In this document: piece by piece, positions 1 to 59,276 of the stretch
How the letters are laid out: every line of letters begins with the position of its first letter
How positions within the stretch are numbered: the first letter of the stretch is position 1
Origin: Candidatus Rifleibacteriota bacterium
GTDB taxonomy: Bacteria > Muiribacteriota > Ozemobacteria > Ozemobacterales > Ozemobacteraceae
Length of the DNA stretch: 59,276 nucleotides
Assembly: GCA_012517355.1 (NCBI GenBank)
Contig: JAAYVD010000169.1
Span: forward strand, 1-59,276
Reading direction: 5' to 3'
Position numbers and translations under genes: made by a program
The notes under the pieces: model-generated
Database searches by the model: none
What the model saw: the letters and a program-made list of their open reading frames with translations, nothing else
Told to the model about the DNA's origin: nothing

Positions 1-1851
1 CCCGCACCCGCGGGGATAGACCTTTCGCCGCCCCGCACCCGTAACCGAGACCGAGGGTTCCCCCGCACCCGCGGGGATAGACCCTCCCTGGGGCCGGTTC
101 AACATCGGACTTGTACGGTTCCCCCGCACCCGCGGGGATAGACCGGGGGTGGTTCCCGGCCAGCACCGGGCTCCGCAGGTTCCCCCGCACCCGCGGGGAT
201 AGACCCGCGGAAACGGGAGGGCAATCCCGCAGATCCGCGGTTCCCCCGCACCCGCGGGGATAGACCGTATTTCGGTGTCCACGTCAACGCGAACAAGCTG
301 GTTCCCCCGCACCCGCGGGGATAGACCTCCATCCCGTCAGCCACCCCCATGCCCGCCAGTGGTTCCCCCGCACCCGCGGGGATAGACCCCGGGTGTTGCC
401 AGCCATCAGCCATCCTAAGACGGTTCCCCCGCACCCGCGGGGATAGACCCGTGTCCGACGATTCCGCGCAGACCCGCCGATGGGTTCCCCCGCACCCGCG
501 GGGATAGACCCGATCTCCAGGTTCTCCAGTATCACGCTGGGGGGGTTCCCCCGCACCCGCGGGGATAGACCTCCGCCGCCTTCGCATTCCCCCCGGCCTG
601 CGTCGGTTCCCCCGCACCCGCGGGGATAGACCCGACATGATCGAAACCATGCAGAGGATGAACGGGGTTCCCCCGCACCCGCGGGGATAGACCCCGCGGT
701 CCGGTATCTCTCGATCCACCCGGAATGGTTCCCCCGCACCCGCGGGGATAGACCCCAGCCCGCGCAGTTCCGCGAGGCGTTGTTTTGGGTTCCCCCGCAC
801 CCGCGGGGATAGACCCATGACGACCGCCGGAGGGCGTGGCCGTCTCAGGTTCCCCCGCACCCGCGGGGATAGACCCCTGACCCTGTCCCTCGTCTTCCTG
901 CTGGCCCTGGTTCCCCCGCACCCGCGGGGATAGACCTCACGGCGTGGGCCAGGGCCTCGCGGGTCATGCGGTTCCCCCGCACCCGCGGGGATAGACCTGT
1001 GAGCGGAGTAATTCCTGCCATCGCCCCGGCGGTTCCCCCGCACCCGCGGGGATAGACCCCTTTTTTCATCTCGCTATGAGCGGCATGGCACGGTTCCCCC
1101 GCACCCGCGGGGATAGACCCCTCATCCTTGAGGATGCGTAGCGTCTTGGGGTGGTTCCCCCGCACCCGCGGGGATAGACCCCTCGTTCTACGACCCGGCC
1201 GCCGCCCAGGATCGGTTCCCCCGCACCCGCGGGGATAGACCCCTATCGGGGTGAGCGGCACGGGCCCGGATCGCGGTTCCCCCGCACCCGCGGGGATAGA
1301 CCCCAGACCTTTCGGTCAGGAGGATTACATGGACAGGTTCCCCCGCACCCGCGGGGATAGACCCAGGGCCAGACCGTCGGGGGTCACCGGCCGGACGGTT
1401 CCCCCGCACCCGCGGGGATAGACCCGATGACCGCCGGTTCTTCGACCGGGTCCCCCGGGTTCCCCCGCACCCGCGGGGATAGACCCAGGCCTGCATCGCC
1501 TCCCTGGCGGCCCGCCTGGGTTCCCCCGCACCCGCGGGGATAGACCCTCTTCCTGGTCGGCCTTGATCTTCGCCTGGCGGGTTCCCCCGCACCCGCGGGG
1601 ATAGACCTTTGGTTACAGCCCGGCCGCCCTCACCGCCTCCGGTTCCCCCGCACCCGCGGGGATAGACCCGGTATCTGACCGTGGACCACCGCCAGACAGG
1701 CGGTTCCCCCGCACCCGCGGGGATAGACCCAGCATCACCGGTGCGATCTTCGGCCAGTCCGGGGTTCCCCCGCACCCGCGGGGATAGACCCCTTGTTTCC
1801 AGCGGCGACACTAAGGATGACGCGGTTCCCCCGCACCCGCAGGGATAGACG
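1..1851 (+). CRISPR. CRISPR array, type I-E-like, leader-distal part
   Basis: Thirty complete 28-base repeats plus one 22-base partial repeat at the window edge enclose 30 spacers. Starts run every 61 bases from 56 to 788 and again from 848 to 1824; only the spacer at 816-847 is 32 rather than 33 bases. The repeat opens GGTTCCCCC, has an inverted pair of CCCCGC and GCGGGG-type arms and closes GGGGATAGACC, closely resembling the E. coli type I-E repeat read in the same direction. The final repeat (1824-1851) has two changes (G to A at base 18, C to G at base 28), as expected at the leader-distal end. Transcription is therefore inferred to be rightward, with leader and cas genes to the left of base 1. 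No cas gene is present in the window. Confidence 0.97.
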
Positions 1852-2263
1852 TCAGGGGAAACCAAACACAACGGCGACCTGGTCGATGCCCGCATCGTCA
1901 CCGGCCGGTTCTCGGGCTGGACATACCTGGCCGGCATCAGGGCCCGACCGAACCCGAACCGCGTGATCACCTACGGTTCGGGCGGCCCGTGATCCGTCCA
2001 AGAATCGACACTTGTACAAACTTGCAGATATTGATTCTCAAAAACGGGGAATCCCTATCGGAGTTCCCCCCCCTTTCCTTCCCTCCCGGTCCGATCCGCG
2101 AAAATCCGCGCCGGTTGCCGGCGGCGGATGGGATCTTTCTCCCTTTCGCGGGCTCGATAGAACCCCGGGGACAGACGATCCGGTGGTTTCCAATCCCTCT
2201 GGATCGGCCTGTGCTCATCCGTGGTTCGACCGGTTTCTTCCCATCGGTCGCTTGCCTGGATGG

Positions 2264-2352
2264 TCCCGACTGACACGATGCCGGAAGTGCCCCTTTGCCG
2301 CCACGGAGGGCAGCGCGCCACGCCCGTTTCGCGCATCGCAAAGGGGCCATCC
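2264..2352 (-). repeat. Dispersed structured repeat, copy A
   Basis: One of seven related ~90-base elements in this window (others at 5279, 9464, 9612, 12031, 22537, 30641). Read on the minus strand it has a perfect outer stem GCCCCTTTGC/GCAAAGGGGC and ends in the CCGGCATCGTGTCAGTCGGG tail. The inner GCGCG/CGCGC pairing replaces the GCGAAAC/GTTTCGC hairpin found in copy B. It lies in non-coding DNA beyond the end of the leftward gene at 2445. Confidence 0.75.
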
Positions 2353-2384
2353 GGGCAGGCGTCACCAGACTTTCGACCGGAATG

Positions 2385-2413
2385 CGGAACCCCGCCATAC
2401 AGGCGGGGTTCCG
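2385..2413 (-). terminator. Perfect hairpin past the leftward secreted-protein gene
   Basis: A 12-base-pair perfect inverted repeat (CGGAACCCCGCC and its complement) with a 5-base loop lies about 30 bases past the stop codon at 2445. No T-run follows it on the minus strand, so it is a terminator-like or mRNA-stabilising hairpin rather than a textbook intrinsic terminator. Confidence 0.4.
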
Positions 2414-2444
2414 GGAAAATGCCAGGGTCTGGAGAGAGGGTCGG

Positions 2445-3569
2445 TCAGCTCTTGAAGAGAGAGTTGAACCGGCGATCCTGCAGCATGAGGGTCATGATCA
2501 TCGAGGAGAACTGCCACTGCTCCTCCTGGGAGGCGCCCAGGCGGATGTTGTACATGCAGGTCTCTTTCTGCGCGGTGACCTTGTTGGCCTGCAGGGAGAC
2601 GAGGTCCTGATCGGTGAGGTTCTTGCCGGCGTTGGCGGCCAGCCAGGACAGCAGCATCTCCTTCAGGCGGGTGGCGGCGGCGGCGTCCTGGCAGCGGAAG
2701 ATCAGGTTGATGTCGTAGCCGTAGTCGGCCCCCTCGCGGGTGGCGCCGATCTCGTAGGAGAACTTCTGCACCTGGGCCAGGCCGTCCTTCAGGTTCTGCT
2801 CGAGCTTCGCGGCCGCGGCGTCGTCCTGATAGGCCTCGGGGCGGAAGACCTTCTTGAAGGTCTTGCGGGTCTTGCCCACGAACCCCTCGTATTTGTTCTC
2901 GAAGGTGCGGATCTCTTCGCGCTCGGCCTTCAGCGGCACGAACGAGGCCATGAAGGTGGTCTTGTCGGGCTGGATCTTGGACAGCGGCGCGTTGCCGGTC
3001 AGGACGGCGAGGGTCTGCTCGACCAACGAATAGTCGCCGGCGGGCACGGTGGCGATGATCGTGTGCTGACCGGCGTTGACCAGGACGGCCTCGCTGGGCC
3101 GGAAGGCGTAGGGGAAGACGCGGGCAGCCTGGCCGGCGATCTTGACGTCACGCGGGGCTTTCTTCCCCTCGGCGATCTTCTGGGCCTTCAGCGTGTCAAA
3201 GTAGCGCTGGTAGCGTTTCTCGGCGAACTCGACGAAGTTGGGGAAGTTGATGTTGCCCTTCAGGATGAAGCACAGGTTGAGCTGGTCGACGGGCATCTCG
3301 CGCGCCACGATGGCGTAGGACAGGCCTTCCTTGGCGGGGTCGGGAATGCCGGCCTTGCGGAACCGGCGGTCGATGACTTCCTTGCCGATGATCTCGGTCA
3401 GACCCTTCTGGTCGTGGAGTTCCTCTTCGAGGAACTTCGACAGGTCGCCCAGCTCGACGAAGCGCAGATACTTGGGATCGTTGACGATCGCGCAGGGGTC
3501 GGCCCAGGCGGCGGCCAGGCCGCATACGACGAAACAGGAGAGGACCAGGGGCAGGATCACTCGCTTCAT
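2445..3569 (-). CDS. Secreted protein of unknown function, 374 aa
   Basis: I do not recognise the family. The start ATG at 3569 is set by a strong GGAGGA ribosome site 4 bases upstream and is followed by a clear Sec signal peptide (MKRVILPLVLSCFVVCGLAA, cleavage likely after AWA), so the product is exported. The mature part is mixed charged and hydrophobic with no membrane segment and a few cysteines; it includes FVEFAEKRYQRYF and a KTRKTFKKVF basic stretch. It is transcribed divergently from the radical SAM gene at 3660 with 90 bases between them and its own promoter-like sequence. The frame stays open far upstream of 3569, but only as a shadow of the opposite gene. Confidence 0.85.
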   Translation of the reverse strand: MKRVILPLVLSCFVVCGLAAAWADPCAIVNDPKYLRFVELGDLSKFLEEELHDQKGLTEIIGKEVIDRRFRKAGIPDPAKEGLSYAIVAREMPVDQLNLCFILKGNINFPNFVEFAEKRYQRYFDTLKAQKIAEGKKAPRDVKIAGQAARVFPYAFRPSEAVLVNAGQHTIIATVPAGDYSLVEQTLAVLTGNAPLSKIQPDKTTFMASFVPLKAEREEIRTFENKYEGFVGKTRKTFKKVFRPEAYQDDAAAAKLEQNLKDGLAQVQKFSYEIGATREGADYGYDINLIFRCQDAAAATRLKEMLLSWLAANAGKNLTDQDLVSLQANKVTAQKETCMYNIRLGASQEEQWQFSSMIMTLMLQDRRFNSLFKS

Positions 3570-3590
3570 GGTTTCCTCCAACATGCATTC

Positions 3591-3619
3591 TTGAAACCGG
3601 TCGGGAAAAATTCTACCCT
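3591..3619 (+). promoter_or_regulatory. Candidate sigma-70-type promoter for radical SAM gene
   Basis: TTGAAA at 3591-3596, a 17-base spacer, then TACCCT at 3614-3619, 41 bases before the ATG at 3660. It overlaps the -10 of the opposing promoter at 3610-3639, so the two genes may compete for polymerase. Confidence 0.4.
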
Positions 3620-3639
3620 GTCCGGGAGTGAAAACACAA
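3610..3639 (-). promoter_or_regulatory. Candidate promoter for leftward secreted-protein gene
   Basis: On the minus strand TTGTGT (3639-3634), 18 bases, then TAGAAT (3615-3610), about 40 bases before the ATG at 3569. Confidence 0.45.
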
Positions 3640-3659
3640 CCCGCGCCCGAGTACCAGAA

Positions 3660-5000
3660 ATGAAACTCCTGCTGGTCCTGCCCCACGGCCCGATCCATCG
3701 GGCGCGGGCCGGGTCGTACGCCCGGGCCCTGCGCTACGCCCCGCTGACCCTGGCCGCGCTGGTGGCGCTGATTCCGCGCGAACTCGGGTTCCGGGTGCAG
3801 GTCATCGACGAGGGGGTCGACGTCTGGAACCCCGCCGACCACCTCGACGCCGACCTGGTCGCCCTCAGCTGCATGACCGGCACGGCGGGCCGCGCCTATG
3901 CCATGGCCGACTATTTCCGACGGCACGGCAAGCCGGTCATCATGGGGGGGGTCCATCCCACCTTGCGGCCGGCCGAGGCGAAGGAGCACGCCGACTGCGT
4001 GGTGACCGGCCTGGCCGAGGAAAGCTGGCCCCAGGCCCTGCGCGATTTCGTGCAGGGCAGGCTGCAGCCCTTCTACCGCATGCGGCCCGACTTCGACCTG
4101 GGTTCCGTCAAGGCGCCCGCCCCCGACCGCTCGATCTTCGACCGCCGCAAGTACATCACCGTCAACTCGATCGAGGCGACGCGCGGCTGCTTCCACAAGT
4201 GCGCCTTCTGCGCCATCGCCCGCGCCTGGGACAACCGCTACTTCACCCGGCCGGTCGCCGACGTCGTCGAGGAGGCGCGGCGGCTCGAGGGGCCCGAACT
4301 GTGCTTCCTCGACCCCAGCCTCACCTGCGACCGCGAGTTCGCCCTGCAACTGTTCCGGGCGCTGATGCCTCTGGGAAAGTGGTGGGTCGGCTGTGCCACC
4401 ATCGACACCGCGCTCGACGCCGAGCTGTTGCGGGCGATGGCCGAGTCGGGTTGCCGCGGCCTGCTGGTCGGCTTCGAGTCGGTGCGGCAGGAGGGCATCC
4501 AACAGGTGGCCAAGCCCTTCAACAAGGTCGCCGAATACCGCGAAGCGGTGCGCCGGTTCCACGGCTACGGCATCGGCATCCAGGCCTGCTTCGTCTTCGG
4601 CCTCGACACCGACCGGCGCGACGTCTTCCGCCGCACCGCCGAGTTCGCCTACGAGGCCGAGATCGATGTGCCCCAGTTCTCGGTGCTGACCCCCTTCCCC
4701 GGCACCGAAACCTGGCGCCAGCTCGAGAGCGAGGGCCGCATCATCGAGCGCGACTGGTCGCTCTACGACGCCGAGCACGTGGTCTTCCGGCCCCTCCACA
4801 TGACCCCCGACGAGCTGCAGGAGGGCCTGATCTACGCCTGGCGCAAGAGCTACAGCCTGCGCTCGATCTTCAAGCGGCTGGCCGGCTCCCGCTGCCTGCT
4901 GCCCATCTCGATCCCCGCCAACCTCGGCTACCACACCTACGCCGCCCACCTGTCGAAATACTCCCCCGACCTCATGAAACGCGAAGGCGAACAGTGGTGA
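3660..5000 (+). CDS. B12-binding-domain radical SAM protein, 446 aa
   Basis: Class B-type radical SAM protein: an N-terminal cobalamin-binding-like Rossmann domain (residues 1-150, with the usual VIMGGVHPTLRP segment) precedes a radical SAM core. The [4Fe-4S] cysteines are C177, C181 and C184 in RGCFHKCAFCA, the canonical CxxxCxxC spacing. Later motifs (GLLVGFESV near residue 275, PFPGTETW near 345) match the family. Proteins of this kind do methylations, ring rearrangements or lipid-related chemistry; substrate cannot be read here and no partner enzyme is adjacent. The ATG follows no good ribosome site, but the protein begins exactly where the B12 domain should. The open frame extends upstream to about 2295 as an artefact of the opposite gene. 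Confidence 0.85.
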   Translation: MKLLLVLPHGPIHRARAGSYARALRYAPLTLAALVALIPRELGFRVQVIDEGVDVWNPADHLDADLVALSCMTGTAGRAYAMADYFRRHGKPVIMGGVHPTLRPAEAKEHADCVVTGLAEESWPQALRDFVQGRLQPFYRMRPDFDLGSVKAPAPDRSIFDRRKYITVNSIEATRGCFHKCAFCAIARAWDNRYFTRPVADVVEEARRLEGPELCFLDPSLTCDREFALQLFRALMPLGKWWVGCATIDTALDAELLRAMAESGCRGLLVGFESVRQEGIQQVAKPFNKVAEYREAVRRFHGYGIGIQACFVFGLDTDRRDVFRRTAEFAYEAEIDVPQFSVLTPFPGTETWRQLESEGRIIERDWSLYDAEHVVFRPLHMTPDELQEGLIYAWRKSYSLRSIFKRLAGSRCLLPISIPANLGYHTYAAHLSKYSPDLMKREGEQW

Positions 5001-5278
5001 CACGAAGAATGGTGACCCCATTCTATTTCTCAGACTCACACAAGATTCGGGGTTGACCGGGGCAAGAAGTCCCTCTTTTCCCCGGGATCCCTTGCTCCCC
5101 GAGCATGGGCTTTCCAGGCAGGCGAAAAAGTTGAGGTGAGAGAGGCTGGCGTGATGGCAGACACCTCGACACCGCAGGGCAAAGGGGGAAGGAGGAGAAA
5201 GGGCGAGGGGGGACCAGCCATCCTGGCGTGGGTATCATCATCGAGATCAGGATGAATGGGAAAACCCTCTCTCCTGGA

Positions 5279-5364
5279 GGGCCCCTTGGCGGTGCGCGAA
5301 ACTGCCGTTTCGCGCCGCCACCGTGGCGGCAAAGAGGTATGGCCGACCTCGTGTCGATCGGGAT
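5279..5364 (+). repeat. Dispersed structured repeat, copy B
   Basis: Contains a perfect 9-base-pair hairpin GCGCGAAAC-TGCC-GTTTCGCGC, then a second hairpin GCCGCC/GGCGGC and the tail ending CTCGTGTCGATCGGG. The outer stem is degenerate in this copy (CCCCTTGGC against GCAAAGAGG). The rest of the 5001-5465 gap holds no gene; it contains this element and the terminator beside it. Confidence 0.75.
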
Positions 5365-5380
5365 ACCTGGCTTCTTCGGA

Positions 5381-5427
5381 AAAGCCGACGGCGGCGGGGG
5401 ATTCTGGAGGAATTCCCCGCCGCCGTC
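5381..5427 (-). terminator. Intrinsic terminator of the DEAD-box helicase gene
   Basis: A 13-base-pair stem, GACGGCGGCGGGG at 5387-5399 with its complement at 5415-5427, followed on the minus strand by GGCTTTTCC. It lies 39 bases past the helicase stop codon. Confidence 0.65.
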
Positions 5428-5465
5428 ACATTCAGGACAGACCGGGCAAGGTGCCCGGCGATCGG

Positions 5466-7244
<1,779 letters not shown>

Positions 7245-7830
7245 ACGGTTGGTTCTTTCTCGGGGAGCCCTCTGGCGAGGGCTGTGCCGAACGCTCCGGC
7301 GAAGGAAGCTACGGTGGAATCTGCCGGTGGAGGCCGCCGTACGGACCGCGGGGGTCCTGTGGGTGAAGCCGCAGCGAACCGGGTGAAATGGCCCGAACCC
7401 GCGGCGATGGAAAGATCATACCACAGAATGGGCTCAGCATCAAGTTCCATGGCGGGCCCAGGATCGACGTGGGTTCTGAGAAGGCCAGAAAGCCGCACCC
7501 CGAAAGGACGGGCAACGGGGTGTGCCCCACTCAGGACAATGGATTGCGGAAAGCCTTCCCGCGGCACATCCGTCCGGCTCTCTCGCCGACCCTGGGTGGG
7601 TTCCCCTCGCGCCAGGTATGATCGGTCATCGGAAGGGCGGCGAACCACTTTCTTCCCCATGACGATCGCCCATCGGAAGGGGCTTCGAACCCCCTTCTTC
7701 CCCATGATCGCGGTGCCGGGCAACGCGAACCATTTCGCCGACGACGTATGGGGTCTTCCTGCCAGGGGGATCATCCGTTACGGCCATCCTGCCGATGGAT
7801 TGTCTGAGACAGATCGGGAAGGATGCGTGC
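7245..7830. other. Divergent intergenic region with imperfect tandem repeat
   Basis: No gene. It separates the leftward helicase from the rightward HD-GYP gene. A hairpin AGCCCTC/GAGGGCT (7266-7283) lies just upstream of the helicase start. At 7629-7716 two imperfect ~44-base tandem units each run GGAAGGG...CGAACC...TTCTTCCCCATGA. No riboswitch consensus (cyclic-di-GMP, cobalamin) was recognisable on either strand. Confidence 0.5.
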
Positions 7831-9324
7831 ATGGCGGAATTGCTGACGCTCGGGGACGTCCAGGTTTTCACGGGGTACAGCCACCTCGGCGGCTGCCGGG
7901 AGTTCGTCTGGGAAGGCGGCGACCAGGCGGAAGGCCAGGGCCGGCCGGCGCGCTTCTGGCTGCGCGGACTGCGGTGCGTCGAGGACCTCGAGGCCCTGAT
8001 GCTCCGCACCGACCTGTATCTGCACACCGCCGACGGCCGGGAATACCTGCTGGCCCATTTCCAGATCACCGACATCACCGACATCGAGAACATCCGCGGC
8101 GTGGCCAGCTCCTGCCGCCTGCTGATGGAGGAGTTCCCCGAGATCAAGGGCCTGAAGGCCGGCGAGAACGTGGTCATCTCGAAGGCCACCCACCTGCAGG
8201 CCTTCCGCACCGTGTCGGCGCTGGTCAGCAGCGCCCATGCCAAGACCCACGTCGATCCCCGCGCCACCAACGAACTGGTCAACGAACTGGTCGGCGAGAT
8301 CATCAAGGCTCCCGACGCCGTGCTGAACCTGCTGGCCATCAAGCACATCGACGACTACACCTTCAGCCACAACATCAACGTCGCCACCCTGTCGATGGTC
8401 ATCGGCCAGGCCCTGGGCCTGACCCGCGACCTCCTGCACGACCTCGGCAGCGGCGCCATCCTGCACGACCTCGGCCTCCTGCGCGTCCCCGGCCGCATCC
8501 TGCACAAGGAGGGCAAGCTGACGCCCGAGGAGTTCACCGAGGTCACCCGCCATCCCCGCCTCGGCCTCGACCTGATCGGCTCCTCGCGCGATCTCAGCCC
8601 GCGCGCCCGCGAGGTGATCCTGCAACACCACGAACGCTTCGCGGGGAAAGGATACCCGCACGGCCAGAGCGGCCAGAACATTCCGCTGCTGGCGCGCATC
8701 TGCGCCGTGGCCGACGCCTTCGACGCGCTCACCTCCGACCGCCCCTTCCGGCCTGCCCTCACCCCCTACCAGGCGATGCGCACCATGCTCGGCATGGCCG
8801 GCACCCATTTCGACCCCGAGATCCTCCAGGCCTTCCTGCACAAGCTGTCGGTCTACCCGCCCGGCACCACCGTCACCCTCAACGACGGCACCGCCGCCGT
8901 CGTCCTGCGCGGCAACGCCGGCCTGCTGCTGCGGCCGGTGGTCCGGCGCCTGCAGCCGGCGGCGGGCCAGCCCGAGGTGGTCGACCTGGCCCGGGCCCCC
9001 GCCCTGTTCATCACCGGCCTGGCCGGGCCGGCCACACCGGAACCCGCGCCCGCCGCCGAACCCGCCCCGGTCACCGTGTCCCGCCCGGCAACCCCCGCCA
9101 GGCCGCCCGAGAAGGGGAAGACCCCGACCGTGCGGGGCAACCCGGTCGCCGCCCCTCCCCGCCCCGCGCCCGCCCCCACCTCGTTCCCCCCCGGCCACCG
9201 GCCCGGCACCCGCACCCCCGGCCTGCCCGGCGCGACACCCGCCCCCCGGCAGCCTGCTCCGGCAGCCAAACCCGGCGGCCAGGGCCCCCAAACCCCCACC
9301 CCTGGCGGCAAGAAGCAGACCTGA
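7831..9324 (+). CDS. HD-GYP domain protein (probable cyclic-di-GMP phosphodiesterase), 497 aa
   Basis: HD-GYP proteins hydrolyse cyclic-di-GMP, switching cells between attached and motile states. The catalytic domain spans about residues 170-345: HD at 212-213 (ILHDLG), HHERFAGKGYP at 266-276 with an intact GYP, and AVADAFDALTSDRPFRPA. The N-terminal 160 residues are an unrecognised domain rather than a receiver. A ~120-residue Pro/Ala-rich tail ends the protein. I chose the ATG at 7831 because GGGAAGGA precedes it; an in-frame ATG at 7795 has no ribosome site. It stands alone on its strand. A second messenger enzyme fits a genome with pseudopilin operons and a PilT ATPase, but the link is inference. 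Confidence 0.92.
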   Translation: MAELLTLGDVQVFTGYSHLGGCREFVWEGGDQAEGQGRPARFWLRGLRCVEDLEALMLRTDLYLHTADGREYLLAHFQITDITDIENIRGVASSCRLLMEEFPEIKGLKAGENVVISKATHLQAFRTVSALVSSAHAKTHVDPRATNELVNELVGEIIKAPDAVLNLLAIKHIDDYTFSHNINVATLSMVIGQALGLTRDLLHDLGSGAILHDLGLLRVPGRILHKEGKLTPEEFTEVTRHPRLGLDLIGSSRDLSPRAREVILQHHERFAGKGYPHGQSGQNIPLLARICAVADAFDALTSDRPFRPALTPYQAMRTMLGMAGTHFDPEILQAFLHKLSVYPPGTTVTLNDGTAAVVLRGNAGLLLRPVVRRLQPAAGQPEVVDLARAPALFITGLAGPATPEPAPAAEPAPVTVSRPATPARPPEKGKTPTVRGNPVAAPPRPAPAPTSFPPGHRPGTRTPGLPGATPAPRQPAPAAKPGGQGPQTPTPGGKKQT

Positions 9325-9463
9325 CCTTCCCGACCGGCACGGGCCGGTGAAGCCCGGCCAGGCAGCCGCCACCTCCCCGCCTTCACCCTGCCTTCACCCC
9401 GCCTTCCTCCGCCCCGCCGCCTTTCCGGGTCTGCCCGCCAGACCTCCGGTCAGGCTGGCCTGG

Positions 9464-9500
9464 GCAGACCGCGAAATGGGCGTTTCGTGCCGCCATCGGC
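9464..9500 (+). repeat. Dispersed structured repeat, copy E (fragment)
   Basis: Partial copy: only the GCGAAAT...GCGTTTCGTGCCGCCATCGG core matches; the flanking stems are lost. It lies in the 9325-9699 gap between the converging HD-GYP and dockerin genes. The gap holds no gene, only this fragment, copy C and a short ACCGGC/GCCGGT hairpin near 9331. Confidence 0.5.
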
Positions 9501-9611
9501 TGGGCTGGGGGCAGCCCTGCCGACCTTCCTGGCCACCGCGGCTGACGGGGCAGCCACGAGGGGCTGCCCAACGGGAAGGATCAGCGGCGACGGGAGACCG
9601 CCCCGCTGGGA

Positions 9612-9702
9612 AGACCCCTTGGCGGTACGCGAAACTGGCGTTTCGCCCCGCCCTCCGTGCCGGCAAAGAGAAAGGGGATCCGACGCCGTGTCGTTCGGGT
9701 CA
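9612..9702 (+). repeat. Dispersed structured repeat, copy C, reaching a stop codon
   Basis: Full-length copy with hairpin GCGAAAC-TGGC-GTTTCGC and tail CGCCGTGTCGTTCGGGTCA. Its last bases include the stop codon (TCA, 9700-9702) of the leftward dockerin gene, so the element marks the 3' boundary of that gene. Confidence 0.75.
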
Positions 9703-11811
9703 GTCGCGGGGCGGAAACCCGTCCAATGGTTCTCCGTCGGCCGGAGATGTTGCGGTCGGGGTCGCCGGCTGCTCCAGAGCCCCCGGACCGTGGTCAAAAT
9801 GGAACTGGCCGGCGGGGCTCGCCGCGGCGGGGTCGGACGTATCGGCATCGGCTGGGTCCGCATCGGCCGGTTCGGCGTCAACCGTTGCCGGTCCGGCGCC
9901 AACCGTGACGGGTTTGGTGCCGGCCGGGGCGGGTTCCGTGTCCTCGCCATCGACCGGTCCACGGATCAAGGCGATCAGGTCGTTCATATCCTGCAGGTCC
10001 ACCTCGCCGTCCCCGTTCAGGTCGCCACCCGGCAGGGTGCCGGCGGCGCGGTCCGGGCGGGTCAGGAATTCGGCCAGCACGCAGAGGTCCGCCGGCTCGA
10101 CCTTGCCATCGCCATTGAGATCCCCGGCCAGGGGTTTGGCGGATGATCCCGCCGCCGCGGGCCGATCGGGCACCGGCGGATCGGTCTCGCCGAGCCACTT
10201 GTCCAGGCTGGCCAGGAACTCCCGGTGATGGGCGGTCAGCTGGTCGTGGGCCTTTTTCATGCGGGCGAGCAGGTCGATGATCTCGCGGGACTGCTGCGGG
10301 GTCAGGTTCTTCTTCCTCCCCTTGTCGGCCCACTGCTGGAGGTGCTCGGCATACATCTTCTGAAACGCCGCGTAGATGGCCCGCTTCTCCAGTTCCAGTT
10401 TTCCCAGTTGCCGCATCAGTTCCTGCCGTGTGGCGGGCCCCTGCCCCTTTCCGAAAGCCACCACCAGGTCGTTCATCTTTTTGACCAGGGCATCGGCCTG
10501 GGAAAACATGGTGGTGCTCTTGCGGTAGAAGTCGCAGGCGGCCTGGAAGTTCGAGGCGTCGACCGGTACGACGGGAAGCGAGGGCGGCGAGCCGGGGCCG
10601 GCCGCGGGGGGTTCCCCCGGCGGGGCTTCCCCGCCCGACAGATCGGGGGAGGCGATGATGACCTCCAGCGGTCCGAATGCCAGCCGGGCCCCCTGGTCCT
10701 GGCCGAACTGCCCGGCCCCTTTCGTCGAAGAATAGAACCGATAGCCGTCGATCGGGCCGGGAAGACGGGCCGTGTTGCCCTGCCGGCTGGCGTTGGCCAG
10801 GAAGAGGAACTGGCCCTTCGCGGTTTTCGCGACAAGGCCCAGGATTGGCTTGGCATTGGATTCGTTCTGGAAGAAGGGGTTGTCCCAGGGATCCCCGTTC
10901 TGGGGAATGGCCATCGGCCAGATGAGGGTGTGCTCCTGGAGCAGGAGTTCGTTGAACGCCGCGGTGATCTTCATCTCGGCCGCCGAGGCCCCGCGGGTTC
11001 CGTGCAAAAACAGCCGCAACGGCAGCCGTTTCTTCTGCTGGGCCACGTTGCTGATGGCGGCGCCGGCCAGGGCGCCGGCCAGGCTGACGCAGCGCAGGGC
11101 CGCCTGGGAACTCGATCCCTGCCAGTGGAAGCACAGGGCCCCGCCGGCGGGGGCATCGACCTTGATCCCGGACGTCCCCTTGATGTCGGCGACGGCGTCG
11201 AACATCGTGTCGAACACGGTCTTGCAGCCGCCGAAGACCTCGTCCCCCAGCTTGTCGGCCACGAGCCCCCACATGTAGGCACCCATGGCTTTGACGTCGT
11301 AGGAATGGAAGATGTCGCGGGCCCGGCCGCGGTCCCACCACTCCCCCCCGTCGACGAGCAGGAGCGCCTGGGGGAAGGCCTCCTTCAACCGGCCGAGAGA
11401 CGCGGGATCGCAGCCGTCGGCGGCGATGTCCACCACGACCTTGCCGGCGTGCTTGGCGTAGTAGGCGGCCAGGATGGCCTGGGCATCGCCCGTGCCCCGC
11501 ACCCGGAACCACCAGCCGAACTTGCGTTCCTGGCATTTTTGGAAGGCGGCGGTGCCGAGCAGCGCCGGCAAAGGATCCTTGACCGCCAGCCAGGCCCGTC
11601 CGTTGGGGAAGAGCGCCTCGATGGTCTGCTCGGACAGGGTCTGCCCGTTCCCCACCTCGATGCCCACGGCCAACGTCACGGGCCCGAAGCTCCCGTTCGA
11701 CGCGATGGTCACGTTGGCGGCCAGGAGAGTGCCGGTCATGGTCCACACGGCCAGACAGACCAGGGCCAGGCAAAGCCGGTCAGAAGGCCGGGATGGATGG
11801 CAACCGATCAT
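9700..11811 (-). CDS. Secreted protein with C-terminal dockerin repeats, 703 aa
   Basis: Start ATG at 11811 has AAGGGGG 8 bases upstream and is followed by a long-n-region signal peptide ending near LLAAN. Residues 30-430 form an unrecognised domain (motifs WWFRVRG, VVVDIAADGCDP, LLLVDGGEWWD). A helical, coiled-coil-like stretch follows (about 450-545). Residues about 560-625 hold two dockerin-type calcium loops, GDLNGDGKV and GDLNGDGEV, 33 residues apart, each followed by a helix (LCVLAEFL, MNDLIALI). Dockerins dock proteins onto cohesin modules or scaffolds, though lone dockerins outside cellulosomes are common. A Pro/Ala/Asp-rich tail of ~80 residues follows the dockerin, which is unusual since dockerins are commonly terminal. 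No cohesin is seen in the window. Function unknown. Confidence 0.85.
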   Translation of the reverse strand: MIGCHPSRPSDRLCLALVCLAVWTMTGTLLAANVTIASNGSFGPVTLAVGIEVGNGQTLSEQTIEALFPNGRAWLAVKDPLPALLGTAAFQKCQERKFGWWFRVRGTGDAQAILAAYYAKHAGKVVVDIAADGCDPASLGRLKEAFPQALLLVDGGEWWDRGRARDIFHSYDVKAMGAYMWGLVADKLGDEVFGGCKTVFDTMFDAVADIKGTSGIKVDAPAGGALCFHWQGSSSQAALRCVSLAGALAGAAISNVAQQKKRLPLRLFLHGTRGASAAEMKITAAFNELLLQEHTLIWPMAIPQNGDPWDNPFFQNESNAKPILGLVAKTAKGQFLFLANASRQGNTARLPGPIDGYRFYSSTKGAGQFGQDQGARLAFGPLEVIIASPDLSGGEAPPGEPPAAGPGSPPSLPVVPVDASNFQAACDFYRKSTTMFSQADALVKKMNDLVVAFGKGQGPATRQELMRQLGKLELEKRAIYAAFQKMYAEHLQQWADKGRKKNLTPQQSREIIDLLARMKKAHDQLTAHHREFLASLDKWLGETDPPVPDRPAAAGSSAKPLAGDLNGDGKVEPADLCVLAEFLTRPDRAAGTLPGGDLNGDGEVDLQDMNDLIALIRGPVDGEDTEPAPAGTKPVTVGAGPATVDAEPADADPADADTSDPAAASPAGQFHFDHGPGALEQPATPTATSPADGEPLDGFPPRD

Positions 11812-12030
11812 GAGGATGTCCCCCTTCCGCGAAAGCTCTTTCTTGAGGATAACGCAAATCACCCACCCCTGGAGCAACGGAAAGAGGATCATCCCCGTTC
11901 ACGAAGGGGCGCGAACCGGGAAGGGCTCGTCGGCAGGGATTCGGCCATGGCGCCGGTCCCCTGGTGCGAGGAGCCGTGGTACCCGATACGACAACGGCCA
12001 GCCCGTCCGGCTGGCCGGGCCACAGGACCA

Positions 12031-12120
12031 CCCCGACCGACACGATGTCGGAAGTGCCCCTTTGCCGCCATGGATGACGGCGAGAAACGTGAGTTTCGCG
12101 CATCGCAAAGGGGCCGTCCG
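12031..12120 (-). repeat. Dispersed structured repeat, copy D
   Basis: On the minus strand: perfect outer stem GCCCCTTTGC/GCAAAGGGGC, inner hairpin GAAAC-TCAC-GTTTC, then tail hairpin CCGACA-TCG-TGTCGG. With copy A this is the best-preserved outer stem. It sits in the 11812-12231 gap, which holds no gene, only this element and the hairpin at 12174. Confidence 0.78.
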
Positions 12121-12173
12121 CGGCCGCCCTGAATCCGCCCGGGGAAGGCCCCCCCCCGGGGCGCCAGATGAAA

Positions 12174-12204
12174 CCGGCCCGGAAGGGAACCCCCTCCGGG
12201 CCGG
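12174..12204 (-). terminator. Probable terminator of the VWA gene
   Basis: A 10-base-pair perfect stem CCGGCCCGGA/TCCGGGCCGG with 11-base loop, followed on the minus strand by TTTC, 28 bases past the stop codon at 12232. Confidence 0.5.
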
Positions 12205-12231
12205 CCTGTGGTCTGTGAGGACGATCGCTTC

Positions 12232-14130
12232 CTACCCGCCCCGGGTCGTCCGCTGCGCCAGGTTTTCGAGGATCGTCTCCTCCTGGGCCAGCTTCCCGTC
12301 ACCGATCACCATCCGCTCCCGGCGGAAATGCTCGAGAAAGCCGCGCATCCTGCTTCCCCACGAACCGTCGACCGTCAGGTCCTGCGAAGGGCGCTCCCAG
12401 ATGCCCAGCCCGGCCGCCGCCTGCCGCGCCGCGTAGACCTCGCGGGTCCCCGACTTCTCGGCGGTCAGCCAGTCCTTGACCAGCTGCCCGTAGCGGGTCA
12501 GCAGCACCCCCTTGCGGATGCCGGAGTTGTCGTAGATCTCGGCCTCGCCCGCGGGGAAGGTCACCTCGCTGCGGTTGGTGATGATCCGCCCCGAGCGGTC
12601 CTCGCACCGGGCCTCCAGGACGAGGCGCGGGGAATCGCCGGTCTGGGCCAGCTTCAGCAGCACCAGCCCGCCCTTCGCCTCGCCGTCGATGGTGCGGGTG
12701 GGGAACAGGGTGTTCACGCGCATCAGTTCGCCGGTGGACTGGTCGGCCTCGGGCGACCCGTAGACCTTCTCGATCCGGTAGCCCTCGGCGCGCACCGACA
12801 GGGCCAGGTCGAACAGCAGCGGCGTGACCATGAACTCGAACTCATCGACGAGCTTCTGCTCGAACTGGGCGGCCGAGAAGACCGCGCAGTAGTTGGCGCC
12901 GCGCACCTTGGTGATGGCCTCGATCAGCTCCGAGGTGAAATCGAGCCCCATGCCCACGAACGAGAAATGGATGCGCCGCTGGCTGGCCGCCTTCGTCAGG
13001 CCCAGCAGGCCCGAGGCCGAGGTGTCGTCGGTGTTGGGCATGGCGTCGGTCAGAAAGACGATCCGGTTCTCCCACTCTTCGGGGTCGGCGTCGGAATAGG
13101 GTTTCAGCAGATCGATGCCCATTTCCATGCCCGCCTCCATGTTGGTGCTGCCCTGCGGCTTCAGGTCGAGGATGTGCTTGCGGATGGCCGGCAGGTCGGT
13201 GGCCGAGATCAGCCGCAGCGACTTGGCGAGGTAGGGGGAACCGTCGAAGAGCACCATTCCGAACCGGTCGTCGGGTTTCAGGTGGTCGAGCAGGGTGACG
13301 ATCGACCGGCAGGCGATTTCCAGCTTGGTGCGCTGGCGGTCGGCCGGGTCCTTCTCCTTCACGGTCACGTCGCGGCCGGTGAACCGGTCGTAGTAGTAGC
13401 GGTCGAAGGGGGCGGACATCGACCCGGAGATGTCGAGCACCACCACCAGGTTCAGCTTCTTGCGCCGGAAGTCGCTCTCCTTCAGGTCGGAGTTCAGGCC
13501 CACCGCCAGGTAGCGCTCGGTCTCCCCGGTCAGGGGATGCTTCGACACGGCGCAGGCATAGGACGGATAGAACAGGCGGCGGGTGCCGTTCTCCGCCGGT
13601 TCTGCCGCGGCCGGAGCCGAGGCGGCGGACGCCTTGCCGGTGTCAAATGTGTAGTCATAGTACAAGCCTTCGAAGGTGACATCGGCCGGGTCGGGCAGCT
13701 TCCCTTCCTTCAGGTTGCGGCGGAAGGTGTTCACGTCCTTCGCCCCGCCCACCGAGAGCGCCAGGTCGTTGTACCGGGCGGCGCGCTCGGCCGACATCAC
13801 GCCCTGGTCGGTGATGCTGCCGACCATGGGCCCGGCCACCGAGGCCAGGACGGCGACCACCAGCACCACGACCCCCCATTCGGCCCAGCTGTTGCCGAGG
13901 ATGACCAGGCGCAGGATCTCCAGGACGAACCAGGCGGCGAGCACCGCCCAGGGGGTGGTGGCCGCGGGCGGGGCCGGGCTGTCGATCGGGGTGGCCTTGA
14001 AGAACCAGTCGTCCTTGATGGACGTCTCTGCCGTCAATGAGGCGACCAGCGGCCCCCCGTAGGTTTCCCAGCCCATCATCAGCAGGTTGACGGTGAGGGC
14101 GATCAAAAACAGCAGGCGGATCTTGTTCAT
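12232..14130 (-). CDS. Membrane-anchored von Willebrand factor A domain protein, 632 aa
   Basis: ATG at 14130 follows GAGGAGG. Three membrane segments (residues about 4-21, 60-79 and 84-104) tether a large extracytoplasmic or cytoplasmic VWA domain. The metal-ion-dependent adhesion site is intact: D233-I-S235-G-S237, with later TNMEAG and LTDAMPNTDD. VWA proteins of this type (chloride-channel-like, BatA/YfbK-like) make Mg2+-dependent protein contacts in envelope complexes; this one lacks the usual MoxR ATPase neighbour. The C-terminal ~200 residues are a beta-rich region followed by basic helices. Monocistronic, terminated by the hairpin at 12174. Partner unknown. Confidence 0.88.
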   Translation of the reverse strand: MNKIRLLFLIALTVNLLMMGWETYGGPLVASLTAETSIKDDWFFKATPIDSPAPPAATTPWAVLAAWFVLEILRLVILGNSWAEWGVVVLVVAVLASVAGPMVGSITDQGVMSAERAARYNDLALSVGGAKDVNTFRRNLKEGKLPDPADVTFEGLYYDYTFDTGKASAASAPAAAEPAENGTRRLFYPSYACAVSKHPLTGETERYLAVGLNSDLKESDFRRKKLNLVVVLDISGSMSAPFDRYYYDRFTGRDVTVKEKDPADRQRTKLEIACRSIVTLLDHLKPDDRFGMVLFDGSPYLAKSLRLISATDLPAIRKHILDLKPQGSTNMEAGMEMGIDLLKPYSDADPEEWENRIVFLTDAMPNTDDTSASGLLGLTKAASQRRIHFSFVGMGLDFTSELIEAITKVRGANYCAVFSAAQFEQKLVDEFEFMVTPLLFDLALSVRAEGYRIEKVYGSPEADQSTGELMRVNTLFPTRTIDGEAKGGLVLLKLAQTGDSPRLVLEARCEDRSGRIITNRSEVTFPAGEAEIYDNSGIRKGVLLTRYGQLVKDWLTAEKSGTREVYAARQAAAGLGIWERPSQDLTVDGSWGSRMRGFLEHFRRERMVIGDGKLAQEETILENLAQRTTRGG

Positions 14131-14704
14131 GGGTGTCCTCCTCGTGTGCCTTTCGGGTGGAATTTTGACAGCAGGGTCCCTCGGCAGGGAATGGCCAGCC
14201 ATTCCCCCGGTGCGGGGGCCGGAATCGTCGGTCGGAGGCGGAAGCCAGACTTCCGTCGGAACCGTTCCCGAAACATGCCGAATCCGGAAACGGTCTCAGG
14301 GCTTCGTCAGGCGGAAGAATTCCCCATCGGTTCGCACCTCCGCCGGTTCATCCCGGCAAGCACAATATAGTGAACCCGATCGGGGGTGCCAACCCCGAGT
14401 TGGGAGGCGAGCGGTGGGTTGGCACCTTGGGAACGCCGGGAGAAGGAAACCGCGAACGAAGCCACAGGAGAAAGGGGGAAGCGAGGGAAAGGGGAGAACG
14501 AAGCATGGGAGCCGGGCGTGGAAGGAGGGGAGACAAACGGTGAGGAAAATGGAGGAGCGGGATGGGAACGGGAAAGGAGGAAAAGGGGGGAAGCGGGGGA
14601 AGGGAGAACGAAGCATGGGAGCGGGCGCGGAAAGGAAATCCAGGCGCGAAAGGGAGAAAGCAAGAGGGAAAGGCCTGGGGGGAGGGAGGAGAACCGAATC
14701 CCGC
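14131..14704. other. Purine-rich intergenic region with direct repeats
   Basis: No gene. From about 14430 to 14690 the plus strand is almost entirely G and A (short GGGGGAAGCG-like runs), a strongly strand-asymmetric tract. Two ~40-base direct repeats lie inside it, 14472-14512 and 14583-14622, sharing GAGAACGAAGCATGGGAG. Open frames here are low-complexity artefacts. The tract lies just past the 3' end of the leftward EEP-family gene. Confidence 0.7.
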
Positions 14705-15775
14705 TCAGGGAGCAGGATTGAGCGCGAAATCGATCTCGACCGGGAAATGGTCGGAACCCACGAAGCCGCCCACGCGGCGGCCGACCACCGCCAGGTGGGG
14801 GGAGACGAGCGCGTGGTCGATGGGGCTCCAGAACAGCGGCACGGTGGTCGGCCAGGTGGGGTGGATCCCCCAGCCGACGGCGCTGTCCCGCAACCCTCCC
14901 TGCTCGAGAAACCGCTGGAAGGGCGCCGACCAGGGCGTGGAGTTGAGATCGCCCAGCACCAGCTTCGGGCCCGGCACGCCGGCCAGGAAATCCCCCATCG
15001 CGGCGAACTGGGCGTCACGGCCGGCGGCGTAGTCAGGCTTGCGGGGGGGCAGGGGGTGGGTGCCCAACACCGTCAGGGTGGCGCTTCCCATCTCGAACTC
15101 GCCGACGATCGAGGGCAACGTGCTGTCGGCCGGAAAAAACCGCACTGCCAGTGAGCGGGGCGGCAGGCGGCTGAAGAAGGCGATGCCGAAGTTGTCGCCG
15201 CGGGGATGGACCGTGCGGTAGGGGAACTCGTCGTGCAGCGGGGCGAGTTCGCCCAGCCAGCGGTCGTCGACCTCGGTCAGGACCAGCAGGTCGGGGCGCC
15301 GCTCGTGAATCAGGTCCCGCACCAGGTCGGACCGGCGGTTGTGGGTATGGACGTTGATGGCCAGTCCCCGCCACGTCCTGCCCGGAGGCGGGGGGCCGGC
15401 CGGACCGGCTTCCAGGTAGGGCCAGACCTGGGCGATGTTGACGACCGCCAGCAGGGCCAGGGCCAGAGCGGTCTTCCAGCGGCGGGTCAGCAGCGCCGTG
15501 GGGGCGATGATGGTCAGCCCCAGCGCATACTGGACGCGGAAATGCGCCAACACGTCGAACACCCACCAGGCCTCGCCGGCGAACCCGAACAGGGAGGCGG
15601 CGGCCAGCAGGAATCCGAAGGCAAACCACATCCGCCACGAACGTTCGCGCCAGCCGATCGGTTGGGCGGCTCCGGCCACCGCCGGGGCGGAGGACGCGAC
15701 GGCGGGAACGCCAGACGAGGCTGGCTCAACGACGGGGTCGGGGGAGGTAGCGGGGGTGGCCATCGGCTCGAGCAT
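14705..15775 (-). CDS. Membrane-anchored endonuclease/exonuclease/phosphatase family protein, 356 aa
   Basis: After an Ala/Pro-rich N-terminus and three membrane helices (about residues 48-66, 82-97 and 101-118), residues 130-352 form an EEP catalytic domain. Visible motifs are NVHTHNRRSD, the metal-binding Glu in TEVDDRW, GDLNSTPWS with catalytic Asp and Asn, PIDHAL, and GSDHFPV with the catalytic His. EEP enzymes cleave phosphodiesters in nucleic acids or phospholipids; the membrane anchor favours an extracytoplasmic substrate, not decidable here. Start is either 15775 or 15763, both ATG with weak ribosome sites. Confidence 0.88.
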   Translation of the reverse strand: MLEPMATPATSPDPVVEPASSGVPAVASSAPAVAGAAQPIGWRERSWRMWFAFGFLLAAASLFGFAGEAWWVFDVLAHFRVQYALGLTIIAPTALLTRRWKTALALALLAVVNIAQVWPYLEAGPAGPPPPGRTWRGLAINVHTHNRRSDLVRDLIHERRPDLLVLTEVDDRWLGELAPLHDEFPYRTVHPRGDNFGIAFFSRLPPRSLAVRFFPADSTLPSIVGEFEMGSATLTVLGTHPLPPRKPDYAAGRDAQFAAMGDFLAGVPGPKLVLGDLNSTPWSAPFQRFLEQGGLRDSAVGWGIHPTWPTTVPLFWSPIDHALVSPHLAVVGRRVGGFVGSDHFPVEIDFALNPAP

Positions 15776-16041
15776 ACCATAGCCGAAGGTCAGGCAAACG
15801 CCGAGAGGCGAAAGAGCGGGTGCGCCCGCCTCGAGAGAGGGCCCGTTCCCAGGCAGGCCGGATTCCGGAATCGATGGGTGTCGGAAAGAGGCTGTCCAGA
15901 AGATGGGAAACTGGCGAAGTCTGCCGGAATTCTGACAGGTAGCGTCACCTTCTCGGGGTCAGACAAGGCTGTTCACCCCTCCTCCCGGTGGGTACATTCC
16001 TTGCGTCAAGAAGAGAACTCGGATTTCTGGGAGGCGGACAG

Positions 16042-18420
16042 ATGATTCGCGGACAGACCCGGTGGCAGGTGGCCCTGCTGACCTTCGTCTGCCTGCTGTC
16101 CATGCTTCCGGGCGCGGCGGCCGACGGCCTGGACGGCACGCACCGGTTCGACGAGGCTTTCCGGGAATGGGCGAAGCAGGTTCCCCCCCGGTTCGAGGCC
16201 CCGGCAGACCCCATCGACGAGTCGTGCGGAACCCGGGTCTCCGACCCCGCGGACCATTCCGGGAAGGCTGTGTCCGCTCCCGAGGATGGCTCCGACCTGA
16301 CCGGCCACCGCGCGGGGGCATCCGCTCACGACGCCGGCACCGGCCGGCACGGCGCCGCCGACAGGCCCGCCGGCGACCCCGGAAACGCCACTCCCGACCG
16401 GGCCCTGGGCGAAGCGCCCCGACCGGTCACCAGCGGCGCCGTGACCTCGGACTCCCGGCCGGCCCCGACCCCCGCGCGGCGCTCCCGGCCCCGTCGGACG
16501 GCCGAGAAAATCGGCGACGTCGTTCCCTTCTGGACCGCCAACCTCGCCTCGAACACCTTCGACCGGCTCGAAGCCACCCTCGTCGCGGTCGGCAGCCATT
16601 CCCGCCTCTACGTCGAGACCGGCCGGGACGTGCCGGCCGCCACCTTGCAGCGCCTGCAAAGGGAGTTCGACGGCCGCCTCGTGCCGACGGTGCGGGCGCT
16701 GTGCGGGGCCGAGAAGGTTCCCGGCATCGACGGCGACGCCCGCCTGACCCTGCTGCTGCTCGACATCCGCGACGGCGTGACCGCCTCGTCGGGCCCCTAC
16801 GTCGCGGGCTATTTCTACCCGGGAGACCAGTATCCCGAGGGGCAGCTCCCCCCGAACGTTCCCGGCCATTCCAACCAGCGCGACATGCTGTATCTCGACA
16901 TCGCCCAGGGCGACCCCGACCGGCCCGCCTTCCTCGGCGTGATGGCCCACGAACTGCAGCACCTGATCCACTTCCACCACGACCCGACCGAGACCACCTG
17001 GCTCAACGAGGCCTGCTCGCAGGCCGCCGCCCGCGCCTGCGGCACGGTCAGTCCCCGCCAGATCGCCGCTTTCATCGCCGACCCCGACAACTCCCTCGTC
17101 GGCTGGCACGACGAGAACCCGCTGGCCAACTACGGACAGGCCACGCTCTGGATGGCCTGGCTCCTGGACCGGGTGGCAGCGGCCGGCTCCGCCGCCAGCC
17201 CCTCGGCCGGGAACCCGGCCAGCACCACGGCCTGCTCTTCTGCCGACCCCACCACGGTCGCCCCGGCCAGTGGGACGACGGGGGGCCTTGCCCCCGCTCT
17301 CGGCGCGGTTTCGACGTTGGCCACACGCCGGCCGGGGAGGAGCGACCCGGATGGCGGCCTGCTGCGCGAGCTGGTGGCCGATCCCCGGCACGGGGTCGAG
17401 AGCCTCGCCCCCGCCCTGGCCGCCCGTGGCCTGTCAATGCAGTCCCTGTTCACCGACTTCTGCGTCGCCCTCACCTGGAACGACGGCGCGCTCGGGTCCG
17501 GAACCCTCGTCCTGCCCGCCGATTTCGCCGGCGTGAAGGTTCCCCCCGTGCTGACGGCCCAGGCCCTGCCCGCCGACCTGACCGGCGACCTGCACCTGTG
17601 GAGCGGCGAGGCGGTGCGGCTCGACATGCGAACCGCGCGCCGGCACCTGCGGCTCGACCTGACCGCCGAGATCCGCGTCCTGGGCGATGACCTGAGCGGG
17701 CTGGCCATGCTCCTCTGCTGGGAACAGAACGGCCGGCCGGTCGCCGGCCACCTGGGAAAGGTTCCTCTCGTGCCGGCCGCCTACGCGGGCATCCAGACCG
17801 GCCGCATCGACCTCGAAGTGCCCGACGGCGTCGATGCCCTGTCGGTCATGCTCGTATCGTGGGTGCCCACCTCGGTTCCCGACTTCCTGTACGCCCGGCA
17901 GAAGGCCCTCTGGTATCGGCTCCAGGCGAAGGATTCCGGCGACCCGCGATCGCCGGCCCCGGTGGCCGCTGCCCCCCGGGCACCCGCGACCAGAGCCCCC
18001 ACCGCCCCGAAGACCACCGACGGGGCCGGCGGGGCCGTCGTCGCCTCCATCGCCGCCAACGGCTCCCCCTCGGCTTCAGAAACCGACGCGGCCGCCGCCG
18101 GCCCCCTCTCGGCCTCCACCACCGATCGGGGCGGCGCTCTTCCCGACGACCTGGTCGCCCCCTGGTTCGCCGCCGCCGCCGCCCTCGACGGGACCACCGA
18201 TCCCGAACAGAGGCTGGCGCTCGGCGACCGCCTGGCCGGCCTCGAACGGCAACTCGCCCACACCGTGGCCCGCCGGATGGACGAAGGCCAGGACCCCGAT
18301 GTGACCACCCTCGAAGCGCTGGCCACCGAGGCGGCGGGCCACGTCCCGGCCGCCGCCCGCCGCCTGCAGGCCGCCCTCGCCGCCCAGATCCGGGCTGCGC
18401 GCCTTCAGGAACGGCTCTGA
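16042..18420 (+). CDS. Secreted zinc metallopeptidase, M30 (hyicolysin)-like, 792 aa
   Basis: ATG at 16042 follows GGGAGG with 7-base spacing; a signal peptide (VALLTFVCLLSMLPGAAA) follows. After a disordered region (50-155) the catalytic domain has HELQH at 303-307 and a downstream Glu at 323 (TTWLNEACSQ), the layout of gluzincin-type M30 peptidases: two His and one Glu bind zinc, Glu304 is the general base. DIRDG and NQRDMLYLDI upstream also fit. The C-terminal half is a beta-rich domain, a Pro/Ala/Thr linker (about 640-700) and a helical end. Likely exported and active on proteins outside the cytoplasm. Ends 30 bases from the converging pseudopilin operon. Confidence 0.87.
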   Translation: MIRGQTRWQVALLTFVCLLSMLPGAAADGLDGTHRFDEAFREWAKQVPPRFEAPADPIDESCGTRVSDPADHSGKAVSAPEDGSDLTGHRAGASAHDAGTGRHGAADRPAGDPGNATPDRALGEAPRPVTSGAVTSDSRPAPTPARRSRPRRTAEKIGDVVPFWTANLASNTFDRLEATLVAVGSHSRLYVETGRDVPAATLQRLQREFDGRLVPTVRALCGAEKVPGIDGDARLTLLLLDIRDGVTASSGPYVAGYFYPGDQYPEGQLPPNVPGHSNQRDMLYLDIAQGDPDRPAFLGVMAHELQHLIHFHHDPTETTWLNEACSQAAARACGTVSPRQIAAFIADPDNSLVGWHDENPLANYGQATLWMAWLLDRVAAAGSAASPSAGNPASTTACSSADPTTVAPASGTTGGLAPALGAVSTLATRRPGRSDPDGGLLRELVADPRHGVESLAPALAARGLSMQSLFTDFCVALTWNDGALGSGTLVLPADFAGVKVPPVLTAQALPADLTGDLHLWSGEAVRLDMRTARRHLRLDLTAEIRVLGDDLSGLAMLLCWEQNGRPVAGHLGKVPLVPAAYAGIQTGRIDLEVPDGVDALSVMLVSWVPTSVPDFLYARQKALWYRLQAKDSGDPRSPAPVAAAPRAPATRAPTAPKTTDGAGGAVVASIAANGSPSASETDAAAAGPLSASTTDRGGALPDDLVAPWFAAAAALDGTTDPEQRLALGDRLAGLERQLAHTVARRMDEGQDPDVTTLEALATEAAGHVPAAARRLQAALAAQIRAARLQERL

Positions 18421-18450
18421 GGCGCCCCCCCGGTCACCGGGGGACGCCGA

Positions 18451-20175
18451 TCACCCCCCGCCACCCCCGCCACCCCCGCCACCGGCGTTCGAACTCGGGT
18501 TTCCGGGGACCATCGGCACCGAAATGATGTTGGGGAAAGCCGGCAACTGCCCATCGGATGGTTGGGCATCACCGTCGGAAATGATCTTGTTCAGGAACAA
18601 CACCAGGTCGGTGATCCGGACCTTCTTTCCCCGGTATTCGAGATCGTAGGCGTTGTCGCTCCACTGGACACCCGAATGGCTCAGGCCCTGGTAGGCCAGC
18701 CCGTTCACCATCGTGTATCCCGTCCAGTCCTTGTTGGGGTAGGCAGACGGTTGCAACTCGGCGGAGTACCGGTAGGTCCAGAGGAAGGACGCGTTCCGGA
18801 AGGTTCCGGCCTTGGCGGCATATTCCGAGATACTGCCTTCGGGGCCGACGCCCAGGAGCTTGACCATGTTCCCAAGGCCTTCGGGCATGGGAAGGGACAA
18901 GGCATTGGCCTTGATGGCCGGACTGACCGGCCATCCCCCCCCCACCAGCACGTTGAAGAACGCCAGGGTCCTGCCGCTGGGCCCGGTGACCGGCGCCTTG
19001 TCGAGCACCACCTTCGCGTTGGCCTTGAAATCGGGGATGTCCTCGACCGACAGGCCGGGCGGGACGAACCCCGGCAGGAGCCGATGGACGAAGTCCACCT
19101 CCGAGATGTCGGGGGAAGGAGCCCCGATCAGCCCCAGCGCCGCCTGGTCGTCCATGGTCACCTGGTCGGCGATGGTCGGAGGAGCCTGGAACAGGGCTTC
19201 CGAGTTCCGTCGGAACATGGGGGTCAGGCTCTGGAAATAGGTGCGGATGGCCGCCCGGGTGGTCTTCTGATCGAGGCTCCCGCCGGCGATGATCCCGTCG
19301 GGGACGGGGGTGACCCGGACCATCGTCTTCAGGGTCTTCCCGGCGCTCTGGAAGGAGCCGCCGGTTTCCAGGTCGAGCACCACGTCGTCGGGCCACCCCT
19401 CGCCGGAGGCCTGGTAGATCTTCACCACCTTCCCGTCGTAGGGGGCGTTGGTCGTCCCGGAACTCTGGGGCTGCCACACCTTCATCAGGGGGTCGCCCTT
19501 CTTGACCGTCGCCCCTTCCGCCACGAGACACTGGAAGTTGAACTTCATCGGCACCACGAGCGGCTCCTTGATCAGAGGATCGTAGAAGACCGTGATCTTG
19601 AGCGTCCGCTTCATGTTCCCGACGCATTGGCCGCTGTAGACCAGCTCGTCCCAGTACCGCCGGCTCGCCCCGTTGGTGGGGATGCGGATCCCCTCCATGC
19701 TCCCTCCGCTGACCAGGGGTTCGGGGGAAACGATGAACTTGGCCACCGCGAACTTCCTCACGTCGTGGCACACTCCCATCGACATCACGTAGATGGAATG
19801 GAGCCCGAACACGGTTCCGCTGAATTGGAACTGCCCCTGGCTGGTGGTGATCACCCCGGACGGCTGAGGATTGATCGGCTTGACCATGTCCTCGCAGACC
19901 ACCTGGACGCTCGCCTGGTCGCTCAGGGTCACCGAAAAAGACCCCAGCCCGTTGAGATACCAACGGCCATCCAGGAGGCGGTTCTCGGCTTCCGCCAGGC
20001 CGGCCAGGGCGGCTTCCTGGGCCGTCCGCTCATGGACGTAGCGCAAGGCCCAGGCGGCCTGCTGGCTTCCCTTCTTGACCAGGGCGAAGGCCAGGGTGCT
20101 CAGGGCCGCCAGCATGGCCAGCACGAGTGGCACGGACAACCCGGCGCGGGGGGAACGATTCAGGGGTCTTGTCAT
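18451..20175 (-). CDS. GspK/PilX-like pilus assembly protein, 574 aa
   Basis: Last gene of the leftward pseudopilin operon. GGAGGAG precedes the ATG at 20175. A short basic leader and one hydrophobic helix (GLSVPLVLAMLAALSTLAFALV, given here only as its position, residues 12-33) begin the protein; there is no prepilin Glu5, as in GspK/PilX proteins that cap a pilus tip. The large periplasmic part contains FIVSPEP, a motif shared with the rightward paralogue (YVISPEP in the gene at 30636). The C-terminus is ten consecutive glycines encoded by a 9-base tandem repeat (18454-18483). Confidence 0.75.
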   Translation of the reverse strand: MTRPLNRSPRAGLSVPLVLAMLAALSTLAFALVKKGSQQAAWALRYVHERTAQEAALAGLAEAENRLLDGRWYLNGLGSFSVTLSDQASVQVVCEDMVKPINPQPSGVITTSQGQFQFSGTVFGLHSIYVMSMGVCHDVRKFAVAKFIVSPEPLVSGGSMEGIRIPTNGASRRYWDELVYSGQCVGNMKRTLKITVFYDPLIKEPLVVPMKFNFQCLVAEGATVKKGDPLMKVWQPQSSGTTNAPYDGKVVKIYQASGEGWPDDVVLDLETGGSFQSAGKTLKTMVRVTPVPDGIIAGGSLDQKTTRAAIRTYFQSLTPMFRRNSEALFQAPPTIADQVTMDDQAALGLIGAPSPDISEVDFVHRLLPGFVPPGLSVEDIPDFKANAKVVLDKAPVTGPSGRTLAFFNVLVGGGWPVSPAIKANALSLPMPEGLGNMVKLLGVGPEGSISEYAAKAGTFRNASFLWTYRYSAELQPSAYPNKDWTGYTMVNGLAYQGLSHSGVQWSDNAYDLEYRGKKVRITDLVLFLNKIISDGDAQPSDGQLPAFPNIISVPMVPGNPSSNAGGGGGGGGGG

Positions 20176-20195
20176 GGCTCCTCCTTCCGCCGGCC

Positions 20196-20756
20196 TCACA
20201 GGTTCCCCTGCATGGCGCAGAGGGTCCGGTTGGTCAGCTGAAGACTGTTGGAGAGCAGGAAGGTCTTGTTGAACGGTGGGCGGCCGGATTCGGCGGCCTT
20301 GATCGAGTACAACACGAGGGATTCGGCCAGCCGCTTGGTCTTGAACTCCACCACGTTCTCGGCCAGGGTCTCCACGGCGCCGGTGGTGAAGGCCGGCGGC
20401 TGCCACCGGGCGATCTTGAGCCGTCCCTGGCCGTCGAGGAAGACCAGGCATTTCATCCAGTTCTGGTCGGTGAACAGGATCTGGTGGGAATAGGTCTGCA
20501 GATCGACCGGGGGATGCAGGACGCGCGTCCCGGTGACCAACGCCCGCGACAACTGCCAGGACGCCATCCGCAGTTCGTACAGGGTGTCCAGCCGGCGCAG
20601 GGACTTCTCGACGGAACTCTCCATGGTGACGATGGCGGCCACCCCGGCCAGGATCAGGCAGAACACGCCGAGGTAGACGAGCATCTCGACCACGGAAAAG
20701 CCCCGCCGGGACCGGCGATGATTCCGGGAAGCGGGCGACGGCATCGGCATGGACAT
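20196..20756 (-). CDS. Prepilin-type pseudopilin, 186 aa
   Basis: Type IV pilin-like class III signal: a basic leader of 19 residues ending RRG, then FSVVEMLVYLGVFCLILAG, with the methylated Phe at +1 and Glu at +5 required for prepilin peptidase processing and assembly. The C-terminal part is a small globular domain (GspJ/H-like size) with no disulfide pair visible. GAGGAG precedes the ATG at 20756. It is separated by 11 and 20 bases from its operon neighbours. Confidence 0.87.
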   Translation of the reverse strand: MSMPMPSPASRNHRRSRRGFSVVEMLVYLGVFCLILAGVAAIVTMESSVEKSLRRLDTLYELRMASWQLSRALVTGTRVLHPPVDLQTYSHQILFTDQNWMKCLVFLDGQGRLKIARWQPPAFTTGAVETLAENVVEFKTKRLAESLVLYSIKAAESGRPPFNKTFLLSNSLQLTNRTLCAMQGNL

Positions 20757-20767
20757 GGGCGATCTCC

Positions 20768-21277
20768 TCAGTAGGATTCGTGTTCCGGGGCATTGACCAG
20801 GGTGGTCAGCACCACCTTCTGCCGGAGCGGACCGTCCGCCTCGCGGTCCCAGGTCATCCGGACCGTGACTTTGAAGGCCCGGTAGGAAAGGGCTTCGACG
20901 ATCTCCTCGACCCGGTACCGGCGGATGTTCTCCGCGCTGCGCAGGCTTTCCTGCATGCTGGCGCTGTTCTGGAGCTCGGCCGTCACGTCGGGATCCCTCC
21001 CGACCATCGCCTGGCGTTGGTCGGCGGGCAACGTCATGATCTTGGCCTTGGCCGCGTTCAGAAACCGCTCGCAGATGTTGACCGCGATGGCGTAGTCCCT
21101 GGCCCTCTCGATGAAGGGGAGGCCCGTTCCGAAGAACAGCTGGCTGAGGGCGACCAGGACGAAGGCCAGGATGAGGATGGCGACCATCCCCTCGACCAGG
21201 CTGAACCCGGCCGCAGGGTGCGGTCCGGGCCGGGAACGGTGGCAGGATCGTGATGGCGGCAGGCGCATGGGCATCAT
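20768..21277 (-). CDS. Prepilin-type pseudopilin, GspI/PilV-like, 169 aa
   Basis: Leader of 23 residues ending AAG then FSLVEGMVAILILAFVLVAL: Phe at +1, Glu at +5. ATG at 21277 follows AAGGAG. The globular part has VRMTWDREADGPLRQKVVLT, the terminal strand pattern of GspI/PilV minor pilins that prime pilus assembly. Part of the four-pseudopilin run of the leftward operon. Confidence 0.87.
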   Translation of the reverse strand: MMPMRLPPSRSCHRSRPGPHPAAGFSLVEGMVAILILAFVLVALSQLFFGTGLPFIERARDYAIAVNICERFLNAAKAKIMTLPADQRQAMVGRDPDVTAELQNSASMQESLRSAENIRRYRVEEIVEALSYRAFKVTVRMTWDREADGPLRQKVVLTTLVNAPEHESY

Positions 21278-21287
21278 GGCATCTCCT

Positions 21288-21986
21288 TCAGGGACGGTGG
21301 AAGGTGTCGTAATTCCAATCGGGGTGGCTCCGGACATCGTGGAGGAACACGCTTTGCAGCGTGGTGGTCAGTTCCAGCGGCAGGCCCGTGGTCGTGCTGC
21401 CGACCCCGGACAGCGGCCGTTCCAGGACCGACAGCCGGACCCACAGGAGAGGGACCCCGGGATCGAGCGGATGGACGTAGACCCGGAATTCCGCGTCACG
21501 GATGCCCCGGAACACCCGGCTCTCGGTTCCCGCCTGCCGGATCAGGCGGTTCTCCGCCGGGTCGAGCCGGTATTCGATCCGTTCGACCCGCGGTTCGGGA
21601 TCGGTCTCGCCGGTGCCGGAGGTGAACCGGTGGAACGAGACCTGGCGGGGGCCGATGGTCACCAGGGCCCCTCCCGAGGCGGGAGCGGCCCCGCCCGTCT
21701 CCTGGATCGGCCGCAGGAGGGCCAGTTTCATGGCGACCCGGCCATCGGCCTGCCGCAGGAGGGGACAGGCCCCGGAGAAGTCGCGCCGCAGGCTGGTGAT
21801 CGCCAGCTGGGCCTCGTGGAAACTCTGGACGTCGACCCAACTGCGCCGGAACTGGTGTTGCACCCCCTGGAAGACCCGGCTGATCAACAGGATGGCCAGG
21901 AGGGAAAGCCCGAAGGAGATGATCATTTCGGGAAAGGAGAATCCTCTCCTGGCCATGCCGCGGGACCGCTGCCTGGTTGCGCCCAT
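21288..21986 (-). CDS. Prepilin-type pseudopilin, GspJ/PilW-like, 232 aa
   Basis: Leader MGATRQRSRGMARRG, then FSFPEMIISFGLSLLAILLI with Phe +1 and Glu +5. The globular domain has the typical GspJ/PilW pattern, including VERIEYRLDPAENRLIRQ. Its ATG overlaps the previous stop codon by one base (TGATG), indicating translational coupling. Minor pilin of the leftward assembly. Confidence 0.88.
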   Translation of the reverse strand: MGATRQRSRGMARRGFSFPEMIISFGLSLLAILLISRVFQGVQHQFRRSWVDVQSFHEAQLAITSLRRDFSGACPLLRQADGRVAMKLALLRPIQETGGAAPASGGALVTIGPRQVSFHRFTSGTGETDPEPRVERIEYRLDPAENRLIRQAGTESRVFRGIRDAEFRVYVHPLDPGVPLLWVRLSVLERPLSGVGSTTTGLPLELTTTLQSVFLHDVRSHPDWNYDTFHRP

Positions 21987-22633
21987 CAGTAGGCCACCTC
22001 GCGCTTCGGCTGCAGGCGGGTGAGGACCACCATCCGGTCGCGGTCGGGCCGGCCGCCCAGGCTTTCCAGGACCGGCGGCACCCGGCCCTCGTTCCACCAG
22101 ACGGTCACGGTCACCAACGCCAGGTAGGGGGACTGGGGAAGGCCGTCCGGAGGATCCTCGACGGTGATGGTCCGGAAGAAGAACGCCTGGTTGTACTGGG
22201 CGGAATACACCAACGGGCCGGCGCCCCCCGCCGGGGTGGCCGGGACGGGCACCGGGCGCCATCCCGACCCCGCCGCCTCGACCAGGGAGCCGCTCAGGCC
22301 GCAGATCTGGGCCCGGCCCGTCGGCGTCGACACGTCCCCGATCGCGGCCCATTCCATGCCCTCCTGGGCGAGCTCGACGGCCCGCAGGTAGTTGACCGCC
22401 TTGGCGGTGTCGGTGCGGGTGGTGGTCATCAGCCACAGGATGGGGATGGTGCAGATCGCCGCCAGACCGATGCCGACCACCACCTCGATGAGGGAAACCC
22501 CCCGCCCGCGCAGGCGGGAACCGGGAAAGCCCCCGTGCCCAGCGCGCAACGGGCGGTTCGCGCCGCCATCGGTGGCGGCAAAGGGGAAGACCTTCCGACG
22601 TCGTGGCGGTCGCAACACGGGATGAAGGCTCAT
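21986..22633 (-). CDS. Prepilin-type pseudopilin with repeat-derived leader, 215 aa
   Basis: The pilin core begins late: GRG then VSLIEVVVGIGLAAICTIPI, Glu at +5. The 47-residue leader before it is unusually long and is largely encoded by dispersed repeat copy F (22537-22614), giving FPFAATDGGANRPLRAG. The ATG at 22633 follows GGGAGGG and overlaps the lipoprotein stop codon (ATGA), so this start is well supported and the repeat is read as coding sequence unless translation begins internally. The globular domain ends PKREVAY. Confidence 0.85.
   Translation of the reverse strand: MSLHPVLRPPRRRKVFPFAATDGGANRPLRAGHGGFPGSRLRGRGVSLIEVVVGIGLAAICTIPILWLMTTTRTDTAKAVNYLRAVELAQEGMEWAAIGDVSTPTGRAQICGLSGSLVEAAGSGWRPVPVPATPAGGAGPLVYSAQYNQAFFFRTITVEDPPDGLPQSPYLALVTVTVWWNEGRVPPVLESLGGRPDRDRMVVLTRLQPKREVAY
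22537..22614 (+). repeat. Dispersed structured repeat, copy F, inside a pseudopilin gene
   Basis: Matches the family over GCGC-AACGGGC-G-TTCGCGCC, GCCGCCATCGGTGGCGGC, AAAGGGG and the tail CCTTCCGACGTCGTGGCGGTCG. It lies within the leader-coding part of the leftward pseudopilin gene and is in the opposite orientation to it. Confidence 0.7.
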
Positions 22634-23001
22634 GGGGCCCTCCCGGAGGGGGTGGCGGCAGGAACCGAACCGGGTTCCTCTTCCTCCAGCCGTGCCTCGG
22701 CCTGGACGCGGGTCAGCATCTCCTGCAGGAGGTCCCGGTGCAGACCCTGCCGCTGGGCGGGCGGGACCGGGGCGAACAGTTCCTCGGGGGGGGGATGCAG
22801 GACCCGCCCGGCCGGCTGTCCGGCCCCAACTGCCGCCATCCGGCCTTCCGCCGCAGGCCCGGCCGAAGCGCCCACCGCCGGGGCCGGGGAGTCTGATCCG
22901 GCGGGGGTGGGGGGTGGCGTGCCCGGCCCGCAGCCGGTCAGCAAAGACAGGCCGAGCAGCAGGGCCAGCCGGCCGGTACGGGAACCTCGCCAGGCGGCCA
23001 T
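22630..23001 (-). CDS. Small lipoprotein, 123 aa
   Basis: Signal sequence RLALLLGLSLLTGCGPG carries a lipobox (LLTGC), so the mature protein should be lipid-anchored at the cysteine. The rest is Pro/Ala/Gly-rich with a short amphipathic helix (HRDLLQEMLTRVQAEARLEEEE). It sits two bases after the large pilus-associated gene and overlaps the next gene by four bases (ATGA). Position suggests a pilotin-like or envelope-anchoring role for the pseudopilin assembly; this is inference from context only. Confidence 0.8.
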   Translation of the reverse strand: MAAWRGSRTGRLALLLGLSLLTGCGPGTPPPTPAGSDSPAPAVGASAGPAAEGRMAAVGAGQPAGRVLHPPPEELFAPVPPAQRQGLHRDLLQEMLTRVQAEARLEEEEPGSVPAATPSGRAP

Positions 23002-23003
23002 GG

Positions 23004-25292
23004 TCAGGGTTCCCCATCCCGGGGCTGGGCAGTCTGCAACGCCCACAGGGTGCGGACCGTTCCCAGGCTGACCCGGCAGGGGTCGAGGGGTTCGAACAGC
23101 AGGGGATCGTGGATGATCTTCAGGACCTTGCCGGGGGGGACCCCGAAGGTCGGGTGCTTGAGGAACAGGTAATCGACGACCAGGTTGCCGACGATCTCCA
23201 CCCCCTTGCCGTTGGGGATCAGCTTCCCCTGGTTGTCGATGGCCCGGGGGTCGCGCTTGCCGCCCCCCGGCAGGCAGGTGGTGGCGATCAGCGAGGCCTC
23301 GATCCTGACCTGCTCCTCGGGGCTGCGCACCACGAAACCGCCATCTTGTACAAAAATGCGAAGCGTGTCTCCCGGCCCGGTGCGCCGGAGCGAGCCCAGA
23401 TGGCAGTTCCCCCGGAACCCGAGATAGATCATGCCCTGCCCGCGATACCGGCGGATCGTCGAGAGATCGATGTCCCCGCGTTCGACATACATGATGCCGT
23501 CGACCAGCAGGACCCGTTCACCGCTTTCCTCGACCACCATCCCCCGGCACAGGTCCTCGCCGGACCTGAAGAACCGGGAGAAGGCCTGTCGGTCGAGGGC
23601 GGGGAAGAGATCGGCCGGTTTCACGCCGGTGGAGGTCGGAGGGAAGGGGACGGCATCCTGGAAGAACAGCCGGTTCACCGGGAACCCGGTGCAGTCGCGG
23701 CTCATCAGGCAGGGTTCGAGCCCCCCCACGGGGGGGGAGAGAGGGCGCGTGAGGAACGAGGCGGGCTTGTCGGGGGCCTGGAAAGGCAGCGGGACCGCGG
23801 GAAAATCGACGTCCACGTTGCCGCCCAGCAGCGGGAAGCTGGCGGAAAAGCCGTCGAAGAAGGCCAGCTTGAAGAAGCGCAGGAACACGGGGCCTTCCAC
23901 CTGTACCGGGCGGTCGCGACCGGGGCCGAAGACGATGGGCATGGCCCCCCGGAAAGTCCGCTCGCGGTTGTAGGCATTGTACTCACGGGCGAAATCCTGC
24001 AGGCCCGTCAACGGGGGCTGGCTGACGAACGGGGTCGGCGGGCCCATGCCCGCCCGCGACCAGAGGTGGCGGGCATCGGTGTAGCCGAAGTGGTAGGCCC
24101 AATGGTTGACGCAGGTCTCGACGAGGGCCCGGAAGATCTTCGACTTGCCGTAGTCCCCCCCGCAGGCGGCGAAGTCCTTCAACACCGCGTCCGATACCGT
24201 GTCGGGATTGACCGACCCCTGCTTCCGGGCCGGCTCGAGGATCACCTTCTCGTACAACTCACGAATCTGTGACACCTGGTAGAAATCCTCGAACGCGAAT
24301 CCACACGACTTGTACAAATCGGAAAACTTGACCGGCGCCGGGAGGACATGGAACAACTGGTTGGCGCTGGCCTGCCGGACCCGCTCCTCCCGCGCGGGGA
24401 ACCCCGCCGGCTGAATCCCGGTTCCTCCCGGGGCCGCCCCGGTCAGCTTGCCCAGGAGCAGGGGGACCAGCGCCTCGTCGGCCTGGATGTCCAGGTCGAA
24501 CAGGACCGGGGCCGAAGCGGGCCGGGGATCGAACTCGGGGCAGGCCGGGTAGAAGCGGTTGCCGAAATACGCCCGGGAGACCACTCCGGTGCTGCCCCCG
24601 TCGAGGCCCTCCAGGACCAGTTTCGGATCGGGGCAGTTGTAGTCGAACCCGTAGTTCTTGACGAACAGGACGTACTTGTCGAAGAAATCCCGCAGGTTGG
24701 CCACCTTCAGGTCGCGCCGTTCCCGCAACTCGGCCAGGGTGGCCCGGGTGTCGGTTCGGACGACGGTTCCGACCAGGTCGATGTGCCCGAGATAGGATGG
24801 GAGCGGCAGGCGGGCGCGGCTGGTCAGGACGACCGTGGCCACCCCGGAGAGGCGGACGCCGCCACCCGCCAGGCGCTCCGCCAGCGCGTTGGTGAGGGGG
24901 AGGTCGGCCGCCTGGAAGACCCGCCGGCGGACGAACGGGCTCGCGGGCGGCTTGTCGGTCACCTGGGGGGTTCCCAATGACCTGAGGAGGGGCCCCAGGT
25001 GATCGGCCGGCTCCCCCGCCCCCACCCGGTTGGCCTCCGCCCGGAGGATGGCGGCCATCTCGGTGGTGGCGGACTGGGCCAGCATGGTCAGCCGGTGCTG
25101 GTCGAGGGACCGGCTGAACAGTTCCACCGCCCCCCGCTTCATGGACCAGATGGCGGTCGCGAAGATTACCGCGCCCAGGAACAGGGCGAACACCATGTAG
25201 GTCACGAAACCCCGGCGGTCCGGGGGAGAGCCTGATTGCAGGCCCCCTGGCACGGGGGAAGGGGGGAAGGTCATGCCCGGCCGTCCGCGCAT
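23004..25292 (-). CDS. Large PilX-like pilus-associated protein, about 760 aa
   Basis: Short N-terminus with RRGFVTYMVFALFLGAVI, a single membrane helix at the position of a class III signal but with Thr/Tyr instead of Glu at +5; the remaining ~700 residues are periplasmic. It resembles PilX/PilY-associated tip proteins in layout but no named domain is visible; seven or more Cys suggest disulfides (PKLVL after YNCPD, SCGFAFEDFY, DCTGFPV). Start may be the ATG at 25292 or 25274; neither has a strong ribosome site. Spaced 22 bases from the preceding gene and 2 bases from the lipoprotein gene, so it is part of the operon. Confidence 0.75.
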   Translation of the reverse strand: MRGRPGMTFPPSPVPGGLQSGSPPDRRGFVTYMVFALFLGAVIFATAIWSMKRGAVELFSRSLDQHRLTMLAQSATTEMAAILRAEANRVGAGEPADHLGPLLRSLGTPQVTDKPPASPFVRRRVFQAADLPLTNALAERLAGGGVRLSGVATVVLTSRARLPLPSYLGHIDLVGTVVRTDTRATLAELRERRDLKVANLRDFFDKYVLFVKNYGFDYNCPDPKLVLEGLDGGSTGVVSRAYFGNRFYPACPEFDPRPASAPVLFDLDIQADEALVPLLLGKLTGAAPGGTGIQPAGFPAREERVRQASANQLFHVLPAPVKFSDLYKSCGFAFEDFYQVSQIRELYEKVILEPARKQGSVNPDTVSDAVLKDFAACGGDYGKSKIFRALVETCVNHWAYHFGYTDARHLWSRAGMGPPTPFVSQPPLTGLQDFAREYNAYNRERTFRGAMPIVFGPGRDRPVQVEGPVFLRFFKLAFFDGFSASFPLLGGNVDVDFPAVPLPFQAPDKPASFLTRPLSPPVGGLEPCLMSRDCTGFPVNRLFFQDAVPFPPTSTGVKPADLFPALDRQAFSRFFRSGEDLCRGMVVEESGERVLLVDGIMYVERGDIDLSTIRRYRGQGMIYLGFRGNCHLGSLRRTGPGDTLRIFVQDGGFVVRSPEEQVRIEASLIATTCLPGGGKRDPRAIDNQGKLIPNGKGVEIVGNLVVDYLFLKHPTFGVPPGKVLKIIHDPLLFEPLDPCRVSLGTVRTLWALQTAQPRDGEP

Positions 25293-25314
25293 CGGGGTCG
25301 GGCCACGTTCCGGC

Positions 25315-26292
25315 TCACCAATAGCCAGGGTCCTGGGTGTCTCCCGACCCGGTGCCGGTCTGGTCGGATCCTCCGGGCACGGGAACGTCTGGATCCTTGA
25401 TGATATCAGGGTCGGCGGACGGTTCCGTCCCATGGTAGGGTCCTGGCGTGTAGCCGTCCATCGGATTCTGGGCCCGCTCGCCTTCCGATTGGATCTGCTT
25501 CTGGTCCTGCTCCCGTTCCGGGGATGGAGTGTCCGCGGGCGGGGCCTCCTCGGAGGGCTTGGCGGAAGAGGAGCGGCTGGAGCTGAATTCCTTGGAAGCC
25601 GCGGTGGCGGCCGCCATGTAGGCCTTGTCCGCGGCCGCCCCGTCCGAAGCGCTGGCCACCAGCAGGTTGCCGGTAATCGTCAGGCCGGTCGCCACCACGG
25701 TGAGGACCTTCCCCACCGCCACCAGGATCGGCCCCACGATCCAGCCGACGTAGGGGATGGGGGTGATCGTGGTTCCCAGCGTGCTCAGGATCGGACCGAT
25801 CATGCCAAGGATCTTGGCCACCTCCAACAGGGCGTTCCCGGCCAGCTTGATGGCGGCCTGGGCCTCCGCCTTCGCTTTGGCGGTCAGCTCCAGGGTCGAG
25901 GCTTCGCCCGCCTTGCCCGACGTGGCACTGGCCTTCTTGACGGTGTCCCCGGCCTTGACCGTCTTGTTCGTCGCGTCGCTGGTCTTGGCCTTGCCGTCGG
26001 CGATCTTGACGTTGGCCTCGTCGATCGTCCGGCACGCCTCCTCGTATTTCCGCTTGCACTCGGGATTGAACCAGCTGCCGATCGTCATGCCGATTTCCTG
26101 GAACCAGTTCAGCTTGGGCTTCTCGATGGTCTTGATGTCCTGCAGCTTCTGGTTGGCGTCCTTGGTCTCACCGACGCCCTTCTCCGTGTCGCTGACGTAG
26201 CCGGCCTCGGCCCAGGCCGGCACGGACAACCCCGTGGGCCCCACCAGGAGGGCCCCCACCAGCAGCCAGGCAACCACCTTCCGGAATTTCAT
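25315..26292 (-). CDS. Secreted helical protein of unknown function, 325 aa
   Basis: GGAGGAGG precedes the ATG at 26292 and a classic signal peptide (VVAWLLVGALLVGPTGLSVP, cleavage after AWA) follows. Central Ala/Lys-rich helices (residues 85-145) are followed by two strongly hydrophobic segments (about 155-215, with PIPYVGWIVGPIL), then a disordered Ser/Pro/Asp/Glu tail. It could insert into a membrane or form a pore-like helical hairpin, but no family is recognised. Third gene of the leftward operon. Confidence 0.75.
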   Translation of the reverse strand: MKFRKVVAWLLVGALLVGPTGLSVPAWAEAGYVSDTEKGVGETKDANQKLQDIKTIEKPKLNWFQEIGMTIGSWFNPECKRKYEEACRTIDEANVKIADGKAKTSDATNKTVKAGDTVKKASATSGKAGEASTLELTAKAKAEAQAAIKLAGNALLEVAKILGMIGPILSTLGTTITPIPYVGWIVGPILVAVGKVLTVVATGLTITGNLLVASASDGAAADKAYMAAATAASKEFSSSRSSSAKPSEEAPPADTPSPEREQDQKQIQSEGERAQNPMDGYTPGPYHGTEPSADPDIIKDPDVPVPGGSDQTGTGSGDTQDPGYW

Positions 26293-26343
26293 GGCATCCT
26301 CCTCCTCCGCAAGCATCCACGCCGGCCGGGGTGTCCGGCCACC

Positions 26344-27753
26344 TCACTCATACAGGGCTTTCAAAAAGGCGTATTCTTCCTTCCGCTTCGAACGCCCGGG
26401 AGCCGGGGTGGCGACCGTGACGACGGGGGTCACCACCGCCGGGGCGGGGGAAGGGCCCGTGGCCAGTGCCACCGCCTCCCCGGACAGGGCGGTCTCCCGC
26501 TGCCGTTCGGCTTCCCGGGCGCGCGCATCCAGCACCGCCGCCATCTCCGCCGCCTTCTCGGCCATGAACGCCTGGAACGGCCCCGTCGTGGTCGAGGCCA
26601 GGGCGGAATAGGCCTTCCCCGCCTCCTCGATCCTCCCCAGTCGTTCCTGGAGGCGGGCGACTTCCCCCTGATAGAAGAGCTCCGCGGGGTAGGAGGCCAC
26701 GGCCTCCTGCAGGACCTGCAGGGCTTCCTCGGCCTCTCCGAGGCTTTCGAGGCACACGGCCAGGCGCTGGAGCAGAGCCGGATTCGCGGGATCGGCCCCC
26801 CGCAGCTCCCGGAACAGGGGAAGGGCCGGCCGCCAGTCCTCGACCTGGAACAGGCCCTCGGCGAGCAGCCGTTTGACATACTCGTCGGCCGGCTCCCGCT
26901 GGAGCACCGGGCCGAGCAGGGTCACGACATCCCGGTAGCGGCCCTGGGCGAACCGGATCCGCGCTTCGGCCAGCGGGGGGAGCAGGGAGGTGGCGCGGCG
27001 GGCCCGCCAGTCGTCGAGCAACCGGCCGGCCTCCGCCGGTTGGCCCGCTTCCATGGCTTGCTCGGCCAGGGCCTGGAAGGCGACGGGATCGTCTGGGAAC
27101 TCACGGCAGATCAGCTCGAACAACTGGCGGGCCTCGGCCCGCTCGAGGAGGTCGAAATGCCGGAACGCCTGCCGCAGGAGCCGTTCCTTGCGCAGCCCCG
27201 GATCGGGTGGTTCCCCCACCCCGTACCACCGCAGGAGCTCCTGGGCCAGCCCGGCCCACCGGACCCCGGCCGGCTGGTCCTTCAGCGCGGCGAACCACCC
27301 TTGCGCCTCGTTGCCGGAACCGCGGGTGCGGGAAAGGGCGAACTCGCCGCGCAGGAAGGTCAGCAGGGCGCTCTGTGGGAACTTCCGACCCAGGCGGTCG
27401 AGCCGCTCCCAGGCGGCATCCCATTGGGCCAGGATCCTCTCCACGAGGGCCAGGAGGAGGGCCGCCTTGTCGTCCTGCGGGGCGTTTTTGAGGGCCAGCG
27501 ACAACGCCTCCCGGGCCTTCGCCAGGTCCTGGTGCCGCACGGCCAGCGAGAGCAACCGGTCGGACCGGACCAGGAACCGGTAATAGGCCTTCACTCCTGC
27601 CCCGAACTGGCCGCTCTTGAGGAGGTTGCGGGCCTCCCGATACGGGTCGGGCCGGGCACGGGCGGCCGTCCATGGCAGGAGGGCGAAGACGGCCATCACC
27701 GTCAGCAGGGCCACCAGGGCCACGCCGGTGGTTCGGCTTCGGCAGAAGGACAT
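26344..27753 (-). CDS. Periplasmic TPR protein, 469 aa
   Basis: Signal sequence or anchor (VALVALLTVMAVFALLPW) then about ten helix-turn-helix repeats of the tetratricopeptide type, for example AEARIRFAQGRYRDVVTLLG, PALLQRLAVCLESLGEAEE and VARLQERLGRIEEAGKAYS. TPR arrays are scaffolds; in pilus systems such proteins (PilF/PilW class) assist secretin or pilus assembly. The ATG at 27753 overlaps the FecR gene stop by one base (TGATG) and is preceded by GAGGGGG. A Pro/Ala/Val tail ends the protein. Confidence 0.85.
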   Translation of the reverse strand: MSFCRSRTTGVALVALLTVMAVFALLPWTAARARPDPYREARNLLKSGQFGAGVKAYYRFLVRSDRLLSLAVRHQDLAKAREALSLALKNAPQDDKAALLLALVERILAQWDAAWERLDRLGRKFPQSALLTFLRGEFALSRTRGSGNEAQGWFAALKDQPAGVRWAGLAQELLRWYGVGEPPDPGLRKERLLRQAFRHFDLLERAEARQLFELICREFPDDPVAFQALAEQAMEAGQPAEAGRLLDDWRARRATSLLPPLAEARIRFAQGRYRDVVTLLGPVLQREPADEYVKRLLAEGLFQVEDWRPALPLFRELRGADPANPALLQRLAVCLESLGEAEEALQVLQEAVASYPAELFYQGEVARLQERLGRIEEAGKAYSALASTTTGPFQAFMAEKAAEMAAVLDARAREAERQRETALSGEAVALATGPSPAPAVVTPVVTVATPAPGRSKRKEEYAFLKALYE

Positions 27754-28640
27754 CAGGGGCCCCCTCGCCGGACAGGTTTTTTCATCCATTCCTCGCCGCT
27801 GAGGATCTGGGTGTTCTGGCCAGGAGCCTGGCCGGGAGCCTGGCCGGGAGGGGTTCCCGGCCCGGGGGTGGCAGAGGAACCAGGACGGGGGCCGACCGGT
27901 CCGCCGGGGGCCGGGGACGGCCAGGCGTCCATTTCCGACCAGAGTTCGGGAAGGGCGGGGTCGTCACCGGATGGGCCAACCACTGGAGATGGCCCGAGCG
28001 CGGGGGAATCCCAGAGGCGGGGCGACAGGGCATCCGGGTCGATGGTGACCGTGGAACCGGAAACCGTCAGGCCCTGGCCTGCCGCCAGGACCTTCGCGAA
28101 ATCCCGGACCCGCAGGCTTCCCGTCTGCACCCGCGCCAGCATCCGCTCGGCCTGCCGCTCGACCTCGACCACGCTTTCCCTCTGGATCAGCAGCGTCGCC
28201 GGCCCGGCCACCTTCAGGGGAAAGGTGCTGCCGACATGGCGGGCCAGGCAGGATCCTCCATCCAGGCGCAGGGCGAACGGCAGGACCGTCACCCGCGTCG
28301 AAGGCGCCAACCGGACGGTCGAACCGCAGGCCAAACGCAGGTCGGCGCCAACGTCGGGCGGAGTGCCGATCGTGGCTCCGGTCTTGATGGGCGTCCCCGG
28401 CGGAATGGCAGCCGCGCCTGCCGGGACCGGTCCGGCCCCTTCCACCAGGAAGGCCCGCCCCGCCTGCAGGACGACGAGCCCATACAGGAATTGCTGATGA
28501 AAAGGGATGGGGACGGTCTCCGTCGCGGCGGTACCGCCGAAGACGGCGACGGTCCAGCCCAGGACCAGAGCCAGGACGCACAGGACTGGCCGGGCGAACC
28601 GTGGGCACCAGGAGTCAGCAGACGCATGTCGGATATCCAT
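27753..28640 (-). CDS. FecR-domain secreted protein, 295 aa
   Basis: First gene of the leftward pseudopilin operon. ATG at 28640 follows GGAG; a signal peptide or anchor (VLCVLALVLGWTVAVFGG) precedes a FecR-like beta domain (residues 50-205: IPPGTPIKTGATIGTPP, LRLACGSTVRLAPSTRV). It lacks the zinc-finger anti-sigma module found in the divergent gene at 28792. The C-terminus ends ILSGEEWMKKPVRRGGP, nearly the same as the end of that gene (LSGEEFMKNPVRIDKPRR), while the two proteins are otherwise only loosely alike. The shared tail hints at a common partner. Confidence 0.8.
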   Translation of the reverse strand: MDIRHASADSWCPRFARPVLCVLALVLGWTVAVFGGTAATETVPIPFHQQFLYGLVVLQAGRAFLVEGAGPVPAGAAAIPPGTPIKTGATIGTPPDVGADLRLACGSTVRLAPSTRVTVLPFALRLDGGSCLARHVGSTFPLKVAGPATLLIQRESVVEVERQAERMLARVQTGSLRVRDFAKVLAAGQGLTVSGSTVTIDPDALSPRLWDSPALGPSPVVGPSGDDPALPELWSEMDAWPSPAPGGPVGPRPGSSATPGPGTPPGQAPGQAPGQNTQILSGEEWMKKPVRRGGP

Positions 28641-28791
28641 CGAGCATCTCCGCCACATTAGGTGATTCCCACCCCGGAAAAAGTTGGAAGGATTTGCCAT
28701 CCGGTGAAGAATTTTTCAACTTTCGGCCGGCGACGATGCACTCATCATAACAGGAAACACCTGCCACGAGGAGGGGGCCACGGGCCCGGCC

Positions 28792-29703
28792 ATGAAAGAG
28801 TGCGAGCGGTTCCGGAACTGGTGCCAGGAGCGACTGGACGGCACGCCTGCCCCGGCCGACGAAACGCTGGCCGGCCACCCGGCCGCCTGCCCGGACTGCC
28901 AGGCCTTCCAGGATTGCCTTGCCTTGGTGCATCGGTCGTTGCAGACCCACCTGCCCCAGGGGGACGGCCCCCCGTTGCCCCAGGGTCTTGCCCACCCGCC
29001 CGGCTCCAGGGCGTGGCCCTGGTTGATCGGGGGAATCGGAGGGGCCCTGCTCATCCTGGCCCTGGTGGCCAGTCTGTTGGGACGCCATTCCCCATCGCCC
29101 CCGGCCGCCCCCGCCACCTCCCCTGGGCCTGGGCAGGCAACCCCTTCCATCTTCTTCCTGCGCCAGGAATCCCCCGCCGTGTTCCTTCGCCAGGAAGACG
29201 CCGCCCCCGAGCGACCCGCCCCCTCGACCGGCGAATCACCCCTGGGGAACGGCTGCCTGATCCGGTGCGACGCCCATGGCAAGGCGCGCCTGACCACCAG
29301 GGACGGCTCGAGCCTCACGCTCGCCCCGTCCACCGAGCTCGCCGTTCAGGGAGAAGAGGTCCGGATGAAAGTGGGCGAGATCTGGGTGGCCATCCGGACC
29401 AAGGGCGGCCATTTCCGCGTATTCACCCCGACCGCCATCCTGGGCGTGCGGGGAACCCGATTCGGGGTGACCGTGGCCCTGGATGGATCCACCCGGGTCC
29501 GCTGCGAGGAAGGAACCGTCTGGGTCAAGGGGAACGCCGGCGCCGGGGAGCACCTGGTGCTGGCCGGCCACCAGATCGCGGTCGACCGTACCGGCCAATC
29601 CGGCACGCTCCAGGAGTGGTCACCAGACGATCAACCCCGCCGGACCCTCTCCGGCGAGGAATTCATGAAGAACCCCGTTCGAATTGATAAACCCCGCCGG
29701 TAA
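28792..29703 (+). CDS. FecR-type anti-sigma factor, 303 aa
   Basis: N-terminal zinc-binding anti-sigma motif H29-x3-C33-x2-C36, one membrane helix (about 75-97), a Pro/Ala linker, then a FecR domain (GNGCLIRCDAHGKARLTTRD, VFTPTAILGVRGTRFGV, region 150-280). This is the layout of membrane anti-sigma factors that hold an ECF sigma factor until an outside signal arrives. Its likely partner is the ECF sigma encoded at the other end of the same operon (32259). The tail LSGEEFMKNPVR matches the divergent FecR protein. The ATG lacks an ideally spaced ribosome site (GAGGAGGGGG is 14 bases away). Confidence 0.85.
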   Translation: MKECERFRNWCQERLDGTPAPADETLAGHPAACPDCQAFQDCLALVHRSLQTHLPQGDGPPLPQGLAHPPGSRAWPWLIGGIGGALLILALVASLLGRHSPSPPAAPATSPGPGQATPSIFFLRQESPAVFLRQEDAAPERPAPSTGESPLGNGCLIRCDAHGKARLTTRDGSSLTLAPSTELAVQGEEVRMKVGEIWVAIRTKGGHFRVFTPTAILGVRGTRFGVTVALDGSTRVRCEEGTVWVKGNAGAGEHLVLAGHQIAVDRTGQSGTLQEWSPDDQPRRTLSGEEFMKNPVRIDKPRR

Positions 29704-29740
29704 CGGTATCATTCTTGTGGAGCGCGACTGGGGGGGAGGA

Positions 29741-30166
29741 ATGAGAGAGGGCAGCGGGTTCAGCATCCTGGAGTTCGTCCTCGCCCTGGCCATTTTCGCC
29801 ATGGCGGTGTTGGCCTTCTCCCCGGTCTTCAGCCAGGGCATCTCCTTCACCAAGGACATCCGCGACTACTCCATCCTCACCAACCTGGGCGAGGAGCTCA
29901 TCCACAACTACCAGGTCCAGATCCAGGACAACATCGGTGGGCCTCCCATGAGTTTCTTCGAGGAAGACATCACCGAAATGGTCAAAAAGGACTTCCCCAA
30001 TCCTGTCTTCACCTCTTTCTCCAGGTTCCAGGTCCTGGGAACGGTCCGACCCTCCCTGTTGTGCGAGAACAACGGGTTCGAGATCATGGTCCGTATCATC
30101 TGGGAAACCACCGGCCGCCGACGGGAGTTCACCCTGTTTTCGGTCAAGGCCGCCCCCGAAGCATGA
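29741..30166 (+). CDS. Prepilin-type pseudopilin, 141 aa
   Basis: Very short leader MREGSG, then FSILEFVLALAIFAMAVLAF: Phe at +1, Glu at +5. GGGGGGAGGA lies directly before the ATG at 29741; a longer in-frame extension to 29684 has no ribosome site. GspI/PilV-like size. It overlaps the next pseudopilin by four bases (ATGA). Confidence 0.88.
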   Translation: MREGSGFSILEFVLALAIFAMAVLAFSPVFSQGISFTKDIRDYSILTNLGEELIHNYQVQIQDNIGGPPMSFFEEDITEMVKKDFPNPVFTSFSRFQVLGTVRPSLLCENNGFEIMVRIIWETTGRRREFTLFSVKAAPEA

Positions 30167-30639
30167 CCACGAGACGCCGCCCGGGGTTTTCCCTCCCCGA
30201 GATCCTCATCGGTCTCGCCCTGTTCGGCATCCTCCTGGTGGCCATGCGGGTCTTCTTCTTCTGGAACCGGTCGGCCATCAACTCGATGGAAAAAACCAAC
30301 CTCGCCGCCAAGCTCCGCAACTCCTCCATCATTCTCAACCGCTCCCTGGCCCTGGCCACCGAGTTCCTCTATCCCGCCACGATCGGCCCCGATTACGTTC
30401 ACCAGATCATTTTTCGCAATCGCGACAACCACATCGTCGGAATCTTCCTGAACGACAAGAACACCTTGTCCATGTACAACTACTCGACCGACGAGTTCCG
30501 TGACATCACCCCATTCACCATCGGTTTCAAAGGTAGACGGGTCAAACAGAACCTGATGGAATACCAGATCGACATCAAGAAAGACCAATTCCAGTTCTCC
30601 ATCCAGAACCAGTTGTCGACATGCAACACCCTGCCATGA
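30163..30639 (+). CDS. Prepilin-type pseudopilin, 158 aa
   Basis: Leader MTTRRRPG, then FSLPEILIGLALFGILLVAM with Phe +1 and Glu +5. The globular part carries DNHIVGIFLNDKNTLSMYNY and a polar C-terminus. Start overlaps the preceding stop (ATGA) and its own stop overlaps the next start (ATGA), so all three are translated together. Confidence 0.88.
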   Translation: MTTRRRPGFSLPEILIGLALFGILLVAMRVFFFWNRSAINSMEKTNLAAKLRNSSIILNRSLALATEFLYPATIGPDYVHQIIFRNRDNHIVGIFLNDKNTLSMYNYSTDEFRDITPFTIGFKGRRVKQNLMEYQIDIKKDQFQFSIQNQLSTCNTLP

Positions 30640-32266
30640 GCCGGCCGGCACGATGTCCGCCATCCCCCCTGGCCGCCCCGGGTGGCGGCGGGAACCCCCC
30701 GATTCGGGCATGGCAAGGGGGGCATCCCAACGGCCATCCCATGACCCCGGGGGCTGGCCCCTCGCGGGGAGTGGCCCTGGTCGTCGTCCTCGTCCTTTCC
30801 CTCTGCCTGATGCTCTTCATCATCGGCTTCCAGACCTATTCCCAAAGCGAATTCCGCCACCTGGAACGGGTCATGACGCAGACCACCCTCGACTATCTCG
30901 TCCAGGCCGGTCTGAACATCGCGGAGGACAGGCTGCAGAAGGAACGCTGGTACGGCGACCAGCATACCCGGGGAAAGCTCGAGATCCCCGATCCCCCGAT
31001 CCCCCGATCCCCCAATCACGCATCGTCATCTACGCCGACGATTATGCCAACTCCGAGCGGCGGGCCATCGGGGAATACGAGTATTACATGCTCGACCACA
31101 TCAAGGTCTTCGTCCAGGCCACCTACCGTGGGCTGAACGCCTACGCCTACGGCAAGTACGTCATCTCCCCCGAGCCCACCTTCCTCGGAAAGTCGACGGA
31201 AGGGGTCGACTACGGGTTCCGCAGCCTCGATCCCTGCGCCCGCACCTTCCGCAAGATGGTGAACGTCCGCATCATCCGCGAAGACGAACTGGCGGCCGTC
31301 CCCGGCTTCTCCAGCATCGACGACCTGAACAGCCGCCAGGCCCTGGCCGAACACCTGCGCACCGATCTGACCGCCTTCGCCACCATGTACGGCCGGAACT
31401 TCCGCCTGTCCCAGAGTCTCCAGGACCGCTTCGCCGGCACCCAGGACACCTATTCCTGGCCGGCGTTCAAGCAGCTCATCGCCGGACTCGATACCGCACC
31501 CCCACCGGCCATGACCCACAACCAGCTCATGAACCAGTTCATCCTCGAGAACATGAAGGAGTTCTTCATGACCACCTCCTGGGATGTCCTGCCCGCGCAG
31601 AAGGCGCAGGGCCTCAACGAGGTGACCATCGAGCTGGGGCACTTCTCCCCCAAGCGGGCCTCCAATGACAGCGACCAGGCCATCGCCGTCGTCTTCGGAG
31701 GCGGACATCCCATCAAGCTGGCGGAAGGCCGTGACTACTGGCGGGAAATCCTGCCTTCCGGGGGAACGTCCGCCTTCGCCCGCTTCCTCCAGTTGCGGGG
31801 GGTGAACGGATATCCCGACAAGCCGCCCCGACAGCTGCAGGACGAACTGTGCAAGACGGTCGTCGAATACCGGTACGGCTTCAAGTGGCGGGCCTACGGG
31901 CTGATCCAGGTCCAGCCGGACGGCACCGTCATTCCCCTCCCCCCCCAGTTCGGGGGCGGACCGGCAATGTTCCTGTACTACCTGAACAATCGTGGCAACC
32001 CCACGGTTTTCGGCCCGGGCGGCGGGGTGGATTATGCCCCCTCCTATGGTCCCCGACCCACCACCGTCAACTACTACATCACCCGGGGCGGTACCATCAT
32101 GCCCCTGGCCTACGCCTTCAACATCTTCCTGAAATACGTCGACGAAACGATCTCGTACTCTCCCGACGAACTGGTCAAGGACGTGAACAACTGGCGGATC
32201 CCCATCCCGCCGACACCACCTCCGGATACGGGGACCGCGCCGGATTGGGGCGGGGTCGATGGCTGA
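30636..32266 (+). CDS. GspK/PilX-like pilus protein with frameshift in an octamer tract
   Basis: One gene split between two frames. The first frame (30636-31136, ATG overlapping the previous stop) encodes a long leader partly made of dispersed repeat copy G, then GVALVVVLVLSLCLMLFIIG, then YLVQAGLNIAEDRLQKERWY, the same pattern as the leftward paralogue at 18451. The rest of the protein (VIYADDYANSERRAIGEYEY, YVISPEPTFLGKSTEGV, to GVDG at 32266) is in the other frame. The switch falls in the 8-base tandem tract at 30983-31013: removing one unit, or adding two, restores one frame of about 540 residues. Either a phase-variable (now OFF) gene, a decayed gene, or an assembly error. Confidence 0.75.
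30641..30730 (-). repeat. Dispersed structured repeat, copy G, inside a pilus gene
   Basis: Diverged copy: minus strand reads CCCCCCTTGCCATGCCCGAA, then CGCCGCCACCCGGGGCGGC, ending GGCGGACATCGTGCCGGCCGG. It lies in the leader-coding region of the gene at 30636, opposite in orientation to it, exactly as copy F does in the gene at 21986. Confidence 0.6.
30983..31013 (+). repeat. Octamer tandem repeat (GATCCCC(C) x4)
   Basis: One 7-base unit GATCCCC followed by three perfect 8-base GATCCCCC units, inside a coding region. Eight is not a multiple of three, so slippage changes the reading frame. Confidence 0.93.
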
Positions 32267-32741
32267 CGGAGCGGGAACAGTCCCACCGTTTTCCGAGATC
32301 TTCGCGACCCACCGCAAGCTCGTCTGGTCGGTGGCCTGCTTCCACGTCGCCGCCCGCCAGGACCGCGAGGACCTGTTCCAGGAGATCTGGGAAGCCATCT
32401 TCCACAGCCTGCACCAGTTCGCCGGGCGATCCCGCCTTTCCACCTGGATCTACTCGGTCGCCCGCCACACTGCCCAGCGATACGTCACCCGCCACCGACC
32501 CCGGGGCCAACCCCCGCGGCCCGAGGGAGGGGCTCCTTCCCCCGAGGAGGTCGTCCTTTCCCGCGAAGCCCTGGCACATGCCATGGCCTCCCTCACCGAA
32601 CCCGAAGTCGAGATCATCTTCTTCCGGTACGTGGGTGGACACTCCTACGACGAACTGGCCGAGATCCTGAACATTCCCCTGTCCACCGTGAAAGCCCGCC
32701 TGTTCGAAGCCCGCCGGAAGATCCGCGACACCCGGAGCTGA
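32259..32741 (+). CDS. ECF sigma factor, 160 aa
   Basis: Extracytoplasmic-function RNA polymerase sigma factor with only regions 2 and 4. Region 2 includes DREDLFQEIWEAIFHSLHQF and RLSTWIYSVARHTAQRYV; region 4 is the helix-turn-helix SYDELAEILNIPLSTVKARL. Starts inside the end of the preceding pilus gene (8-base overlap), so it is translated as the last gene of the rightward pseudopilin operon. The FecR-type anti-sigma at the head of that operon (28792) is its likely partner, and it may direct its own operon. Confidence 0.92.
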   Translation: MADGAGTVPPFSEIFATHRKLVWSVACFHVAARQDREDLFQEIWEAIFHSLHQFAGRSRLSTWIYSVARHTAQRYVTRHRPRGQPPRPEGGAPSPEEVVLSREALAHAMASLTEPEVEIIFFRYVGGHSYDELAEILNIPLSTVKARLFEARRKIRDTRS

Positions 32742-32752
32742 GCGCCCTGGCA

Positions 32753-32812
32753 GGGCCGCCGGAAACGCGGCCCCTCAGGCGACATTCCGGGGCCACACCC
32801 CGTTCGACGGGG
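32753..32812. terminator. Two hairpins between convergent sigma and anti-sigma genes
   Basis: GGGCCGC/GCGGCCC (32753-32773) and CCCCGT-TCG-ACGGGG (32798-32812). They lie between converging gene ends at 32741 and 32853; no T-runs, so function as terminators is only likely from position. Confidence 0.35.
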
Positions 32813-32852
32813 CCGGGCGGAAGGCTCGGGGGGCAGGAACGCGAAGACCGGG

Positions 32853-34421
32853 TCAGGGGCCGGCCGGGGTCTCGACCGGGGTGCGGCCTTCCAGGGAGAA
32901 GGCCAGGCCGTGCCCAGCCGGCAACGACCCGGTGGCGGAGGCGGCCAGGTCGCACCAGGCCGCTTTTCCCGCAGCCACCCAGACGATGCTTTCGTCGTCC
33001 TCCACCCGCACCGTCAGGTGTGCCGACCCCTCCAGCTCGAGACGGACGGTAGGCAACCGCAGGACCAGGGGCCGCGTAGCGGGGGCGGCGGCCTCGATGG
33101 CTCCCTCGCCCTCGGGGAGGGCGACCACACCGGGGGAGAGGATCAATTCGCCGTCGCCGCGAAACGACATCCGCGGACCGTCGGCCAGGGTCAGTTCGAC
33201 CGGCCCCTCCCCCGAAACCGTGACCCGGTCACGGTTTCCGAGAGGGAACCCGCCGCCGGGAGAGACACCGCCCACCGGCGCCCCCCGCCGCCAGACCTGG
33301 CCGGGCCCCGTCACCTGGCCGCAGACGGGTGGGCCGAGGGGGCCCGCTTCCAGTGCGGTGATCGCGGCGGGTGAGGGGGTGGTCGGGGGGGTTGTCGATG
33401 GAGGAGTGGCGTGAGAGCCGGTTTCGGAGAGTTGGGGGGCCCCGGGGACACCGGCGGTCACGACCGGTGCCGGTTCGGCGGGTGGCGCCTGCTCAGAGGC
33501 GGAGGAAGCAGCCACGCTGGGGCCGGACGGGGCGGCCTCGGAGGGTGTCTGATCGGCAGGGAGAGCCGGGACGGTGGAGTCACGGGCGGAACCGGCCCCT
33601 GTCGCGATGGAGTCAGACGGGACCACGCCGGTGGCCGACGGCGTGGCGGCGGGAAGGGCGGAAAAACCGCTGTCGGAACGGGCTTTCGGGCCTGGCGGCA
33701 TTTGCCACTCCCAGAGCATTCCCCCGAGCACCCCGGCAAGGAAGAGGATTCCTCCGAGGAGCGCCAGGCGCGGAGCGGACCAGCGCCCGGGGCGGACCAC
33801 GGCCGTAGCGGGGGACGGGTTGCCCACTGGCAGGGAGACGGGATTCCCCCCGGCCGGGGCGGGCCCGCCCACGACCGTCGTTCCCAACGACAAACCCACC
33901 GATGGCTGGACGGCGGCGAGGGAACCAGGGATGGGCGAAAGGTCGGGAGGCGACACGGCGGCGGACGCCGATGCCACGGACGAAGAAACAGCGGGGGACG
34001 CACCACCTGGGTGGGAACCGGCGGCGGACGAACCCGCGGCCGGCGAACCAGGGGCGGGCAAACCGACATTTGGCGGCCCATCAGGAGGGACCCCGGCGGC
34101 GGACGTTCCTACGGTGGACGTTCCTTCGGCGGACGTTCCTACGGCTGGCGTACCGGGGGCTGGGCGCCCGGGGCTGGACGCCCCTGTGGTCGTTTGACAC
34201 GCGGCTGCCAGGTCGTCGAGGATGGCGGCTTTCAGGCGTTTCTCGGTGGCCGGGTCGGCACCGAGCCGCGACAAAAGGCCAACCACCGCCTCCTGGGCGG
34301 CCCGCAGCCGCCCGCAGGCCGGGCAGCCGCGCGCATGGTCGAGGCACCCCTTGGGAACAGAACGGCAGGTGGGGAAGGGCCCCCCCTGGTCGAGCCAGGC
34401 CCGATAGGACTTACAGTCCAT
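32853..34421 (-). CDS. Anti-sigma factor with FecR-like C-terminal domain, 522 aa
   Basis: N-terminal zinc motif H29-x3-C33-x2-C36, identical in position to that of the gene at 28792. A long Gly/Pro/Ser/Thr-rich linker (80-205), partly built from 15-base tandem units at 34105-34160 (GTSAEGTSTVGTSAAG), leads to one membrane helix (about 215-236). A second disordered stretch outside is followed by a FecR-like beta domain (GNRDRVTVSGEGPVELTLAD, about 400-500). Its start overlaps the end of the upstream ECF sigma gene by 11 bases, the classic sigma/anti-sigma pairing. Confidence 0.85.
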   Translation of the reverse strand: MDCKSYRAWLDQGGPFPTCRSVPKGCLDHARGCPACGRLRAAQEAVVGLLSRLGADPATEKRLKAAILDDLAAACQTTTGASSPGRPAPGTPAVGTSAEGTSTVGTSAAGVPPDGPPNVGLPAPGSPAAGSSAAGSHPGGASPAVSSSVASASAAVSPPDLSPIPGSLAAVQPSVGLSLGTTVVGGPAPAGGNPVSLPVGNPSPATAVVRPGRWSAPRLALLGGILFLAGVLGGMLWEWQMPPGPKARSDSGFSALPAATPSATGVVPSDSIATGAGSARDSTVPALPADQTPSEAAPSGPSVAASSASEQAPPAEPAPVVTAGVPGAPQLSETGSHATPPSTTPPTTPSPAAITALEAGPLGPPVCGQVTGPGQVWRRGAPVGGVSPGGGFPLGNRDRVTVSGEGPVELTLADGPRMSFRGDGELILSPGVVALPEGEGAIEAAAPATRPLVLRLPTVRLELEGSAHLTVRVEDDESIVWVAAGKAAWCDLAASATGSLPAGHGLAFSLEGRTPVETPAGP

Positions 34422-34947
34422 GCCGCAACAACTGGCTTCGCAACCGGCGCAGGCTGCGGGCCAGGACCTGGCCGAGCGGGCCGGCCTCGAACCCCGTGAC
34501 CCGGGCGGCTTCCTTCGTCGTCAGGCCGTTCACCAGGCGCAGGATCAGGATTTCCCGTTCGAGGGGGGGAAGGCTCTCCAGGTGGTCCCCGAGCGGCTTG
34601 TCAGGTTCCCGGACCCTGAGCTCGTCATCCTCCCCGTCCGGCGAAGCGGGCTCCAGATCCGGGACGGGCTTCCGGGCGAGGCCCAGCCGGTCGGCGCACA
34701 CCCGGTGGGTCAGAACCGCCAGCCAGACTCCCGGCTTCCCCCCGTCGTAGCCGGGAAGGGCTTTCCAGGCTTCCCGGAAGACGTCACGGGTCGCCTCCTC
34801 CGCTTCGGCAGCCGTCCCCAGCAACGCGTGGGCCTGCCGGAAAACGGCGGGGAAGGAGGCTTCGGCAAGGGCGGCGAACGCGGCCCGGGTGGCGGGAAGG
34901 TCGTCGGGAAGCCAGCGCAGCTCGAACCGGTTTCCGGGCCCGGACAT
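34411..34947 (-). CDS. ECF sigma factor, 178 aa
   Basis: Region 2 (FPAVFRQAHALLGTAAEAEE, DVFREAWKALPGYDG, WLAVLTHRVCADRLG) and region 4 (LPPLEREILILRLVNGLTTK, EAARVTGFEAGPLGQVLARS). An acidic spacer joins them. Co-translated with the anti-sigma factor at 32853 (11-base overlap). The start ATG is 34947; no good ribosome site. Targets unknown. The 268 bases upstream hold no assigned gene, only a GTGGGGGAA/TTCCCCCAC hairpin at 35152-35187. Confidence 0.9.
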   Translation of the reverse strand: MSGPGNRFELRWLPDDLPATRAAFAALAEASFPAVFRQAHALLGTAAEAEEATRDVFREAWKALPGYDGGKPGVWLAVLTHRVCADRLGLARKPVPDLEPASPDGEDDELRVREPDKPLGDHLESLPPLEREILILRLVNGLTTKEAARVTGFEAGPLGQVLARSLRRLRSQLLRHGL

Positions 34948-35215
34948 GGTCAGCCGACCCGCCGGCCCGGAGAAAGGTTCGGAATCGTCTTTGGAACCGG
35001 GTTCAGGAGCATGCGGGCATGATAGTGGCCGACCGGCCAGCCGTCAACCAGATCGCCCGGTTCGCCCTCCTGCTGACCGTCGAACGGGCATGAAACGACG
35101 GGCTGATGGGGAATGAGCTTCCCCGCCACGGTGAACGCCGCCAGGGCTTCGGTGGGGGAACCCGGCAGGTGGAGAGCCTTCCCCCACGGAAGGGTTGGTG
35201 GGAAAGGGGTCCGTG

Positions 35216-36265
35216 TCACCGAAAAGCCTCCCGTTTGCGGGGATGGGCCGCGAAGAACTTCCAGATCAGGTCGTTGGCGGCAAAGTCCGGGTCGGGGGGG
35301 TCGGCCTGGCGGCGTCCCTGGGGCTTGGCGCCGGGCCAGGCGTGGCCCTGGCGGTGCAGCACGAACTGCACCACCTCGGTGCCGCCGCGGCCGCCCGTCC
35401 AACGCCAGCAGGTGAAACCCTTGGCGGGTTCCTCGGCCACTTCCGGGGGTTCCCGGCAGCCGTTCGCCTCGACCCAGAACCGCATCGTCTGCGAGGCCGA
35501 GGTCATGAACGCGGCGGTTTCCAGCGACTTTTTCTGCAAACCGCCCGCGAGGGGGACGTGCTGGTCGAGAAGGCCGTTGATGGCCAGCACCGAGACCGGC
35601 GTCACCGGCGTGGGCGGCAGTTGCCAGTCCTTCTGGTCCTGCCGCCGCCCCCCCAGGCTGCCCACGACGGGGGCGATGGCGGCGAACCGGTTGTCGGGTC
35701 TCGCCGCCAGCCAGTGGCACAGGAAGCCCCCGTTCGACATGCCGGTGGCGAACAGGCGATCCTGGTCGAGGGGATAGTCGCGGGCCACCTGGTCGATCAA
35801 GGCCGTGACGAACCCGCCGTCATCGACATCGGCGCGGGCGGCCTCGCCGAACCCGAACTTGACGTTCCAGGTCAGCAGGATGCCGTCGATCTTTCCCGTG
35901 CCGTCGGGGACGACGAGCAGGAAACCCGCATCGTCGGCCTTCTCCACCAGGCCGTAGCTGGCCAGGGCGTGCTTTCCCCCGCCCCCTCCGCCATGGAAGA
36001 AGAACACCGCGGGCAACGGCGTGGTCCCGTCCCAGCCGGCCGGAGGATGGACATAGAAACGGCGCGTGCGGCCCCCGTGCTCGATCGTCTTTTCGACGGT
36101 GCCGGCCGGCAGCGGCGTCTGCTGCACCTTGCGCTCCATCAGCCATTTGATCACCCGACCGGGTTCCCGCGCCATCGCGGCACCAGCCAGCCCGACGATC
36201 AGAAAGGCGCCCAGCGCGGCCACCACCATCGCCTTCCCTATCCACATCCAGCGGTTCATGGTCAT
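35216..36265 (-). CDS. Secreted esterase, PHB-depolymerase/feruloyl-esterase (LpqC) family, 349 aa
   Basis: Alpha/beta hydrolase. GGGAGG precedes the ATG at 36265; a signal peptide (VVAALGAFLIVGLAGAAMA) follows. Motifs: oxyanion loop FFFHGGGGGGK, nucleophile elbow GMSNGG, VLAINGLLDQHVPL with the acid region, and the catalytic His in RQGHAWPG. Members cleave short polyester or hydroxycinnamate ester bonds outside the cytoplasm. Monocistronic; the substrate cannot be inferred from neighbours. Confidence 0.88.
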   Translation of the reverse strand: MTMNRWMWIGKAMVVAALGAFLIVGLAGAAMAREPGRVIKWLMERKVQQTPLPAGTVEKTIEHGGRTRRFYVHPPAGWDGTTPLPAVFFFHGGGGGGKHALASYGLVEKADDAGFLLVVPDGTGKIDGILLTWNVKFGFGEAARADVDDGGFVTALIDQVARDYPLDQDRLFATGMSNGGFLCHWLAARPDNRFAAIAPVVGSLGGRRQDQKDWQLPPTPVTPVSVLAINGLLDQHVPLAGGLQKKSLETAAFMTSASQTMRFWVEANGCREPPEVAEEPAKGFTCWRWTGGRGGTEVVQFVLHRQGHAWPGAKPQGRRQADPPDPDFAANDLIWKFFAAHPRKREAFR

Positions 36266-36507
36266 CCCGACCTCCCGTGCGATACGTTCCGCCATGATAG
36301 TCCGGCCTCGAAGGCACGGCAAGGATGGCACCCACGCACCAGGACCATGGAATGTCCGTGTCCGGATTTCCCGGGCGCGGCTGAAGAAAGGATTCCAGCG
36401 GGACAGGGTTCGCCCGGAATCACCCAGGAGACCGGTCAGATGGGCCCCGGTCCGTCGGAAGAATGGGCGTTCGCGACGGGAAGGCCCTCCTGCCGGAGCA
36501 TTCGGCG

Positions 36508-37269
36508 TCAGAACAAGCCTGGGCAGAACCAGTACCGCACCCGTTGCCGATATTCCCGATACTCGTCGTCCCGTTCCAGGAACCGCTCCTCGCACACCGC
36601 GCGCAGGATGTAGAAAACGCTCGACACCACGATCGCCACGACGTTCTGCCAGCAGGCGTTCATCAGCAGCACCCCGGCCCGCTTCAGGAGTTCGCCCGCA
36701 TACATCGGATGCCGCACGAACCGGAACAGCCCGCCGGTCCTGACTTCGCGCCGGGCGATGAGGATGCCGAAACTGGTGTTGATGCTGAGCAGCGCCAGGG
36801 CCACGACGACGATGCCGAGACAGAGCAGGGCCTTGCCCACCGGGTAGAGCTGGGGAATGGTGGCCACGCCTGGGGCTTTGATGAGCGATTCCCCGGAAAA
36901 GAAGGCGAACAGCGCCACGAACTGCGGCAGGTAGCCCATCTCGATCTCGCGGTGGGGCATCCGGGCCAGGATCACCACCAGGCCGATCAGGTTCTTGCCG
37001 CTGGCCAGGACCTGCACGATGTCGAACCGCCCCGCCTGCCACTCCTGGTACCCGATGCGTATGGCGAACTCGCCGAGCACCAGGAACAGGACGAGGTTGA
37101 CCATGGCCTGCCAGCGGTCCATCACCCAGGCCACCGCCCGGAACCGCGCCGCGAGAAGTTCCAGCACCCGCAGCCAGTCGGGCTTCGGGGAAGGGGGCGC
37201 GGACGGCTCTGTGCCTCCCTTTCCCGGCGGAGGGGAAGGGTGATCCCGCGGAGGAGGAGAATCGTTCAT
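36508..37269 (-). CDS. Isoprenylcysteine-methyltransferase-like integral membrane protein, 253 aa
   Basis: Several membrane helices (VNLVLFLVLGEFAIRIGY, LCLGIVVVALALLSI, NVVAIVVSSVFYILRAV) and the family C-terminal signature: GLFRFVRHPMYAGELLKRAG, then CEERFLERDDEYREYRQRVR and YWFCPGLF. This is the SAM-binding region of ICMT/PEMT-type membrane methyltransferases, which methylate lipids or small thiol/carboxyl groups. The substrate is unknown. The start is the ATG at 37269 or 37287; both have weak ribosome sites. It diverges from the glmS-like gene. Confidence 0.85.
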   Translation of the reverse strand: MNDSPPPRDHPSPPPGKGGTEPSAPPSPKPDWLRVLELLAARFRAVAWVMDRWQAMVNLVLFLVLGEFAIRIGYQEWQAGRFDIVQVLASGKNLIGLVVILARMPHREIEMGYLPQFVALFAFFSGESLIKAPGVATIPQLYPVGKALLCLGIVVVALALLSINTSFGILIARREVRTGGLFRFVRHPMYAGELLKRAGVLLMNACWQNVVAIVVSSVFYILRAVCEERFLERDDEYREYRQRVRYWFCPGLF

Positions 37270-37361
37270 GGGCACGGCCCCAACCATACCAGAACCACCG
37301 TCCCGCCGCCAGGGAATCCCCCGCCGGGGACGGCGAGGGGGCTGGGCGGCAAGGCCGCTCG

Positions 37362-37390
37362 TTGAATTTCGGCGGCGGGGGGTCTATAGT
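37362..37390 (+). promoter_or_regulatory. Sigma-70-type promoter for glmS-like gene
   Basis: TTGAAT (37362-37367), exactly 17 bases, TATAGT (37385-37390), 73 bases before the ATG at 37464. It stands out in very GC-rich surroundings. No glmS ribozyme core was recognised in the leader. Confidence 0.7.
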
Positions 37391-37463
37391 TTCCCCCGGG
37401 GCAGGCGGGCCGCCTCCCCAGACCGAGCGGCAGAGCGGCCGTGGTTGCGGAAAGGAACACGAC

Positions 37464-40034
37464 ATGTGCGGCGTCATCGGACTCACCTACGAACACGACA
37501 AGCAGGACCTCGGGCAGGTGGCTTCCCGGCTGCTCCGGATGCTGGAATACCGCGGCTATGACTCGACCGGGGGTGTCGTCCAGGACAGCCAGGGCACCAT
37601 CACCCTGCGCAAGGACGTCGGTTCCCCCACCGAACTGACCGTCAGGCTGGGCATCGACCAGTTGCCCGGCCGCGTGTTCTGCGGCCAGGTGCGATGGGCC
37701 ACCTTCGGCGTGGTCAACCAGGCCAACGCCCAGCCGCACGAGATGCGGTGCAAGATCCACATCTACGGCGCCCACAACGGCAACATCACCAACTGCCTGC
37801 AGCTCAAACAGTGGCTGCTTGGCGAAGGACACGACGTCAAGAGCGACAACGACGGCGAGATGCTCATCCACACCGTCGAGCATTTCTTCGCCCAGGAGAT
37901 GCAGTACCAGGACGAGACCGACCACGCCGTTCGCGAGAAGGCCCTGAAGAACGCGGTGCTGAAGGCGGCAAAGAAGGTCATCGGGTCGTTCGCGGCCATC
38001 GTCGTCGATCCCGTCACCGAGCTGGTCGTGGCTATCAAGGCAGGCAGCAGCCTCTACATCGGCCAGGGCCACGACCCGACCGGCGGCGCGTTCATCGTCG
38101 CCAGTTCCGACCTGGCCTCGGTCCTGCAGATCACCCGCATCCTCATCCCGATCCGCGAGAAGGAGTTCGCCGTCTTCTCGCCGACCCGGTTCGCCAAGTA
38201 TGACCTCAAGACCGGCAAGAAGATCCGCCACGCGGTGCAGCGCAGCCTGCTGAAGGTCGAGGAGACCCGCCTGCAGCCCCCGTTCCACTTCTTCATGGAA
38301 CAGGAGATCCACCACCAGGTGCTGACCGCGCGGCGCCAGATCTCGCTGTTCACCGGCGGCAACCCGGTCACCAAGGCCCTGCGCCAGCACGAAAAGCAGC
38401 TCGGCGAAGTCTACGACAAGCTGAAGGAGGGCATCCGCAAGCTGGCCGACGTGACCGACACGAAGGACCTGCCCGCGCGCGTCGAGGCCTTCCTGCAGTC
38501 ACGCCCCGTGGCCCTGCTGCGCGACCTGGTCAAAGAGACCGCGCAGGACGGCTTCGAGACCCACCTCGACTCGTCGTATGCCAGCTTCCTCGAGGAGATG
38601 CGCGACCTGGCCGGGAAGAAGGACTATTCCCTGGTCCTGCTGCTCAAATACCTCGACGCCATCTTCGAGCTCGAGGACATCCACGACATCGAGCAGCGCG
38701 TGAAGAGGTTCACCGACATGGTGGTGAAGGCCCACCAGGGCGGCCATTCCATCTACATCCTGGCCTGCGGCACCTCCTACCACGCGGGCAAGACCGCCCC
38801 CATCTTCTTCAACGAGATCGCCGGCCTGTCCCTGATCCCGCTGCTGCCGGGCGAGTTCCGCGCCCAGTGCACCAACGCCCTGCGCGACGGCGACCTGGTC
38901 ATCGGCATCAGCCAGAGCGGCGAAACGAAGGATCTGATCGACGTCTTCAACTTCATCATCGCGTCGAAGAAGAAGGTCGGCCGCATCTGCATCCTCAACA
39001 ACACCAACTCGACCCTGGCCATCGAGAAGTCCGACCTGTTCGTTCCCCTCTTCTGCGGCCCCGAGATCGCCGTGCCGGCCACCAAGAGCTTCATGAACCA
39101 GCTGCTGCTGCTCTACATCCTGGCCCTGCAGGTGGCCCGACGGCTGGCGAAAGGGAAGGACCGCAACCCCGTGCTGCAGCACCTGGCGCGGCACGAGGCC
39201 AACCTCGACCGCATCCCCGAGCTGATCGACCGCACCCTGAAGACGACGCAGAAGGAGACCGACGAGATGGCCTCCTTCCTGTTCCTGGCCCCCAGCCTGC
39301 ACATCCTCGCCACCCGCATCCTGGGCATCGCCAAGGAGGGGGCCCTGAAGATCCGCGAGACCGTGCTGAACCACACCGAGGGATTCGAGGCCTCCGAGTT
39401 CAAGCACGGCCCCAACACCATCCTCGGGATCAACACCATCTTCGGCCTCGACAACGTGCGCGCGGTGCTGGCCACCTTCGGCCAGTCGATGCAGGCCGCC
39501 ATCGACAGTCCCGAGGGGAAGCAGCTCGACGCGCGCGGCCTCAACCGCCTGTTCCAGTCGGTCGCCGATTACGCCTTCCGCGACCAGCCGCCCCGGTTCC
39601 TCAGCGACCACGAGAAGGTGCTGTTCGACCGGGTGTTCGCCGATTTCAACTTCTTCGAGAGCATGTACGCCAACTACCCGCTGATCTTCATCGCCTGCCC
39701 CAACGAGACCGACATCAACCTCACCATCTCGCAGGTGAACACCCACAAGATCCGCGGAGCCCACGTCTTCATCATCGCCGAGGACAACGACCTGCTGCGC
39801 GCCGCCGTCTCGGTGCCGCCCGCCAACGGCTACGCCTACCGCCACGGCTACGTGACGCTGCCGCGCACCGACGAACTGTTGCTGCCCATCTTCTCGATCA
39901 CGACCGTGCTGCAGGTGCTGGCCCTCAAGATGAGCCAGCGCAAGATGGAATTCCTCGACCGCCTTGAGATCAGGAACCACGGCGTCCACCCCGACGTCCC
40001 CAAGAACGTCAGCAAGTCGATCACCGTCGACTGA
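37464..40034 (+). CDS. glmS: GlmS-like glutamine:fructose-6-phosphate aminotransferase, enlarged (856 aa)
   Basis: Makes glucosamine-6-phosphate for peptidoglycan and lipopolysaccharide. The class II glutamine amidotransferase nucleophile Cys2 is in place (MCGVIGL), with EYRGYDSTG. Two SIS sugar-isomerase domains follow: YILACGTSYHAG (about residue 432) with GISQSGETKD, and LGIAKEGALKIRETVLNHTE with FKHGPN. The end NVSKSITVD matches the GlmS C-terminal signature. At 856 residues it is about 250 longer than usual: extra sequence lies between the amidotransferase and first SIS domain (about 300-430) and within the second SIS domain (about 670-740). AAAGGA sits 7 bases before the ATG. It could be a GlmS paralogue with another sugar acceptor. 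Confidence 0.85.
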   Translation: MCGVIGLTYEHDKQDLGQVASRLLRMLEYRGYDSTGGVVQDSQGTITLRKDVGSPTELTVRLGIDQLPGRVFCGQVRWATFGVVNQANAQPHEMRCKIHIYGAHNGNITNCLQLKQWLLGEGHDVKSDNDGEMLIHTVEHFFAQEMQYQDETDHAVREKALKNAVLKAAKKVIGSFAAIVVDPVTELVVAIKAGSSLYIGQGHDPTGGAFIVASSDLASVLQITRILIPIREKEFAVFSPTRFAKYDLKTGKKIRHAVQRSLLKVEETRLQPPFHFFMEQEIHHQVLTARRQISLFTGGNPVTKALRQHEKQLGEVYDKLKEGIRKLADVTDTKDLPARVEAFLQSRPVALLRDLVKETAQDGFETHLDSSYASFLEEMRDLAGKKDYSLVLLLKYLDAIFELEDIHDIEQRVKRFTDMVVKAHQGGHSIYILACGTSYHAGKTAPIFFNEIAGLSLIPLLPGEFRAQCTNALRDGDLVIGISQSGETKDLIDVFNFIIASKKKVGRICILNNTNSTLAIEKSDLFVPLFCGPEIAVPATKSFMNQLLLLYILALQVARRLAKGKDRNPVLQHLARHEANLDRIPELIDRTLKTTQKETDEMASFLFLAPSLHILATRILGIAKEGALKIRETVLNHTEGFEASEFKHGPNTILGINTIFGLDNVRAVLATFGQSMQAAIDSPEGKQLDARGLNRLFQSVADYAFRDQPPRFLSDHEKVLFDRVFADFNFFESMYANYPLIFIACPNETDINLTISQVNTHKIRGAHVFIIAEDNDLLRAAVSVPPANGYAYRHGYVTLPRTDELLLPIFSITTVLQVLALKMSQRKMEFLDRLEIRNHGVHPDVPKNVSKSITVD

Positions 40035-40061
40035 AAACGGGCGTCACCAGACGCTTTTCTT
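40033..40061. terminator. Bidirectional intrinsic terminator
   Basis: GCGTC-ACCA-GACGC (40041-40054) with GAAAA before and TTTTCTT after, so it works for the rightward glmS-like gene and the leftward response regulator that ends at 40066. Confidence 0.7.
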
Positions 40062-40065
40062 CCGG

Positions 40066-40437
40066 TCAGACCTTGAGGGCCTCTTCCAGGTAGGCCCGCA
40101 GTTTTTCTTCCTCGATGGGCTTGAACACGACGCGGGGGTAGCCGAGTTCCTCGAATTCGCGTTTCTTGGCGTTGGTCATGGCTGAAATCACGATGACCGG
40201 AATGCTCGAAAGAACCGGGTGGGTCTTGATCTTCTGCAGCATCGAAAAGCCGTCGAGCTTGGGCATCTCGAAATCCGTGAGGATGAGATCGACTCGATCC
40301 TTTTCCAGGATCGCCAGGGCTTCCTCGCCATTGACCGCGGTGAGAATCTGGAATTCCTTTCCCTCCATCTTCAGAAGGTAGCCCTTCACGATATTCCTCA
40401 CCGTCAACGAATCGTCCACGATCAGCACTCTGGGCAT
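40066..40437 (-). CDS. Single-domain CheY-like response regulator, 123 aa
   Basis: A lone receiver domain: acidic pair D8-D9, phosphoacceptor D55 (LILTDFEMPKLDG), the switch Ser/Thr in VIVISAMT, and K106 in VVFKPIE. AAGGAGG precedes the ATG at 40437. No DNA-binding or enzyme domain is attached, so output is by protein contact, as for CheY. It is divergent from the chemosensory operon across 190 bases with back-to-back promoters, and is therefore its likely phosphotransfer output. Confidence 0.93.
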   Translation of the reverse strand: MPRVLIVDDSLTVRNIVKGYLLKMEGKEFQILTAVNGEEALAILEKDRVDLILTDFEMPKLDGFSMLQKIKTHPVLSSIPVIVISAMTNAKKREFEELGYPRVVFKPIEEEKLRAYLEEALKV

Positions 40438-40515
40438 GCGTTCCTCCTTGGATCTCTCGCGACTCTCACGCGCCTCTTCCGCGGCTTGGCCGGGGGAGAT
40501 GGCATCGCCGAGGGG

Positions 40516-40544
40516 AGGATACCGCGTCCGGCCGGGACCGTCAA
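40516..40544 (-). promoter_or_regulatory. Promoter of the CheY-like gene
   Basis: Minus strand TTGACG (40544-40539), 17 bases, TATCCT (40521-40516), 78 bases before the ATG at 40437. Confidence 0.6.
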
Positions 40545-40556
40545 CCCGGAAAACCC

Positions 40557-40575
40557 TGTTCCCATGCGGAGAACA
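40557..40575. promoter_or_regulatory. Candidate operator between divergent promoters
   Basis: Inverted repeat TGTTC-N9-GAACA, directly upstream of the -35 of the chemosensory operon and 12 bases upstream of the -35 of the CheY-like gene, a place where one regulator could act on both. Confidence 0.35.
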
Positions 40576-40604
40576 TTGACAGATCCCCGGGGAGATGGTA
40601 GCGT
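40576..40604 (+). promoter_or_regulatory. Promoter of the chemosensory operon
   Basis: Perfect -35 TTGACA (40576-40581), 17 bases, TAGCGT (40599-40604), 23 bases before the ATG of cheA, so the leader is very short. Confidence 0.6.
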
Positions 40605-40627
40605 TTGGGATCCGACAGCGGGGGAGA

Positions 40628-43423
40628 ATGGCATTGGCCCTGCTTTTTTCCGAGAGCGAACGAGGGGAACTCCTGCAGGGTTTTCTGGCCGAATCCATCG
40701 AGCACCTCGAGGGCATCGAGCACGTCCTTCTGCAGATCGAATCGGCCTCTGCCGAGAACCGGGACGAGCTGACCAACCAAGTTTTCCGGGCCGCCCATTC
40801 CATCAAGGGCGGCAGCGCCATGCTCGGACTCACCACCATCCAGGCCCTGGCCCACAAAACGGAATCGGTGCTCGATTTCCTGCGTTCGGGAACCCTGACC
40901 CCGAACTCCGACCTGATCGACCTCCTGCTGCGGAGTTTCGATACGTTGCGGCACCTGATCGACCATTCCCAGCACAGCGACACGACCGACATCTCGGCCA
41001 ACCTGGCCAGCCTGGAGGCGGTCATCGCCCGGGCGCAACAGGAGACGACGCCGGAAGGACCTTCTTCCGGGTCCCAGGGCCCCGGCCAGGTGACGACCGA
41101 ACCGGGCGAGCCGCTCCCCGAAAAGGCGGAACCCACCTTGCGCGTCCGGGTCCGGTTGCTCGAGGACCTGATGAACCTGGCCGGGGAGCTGGTCCTGAGC
41201 CGGAACCAGTTGCGTGAGGCCCTGGGCCGCAGCGACCTGCGGGCCATCCGGATCAGCGGCCAGCGGATGGGCCAGGTGACGACCGAACTCCAGGAAACCA
41301 TCATGATGACGCGGTTGCAGCCCCTCGACCGCGTGTTTTCCAAATTCCCCCGCATGATCCGGGACCTCTCCAAACAGTTGTCCAAGGACATCCAGGTGTC
41401 CATCGAAGGCCGGGAGGTCGAACTGGACAAGACCCTGATCGAGGGCCTGGGGGATCCGCTGACCCACATGGTCCGCAACGCCGCCGACCACGGGGTGGAA
41501 AGCCCCGAGGAACGGACCCGCCTGGGCAAGCGCAACCCCGCCCGCGTGCGCCTGCAGGCCTATTACGAGGCGGGCCAGGTGGTCATCGAGGTGGCCGACG
41601 ACGGCCGGGGGATCGACGGGGAGAAGGTCGCCCAGAAAGCCCTCGCGCGCGGGCTGGTGTCCCCCGACAAGGCCCGCAAACTATCGATGAAGGAAAAGCA
41701 GGCGCTCATCTTCCTGCCCGGCCTGTCCACCGCGGAAACGGTCACCGACCTGTCGGGGCGCGGGGTCGGGATGGACGTCGTGAAGACCAACATCGACCGG
41801 CTGGGCGGCAAGGTGGAGATCGATTCCGAGCCCGGGAAGGGCACTTCCTTCCGGGTCAAGCTGCCGCTGACCCTGGCCATCATCCCCTCCCTGATCCTGT
41901 CCACCTGCGGCGAGATCTTCGCCATCCCCCAGGTGAACGTCCTGGAGATGCTGATGGTCCCCGCGGAACAGGTGAAGCGCCGCATCGAGGTGATCGACCG
42001 CCAGGAGGTCCTGGTCCTGCGTGGCAAGCTCCTGCCCCTGGTTTCCCTGAACGAATTCCTGGGAGCCACCCACACCTTCGTCCACCCTCTCACCCAGGAG
42101 GAGCAGACCGACCGCCGGCACCGCTTGGCCGACCGGCGCTCGACCCACCATGACCGCCCCCTGGCCGGCCTGCCCGCCACCCCCGCCCACGCCGCGGAAC
42201 ACCCCCGCACCGACGGCCGCCGCCACCGGGCTTGCAGCAATCTCAACATCGTCATCGCCACCACCGGGAACTTCTCCTTCGGCATCGTGGTGGACAAGCT
42301 CCTGTTCACCGAAGAGATCGTGGTGAAACAACTTGGCCGTGACCTGAAAGGCCTCCCCGAGTATTCCGGGGCGACGATCATGGGGGATGGCCGGATCGCC
42401 CTGATCATCGATGTCCTGGGCCTGGCCACCCGGGCCAATCTTCTCGGACAGGCCCAGGCCCTGTCCCAGGAAGCGGCCGAACCCGTGCGCTGCGCCAAGA
42501 GCGACGGCGAGACGGTGCCCTTCCTCGCCTTCCAGTACGGTGGTCCCGAAACCCTCGTCCTTCCCCTGTACATGGTCACCCGCCTGGAAAAGATCCGGCC
42601 CGGGGACATCGGGGAATGCGGCGGCTGGAAGGCCATCCCCTACGGGGATCACATGCTCCCGGTGTTTCTGTTGAGCGACATCGGCCGGATCCCGCCTCTC
42701 CGTCCCGATCAGGAACGGGGGGTCATCGTCCTCCGCGTCCGCGGACGGGAAGTCGGGCTGGTGGCGGCCCTCCCCATCCAGGTGCTCCAGATCAGGCCCG
42801 ATTTCGATGGAACCGTGCTCCGGCAACCGGGCATTGCCGGGTCCCGCGTCTGGAACCAGAAGACGGTCATGCTGGTGGATATCTGGGAGATCCTGGAAAC
42901 CCAGCATCCCGAGCTGCTGGAGATCGGACACCAGTCCCCCCTGCGGCGCCCGGACGTTCCCCAGATCGTGGTCCTGGAGCCCGTAACCTTCTTCCAGCGG
43001 CAACTGCGCCTGCAGCTCGAAAGCCAGGGATTCCAGGTCACCGTGGCCACCTCCTGGCCCGAGGTGGAAAACCACTTCGCCGTTCCCCAGGCCCGGTGCC
43101 GGGCCCTCCTGGCCGACGTCACCCTCCTCCAGCAGGACCGGTATGCCGGCCTGCGCCACTTCCGGAGCACCCACCTGCCGGCGGGCTTGCCCATCGTCGG
43201 ACTCCGCCAGAACGAGCCGATCCTTCCCGAAGAACTGGCCGCCGAGGGAGTCGGCGAGGTATTCCAGAAACTCGACCACCAGCCCCTGGCGGTCTGGATC
43301 GATGCATTGAGGACCGGGACCGGGGTTGCCAACGCCGCCGCCGACAGCGGTGGCTGGCAAGCCTCTTCCTGCCCCTGGCCCCCAGCGGCGCCACCGCCCT
43401 CTTCCCCGAACGGGCGGGTTTGA
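40628..43423 (+). CDS. cheA: CheA-type hybrid histidine kinase with C-terminal receiver-like domain, 931 aa
   Basis: Core kinase of the chemosensory operon. Order: HPt with phospho-accepting H57 ([14 protein letters not shown]), linker, dimerisation helices ([19 protein letters not shown]), HATPase with N-box [21 protein letters not shown] and [10 protein letters not shown], then a CheW-like region, a second CheW-like region ([20 protein letters not shown]), and a receiver-like end ([20 protein letters not shown]) with Asp in LLADVTLL but a weakened acidic pocket. The first CheW-like region is interrupted by ~55 His/Arg-rich residues (nt 42090-42240). No P2-type CheY-binding domain is obvious. 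GGGGGAG lies just before the ATG. The next gene begins 25 bases downstream. Confidence 0.93.
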
Positions 43424-43448
43424 AATTCTCTGCCACGGAGACCGAATC

Positions 43449-46253
43449 ATGTTGCGTCCACTGCCCAAAGTCATCGAGGTCGTCAAGGACAAGTGCGTCA
43501 ACTGCCACGCCTGCATCGCCGCCTGCCCGGTGAAATTCTGCAATGATGGCCACGGTGACACGGTCGAGATCAACTCCGACTTGTGCATCGGCTGCGGTCA
43601 GTGTCTGCGGGCCTGCACCCACCAGGCCCGCCTCCCCGTGGACGACACCAAGGCCTTTGTCGAAGCCCTGGCCCGCCGGGAGCCGATGATCGCCGTCGTG
43701 GCGCCGGCGGTGGCGGTTTCTTTTCCCAATGAGTATCTGCGCCTGAACGGCTGGCTGAAATCGGCGGGCGTCGTGGCGTCCTTCGACGTCAGTTTCGGGG
43801 CGGAACTGACCATCCGGTCCTACCTGGAACACGTCAAGACCAACACCCCCGAACTGGTGATCGCCCAACCCTGCCCCGTCCTGGTCAACTACGCCGAGAT
43901 CTACCACCCGGAACTCATCCCCTATCTGGCGCCCGCCGACAGCCCGATGCTGCACACCATCAAGATGATCCGGGAATTCTGGCCCAAGTACGCCGGCCAC
44001 AGGATCGCCGTCCTGTCCCCCTGCATCGCCAAGAAGCGGGAGTTCTTCCAGACCGGGCTGGGCGATTTCAATGTCACGATGACCAACCTGAAGGAGCATT
44101 TCGACTCCGCCAACATCCGCCTGGCCACCTTCCCCGAAGTCGATTACGACAATCCCCCGGCCGAGCGGGCGGTCCTGTTCTCGACCCCGGGCGGGCTGCT
44201 GCGGACCGCGGAACGCTGGAATCCCGGGATCCGCGACCTGACCCGCAAGATCGAAGGCCCGCACGTGATCTTCCATTACCTCGACCACCTGGACCGCCTG
44301 CGCCGGGAGAAGAAGACCCCCTTGCTGGTGGACTGCCTGAATTGCGACCTGGGGTGCAACGGCGGGACGGGCACCGACGCCAAGGACCACTCCCCCGATG
44401 AGGTGGAACGCCTCGTCGAGGAGCGGAACCAGGTGATGCAGAAGCGCCACCGCCGGTGGGGCCCGTTTTCCGACTACCGCACCCGGAATGCCCTGGAACG
44501 ACTGGTCGACCGGTATTGGAAACCCCGGCTGTATGGCCGCCAGTATGAAAACCGGTCCCAGAGCAATCTCATCCGGATCCCCTCCGAGGCCGAATTCAAA
44601 CGGATCTACGAACAGATGGAGAAGTTCGAGGAAAAGGACCATTACAACTGCAACTCCTGCGGCTACGGCACCTGTGAACGCATGGCGATCGCCATCCACA
44701 ACCAGCTCAACCGCCCGGAGAACTGCCACCACTTCCTGCTGAACCGGTCGGAACGGGCCCGCCAGGAGGTGGATGAACTGACCCGGACGTCGGATCTGGT
44801 GTTCCGGTACCAGAGCGGGGAACTGGCGAAGCTCGCCGCGTGTCTCCAGACGCTGGCCAACGGCCATATCGACTGGAAATGGGAGGTGGATGCTCCGGAA
44901 CAAGCCACCCAGGCCGTCCATGGCCTGTTCCAGCAGATCTTCCAGAACCTGGAACTCGTCCGGGGTTCCCTCCAGAACCTGCTCACCGACAGCCACACCC
45001 TGACCGACGCCGCCCTCGCCGGGAAACTGTCCACCCGGGCCGACGCCAGTCGCAACCAGGGGGAGTTCGCCCATCTCGTCCAGGGCATGAACAACATCCT
45101 GGAAGCCGTGACCCGGCCCCTGGTCGTCGCTTCCGGATTCATCGAGCGTCTGAGCCGCGGGGAGATCCCGCCCCGGATCACCGAAGAGTACCGCGGGGAG
45201 TTCAACCTCCTGATCGGCAGCCTCAACCGGCTGGTGGAATCCCTGGAAGGGGTGACGGTGGTGGCCCAGCGCGTGGCCGAAGGCGACCTCCAAATCGAGG
45301 TCCGGGAACGCTCCGACCAGGACCGCCTGATGCAGGCGCTGGGGCGGATGGTGAAGCAGGTGGGGCAGATGTTCCGCGAAGTCACCACCGGGATCGCCAC
45401 CCTGGCGTCCTCCTCGACCGAACTGTCGGCCATTTCCGAACAACTGGCCGCCAGCACCAAGGGCTCTTCCGACCGCTCGACCACCGTGGCCGCGGCCGTC
45501 GAGCAGATGAGTTCCAACACCGTCTCGGTGGCCACCAGCATGGAACAGACCACCATGAATCTCACCTCGGTCGCGACCGCCACCGAGGAGATGAGCGCCA
45601 CCATCAGCGAGATCGCCTCCAATTCCGAAAAGGCCCGCCGCATCAGCGCCAGCGCCAGCCAGCAGGCCAACAGCGTGTCCGAGATCATCCGGGCCATGGA
45701 GAAGTCGGCCCAGGAGATCGGCCAGGTCACCGAAACCATCACCAGCATTTCCTCGCAGACCAACCTCCTGGCCCTGAATGCCACCATCGAGGCGGCCCGG
45801 GCCGGGGTGGCGGGCAAGGGGTTCGCCGTGGTCGCCAACGAGGTCAAGGAGCTGGCCCAGCAGACCTCGACGGCCACGATCGACATCCGCAAGAAGATCG
45901 CCGGGATCCAGGATGTCACCGTCAATGCCATCGGAGACATCGAGAGCATCGGCAAGATCATCAAGGAGGTCAGCGACATCATCGCCGCCATCGCCAGCGG
46001 CATCGAACAGCAGGCCAGCGTCACCAAGAGCATCTCCGGCCACATCGCGGAAGCCTCGCAAGGGGTCCGGGAGGTGAACCGACGGATGGCCGAGATCGCC
46101 ACCAGCACCCAGGAGGTCTCCAAGGATGTGATGGCCGTGAACCGCGTGCACGGCGAAGTCACCAGTTCCAGCCACCAGGTCTTCGCCAGCGCCCGCCAGT
46201 TGTCCGAACTGGCCGAGCAGTTGCGGGGAATGGTGGGGAAATTCAAGATCTGA
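43449..46253 (+). CDS. [FeFe]-hydrogenase-like sensor fused to a methyl-accepting chemotaxis domain, 934 aa
   Basis: Order: two [4Fe-4S] ferredoxin motifs (C16, C19, C22, C26P and [11 protein letters not shown]), an [FeFe]-hydrogenase H-cluster domain, a further Fe-S module (C401, C404, C409, C426), HAMP-like helices (about 480-640) and a methyl-accepting signalling region with the hairpin tip [20 protein letters not shown]-cluster ligands are present: C142 (AQPCPV), C192 ([10 protein letters not shown]), C299 and C303 (NCDLGCNGG). In the first motif the usual TSCCP has become AQPCP, so the proton-relay cysteine is Pro141, as expected of a sensor rather than an efficient enzyme. No signal peptide or membrane helix: a soluble receptor. 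This matches the HydDB group C2 (chemotactic sensory) idea. GGAG precedes the ATG; cheW follows after 10 bases. Confidence 0.93.
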
Positions 46254-46263
46254 GGCCAGTTGC

Positions 46264-46749
46264 ATGGAACTGTCCAGCGACCTGCTGGTCACCGAGAACC
46301 AGCTGATCGTCCTCTGCGGGTGCTGCGGCAACCTGTTCGGGATCCATACGGAGCCGATCCAGGAGGTCCTGGCCATTCCCGAGGTCCGGCCCGTCCACCA
46401 CGCCCCTCCCTTCGTCCGCGGCGTCTTCAACCTGCGGGGGCGGGTGGTCGTCCTCATCGATCCGGCCGTGAAGATGGGCGCGCCCCCGCAGGAACTGACC
46501 CCCGAATCCCGGATCCTGGTCGTCCACTCGAAGGACGAACTCATCGGCCTGTTGGTCAGCACCCTGCTCGGAGTGGTCCCCTTCGCCTCGGGCCAGGCCA
46601 CCCCCAATCCGGAAAACCTGGAGGAGGGCTTCCGCAAGGTCATCTCCAGCTTCCTCCTCCTCGATGGGAAGATGGTGGGCCTCCTCAAGATCGACACCCT
46701 TCTCGGCGAGAACGATGAACTGGCCCACGACGGCGGAGGGGAAGCGTGA
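46264..46749 (+). CDS. cheW: CheW coupling protein, 161 aa
   Basis: Single CheW domain: IVLCGCCGNLFGIHTEPIQE, FVRGVFNLRGRVVVLIDPAV with the conserved NLRG core, and the second subdomain SKDELIGLLVSTLLGVVP. CheW bridges receptor tips and CheA. Its position directly after the receptor gene argues that it serves this receptor. The stop codon overlaps the GTG start of cheB. Confidence 0.92.
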   Translation: MELSSDLLVTENQLIVLCGCCGNLFGIHTEPIQEVLAIPEVRPVHHAPPFVRGVFNLRGRVVVLIDPAVKMGAPPQELTPESRILVVHSKDELIGLLVSTLLGVVPFASGQATPNPENLEEGFRKVISSFLLLDGKMVGLLKIDTLLGENDELAHDGGGEA

Positions 46750-47936
46750 CCGACCGCCGGATCCGGATCCTCATCGTCGACGATTCCCTGGTCTTCCGGA
46801 AGATCCTGTTGGATGTCCTGCAGGACATGACCGAGGTGGAAGTGGTCGGGCAGGCCCCCAACGGCCGGATCGCGCTCCAGAAGATCCCGCAACTCAACCC
46901 CGACCTGCTCCTCCTCGACGTGGAGATGCCGGAAATGGGGGGGCTCGAGCTCCTGGAGGAGATGAAGGCCCGGGGCCTCGGAACCGGTGTCATCATGATG
47001 AGCGGATCCTCCCCCGCCACCGGCTCCAAGACCATGGAAGCCCTGACCGCCGGGGCATTCGAATTCTTCCCCAAACCGGAACGGGAAACCATCGAGGAAA
47101 CCCGCTCCGAGCTGGAACCCGTGTTGAGAATGGCCGTCCAGGCCTTCCAGGAGCGGACCGCCATCCGCCGGGTGCTGGCCGGGCAGCGGGAACCCCGGGC
47201 ACCCACCCCCGCCGCTCCATCCCCCCGCCCCCCCAGCGAGCCCGTCGGGCCGCCCCCGCCCCCGAAAAACCCCTGGCTCCCTTCGACCCGCGCCGACCTC
47301 GTGATCATCGGCATCTCCACCGGGGGTCCACCCGCCCTGCTGGAGACGTTTTCCCGCCTCTCCCAGCCGCTCGGGGTGCCGGTCCTGGTGGTCCAGCACA
47401 TTCCGCCCCAGTTCTCGGAAGCCCTGGCCACCCGCATCCGGGAGAAATCCGGAGTATGGGTGGAAGAAGCCCGGCATGGCCAGACCCTGGAAGCCGGGAA
47501 GACCTATCTCGCTCCGGGGGGCTTCCACATGCGGCTTTCCCGGCCGCCGGGCCGTCCCGGATACGTCGTCCACCTGACCGAAGACCCCCCGGAGAACGGC
47601 TGCCGGCCATCCGTGGACTATCTCCTCCGGTCGGTGACCCAGAATTTTCCCGGACGGGTCGCGTTGGTGATCATGACCGGGATGGGGATCGACGGTCTCG
47701 CCGGGGCCCGGCTGATCCGGGCCGCCGGAGGATACGTCATCGCCCAGAATGCCGAGACCTGCACGGTGTATGGCATGTCGCGGGCCGTCATCGAGGCGGG
47801 GCTCGCCAACGAAGTCCTGTCCCTGGAGGAGATTCCGGCCGCCATGGAACGGCTCACCGGTGGCATCGGCCCGGTGCGCAGCCCCTCCGGCCGATTCTGG
47901 GCCATCCCTCCCGCCGGCGGAGAGAAATCCGGGTGA
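46746..47936 (+). CDS. cheB: CheB protein-glutamate methylesterase, 396 aa
   Basis: Receiver domain (D12-D13, phospho-acceptor D58, K110), a Pro-rich linker (150-175), then the methylesterase with catalytic Ser191 (GISTGGP), His218 (VVQHIPPQF) and Asp316 (MTGMGIDG). Removes methyl groups from receptor glutamates to reset sensitivity. GTG start overlapping the cheW stop codon by GTGA. Confidence 0.95.
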   Translation: MTDRRIRILIVDDSLVFRKILLDVLQDMTEVEVVGQAPNGRIALQKIPQLNPDLLLLDVEMPEMGGLELLEEMKARGLGTGVIMMSGSSPATGSKTMEALTAGAFEFFPKPERETIEETRSELEPVLRMAVQAFQERTAIRRVLAGQREPRAPTPAAPSPRPPSEPVGPPPPPKNPWLPSTRADLVIIGISTGGPPALLETFSRLSQPLGVPVLVVQHIPPQFSEALATRIREKSGVWVEEARHGQTLEAGKTYLAPGGFHMRLSRPPGRPGYVVHLTEDPPENGCRPSVDYLLRSVTQNFPGRVALVIMTGMGIDGLAGARLIRAAGGYVIAQNAETCTVYGMSRAVIEAGLANEVLSLEEIPAAMERLTGGIGPVRSPSGRFWAIPPAGGEKSG

Positions 47937-48769
47937 AGAAACTCGACCCCAACGAACTCGCGTTGTGGATCAGACTGGTGCTCGATCTGACGGGCATCAG
48001 CCTCGACGAGACCAAGGAATACCTGATCCTGGAACGATTGCGGGACCTCCTGGAAAAGTATCGCTGCGCCTCCTTCGGCCACTTGTACTTCCTGGCCCGC
48101 GAAGAGAGGCAGACCGCCCTGCGGGAGGATCTCATCGACCGCATCACCACCCAGGAGACCTCCTTTTTCCGCAACGCGGCCCCCTTTGCCGCGCTCCGCG
48201 AGACCATCCTGCCGGAGCTGCTCGGGCGGTGCCGGAAAGATGGGGGGAAACGGCCGTTGACGATCTGGTGCGCCGCCTGCGCGACCGGGCAGGAAGTCTA
48301 CAGTCTCGCCATCCTCCTGCACGAGCTCGGCGCCAAGCCCCAGGAATACCGGATCACCGGCACCGACATCTCGCGCCGGGCTCTCGAAGGGGCCAGGATC
48401 GGGAGATACAACCGGGTGGAAATGGACCGGGGAATCACCCCCCCCCAACGGACCCGGTTTTTCGAACCTCACCGCGAGCAATGGCAGGTCCGCGATTTCC
48501 TGAAGACCTCCCTGGACTTCGTCCAGTTGGCGCTGCACCAGCCATTCCACCTGGGGGACCAGTTCGACCTGGTCCTGTGCCGCAACGTGGCCATCTACTT
48601 TCCGGAGACGACCCGGGGGCATCTGTTCCACCGGATCGCCCACCACCTGCGTCCGGAGGGGTATCTCCTGCTGGGCACCACGGAGAGCATCCCTTCCATG
48701 GGGAACCTGTTCCAGTCGACCCAGGTGGGAAAGGCGGTGGCCTTCCTTTTGAACCCCGGGGCCAGATAG
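47933..48769 (+). CDS. cheR: CheR receptor methyltransferase, 278 aa
   Basis: Motifs of the SAM-dependent receptor methyltransferase: TGISLDETKEYLILERL, TTQETSFFRN, WCAACATGQEVYSLA (SAM loop) and FDLVLCRNVAIYF. Start is GTG, overlapping the cheB stop by GTGA. No pentapeptide-tether or TPR tail. With CheB it should let this soluble receptor adapt. Confidence 0.95.
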   Translation: MKKLDPNELALWIRLVLDLTGISLDETKEYLILERLRDLLEKYRCASFGHLYFLAREERQTALREDLIDRITTQETSFFRNAAPFAALRETILPELLGRCRKDGGKRPLTIWCAACATGQEVYSLAILLHELGAKPQEYRITGTDISRRALEGARIGRYNRVEMDRGITPPQRTRFFEPHREQWQVRDFLKTSLDFVQLALHQPFHLGDQFDLVLCRNVAIYFPETTRGHLFHRIAHHLRPEGYLLLGTTESIPSMGNLFQSTQVGKAVAFLLNPGAR

Positions 48770-48784
48770 GGAACCATGGCGCCA

Positions 48785-48862
48785 CCAGGCTGTTTTTGTC
48801 TTCAGCCTGGGGTGCGGGTTGGCGAAGGCCAAAGGGTCCCCGGAAAAAGAGGGCCCCTTTGG
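48785..48862. terminator. Double hairpin between chemosensory operon and leftward gene
   Basis: CCAGGCTG/CAGCCTGG (48785-48810, with TTTTTGTCTT in the loop) and a 12-base CCAAAGGGTCCC/GGGCCCCTTTGG stem with one mismatch (48829-48862). It lies between converging gene ends at 48769 and 48909. Confidence 0.5.
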
Positions 48863-48908
48863 GATCAGCAAACCCTCATGGGAGGCCCGTCAGAAAACCG
48901 GTATGGGG

Positions 48909-49799
48909 TCACGGTCTCTGCCATTCGGCTTCAAAGGGGATGGCGGGGACGTCGTTGACCAGGAGGCCGATGCCGCGGGCGTGCAGGGCCTGGGCGTCCA
49001 GGTCCATCGGCAGGGTGTTGCCGAGGGGCATCATCTGGATGGCCAGGAAGGCCTTGGCGAGGGGGATCACCTCCCCATGGCTGTCGCGGACGTAGCGGAC
49101 CGCGTGCAGGGCGCCCAGGCCGAGCGATTCGAGGAAGTGCTTGACCATCGCCAGGTGGCAGCCTTCCCGCTCCTCGACCGCCTTGACCATCTGCAGGGTC
49201 TCCCAGGTCAGCCGGGCAGCCGCGTGGAAGTCGGCGGCCTGCACCCGGTCCCAGAAGCGGTGCTTGTAGGCCTTCAGGTCGTCCTTCAGCTGCCGGGCCG
49301 GCCCGGCGGCCAGCTTCCCCCGCCAGCGGGGCGGGGTTTCGGGGGCGGGCAGCCCCGCCACCGGCATGAGGTCACCCGAGACGATGGGAATGCCCCGCCG
49401 CTGGAACCGGTGGGCCCGCCGGTCGACCAGCCAGGCGAGCGGCAGGAAGGCCCGCTGGAACAGGGTCAGCTTGCGCAGGATCCGGCGCGAGTCGCCGCCC
49501 GAGAGCCGGTCGTAGACCGGGCCGCGCTCCTGGCTCGAGCGGATCCCGCCCAGGACATGGTCGTAGAAGGCGTTGGCGACGGCCCCCTGGCCGGCCGCAG
49601 GGCCGGCCTTCCCGGCCGGCGGGGCATGGATCTCCTCGAACCGGGCCATCGCCAGCAGGTCGGTGGCCGCCGCCCGCAGGTCCGGGTCGACGGTCACGCC
49701 CGCCGCGACGTCGGAGACCTGGGCCGTCAGCGTTCCAGGGCAGAACAGCAGCGCGATACCGAGCACCAGCCACGGAAAACCCTTGCCTCTGCGATCCAT
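48909..49799 (-). CDS. Secreted protein of unknown function, 296 aa
   Basis: GGAGG precedes the ATG at 49799; a signal peptide (LVLGIALLFCPGTLTA) is cleaved near AQV. The mature domain is helical with KLTLFQRAFLPLAWLVDRRA, RQLKDDLKAYKHRFWDRVQA and EEREGCHLAMVKHFLESL. I do not recognise it. It is monocistronic, with TAGAAT near 49836 as a possible -10. Confidence 0.78.
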   Translation of the reverse strand: MDRRGKGFPWLVLGIALLFCPGTLTAQVSDVAAGVTVDPDLRAAATDLLAMARFEEIHAPPAGKAGPAAGQGAVANAFYDHVLGGIRSSQERGPVYDRLSGGDSRRILRKLTLFQRAFLPLAWLVDRRAHRFQRRGIPIVSGDLMPVAGLPAPETPPRWRGKLAAGPARQLKDDLKAYKHRFWDRVQAADFHAAARLTWETLQMVKAVEEREGCHLAMVKHFLESLGLGALHAVRYVRDSHGEVIPLAKAFLAIQMMPLGNTLPMDLDAQALHARGIGLLVNDVPAIPFEAEWQRP

Positions 49800-49878
49800 T
49801 CCTGCCTCCACTCCCGGGGGAGATATCTCCATTCTACCATGGACCCCTTGGGATACGGCCCCACCTGATGGCGAGGCG

Positions 49879-52590
49879 TCAGGCCCCGGGTGGGACCGGC
49901 AGGGAAGCGGCGTCCGGGCCGGGATTGGACGTCGGCATGGTCCAGCGCTTGAGCGTCTCGATGATCGGAATGATGCTGGCGGCGGCGGCCCAGTTGACCA
50001 GCCAGGCATCGAGATCGATCGGGCGGCTCTCCATGATCCGTTGCAGCACCGGCACGTAGGTGAAGGCCAGTTGCAGGGCGACGGTGCCCAACAGGCAGGG
50101 CCAGAGGGCGATGTTGAGGGCGGGGGCGACGTTGGGCATCGGAGACCACAGGCCGCGGGCCGGGAACAGGTAGAACAGCTCGACCAGCACCATGGTGGTC
50201 ACCACCCCGGTGCGGGCCACCTCGACGTCGGCCATCATGATCCGGCGTTCGTACCAGAAGATCACGAAGCTGACCAGCGTCATCCACAACGCCACCACCA
50301 CGATCCGCACCAGCAGCCACCCTTCGATGAGCGGTTCGTCCGGCCGGCGCGGCGGGCGGTCCATCAGCCCCGACTCCCGGGCCTCGAAGGCCAAGGGCAG
50401 CGACAAAAAGGCGGTCAGCAGGTTGACCCACAGGATCTGCACCGGCGTCACCGGCAGCCGGAACCCGAACAGGATGGCGAACAGCACCACCAGCCCCTGG
50501 GCGGTGTTGGTGGGCAGGATGTAGACCATGCTCTTGACCAGGTTGTTGAAGACGTTGCGGCCCTCCTCGACAGCTCGTACAAGAGTGGCAAAGTTGTCAT
50601 CGACCAGCAGCATGTCCGAGGCGTCCTTGGCCACCTCGGTGCCGCTCAGGCCCATCGCCACGCCGATCTCGGCCCGCTTCAGGGCCGGGGCGTCGTTGAC
50701 CCCGTCACCGGTCATGGCCACGATGTCGCCCCGCTTCTGCAGGGCCTCGACCAGCCGGAACTTGTGCTCGGGAGCCACCCGGGCGAACACCGCGGTGCGG
50801 TGGGCCTCCTCGGCGAAGCGCTCCAGGGGCATCTCGCCCAGCTGCCTCCCGGTGAGGGGGGGGACGCCCGCCTCGCCGATGCCCAGGTCACGGGCGATGG
50901 CGGCAGCGGTCTCGGGGTGGTCGCCGGTGATCATCTTCACCCCGATGCCGGCCTTCCGGCAGACGGCCAGGGCGTCGCGCACCTCGGCCCGCGGCGGGTC
51001 GATCATCGCCACCAGGCCCAGGAAGGCCAGGGGCGGCAGCTTCTCGGGAACCTGCGCCAATCCCTCGCCGGGGGCGGCCGCCAGGGCCAGCACGCGCATG
51101 CCCTGCCGGGCGAGTTCCTGGACCTGCGCCTGGATGGACGCCGCGGGCAGAGGCTGCCCCCCGAACCCGAACCGGTCGCACATGCCCAGCAGCCGCTCCA
51201 CCGAACCCTTGACCCACAGGATGGCCTTCCCGCCCGGATCGCGGTTCAGGGTCACCATGATCTGGTTGGCGGAGTCGAAGGGAAGCACGTCCAGGCGGGG
51301 GTGGGCGGCCCGCATTGCCGCGGTGTCGAACCCGGCCTTGGCCGCCACCGTCAGCAGGGCCCCCTCGGTCGGGTCGCCCTCCACCACCCATCCGTGCGGT
51401 TCCATGCGCAACTGGGAGTCGTTGCACAGCACCCCCGCATGCATCAGGCGGGCGAAATCCTCGTCCCGGACCGGGTCGCGGTCGCCGGGGGCGTAGACCC
51501 GGCCGAGCGTGGGGTTGAACCCGACCCCCTCGACGCTGAACCGCCCCGACGGGCAGAGCAGGGTCTGGATGGTCATCTCGTTGGCGGTCAGCGTCCCCGT
51601 CTTGTCGGAACAGATGACCGTCACGCTGCCCAGGGTCTCGACCGCCGGCAGCTTGCGGATGATCGCCTGCCGCGCCGCCATGTTCTTCACCCCGATGGCG
51701 AGCACGATCGTCATGACGGCCGGCAGCCCCTCGGGAATGGCCCCCACCGCGGCGCTCACCGCGGCCATGAACATCTCGGTCTTGTCCATGCCGCGCAGGA
51801 TGCCGACCACGAAGATCAACACCCCGAACCCGAGGACATACGCCCCGAAGACCTTGGAAAACTGCTCCAGCCTCTGCACCAGCGGGGTGTCGAGTTCCTC
51901 GGCCTCGTTCATCAACGCGTTGATCCGGCCGATCTCGGTGCGGTCGCCCGTCTCGACGACCACCCCCCGCCCCGTGCCTGCCGTCACCAGCGTGCCGTTG
52001 AACGCCAGGCACCGCCGGTCGCCCACCGCCGCGTCGGCGGGGGCGGATTCGAGGGTCTTCTCGACGGGAAGGCTCTCCCCGGTCAGGGCCGACTCGTTGA
52101 TCCGCAGGTTCTTCGCCTCGACCAGCCGCAGGTCGGCGGGAACCCGGTCGCCGGTCGCCAGCAGGACCACGTCGCCGGGAACCAGCTCGATGGCCGACAT
52201 CCGCACCGGCTGCTCGACCCCGCGCCGGACCGCGCATTCGGTCTTCACCATTTTCGCCAGGGCGTCGATCGCCCCCTGTGCCTTCATCTCCTGGACGAAC
52301 CCGATGATGGCATTGACGATCGTCACCGCCAGGATGACCAGGGCGTCCGTCCCGCGCCCGGCCAGGGCGCTCGCCACGGCCGACACCAGCAGGATGATCA
52401 CCAGCGGGTTCTCGAACTGCCCCAGGAACCGACGCCAGGCCGGCACCCGCAGCGGCGGGCTCAGCTCGTTGCGGCCGTACCGCTCCTGCCGGGAGCCGGC
52501 CTCCTGGGGGGTGACGCCCAGCACGGCGTCGGTCGCCAGCCGCAGGGCCACCTCGGCGGGGGGAAGGGAATGCCAGGAAATGCGTTCCAT
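49879..52590 (-). CDS. P-type cation-transporting ATPase (P2, Ca2+-type), 903 aa
   Basis: Pumps cations across the inner membrane at the cost of ATP. Actuator TGES (ESALTGESLPVEK), ion-site helix 4 AAVGAIPEGLPAVMTIVLA, phosphorylation motif CSDKTGTLT (Asp near residue 330), KGSVE nucleotide site, MITGDHPET, and hinge TGDGVNDAPALK are all intact. Ten membrane helices are predictable and the N-terminal cation ATPase domain (WHSLPPAEVALRL) is present. PEGLP and helix 6 NLLTAFLSLPLAFE fit the P2 group (Ca2+, or Na+/K+-like) rather than heavy-metal P1B pumps, which need CPx. ATG at 52590 follows GAGGA. Confidence 0.93.
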   Translation of the reverse strand: MERISWHSLPPAEVALRLATDAVLGVTPQEAGSRQERYGRNELSPPLRVPAWRRFLGQFENPLVIILLVSAVASALAGRGTDALVILAVTIVNAIIGFVQEMKAQGAIDALAKMVKTECAVRRGVEQPVRMSAIELVPGDVVLLATGDRVPADLRLVEAKNLRINESALTGESLPVEKTLESAPADAAVGDRRCLAFNGTLVTAGTGRGVVVETGDRTEIGRINALMNEAEELDTPLVQRLEQFSKVFGAYVLGFGVLIFVVGILRGMDKTEMFMAAVSAAVGAIPEGLPAVMTIVLAIGVKNMAARQAIIRKLPAVETLGSVTVICSDKTGTLTANEMTIQTLLCPSGRFSVEGVGFNPTLGRVYAPGDRDPVRDEDFARLMHAGVLCNDSQLRMEPHGWVVEGDPTEGALLTVAAKAGFDTAAMRAAHPRLDVLPFDSANQIMVTLNRDPGGKAILWVKGSVERLLGMCDRFGFGGQPLPAASIQAQVQELARQGMRVLALAAAPGEGLAQVPEKLPPLAFLGLVAMIDPPRAEVRDALAVCRKAGIGVKMITGDHPETAAAIARDLGIGEAGVPPLTGRQLGEMPLERFAEEAHRTAVFARVAPEHKFRLVEALQKRGDIVAMTGDGVNDAPALKRAEIGVAMGLSGTEVAKDASDMLLVDDNFATLVRAVEEGRNVFNNLVKSMVYILPTNTAQGLVVLFAILFGFRLPVTPVQILWVNLLTAFLSLPLAFEARESGLMDRPPRRPDEPLIEGWLLVRIVVVALWMTLVSFVIFWYERRIMMADVEVARTGVVTTMVLVELFYLFPARGLWSPMPNVAPALNIALWPCLLGTVALQLAFTYVPVLQRIMESRPIDLDAWLVNWAAAASIIPIIETLKRWTMPTSNPGPDAASLPVPPGA

Positions 52591-52761
52591 TACAGGTGTT
52601 CCTCGCGAAGGTCTCTTCCGCCGCGACCGGCCGGAAGGGCCCCCATTATACCGGATCCGGGGCCGGTTGCGTGAACGGCCACGTTGGGGCAGGGCCTTGC
52701 TGGTGCGTGCCTCTGCCGGGTGATGTATCGTGCATGCCTGCCTGGGTGTAGAGGAGGCGAA

Positions 52762-53490
52762 ATGAAGCAACGACTGGTACGGGCAGGGAAGTGGCTTCTG
52801 GTGGCCGGACTCATCGCTTCCGCCTGCGTGGCGGGATACTATGCCTGGGTCATCGCCGCGGCCCGGGAGCACACGCGGACCACGGTCATCCCGATGATCG
52901 ACCAGGCGAGGATGGCCGTCACCGTCGCCAGCCTGACCCCCCGACAGCTCGAGATCCTCCTCAAGGTCGAGGACCCGACGTTCTTCCAGCACTCCGGCGT
53001 CGATTTCACGACCCCCGGACAAGGCATCACGACGATCACCCAGGGGCTCGTCAAGATCCTCTATTTCGACCATTTCCAACCCGGCATCGCCAAGATCTCG
53101 CAGACGCTGATCGCCCGGTTTGCCCTCGACCCGCTCGTCGGCAAGAACGACCAATTGAGGCTCTACCTGAATCTCGCCTGGTTCGGCGTCGATGGCGACA
53201 AGAAACCCGTCATCGGCTTTGCCGAGGCCGCGGCGAAGATGTTCGGCAAGAGGCTCGACGATCTGGACGAGACCGAATTCATGGCGCTCGTCGGGACCCT
53301 GATCGCACCCGCCATTTTCAGTCCTCTGAGCGACCCCGCCATGAGCAGCGAGCGCACCCGGCGCATCGGCGGACTGGTTCGGGGTGAGTATGCTCCCAAG
53401 GGCCTGTTCGACCTGTATTACGGGCCCATTCCGGCCGAGGTTCGCGACCGGTTGCCCCCGATGTCCTATTTCGAGAGCTATTATCACTGA
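52762..53490 (+). CDS. Degenerate GT51-like (peptidoglycan transglycosylase) protein, 242 aa
   Basis: One membrane anchor (WLLVAGLIASACVAGYYAWV), then a monofunctional-transglycosylase-like domain. Motif 1 is kept (VEDPTFFQHSGVD, catalytic Glu). Motif 2 is altered: GITTITQGLVKI rather than GGSTITQQLxKN. The RKxxE motif reads AKISQ, so the second conserved Glu is Gln. The later LRLYLNLAWFG matches. It may be a catalytically weak or inactive member. GAGGAGG precedes the ATG. It is followed after 18 bases by the reductase gene, likely a two-gene unit. Confidence 0.78.
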   Translation: MKQRLVRAGKWLLVAGLIASACVAGYYAWVIAAAREHTRTTVIPMIDQARMAVTVASLTPRQLEILLKVEDPTFFQHSGVDFTTPGQGITTITQGLVKILYFDHFQPGIAKISQTLIARFALDPLVGKNDQLRLYLNLAWFGVDGDKKPVIGFAEAAAKMFGKRLDDLDETEFMALVGTLIAPAIFSPLSDPAMSSERTRRIGGLVRGEYAPKGLFDLYYGPIPAEVRDRLPPMSYFESYYH

Positions 53491-53508
53491 CCGCGAAAGG
53501 AACCAACC

Positions 53509-54660
53509 ATGCTGTATCGCCCCTGCGGGAAGACCGGACAGTCCCTGTCCATCCTGGGTTTCGGCTGCATGCGCCTGCCGCTGACCGACCCGAAGAAACC
53601 GGAAACCATCGACGAGACGGTCGCGGCCAGGCTGCTGGACATCGCCCTCGACCACGGCGTGAACTACGTCGACACCGCCTATCCCTATCATGCCGCCGTT
53701 CCTTTCACACCCGGGCAGAGCGAGGTGTTCGTCGGGAAGTATCTGAAGGGCGCCCGGCGCGACAAGGTCTTTCTGGCCACCAAGCTGCCGAGCTGGTCGA
53801 TCCAGACCCGCGAGGACTGCGACCGGTTCCTGAACGAACAGCTCGTGCGACTGCAGACCGACCACATCGACTTCTACCTGGTCCACGCCGTCATGAAAAA
53901 GTTCTGGGGGAACCTGCAACAGGCCCGGGTGTTCGAGTTCCTCGATGCGGCCATCAAGGACGGGCGCATCCGGTATGCCGGCTTCTCATTCCACGACGAG
54001 CTTTCTCTGTTCAAGGAGGCCGTCGACGCGTATCCCTGGTCGTTCTGCCAGATCCAGTACAACTTCATGGACGAGCAGTACCAGGCCGGGCGGGCCGGTC
54101 TCGAATACGCCGCAGGCAAGGGCCTCGGAGTCGTCGTCATGGAACCCCTGCGGGGCGGCAGCCTCACGGGCAACATCCCCCCGGCCATCCAAAAGCATTG
54201 GGAACAGGCCGCTACGCGGCGGTCCCCGGCCGCATGGGCGTTTCGCCAGGTCTGGAACCACCCGGGGGTGACCCTCGCCCTGAGCGGCATGAACCGGGAG
54301 GACCACCTCCGCGAAAACCTGGAGATCGCCGCCACCGGTCTTCCCAACTCCCTTTCCGAGGCCGACCTCGCCACGCTCGAAGCCGTCCGGAAGGAATACC
54401 GCTCCCGCATGAAGGTGGACTGCACCGCCTGCAAATACTGCATGCCCTGCCCCGTCGGCGTGAACATTCCGGGTTGCTTCGGCCTGCTGAACAACGCCGC
54501 CATGTACGAGGATCCGGGCCCCGCCCGGTTCCAGTACGGCATCTACGTCGGGGAGGGCAAGGCCAGCAAGTGCGTCGAATGCGGGCAGTGCGCCCCCAAG
54601 TGCCCGCAGCACATCCCCATCCCCGAAAAGCTCAAAGAGGTGGTCGCGACCCTGGAATAG
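53509..54660 (+). CDS. Aldo/keto reductase with C-terminal ferredoxin module, 383 aa
   Basis: Barrel residues of the AKR fold: GVNYVDTAYPY (Asp and Tyr), FLATKLP (Lys), FYLVHAV (His), with RIRYAGFSFHDE and GVVVMEPLRGG. The C-terminal 75 residues have two [4Fe-4S]-type cysteine sets: CTACKYCMPCPVGVNIPGC and CVECGQCAPKCPQHIPIP. This AKR-ferredoxin fusion is common in anaerobes, where it is thought to pass electrons between Fe-S carriers and a small carbonyl substrate. Substrate unknown. Confidence 0.92.
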   Translation: MLYRPCGKTGQSLSILGFGCMRLPLTDPKKPETIDETVAARLLDIALDHGVNYVDTAYPYHAAVPFTPGQSEVFVGKYLKGARRDKVFLATKLPSWSIQTREDCDRFLNEQLVRLQTDHIDFYLVHAVMKKFWGNLQQARVFEFLDAAIKDGRIRYAGFSFHDELSLFKEAVDAYPWSFCQIQYNFMDEQYQAGRAGLEYAAGKGLGVVVMEPLRGGSLTGNIPPAIQKHWEQAATRRSPAAWAFRQVWNHPGVTLALSGMNREDHLRENLEIAATGLPNSLSEADLATLEAVRKEYRSRMKVDCTACKYCMPCPVGVNIPGCFGLLNNAAMYEDPGPARFQYGIYVGEGKASKCVECGQCAPKCPQHIPIPEKLKEVVATLE

Positions 54661-54670
54661 TAGAGCCACC

Positions 54671-54950
54671 CTCGAACCTGTTGCCACGCCAGGATGTTCC
54701 GTCCCGCTCGCCCCTTCCCCACCTTCCCCGTTTCCCCTGCGTTCTCGGGGTGCCTGGCGACATGCCCAGGGGTCTCCAGGAGTCGCCCTTTTTGTCAACC
54801 CCGCATCCATGACAGACGCCAGGAACCTGATTTTTCCCCTGCCCTCAATACTCGAATTTGTTGCCACGCCAGGATGTTCCATCCCGCTCGCCCCTCCCGA
54901 CCTTCCCCGTTTCCCCTGATTCCTGAGGGTGCCTCGGACATGACGGGGTC
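54671..54950 (+). repeat. Two ~95-base direct repeats, 180-base period
   Basis: Unit 1 54671-54771 and unit 2 54851-54950 share CTCGAA, TTGCCACGCCAGGATGTTCC, CCCGCTCGCCCC and CCTTCCCCGTTTCCCCTG, then GGGTGCC. They begin exactly 180 bases apart in the gap between converging genes (54661-55005), which has no other gene. Confidence 0.85.
54756..54793 (+). terminator. Candidate terminator after the reductase gene
   Basis: GGCGAC (54756-54761) pairs with GTCGCC (54782-54787), followed by CTTTTTG. Six base pairs with a long loop, so only a weak call; it falls in the first direct-repeat unit. Confidence 0.35.
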
Positions 54951-55005
54951 TCGCCTGTGCTTCCTTCGTAAGCGCAGGGAGATGATGACCAGGATCGGAT
55001 GATCT

Positions 55006-57963
55006 TCAGGGAAGGGAAGCGGCCAGGGAGGCCAGGTCATGGTCAACGCCGGCGAACGCGCCACGCAGGGCCTCGAACGACCCACGCCAGAAGGCATCAT
55101 CACCGCTGGCCTCCCAGGCATCGCGGCTGGCGGCGCGCAACCTGGCTTTCAGGCCCTTGACGGCATAGAGCAGGCGGCCGCTGGGCGGGGAACCGGCCAG
55201 CGCCTTTTCGGCCAGGCCAAGGTCACGGACCCCGGCCTGGGCCGCCTGGGCGGCCTGGCGATATGCCTTCTCCCAGGTGCCAGCCGGGGCCGGTGGCACC
55301 TCGCCGATCCAGGGGGCGAGGCTGGCCCGGGCCCGGGCCAGCTGACCACTGACCTTGGCGCGCCGGTGCCCCGCCAGCGGAACCAACGACGGCAACCGGC
55401 CGAACTCCCGCATCTCCCGGCACAGCGTGGCGAGGTAGCTGCCGCCCGACTGCCACAGATACCGCAGGGCCTCGTCGTCACGGGCGAACTCGCGGCCCTG
55501 CCGGACGACCGTCTCGAGACAGGCCTCGAAGTACTCGAGCCCCAGGCGCAACGGCAGTGGAAGATCGTCGGCCCGCTTCCGGCAGTGGCGGAACACGCCC
55601 TGCGCCTGTCCCGCCACCCGGATCTGCCCGGCCACCGCGGCGGCCAGATCGGGCGGTGCCCGCTCCTGCCCGCCGAGGCCCGGATCTGCCGGCACCCGAC
55701 CGGCGCCGATGGCGGCAGCGTTGGCCTCCGGCCGGCCCTGGCCGGGCCGCGCCGTTGCCTTTCCCTCCTCCAGCAGCAGGCCGCTTTCGGCCAACAGGCC
55801 AGCGGCCCGCGCGCAGGTGTCACGAATCGTCTCCTCCCACCGCCCATAGGCCTCGGGAGAGGCGGGCAGGGGGGGGACAATCCCCGGGGCGGAAGACGCT
55901 GCTGCGGGAACTGCCGCCACCCGGAAGAAGGGGTCGTTCCACCACGGCGTCTCTGGGAAAGGCGCCGCGGCGAACCCGCCCGCGTCCGGCAGGACGACCG
56001 ATGACCCCGCCTCGAACCGGGCGGCCGCCCGCGCCCCGCCCGGCGGGATGTTCTGCGCGGTCACCCGGCCGTCGAGGACGATCAGGGTCGGGCTGGCACC
56101 CGCCCCCACCACGAATCGGGTCTCGGTGTCGACGAGCCGGGCGCGCGGCGTGAAGGCGGTCCAGGAGGCGGCCGCGGCGGCTCCCACCAGCACCTCGAAC
56201 CCACCGTTCCCGGCGTCGGCATCGTCCAGGGCCGCCGGCCCGGAGCCGGTCTCGAACACCGCCTGTCCGCGCACCACGCAGACCCGTGCCCGATGCGGGC
56301 CGGAGAACAACACCTGCAGCTCGGCCGCCGGCGGCAGGGCGATCGTCCCCCAGGTCGCCGGCCCGCTCCGCAGCTCGATCAGGGCCCGGCCCTCGGCCGT
56401 CCGGAACTCCGCCCAGGCCGAGCGCAGGGCCAGGGGCCAGCTCGCCACGGGCTGCCAGGGGGTGTCCCCGGTCCGGCGCAGGAAGACCTCCCCGACGGCG
56501 CGGGCCAGCACGAGGTCGGTGCCAGCCAGCCGGGGCCTCGGGATGTCGCGCAGCAGCAGGTGCTTGACCAGCCGGATGACCGGTGGGGCGTGATTCAGAG
56601 GCTGGTCGCTGGGAAACACCTTCGCCAGCTCGGAAGCCCAGGTATGGAACAGCACTGGCAGATGATAGGTGGTAACACCGTTCAGTTGAGCCGAACCGCG
56701 TTCCACCACCCCGTCGTCGTCGGCCGGGGCCTGCGGATTGCCCAGCAGACTCCCTTCGATGTCGATCAGGGGGTACCGGCTGCGCAGACCGACGATGACG
56801 GCATACTGCACGTCGGGCAGCAGGTGTCGGCCGTCGGCTTCGCCCGCGTTGAGCGACCGGAAGAACGAATGTCCGCTGTAGAGCTGGTCGGAGGCGAACT
56901 GGTGCTTGCCCTCGAGCAGCGAGGCGAGCAGGTTCCCCACCACCTTTTCCACCCAGGCGACCCCGTGATTGGGAACGGCCAGCATCACCAGCTTCCGCAC
57001 CCGGCTGGGCCGGCCGTTCCGCGCCACATGGTACAAATAGCGCCGGGCTATCAACCCGCCCATGCTGTGGGCGACCAGATCGACCCGCTCGATCCGGTAC
57101 CCTGCGCGCCGGTAGTGGGCGCACACCGCGGCCACGTGCGAGGCCAGCTTGTCGGCCTGGGGCTCGATGCCCGAACCACGCAGGTCGTTCGGGTCGGTGT
57201 TGTAGTAGTCGGCGAGAAACGTGTCGAACCGTTCGTGGTCGAGCCAGGCCGAAAAGCTGGCCAGGCTGCGGGTACTGCCGGTGAATCCGTGGACGAGCAG
57301 CAGGGGCGGGCGGCAGACCCGCAAGGAGACCGAAGCCAGGCGGCCGGTCCCGCCTTCGGTCCCGAACCGGAAGGTCACCCCGGCGGGCATCGCCCACGTC
57401 GGAGATCCCGTTCCCGCGACCGGCACCAGTCGGTCATCCGGCAGGTAGGGGAGCGGGCGGAAGTAAACGGTGGTCTTTCCCCCCGAACCCAGTGAAAACG
57501 TATGGGCGAGCGGGGCGGAGTCGGTGGCCGAACCGTGCAGGGTGCCGCCAACGCATCGCTCGACGACGACCTCCCGGGAACCGGTGGGTCCGGCCGACAG
57601 GTCCAGGCGGAGGGTGGCCGAACCGTCGGCCACCACGCCGAGGGCGGGAGGGCCGCCGGCAAAAGCGGGGCCGACCGTCACAAGGCCGGAAGGGCCGCCC
57701 TTCCGACCGGGAGGGCGGGGCGAAGGCGCCGGTTCGGGCCCGGCAAGGGGGTGGGCCGGCTCGGGTAGGCCCGGACTTTCCGTCCGCCCCGGGGGGGGTC
57801 GCACCTGGTCGGTTCCGTACCTCGCCGCGGGGTCGCCCGGTACCGCCTGGGCTGCAGCCAGGTGGGCGCCGGCGATCAGGAGGGCGATGACCGCCTGCCA
57901 CAGAGCCGGGCGTCGCCCCACGCGCGCCAGGATGGCGGGCCGGTCCGCACGGGGTACATACAT
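55006..57963 (-). CDS. Secreted alpha/beta-hydrolase lipase with FecR-like region, about 985 aa
   Basis: Signal peptide (ALWQAVIALLIAGAHLAAAQ), a beta-rich N-domain, then a lipase fold: oxyanion loop LLLVHGFTGSTR and nucleophile elbow DLVAHSMGGLIARRYL (Ser near residue 300), with NHGVAWVEKV and a later FSGHSFF. Around residues 480-690 a FecR-like beta segment appears (AVGEVFLRRTGDTPW, WTAFTPRARLVDTETRFVV, VLDGRVTAQNIPPGG). The C-terminal third is helical. GTG at 58017, overlapping the pilT stop (GTGA), is an alternative start that would couple it to pilT; I use the ATG at 57963. Confidence 0.82.
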   Translation of the reverse strand: MYVPRADRPAILARVGRRPALWQAVIALLIAGAHLAAAQAVPGDPAARYGTDQVRPPPGRTESPGLPEPAHPLAGPEPAPSPRPPGRKGGPSGLVTVGPAFAGGPPALGVVADGSATLRLDLSAGPTGSREVVVERCVGGTLHGSATDSAPLAHTFSLGSGGKTTVYFRPLPYLPDDRLVPVAGTGSPTWAMPAGVTFRFGTEGGTGRLASVSLRVCRPPLLLVHGFTGSTRSLASFSAWLDHERFDTFLADYYNTDPNDLRGSGIEPQADKLASHVAAVCAHYRRAGYRIERVDLVAHSMGGLIARRYLYHVARNGRPSRVRKLVMLAVPNHGVAWVEKVVGNLLASLLEGKHQFASDQLYSGHSFFRSLNAGEADGRHLLPDVQYAVIVGLRSRYPLIDIEGSLLGNPQAPADDDGVVERGSAQLNGVTTYHLPVLFHTWASELAKVFPSDQPLNHAPPVIRLVKHLLLRDIPRPRLAGTDLVLARAVGEVFLRRTGDTPWQPVASWPLALRSAWAEFRTAEGRALIELRSGPATWGTIALPPAAELQVLFSGPHRARVCVVRGQAVFETGSGPAALDDADAGNGGFEVLVGAAAAASWTAFTPRARLVDTETRFVVGAGASPTLIVLDGRVTAQNIPPGGARAAARFEAGSSVVLPDAGGFAAAPFPETPWWNDPFFRVAAVPAAASSAPGIVPPLPASPEAYGRWEETIRDTCARAAGLLAESGLLLEEGKATARPGQGRPEANAAAIGAGRVPADPGLGGQERAPPDLAAAVAGQIRVAGQAQGVFRHCRKRADDLPLPLRLGLEYFEACLETVVRQGREFARDDEALRYLWQSGGSYLATLCREMREFGRLPSLVPLAGHRRAKVSGQLARARASLAPWIGEVPPAPAGTWEKAYRQAAQAAQAGVRDLGLAEKALAGSPPSGRLLYAVKGLKARLRAASRDAWEASGDDAFWRGSFEALRGAFAGVDHDLASLAASLP

Positions 57964-58013
57964 TCTGTAAACCGGGGTACCGCGCGCCGAGAGGCGCGAA
58001 CCCACCACCGGGG

Positions 58014-59276
58014 TCACTTCGGCTTGTACTGTTCGAACGCCTTCTTGTCGAAGGCCCGCCGGTAGGCGTCCTCGGGGGCGATCCGCCGCGATTTCACCAG
58101 GTCCATCAGAGACTGGTCCATGGTCTGCATGCCAATCTGCTTGCTGGTCTGCATGATCGAGGGCAGCTGGAAGGTCTTGTTTTCACGGATGAGGTTGGCC
58201 ACGGCCGGGGTGTTGACCAGGATCTCGAGGGCGCAGACCCGGCTCATGCCGTCCATGGTCGGGATCAGCTGCTGGGCGATGATGCCCTGCAGGGCATCGG
58301 CCAGCTGGGTGCGGATCTGGTCCTGCTGGTGGGCGGGGAAGACGTCGACGATACGATCGACCGACTGGGCGGCGGACGGGGTGTGCAGGGTGGCGAACAC
58401 GAGGTGGCCGGTCTCGGCGGCGGTGACGGCCAGCGAGATGGTTTCGTAATCGCGCATTTCGCCGACCAGGATGATGTCGGGGTCTTCGCGCAGGGCCGAC
58501 CGGAGGGCGGCGGCGAACGACTTGGTATTGGGGCCGATCTCGCGCTGGTTGACGATGCAGGACTTGTGGCTGTGGACGAACTCGATGGGGTCCTCGATGG
58601 TCAGGATGTGGTCCTGGCGCTCCCCGTTGATCATGTCGACCATGGCGGCCAGGGTCGTCGATTTGCCGGAGCCGGTTGGCCCGGTGACCAGCACCAGGCC
58701 CTTATTGCGCCGCGACAGTTCGGTCAGCACGGGAGGCAGCTTGAGTTCGGCCAGGGTCTTGATGCGGGCCGGGATGACCCGGAAGACGGCCCCGATGCCG
58801 AGGCGGTTGTTGAACACGTTGCAGCGGAACCGCGAGACGTCGGGGATCTCGTAGGAGATGTCGAGCTCGAGGTCGCGCTCGAAGCGGTCGCGTTGGTCGT
58901 TGGAAATGAACTGGAAGATGAGGCGCTTGGTGTCCTTCGGCTGCAGGGCGGGCAGGTCGGTCGGCCAGAGTTTTCCCTGCAGGCGCATCATCGGCGGAGT
59001 GCCGACGGTCAGATGCAGGTCGGAACCGCCCTTTTCGACGACCAGGGTCAGCAGGTCGTTGATGCCGATCTCGTCGTTCTCGTTCTTGGCTGCGGCGGGC
59101 CGGCCACCCATGGTGGGGGCGGCGGCGCGTGGGGCGGCGGCCGGCGCGGCATGCGGCTGGGGAATGCCACCGGTGAACTGCGGCGGGGCCCCGGGATGCC
59201 CGCCGGGGGCCGGCTGGGGGCGCGGGGCCTGCGGGATGCCCGTGGAGGCGGGAGGCCGGGGAACCCCGCCGGCGGG
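58014..59276 (-). CDS. pilT: PilT-type twitching ATPase, 5' end beyond the window
   Basis: Retraction ATPase of type IV pili. Walker A GPTGSGKST, Asp box (TIEDPIEFVHSH), Walker B DPDIILVGEMRD, His box THLVFATLHT-type (HLVFATLHTPSAAQSVDRI) and the PilT C-terminal signature NLIRENKTFQLPSIMQTSK, with AHQQ before the C-terminus. An ATG at 59111 begins the known N-domain, but the frame stays open to the window edge as 55 Pro/Ala/Gly-rich codons (GIPQ repeats), so the gene may carry an N-terminal extension and start outside the window. It ends GTGA-overlapping the lipase GTG candidate. Confidence 0.92.
   Translation of the reverse strand, partial: PAGGVPRPPASTGIPQAPRPQPAPGGHPGAPPQFTGGIPQPHAAPAAAPRAAAPTMGGRPAAAKNENDEIGINDLLTLVVEKGGSDLHLTVGTPPMMRLQGKLWPTDLPALQPKDTKRLIFQFISNDQRDRFERDLELDISYEIPDVSRFRCNVFNNRLGIGAVFRVIPARIKTLAELKLPPVLTELSRRNKGLVLVTGPTGSGKSTTLAAMVDMINGERQDHILTIEDPIEFVHSHKSCIVNQREIGPNTKSFAAALRSALREDPDIILVGEMRDYETISLAVTAAETGHLVFATLHTPSAAQSVDRIVDVFPAHQQDQIRTQLADALQGIIAQQLIPTMDGMSRVCALEILVNTPAVANLIRENKTFQLPSIMQTSKQIGMQTMDQSLMDLVKSRRIAPEDAYRRAFDKKAFEQYKPK

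What the first reader, a model, noticed from the sequence alone, without database searches (positions are those of the whole stretch)
30983..31013. Octamer tract that could switch a pilus protein on and off
Three perfect GATCCCCC units plus one 7-base unit sit exactly where the GspK/PilX-like gene changes frame. As sequenced the frame is broken; loss of one unit, or gain of two, restores a single product of about 540 residues that matches the leftward paralogue (YVISPEP motif). That is the signature of a phase-variable contingency locus at the pilus surface.
Basis: seen in the sequence. Interest (0 to 1): 0.72.

Follow-up and report, generated by a model that had tools for sequence, protein, structure and literature searches.

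The report
Octamer repeat breaks pilus-tip gene
In an uncultured bacterium, a short stretch of repeated eight-letter DNA has knocked a pilus-tip-like gene out of reading frame; this could be an on/off switch, but with so few repeats and no second strain to compare it looks more like a recent, possibly reversible, accident.

Summary
The tract is real: a 7-base GATCCCC then three perfect GATCCCCC units (30983-31013), exactly where a GspK-like minor pseudopilin gene changes frame. Exact arrays of this kind (period 7-12, not a multiple of 3, at least 3 copies) average 0.005 per shuffled window. The octamer pair occurs nowhere else in the genome and in none of 89 other genomes. A coding-potential scan puts the frame change at 31004. 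Six intact homologues (two in the same genome, four in other genomes) are single ORFs of 498-543 aa without the tract. Against the two closest, the window linker is 5 bases longer.

Best reading: slippage in a length-tolerant, proline-rich linker put this gene out of frame, probably recently, since the rest is undamaged. A unit-number change could move it back, so it works like a phase-variable locus in principle. With three perfect units, no conservation and no strain data, an evolved contingency locus is possible but unproven. The 'leftward paralogue (YVISPEP)' was not found; the full paralogues lie on other contigs. The organism belongs to Candidatus Riflebacteria. Extra: the gene's stop overlaps the start of an ECF sigma factor, so the break might also affect a regulator.

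The parts
30983..31013 (+). Octamer tract: one 7-base GATCCCC and three perfect GATCCCCC units, followed by AATC; the repeat is stop-free in all six frames
30741..31136 (+). 5' half of the GspK-like gene: pilin-type stem (RGVALVVVLVL...), reads through the tract in its own frame and stops at 31134-31136 (131 codons)
   Evidence: NCBIfam T2SS_GspK NF037980 E=1.1e-4, below its cut-off; 62% identical to the intact paralogue over 73 aa
31016..32266 (+). 3' half of the GspK-like gene in another frame: 416 codons and stop, no internal damage
   Evidence: (44-45% identical to intact homologues in G001 and on own contig C102)
29741..30166 (+). Minor pilin/pseudopilin, GspI/PilV-like, intact
   Evidence: NCBIfam TIGR02523 E=7.7e-4 and TIGR01707 E=8.6e-4, both below cut-off; homologue upstream of gspK in 6 of 6 loci with a full gspK homologue
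30163..30639 (+). Minor pilin/pseudopilin in the GspJ position, prepilin N-terminus, intact
   Evidence: TIGR02532 24.3 bits, above cut-off 16.3; PF07963 above cut-off; conserved neighbour in 6 of 6 such loci
28792..29703 (+). FecR-domain protein with an N-terminal HX3CX2C motif (HPAACPDC), likely anti-sigma factor
   Evidence: PF04773 E=1.2e-12; motif read from the translation, its name recalled; NCBIfam antisigmaE only E=0.14
32259..32741 (+). ECF sigma factor whose ATG overlaps the stop of the GspK-like gene by 8 bases (ATGGCTGA)
   Evidence: PF04542 and PF08281 above cut-off; sequence context; no such gene directly after gspK in the relatives

Best explanation
A GspK-like tip minor pseudopilin gene (last of a GspI-, GspJ-, GspK-like trio) has been put out of frame by a change in the length of a short tandem octamer tract in the linker between its pilin stem and its globular part. 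Most likely a slipped-strand tandem duplication of one octamer did it, on a proline/serine-coding stretch that already contained quasi-repeats. As assembled the gene is OFF: the ribosome passes through the tract and stops 40 codons later, giving a stem-only fragment. Because the tract is stop-free in every frame and the linker tolerates length change, further slippage could put the halves in one frame again, at a low rate. Shown: tract, frame break, intact homologues, no other damage. Inferred: that slippage caused it, that it is recent, that it is reversible.
For: Tract and break coincide; array not expected by chance. 6 of 6 full homologues examined are single ORFs with no tract. From the shared Glu codon to the shared Arg-Ile codons the window has 35 bases against 30 in both closest homologues, as expected from one extra octamer and one lost codon. 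The linker is the variable part of that region. Both halves keep coding signals, with third codon positions most changed, and for the 3' half the window gene's divergence is not out of line with its two operon neighbours. The genome has intact paralogues, so loss could be tolerated.
Against: No read data and no second strain, so direction and date of the change are inferred. A single-base change in one C run would give the same frame state, and the irregular 7-base first unit is compatible with that. The 5' half diverges relatively more than its neighbours (61-65% identity to C102 and G001, which are 84% identical to each other over 69 aa). The 5-base excess can be explained in other ways.
Confidence: 0.58

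Rival explanations
1. Evolved contingency locus: the octamer tract is kept because its slippage switches the tip minor pseudopilin ON and OFF in a population, giving pilus-tip bet-hedging (for example against phages or protists).
For: Non-triplet tract inside an otherwise intact surface-filament gene, above the 3-unit threshold used for octamers in H. influenzae (PMC2651432, passages); stop-free in all frames; only tract of its kind in 59 kb plus 454 kb of the same genome. Frameshift phase variation of a pilus accessory protein has a precedent in Neisseria pilC (PMC5953494, passages).
Against: Only three perfect units; tract absent from 6 of 6 homologues and from 89 of 90 genomes; no sign of a genome-wide set of such loci in the 454 kb sampled; no variants seen.
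Confidence: 0.2
2. Single-base change in one of the C runs, either a true mutation or a consensus error; the octamer tract is the setting but unit number did not change.
For: The first unit has four C instead of five, and a one-base length difference there is enough to explain the frame state.
Against: Runs are only 4-5 C; the window has 328 runs of 5 or more C or G, yet the scan found no other frame break in the window, so a homopolymer-error-prone assembly is unlikely. This version also leaves the linker longer than in both closest homologues.
Confidence: 0.14
3. Ordinary one-way pseudogene: the copy is redundant and is being lost; the tract is incidental to its fate.
For: Intact paralogues in the same genome, one with the same neighbour genes; the 5' half may be somewhat relaxed.
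Against: No second lesion in about 1.5 kb; neighbouring operon genes are intact.
Confidence: 0.06
4. Programmed -1 frameshift at CCC codons in the tract joins the two halves during translation.
For: Proline codons CCC preceded by C occur in the tract, and the RNA is somewhat structured (z = -1.81, 9 of 200 shuffles fold as well).
Against: The site is absent from all homologues; the fold is within the shuffle range; the slip known at CCC-C is +1 (recalled), the wrong direction.
Confidence: 0.02

Closest known systems
Simple-sequence-repeat contingency loci with translational phase variation (H. influenzae, Neisseria)
   Same: Non-triplet tandem repeat inside a coding region; unit-number change shifts the frame between ON and OFF; surface-related gene.
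   Different: Far fewer units than typical (for example hmw heptamers of 13-38 units; PMC2651432 passages); no demonstrated length variation; not conserved in relatives.
Neisseria pilC polyG/polyC frameshift switch
   Same: A tract inside the coding frame turns a pilus accessory protein ON or OFF (PMC5953494 passages).
   Different: Long homopolymer tract (9-20 G) in many strains; PilC is not a pilin; here a GspK-like minor pseudopilin and an octamer.
Reversible frameshift indels ('frame-shift scars') in M. tuberculosis
   Same: Low-complexity indels that silence a gene and may later be compensated (PMC8339072, abstract).
   Different: Shown there from 5977 isolates; here one genome only and no compensated scar seen.
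GspK/PilX minor pseudopilin, tip of the GspI-J-K complex
   Same: Stem resembles GspK and it follows two minor-pilin-type genes; GspK caps the complex (PMC7248040 passages).
   Different: No Pfam T2SSK match in 6 intact relatives, no PDB relative by profile; globular part is a family of its own.

Membership tests
SSR-mediated translational phase-variable (contingency) locus | Uninterrupted non-triplet tandem repeat at or above 3 units for octamers | tested here: met
   Three perfect GATCCCCC plus a 7-base partial unit; threshold from PMC2651432
SSR-mediated translational phase-variable (contingency) locus | Tract inside a gene so that unit number sets the reading frame | tested here: met
   Halves in different frames on either side of the tract; homologues show one continuous gene
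SSR-mediated translational phase-variable (contingency) locus | Length variation between clones or strains | not testable with these tools
   No second genome of the species; exact flank search of viral contigs gave 0; metagenome scans capped at 0
SSR-mediated translational phase-variable (contingency) locus | Hypermutability with reversible phenotype switching | not testable with these tools
   Needs culture or reads; by unit number it would fall in the proto-mutable or mutable class (PMC4235727 section 6; octamers are not listed there)
SSR-mediated translational phase-variable (contingency) locus | Tract retained in homologous genes or in a genome-wide set (supporting, not strictly defining) | tested here: not met
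   0 of 6 homologues have it; motif pair in 1 of 90 genomes, the own one; 0 other octamer arrays in 454 kb of own genome
GspK minor pseudopilin | GspK-type N-terminal stem | tested here: met
   NCBIfam NF037980 E=1.1e-4 over residues 9-70, partial and below the curated cut-off
GspK minor pseudopilin | T2SSK (PF03934) or full-length NCBIfam GspK match | tested here: not met
   0 of 6 intact homologues match Pfam; 0 of 2 tested match NCBIfam
GspK minor pseudopilin | Encoded after GspI- and GspJ-type genes | tested here: met
   Order in the window and in related loci; the GspJ assignment itself rests on position, its profile hit is weak

The most novel reading that the evidence does not exclude
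A true phase switch in an uncultured Riflebacteria species. Octamer slippage turns the tip minor pseudopilin ON or OFF and, because the gene's stop overlaps the start of an ECF sigma factor by 8 bases, also changes translation of that sigma factor, in an operon that begins with a likely FecR-type anti-sigma factor. One slippage event would then flip both a filament tip and a regulon.
Probability: 0.08. Interest if true: 0.72.

Novelty: new member of a known kind. Interest (0 to 1): 0.3.

Why it matters
Phase variation by repeat slippage is mostly documented in host-adapted pathogens; a confirmed case in an environmental candidate phylum would extend it to filament tips in free-living bacteria (perhaps against phage or grazers). 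If only a recent frameshift, it still shows how short repeats in tolerant linkers seed such loci, and it warns that single-genome 'contingency locus' calls need strain data.

Tried and rejected
Leftward YVISPEP paralogue: not in the window and no second relative on the contig. Dispersed repeat family: rejected, the octamer pair is at one place in the genome and in 0 of 89 other genomes. Error-prone assembly: the coding scan gave 12 raw candidate frame breaks in 513 kb (window plus 454 kb of own genome). I looked at 6 of the other 11; by eye all six look like ordinary gene-to-gene boundaries with the next start nearby; the remaining five were not inspected. Other non-triplet arrays of period 5 or more in the 454 kb: two (L038:10790-10813 and L042:11307-11339); one search showed neither at a clear break inside a gene. 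Programmed frameshift: weak and not conserved. Named relatives: the first genome-contig scan found none; the second found two Candidatus Riflebacteria contigs whose lengths equal those of G014:C101 and G003:C66, so they are probably the same records, not new evidence. Literature: no paper held both 'phase variation' and 'Riflebacteria'; a search pairing minor pseudopilin/GspK/PilX with 'phase variable' listed no paper (10 of 57 shown) containing the last term; searches gave only general comparators. Profile search of solved structures: 2 weak hits to DNA-binding proteins at E=0.53, disregarded. No structure was predicted, because the stated rule admits only window sequences and loci fetched by certain other tools.

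Full report
Observation. The window holds GATCCCC followed by three perfect GATCCCCC units at 30983-31013, which TRF reports as period 8, 4.0 copies. The upstream reading frame, carrying a pilin-type stem, runs through the tract and stops at 31134; the other frame runs from the tract to 32264 without a stop. GC by codon position changes register at the tract, and a codon-usage Viterbi scan, trained on 104,944 codons of this genome, puts the change at 31004, the only candidate in the window. In 200 dinucleotide shuffles of the window, exact arrays of period 7-12 (not a multiple of 3) with at least 3 copies averaged 0.005; shuffles do not keep coding periodicity, so the empirical figure also matters: 454 kb of the same genome held no other octamer array and two other non-triplet arrays of period 5 or more with at least 3 copies.

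Genome and relatives. The window is contig C72 of a 7.11 Mb, 184-contig genome. Two genomes of the same family have contigs with the same lengths (109,594 and 97,084 bases) as records named Candidatus Riflebacteria bacterium, so the organism belongs to that phylum (inference). A search of 95 genomes with the 3' half found matches in 13, the own genome included; most are short, partial matches. Full homologues examined: own contigs C102 and C71, and G001, G002, G003, G014. All six are single open frames (498-543 aa as cut); the G002 row was cut at an upstream non-ATG codon. None has the octamer tract; the octamer pair is in 1 of 90 genomes searched, the own one.

What the gene is. The 5' half resembles the stem of GspK (NCBIfam E=1.1e-4, below cut-off) and follows two minor-pilin-type genes, GspI/PilV-like and one in the GspJ position. 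In T2SS, GspK caps the GspI-J-K tip complex (PMC7248040, passages). None of the six intact homologues matches Pfam T2SSK and no solved relative was found, so the globular part is a divergent family; 'GspK-like' rests on stem and gene order. The own genome has eight places resembling the 5' half, this one included, so the function may be redundant. The C102 copy has the same minor-pilin neighbours.

How the frame was lost. From the shared Glu codon to the shared Arg-Ile codons, both closest homologues (C102, G001) have 30 bases and the window 35: an excess of 5, as one extra octamer and one lost codon would give. The homologues' linkers are proline/serine-rich in the two closest and vary in length, a plausible seed for slippage. 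A one-base change in a C run would also explain the frame. Both halves retain the pattern of coding change (third positions most different), and for the 3' half the divergence from C102 and G001 is not out of line with the neighbours; the 5' half is relatively more diverged. No other damage is visible, so the break looks recent (inference).

Switch or accident. In favour of a switch: a non-triplet tract, above the 3-unit threshold used for octamers in H. influenzae (PMC2651432, passages), free of stops in every frame, inside a filament gene. Against: the tract is short; [quoted passage not shown] a review classes short repeats as proto-mutable or mutable and requires phenotypic and molecular evidence for the hypermutable class (PMC4235727, section 6), though it lists three or more GACGA pentamers as hypermutable, which leaves room; the tract is not conserved; no length variants could be looked for. 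I therefore hold that it works like a phase-variable locus in principle, but do not file it as one.

A further point. The gene's stop overlaps the start of an ECF sigma factor (ATGGCTGA, 32259-32266). No such gene follows gspK directly in the relatives. Early termination in the OFF frame could reduce sigma translation through lost coupling; this is inference only, and the sigma gene has a G-rich stretch upstream that may serve for independent starts.

Literature. Read: passages of PMC2651432, PMC5953494 and PMC7248040; passages and section 6 of PMC4235727; abstract and outline of PMC8339072. Others were seen in search listings only. No paper in the library held both 'phase variation' and 'Riflebacteria'.

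Noticed in passing
window 56-1850: CRISPR-like arrays with repeat GGTTCCCCCGCACCCGCGGGGATAGACCC and about 61-base period; large ORFs that follow from 2295 were not examined.
   Followed up: no
window 32259-32266: ECF sigma start overlaps the stop of the GspK-like gene by 8 bases; no such gene directly follows gspK in the relatives.
   Followed up: partly
window 32853-34947, minus strand: A second sigma-like / HX3CX2C-containing pair: 178 aa ORF overlapping a 522 aa ORF, seen in the translations; names recalled.
   Followed up: no
   Followed up: no
L042:11307-11339 (own genome, contig C71): Decamer array GTGGTCATCT, 3.3 copies, next to the end of a long open frame.
   Followed up: partly
window 37362-40034: ORF containing a GlmS-like start (MCGVIGLTYEH...), recognised from recall only.
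   Followed up: no

Follow-up and report, generated by a model that had tools for sequence, protein, structure and literature searches.

The locus analyzed here raises the question of whether a soluble chemoreceptor with a hydrogenase-type sensor works within a chemosensory pathway of its own and, if so, what that pathway senses and what it controls. The window, by which we mean the whole stretch of 59,276 nucleotides analyzed, carries between 40066 and 48769 the plus-strand gene order cheA-receptor-cheW-cheB-cheR together with a cheY-like gene that is divergent from cheA (Table 1). We consider it probable that this operon constitutes a second, separate pathway of a flagellated species of the uncultured phylum Riflebacteria and that its only receptor is an intracellular sensor of H2 or of redox state.

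Table 1. Genes of the operon and parts of the receptor, with positions counted from the first nucleotide of the window
Feature	Position	Strand	Size and supporting matches
CheY-like single-domain response regulator	40066..40437	-	123 aa; PF00072, 79.4 bits
CheA	40595..43423	+	Pfam: Hpt, H-kinase_dim, HATPase_c, three CheW stretches
Soluble hydrogenase-type chemoreceptor	43449..46253	+	934 aa; Pfam
Receptor: two ferredoxin-type [4Fe-4S] sites, Cys16/19/22/26 and Cys46/49/52/56	43494..43616	+	Fer4 matches
Receptor: H-cluster domain	43683..44369	+	PF02906 (Fe_hyd_lg_C), 94.5 bits; motif alignment; model
Receptor: C-terminal FeS domain, Cys401/404/409/426	44649..44726	+	PF04060, 21.8 bits (cut-off 23)
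Receptor: HAMP array	44826..45488	+	HAMP_2, 80.4 bits, residues 537-600; other HAMP-like repeats by eye
Receptor: MCP signaling domain	45627..46145	+	PF00015 (MCPsignal), 105 bits
CheW	46264..46749	+	PF01584, 89.7 bits
CheB, receiver and methylesterase	46746..47936	+	PF01339, 194 bits; PF00072, 78.8 bits
CheR	47933..48769	+	PF01739, 160.7 bits

The complete operon and the divergent single-domain CheY that a preliminary description of this DNA had reported were recovered by Pfam where it had placed them, and the scores of all six genes were far above the cut-offs, except for that of the receptor's C-terminal FeS domain. The cheW/cheB and cheB/cheR pairs overlap by 4 bases each, whereas 25 bases separate the receptor gene, and 10 bases cheW, from the stop codon that precedes it. 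The receptor start is the ATG at 43449, with GGAG upstream, and the divergent cheY starts at the ATG at 40437 with the ribosome site AAGGAGG, which corrects an earlier reading; the start codon of cheA is ambiguous (40595, 40628, or 40634). As expected of a chemosensory system, CheA, CheW, an MCP, CheB, and CheR were all found with their key catalytic residues. CheA keeps the Hpt His of P1 and intact N, G1, and G2 boxes in P4, and P3 and P5 are present. Its translation also contains one more CheW-like region and, at the C terminus, a degenerate receiver-like region from which the acidic pair has been lost, and its linker is short and lacks the P2-like domain found in the CheA of relatives. The acidic pair, phospho-Asp, and Lys are all present in the divergent CheY. 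An Rfam search of the whole window gave no match, and scans of the region for sigma-70 promoters and terminators returned no more than they did in shuffled sequence.

The preliminary description had also taken the receptor to be soluble, with a ferredoxin-fed sensor resembling an H-cluster domain, and the Fer4 and Fe_hyd_lg_C matches and the low hydropathy agree with this reading. No transmembrane segment was detected in the receptor by 19-residue hydropathy, for which the peak value was 1.26 versus 2.3 to 2.8 for four other MCPs encoded in this genome. An AlphaFold model of residues 1-452 (pLDDT 93.1) was compared with known structures by Foldseek, and the best matches were [FeFe]-hydrogenases, among them CbA5H (E value of 2.8e-19; TM-score of 0.64 by query length; identity of only 22%). 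When the H-domain was aligned to solved enzymes, L1 was found to be AQPCP, with Cys142 and with Pro at the equivalent of C299; L2 contained Cys192 and Lys195, with Ser at the equivalent of M353; and L3 contained Cys299 and Cys303, with Leu at the equivalent of M497. Cys142, Cys192, Cys299, and Cys303 align with the cubane ligands of the solved enzymes and were invariant in all 36 sequences of an alignment composed of the window sensor and 35 relatives from named genomes, as were the eight Cys of the ferredoxin sites and four Cys of the C-terminal cluster, and Lys195 was kept in at least 90% of them. The C-terminal FeS domain scored just below its cut-off, but all four of its Cys are invariant in the relatives. 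The pocket motifs AQPCP, DSPM, SPC.AKK/R.EF, and DCLNC..GCN were strongly conserved across several phyla. Alteration of C299, M353, and M497 together with a C-terminal [4Fe-4S] domain is the pattern of sensory groups C and D, and the presence of an MCP output in the same polypeptide as the H-domain is that of HydDB group C2. The NCBIfam Aer2 model matches receptor residues 592-891. Two extra Cys lie outside the set of known cluster ligands: Cys31 (window 43539-43541), invariant in 36 of 36 sequences, and Cys296 (window 44334-44336), which is beside L3 and kept in at least 90% of the 36.

The genome examined (7.1 Mb in 184 contigs, 96% complete) encodes HydG (454 bits), HydF (546 bits), and HydE (381 bits), each over its curated cut-off. 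The preliminary description had named the maturases as one check on its proposal and a genome without HydEFG as evidence against it, and that objection falls away. Six Fe_hyd_lg_C genes are present, the receptor included; the receptor sensor has the lowest Pfam score among them, and at least two of the other five are group A6-like. One group A6-like hydrogenase is adjoined by a sensory HydS linked to a histidine kinase (Fe_hyd_lg_C, FeS, HisKA, and HATPase_c; the two adjacent genes lie at L032:6570-8654 and 8658-10388), which is a putative second H2 sensor of the same genome.

Related genomes had also been suggested as a place to look for the gene order, and cheA-receptor-cheW-cheB-cheR was indeed found in three relatives, G022 (whose contig corresponds to Ca. 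Rifleibacterium amylolyticum), G023, and G026. The order is not a product of chance, because it recurs in these relatives with a receptor that is 72 to 74% identical to that of the window; the G023 receptor reads in two frames. Occurrence within the phylum is patchy, with strong receptor orthologues in 4 of 40 genomes and none in the two other genomes of the same genus. In the three relatives, the operon is preceded by a flagellar-type cheY and a CheX-like gene, the latter matching CheX in G026 and being conserved in G022 and G023, and their CheA frames of 1051 to 1055 aa contain the P2-like domain. The window operon lacks CheX, the relatives' CheY, and the P2-like domain of CheA. The only close match in this genome to the relatives' operon CheY is the CheY of its flagellar locus (58% identical). 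Compared with the operon CheYs, the divergent CheY scores only about 30 bits, so that by its sequence it is not the conserved partner of the operon. Comparison of the DNA flanking the operon in the window and in the relatives revealed no common gene apart from the che set. In one fragmented draft (G027 C590, L113:1825-4525), CheA is followed at once by CheB and CheR, and the receptor and CheW are absent, which reflects either a deletion or a misassembly.

The preliminary description had left the output open and had considered twitching, since no flagellar gene lies in the window. This did not hold for the genome, in which a flagellar locus includes a CheY of its own and part of a CheA. FlhA is present (TIGR01398, 897 bits), and contig C113 carries, in order, the flagellar CheY, FlhA, FlhF/FleN-like genes, and a CheA truncated by the contig end. 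What remains of this CheA is 311 codons, with the P1 and P2 regions and a break in a proline-rich linker (L114:12026-12958, G000 C113), and it shares 68% identity with the beginning of the intact CheA that occupies this position in G024; G016, a genome of the same genus, is broken in the same flagellar cheA. The window operon is a second chemosensory pathway of this genome, and the host cell very likely swims. The idea that the window CheA is the only one in the genome was rejected, as the second is cut at the end of C113 by an assembly gap. CheA counts in draft genomes of this group are unreliable. The genome contains 12 PilT-family matches, the best being a PilT-type ATPase at window 58014-59111 (T2SSE, 164 bits).

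We then compared signaling domains. Aligned with the four other MCPs of the genome, the window MCP has arms that are each one heptad (seven residues) shorter, a count that is relative to these MCPs and assigns no absolute heptad class. In E. coli, a difference of a single heptad suffices to keep arrays apart (Herrera Seitz 2014, as summarized in PMC7534058). The same type of CheA (63 to 64% over the kinase core) is found in two further genomes (G010 and G012; L110 and L112), where CheW, CheB, and CheR are likewise nearby but the linked receptors are membrane proteins without a hydrogenase sensor. Of the three receptors there, one has Cache sensors and one has a four-helix bundle. Their signaling domains align to the window receptor with no gaps in the arms. 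Taken together, these alignments support insulation of the pathway from the other MCPs. Because the same CheA type is linked to transmembrane receptors of equal arm length, they also suggest that a hydrogenase sensor was swapped into an existing, insulated pathway. A fuller version of this history, to which we give slightly less than an even chance, is that of an insulated H2 phosphorelay in which a hydrogenase replaced a membrane sensor, signals pass only through the pathway's own CheA and CheW in a separate cytoplasmic array, and the output was rewired after CheX, CheY, and the P2-like domain had been lost.

A scan of named genomes gave 56 related loci, mostly in Treponema and other Spirochaetes and also in Planctomycetota, Fibrobacterota, Bacteroidota, Chlorobiota, and Goldiibacteriota. 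Among the 34 loci flanked by 4 kb or more on each side, CheA was linked in three (Rifleibacterium, SZUA-567, and Chitinispirillum); a fourth CheA-linked locus, in a Spirochaetales bin with a shorter flank on one side, falls outside the 34. The sensors of the orphan receptors of Treponema and other Spirochaetes are mostly 47 to 57% identical to that of the window and have the same Cys pattern, but the Treponema proteins have no CheA in the flanks examined, are mostly 630 to 750 aa long, and have a distant MCP domain that matches the one of the window receptor at about 30 to 60 bits. In a phylogenetic tree, the Riflebacteria receptors formed one clade (100/100) inside the Hyd-MCP group, apart from the histidine kinase-linked HydS of the same genome and phylum, with the order within the group poorly resolved. 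The Hyd-MCP clade also contains hybrid-kinase and SpoIIE-phosphatase fusions. A protein of Planctomycetota joins a sensor of this clade to a PAS-GAF hybrid histidine kinase with Hpt (L081:9920-13969), and in a protein of Chlorobiota the sensor is joined to PAS-SpoIIE (L057:447-3455), which with the MCP makes three output types.

HydDB lists [FeFe] group C2 as "Chemotactic (putative)", with its role undetermined there (PMC5037454). The preliminary description had held that the concept was known from sequence, and both this entry and the wide occurrence of Hyd-MCP receptors confirm it. The window receptor shares with C2 a sensory-type H-domain and a methyl-accepting output, and its sequence supports a C2-like assignment. 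C2 is a putative class only, whereas the window receptor is encoded within a complete operon of che genes, includes a HAMP array, and is matched to its CheA and CheW and in arm length. Group C sensory hydrogenases are described as having PAS after the C-terminal cluster (PMC13104023), but PAS is not listed in the C2 criterion (PMC5037454). Pfam gave no PAS match in the window receptor; within its clade, PAS is present in L081 and L057. TmHydS shares the altered second-sphere residues, the N-terminal clusters, and the C-terminal [4Fe-4S] domain with the window sensor but has a PAS domain and no MCP output, and TamHydS has the same layout of N-terminal and C-terminal clusters. Aer2-type receptors are likewise soluble, with HAMP units between the sensor and the MCP tip. 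Aer2 senses O2 through a PAS-heme and has no H-cluster. In a study of Fibrobacteres, sensory hydrogenases were proposed to orient termite-gut bacteria in H2 gradients (PMC4704652). No experimentally studied Hyd-MCP was found in the literature searched, beyond the reach of which lay, for example, papers on termite-gut treponemes. The kind of receptor is thus known from sequence, and what the present analysis adds is a complete, conserved, and apparently insulated pathway together with evidence for sensor exchange and rewiring of the output.

In the route that we infer, from cofactor loading and H2 as the signal through the direction of its effect to the array and the output, HydE, HydF, and HydG of the genome would load the apo-receptor with an H-cluster, and H2, or electrons arriving by way of the two ferredoxin-type clusters, would shift the state of that cluster. 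A conformational change would then run from the C-terminal FeS domain through the HAMP array to the MCP tip and alter CheA autophosphorylation, with CheB and CheR resetting the receptor. We favor a conformational over a wire-like route to the HAMPs because the C-terminal cluster of TamHydS is not reduced by H2, and signaling is thought to be independent of its redox state (PMC13104023). Since the arms of the other MCPs are longer by one heptad, the receptor would occupy a separate cytoplasmic array with CheA and CheW. From CheA, phosphate would pass to a CheY-type protein, either the divergent or the flagellar CheY, and the most probable output would be flagellar motor bias, with type IV pili or some other process being less likely. 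Counting against this best explanation are the absence from the window operon of the CheX, CheY, and P2-like domain kept by relatives and the patchy occurrence of the receptor. Sensory [FeFe]-hydrogenases have so far been studied as isolated enzymes, with unclear signaling targets (PMC10055695, PMC13104023). Since one operon here encodes the sensor, kinase, coupling protein, and adaptation enzymes, H2-dependent control of the kinase could be rebuilt from five proteins, and the system could show whether bacteria of anoxic habitats steer by hydrogen.

Three other explanations were weighed. The H-domain may hold only iron-sulfur clusters and no [2Fe] site, making the receptor a general cytoplasmic redox (or O2 or NO) sensor, which we regard as unlikely. 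Sensory hydrogenases have Pro at the C299 equivalent in about 10% of cases and Ser at the M353 equivalent in about 32%, and all three second-sphere substitutions of the window sensor are of the kind listed for sensory enzymes (PMC10055695). The C299P and M497L equivalents nevertheless favor a sensor with clusters only, and the latter counts against the H-cluster reading, since a CpI variant with the same M497L change failed to integrate the [2Fe] site properly, although sensory enzymes vary at that position (PMC10055695). The presence of HydEFG could also be explained by the five other Fe_hyd_lg_C genes. On the other side, the pocket motifs are conserved over several phyla beyond the needs of a plain cubane scaffold, and the [2Fe] site is still taken up by TmHydS, in which the three positions are Ala, Gly, and Ser (PMC10055695).

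The pathway could instead control a non-motility output such as type IV pili, gene expression, or c-di-GMP, like alternative chemosensory systems, a possibility that we rate as rather doubtful. It gains from the separate flagellar che set elsewhere in the genome, from the absence of the relatives' flagellar-type CheY and CheX from the window operon, and from the PilT-family matches, one of them inside the window; but CheX and the flagellar-type CheY in the relatives' operons point to the motor, and no gene common to the flanks of the window and relatives' operons indicates another target. It is very improbable that the receptor is simply an additional member of the flagellar array, with the adjoining Che proteins secondary. 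The Treponema relatives, as orphan receptors that probably use the main array of the cell, would fit such a role, but the one-heptad difference from the four other MCPs, the identity in arm length with receptors that accompany this CheA type elsewhere, and the fact that in four genomes the receptor gene is embedded between cheA and cheW all argue for a separate pathway.

Elsewhere in the genome, an MCP with a C-terminal PilZ domain (L040:7059-8789, G000 C95) is a possible link between c-di-GMP and a chemoreceptor. The window also encodes a B12-binding radical SAM protein at 2295-5000 and an HD_5 (HD-GYP-like) domain protein at 7795-9324.
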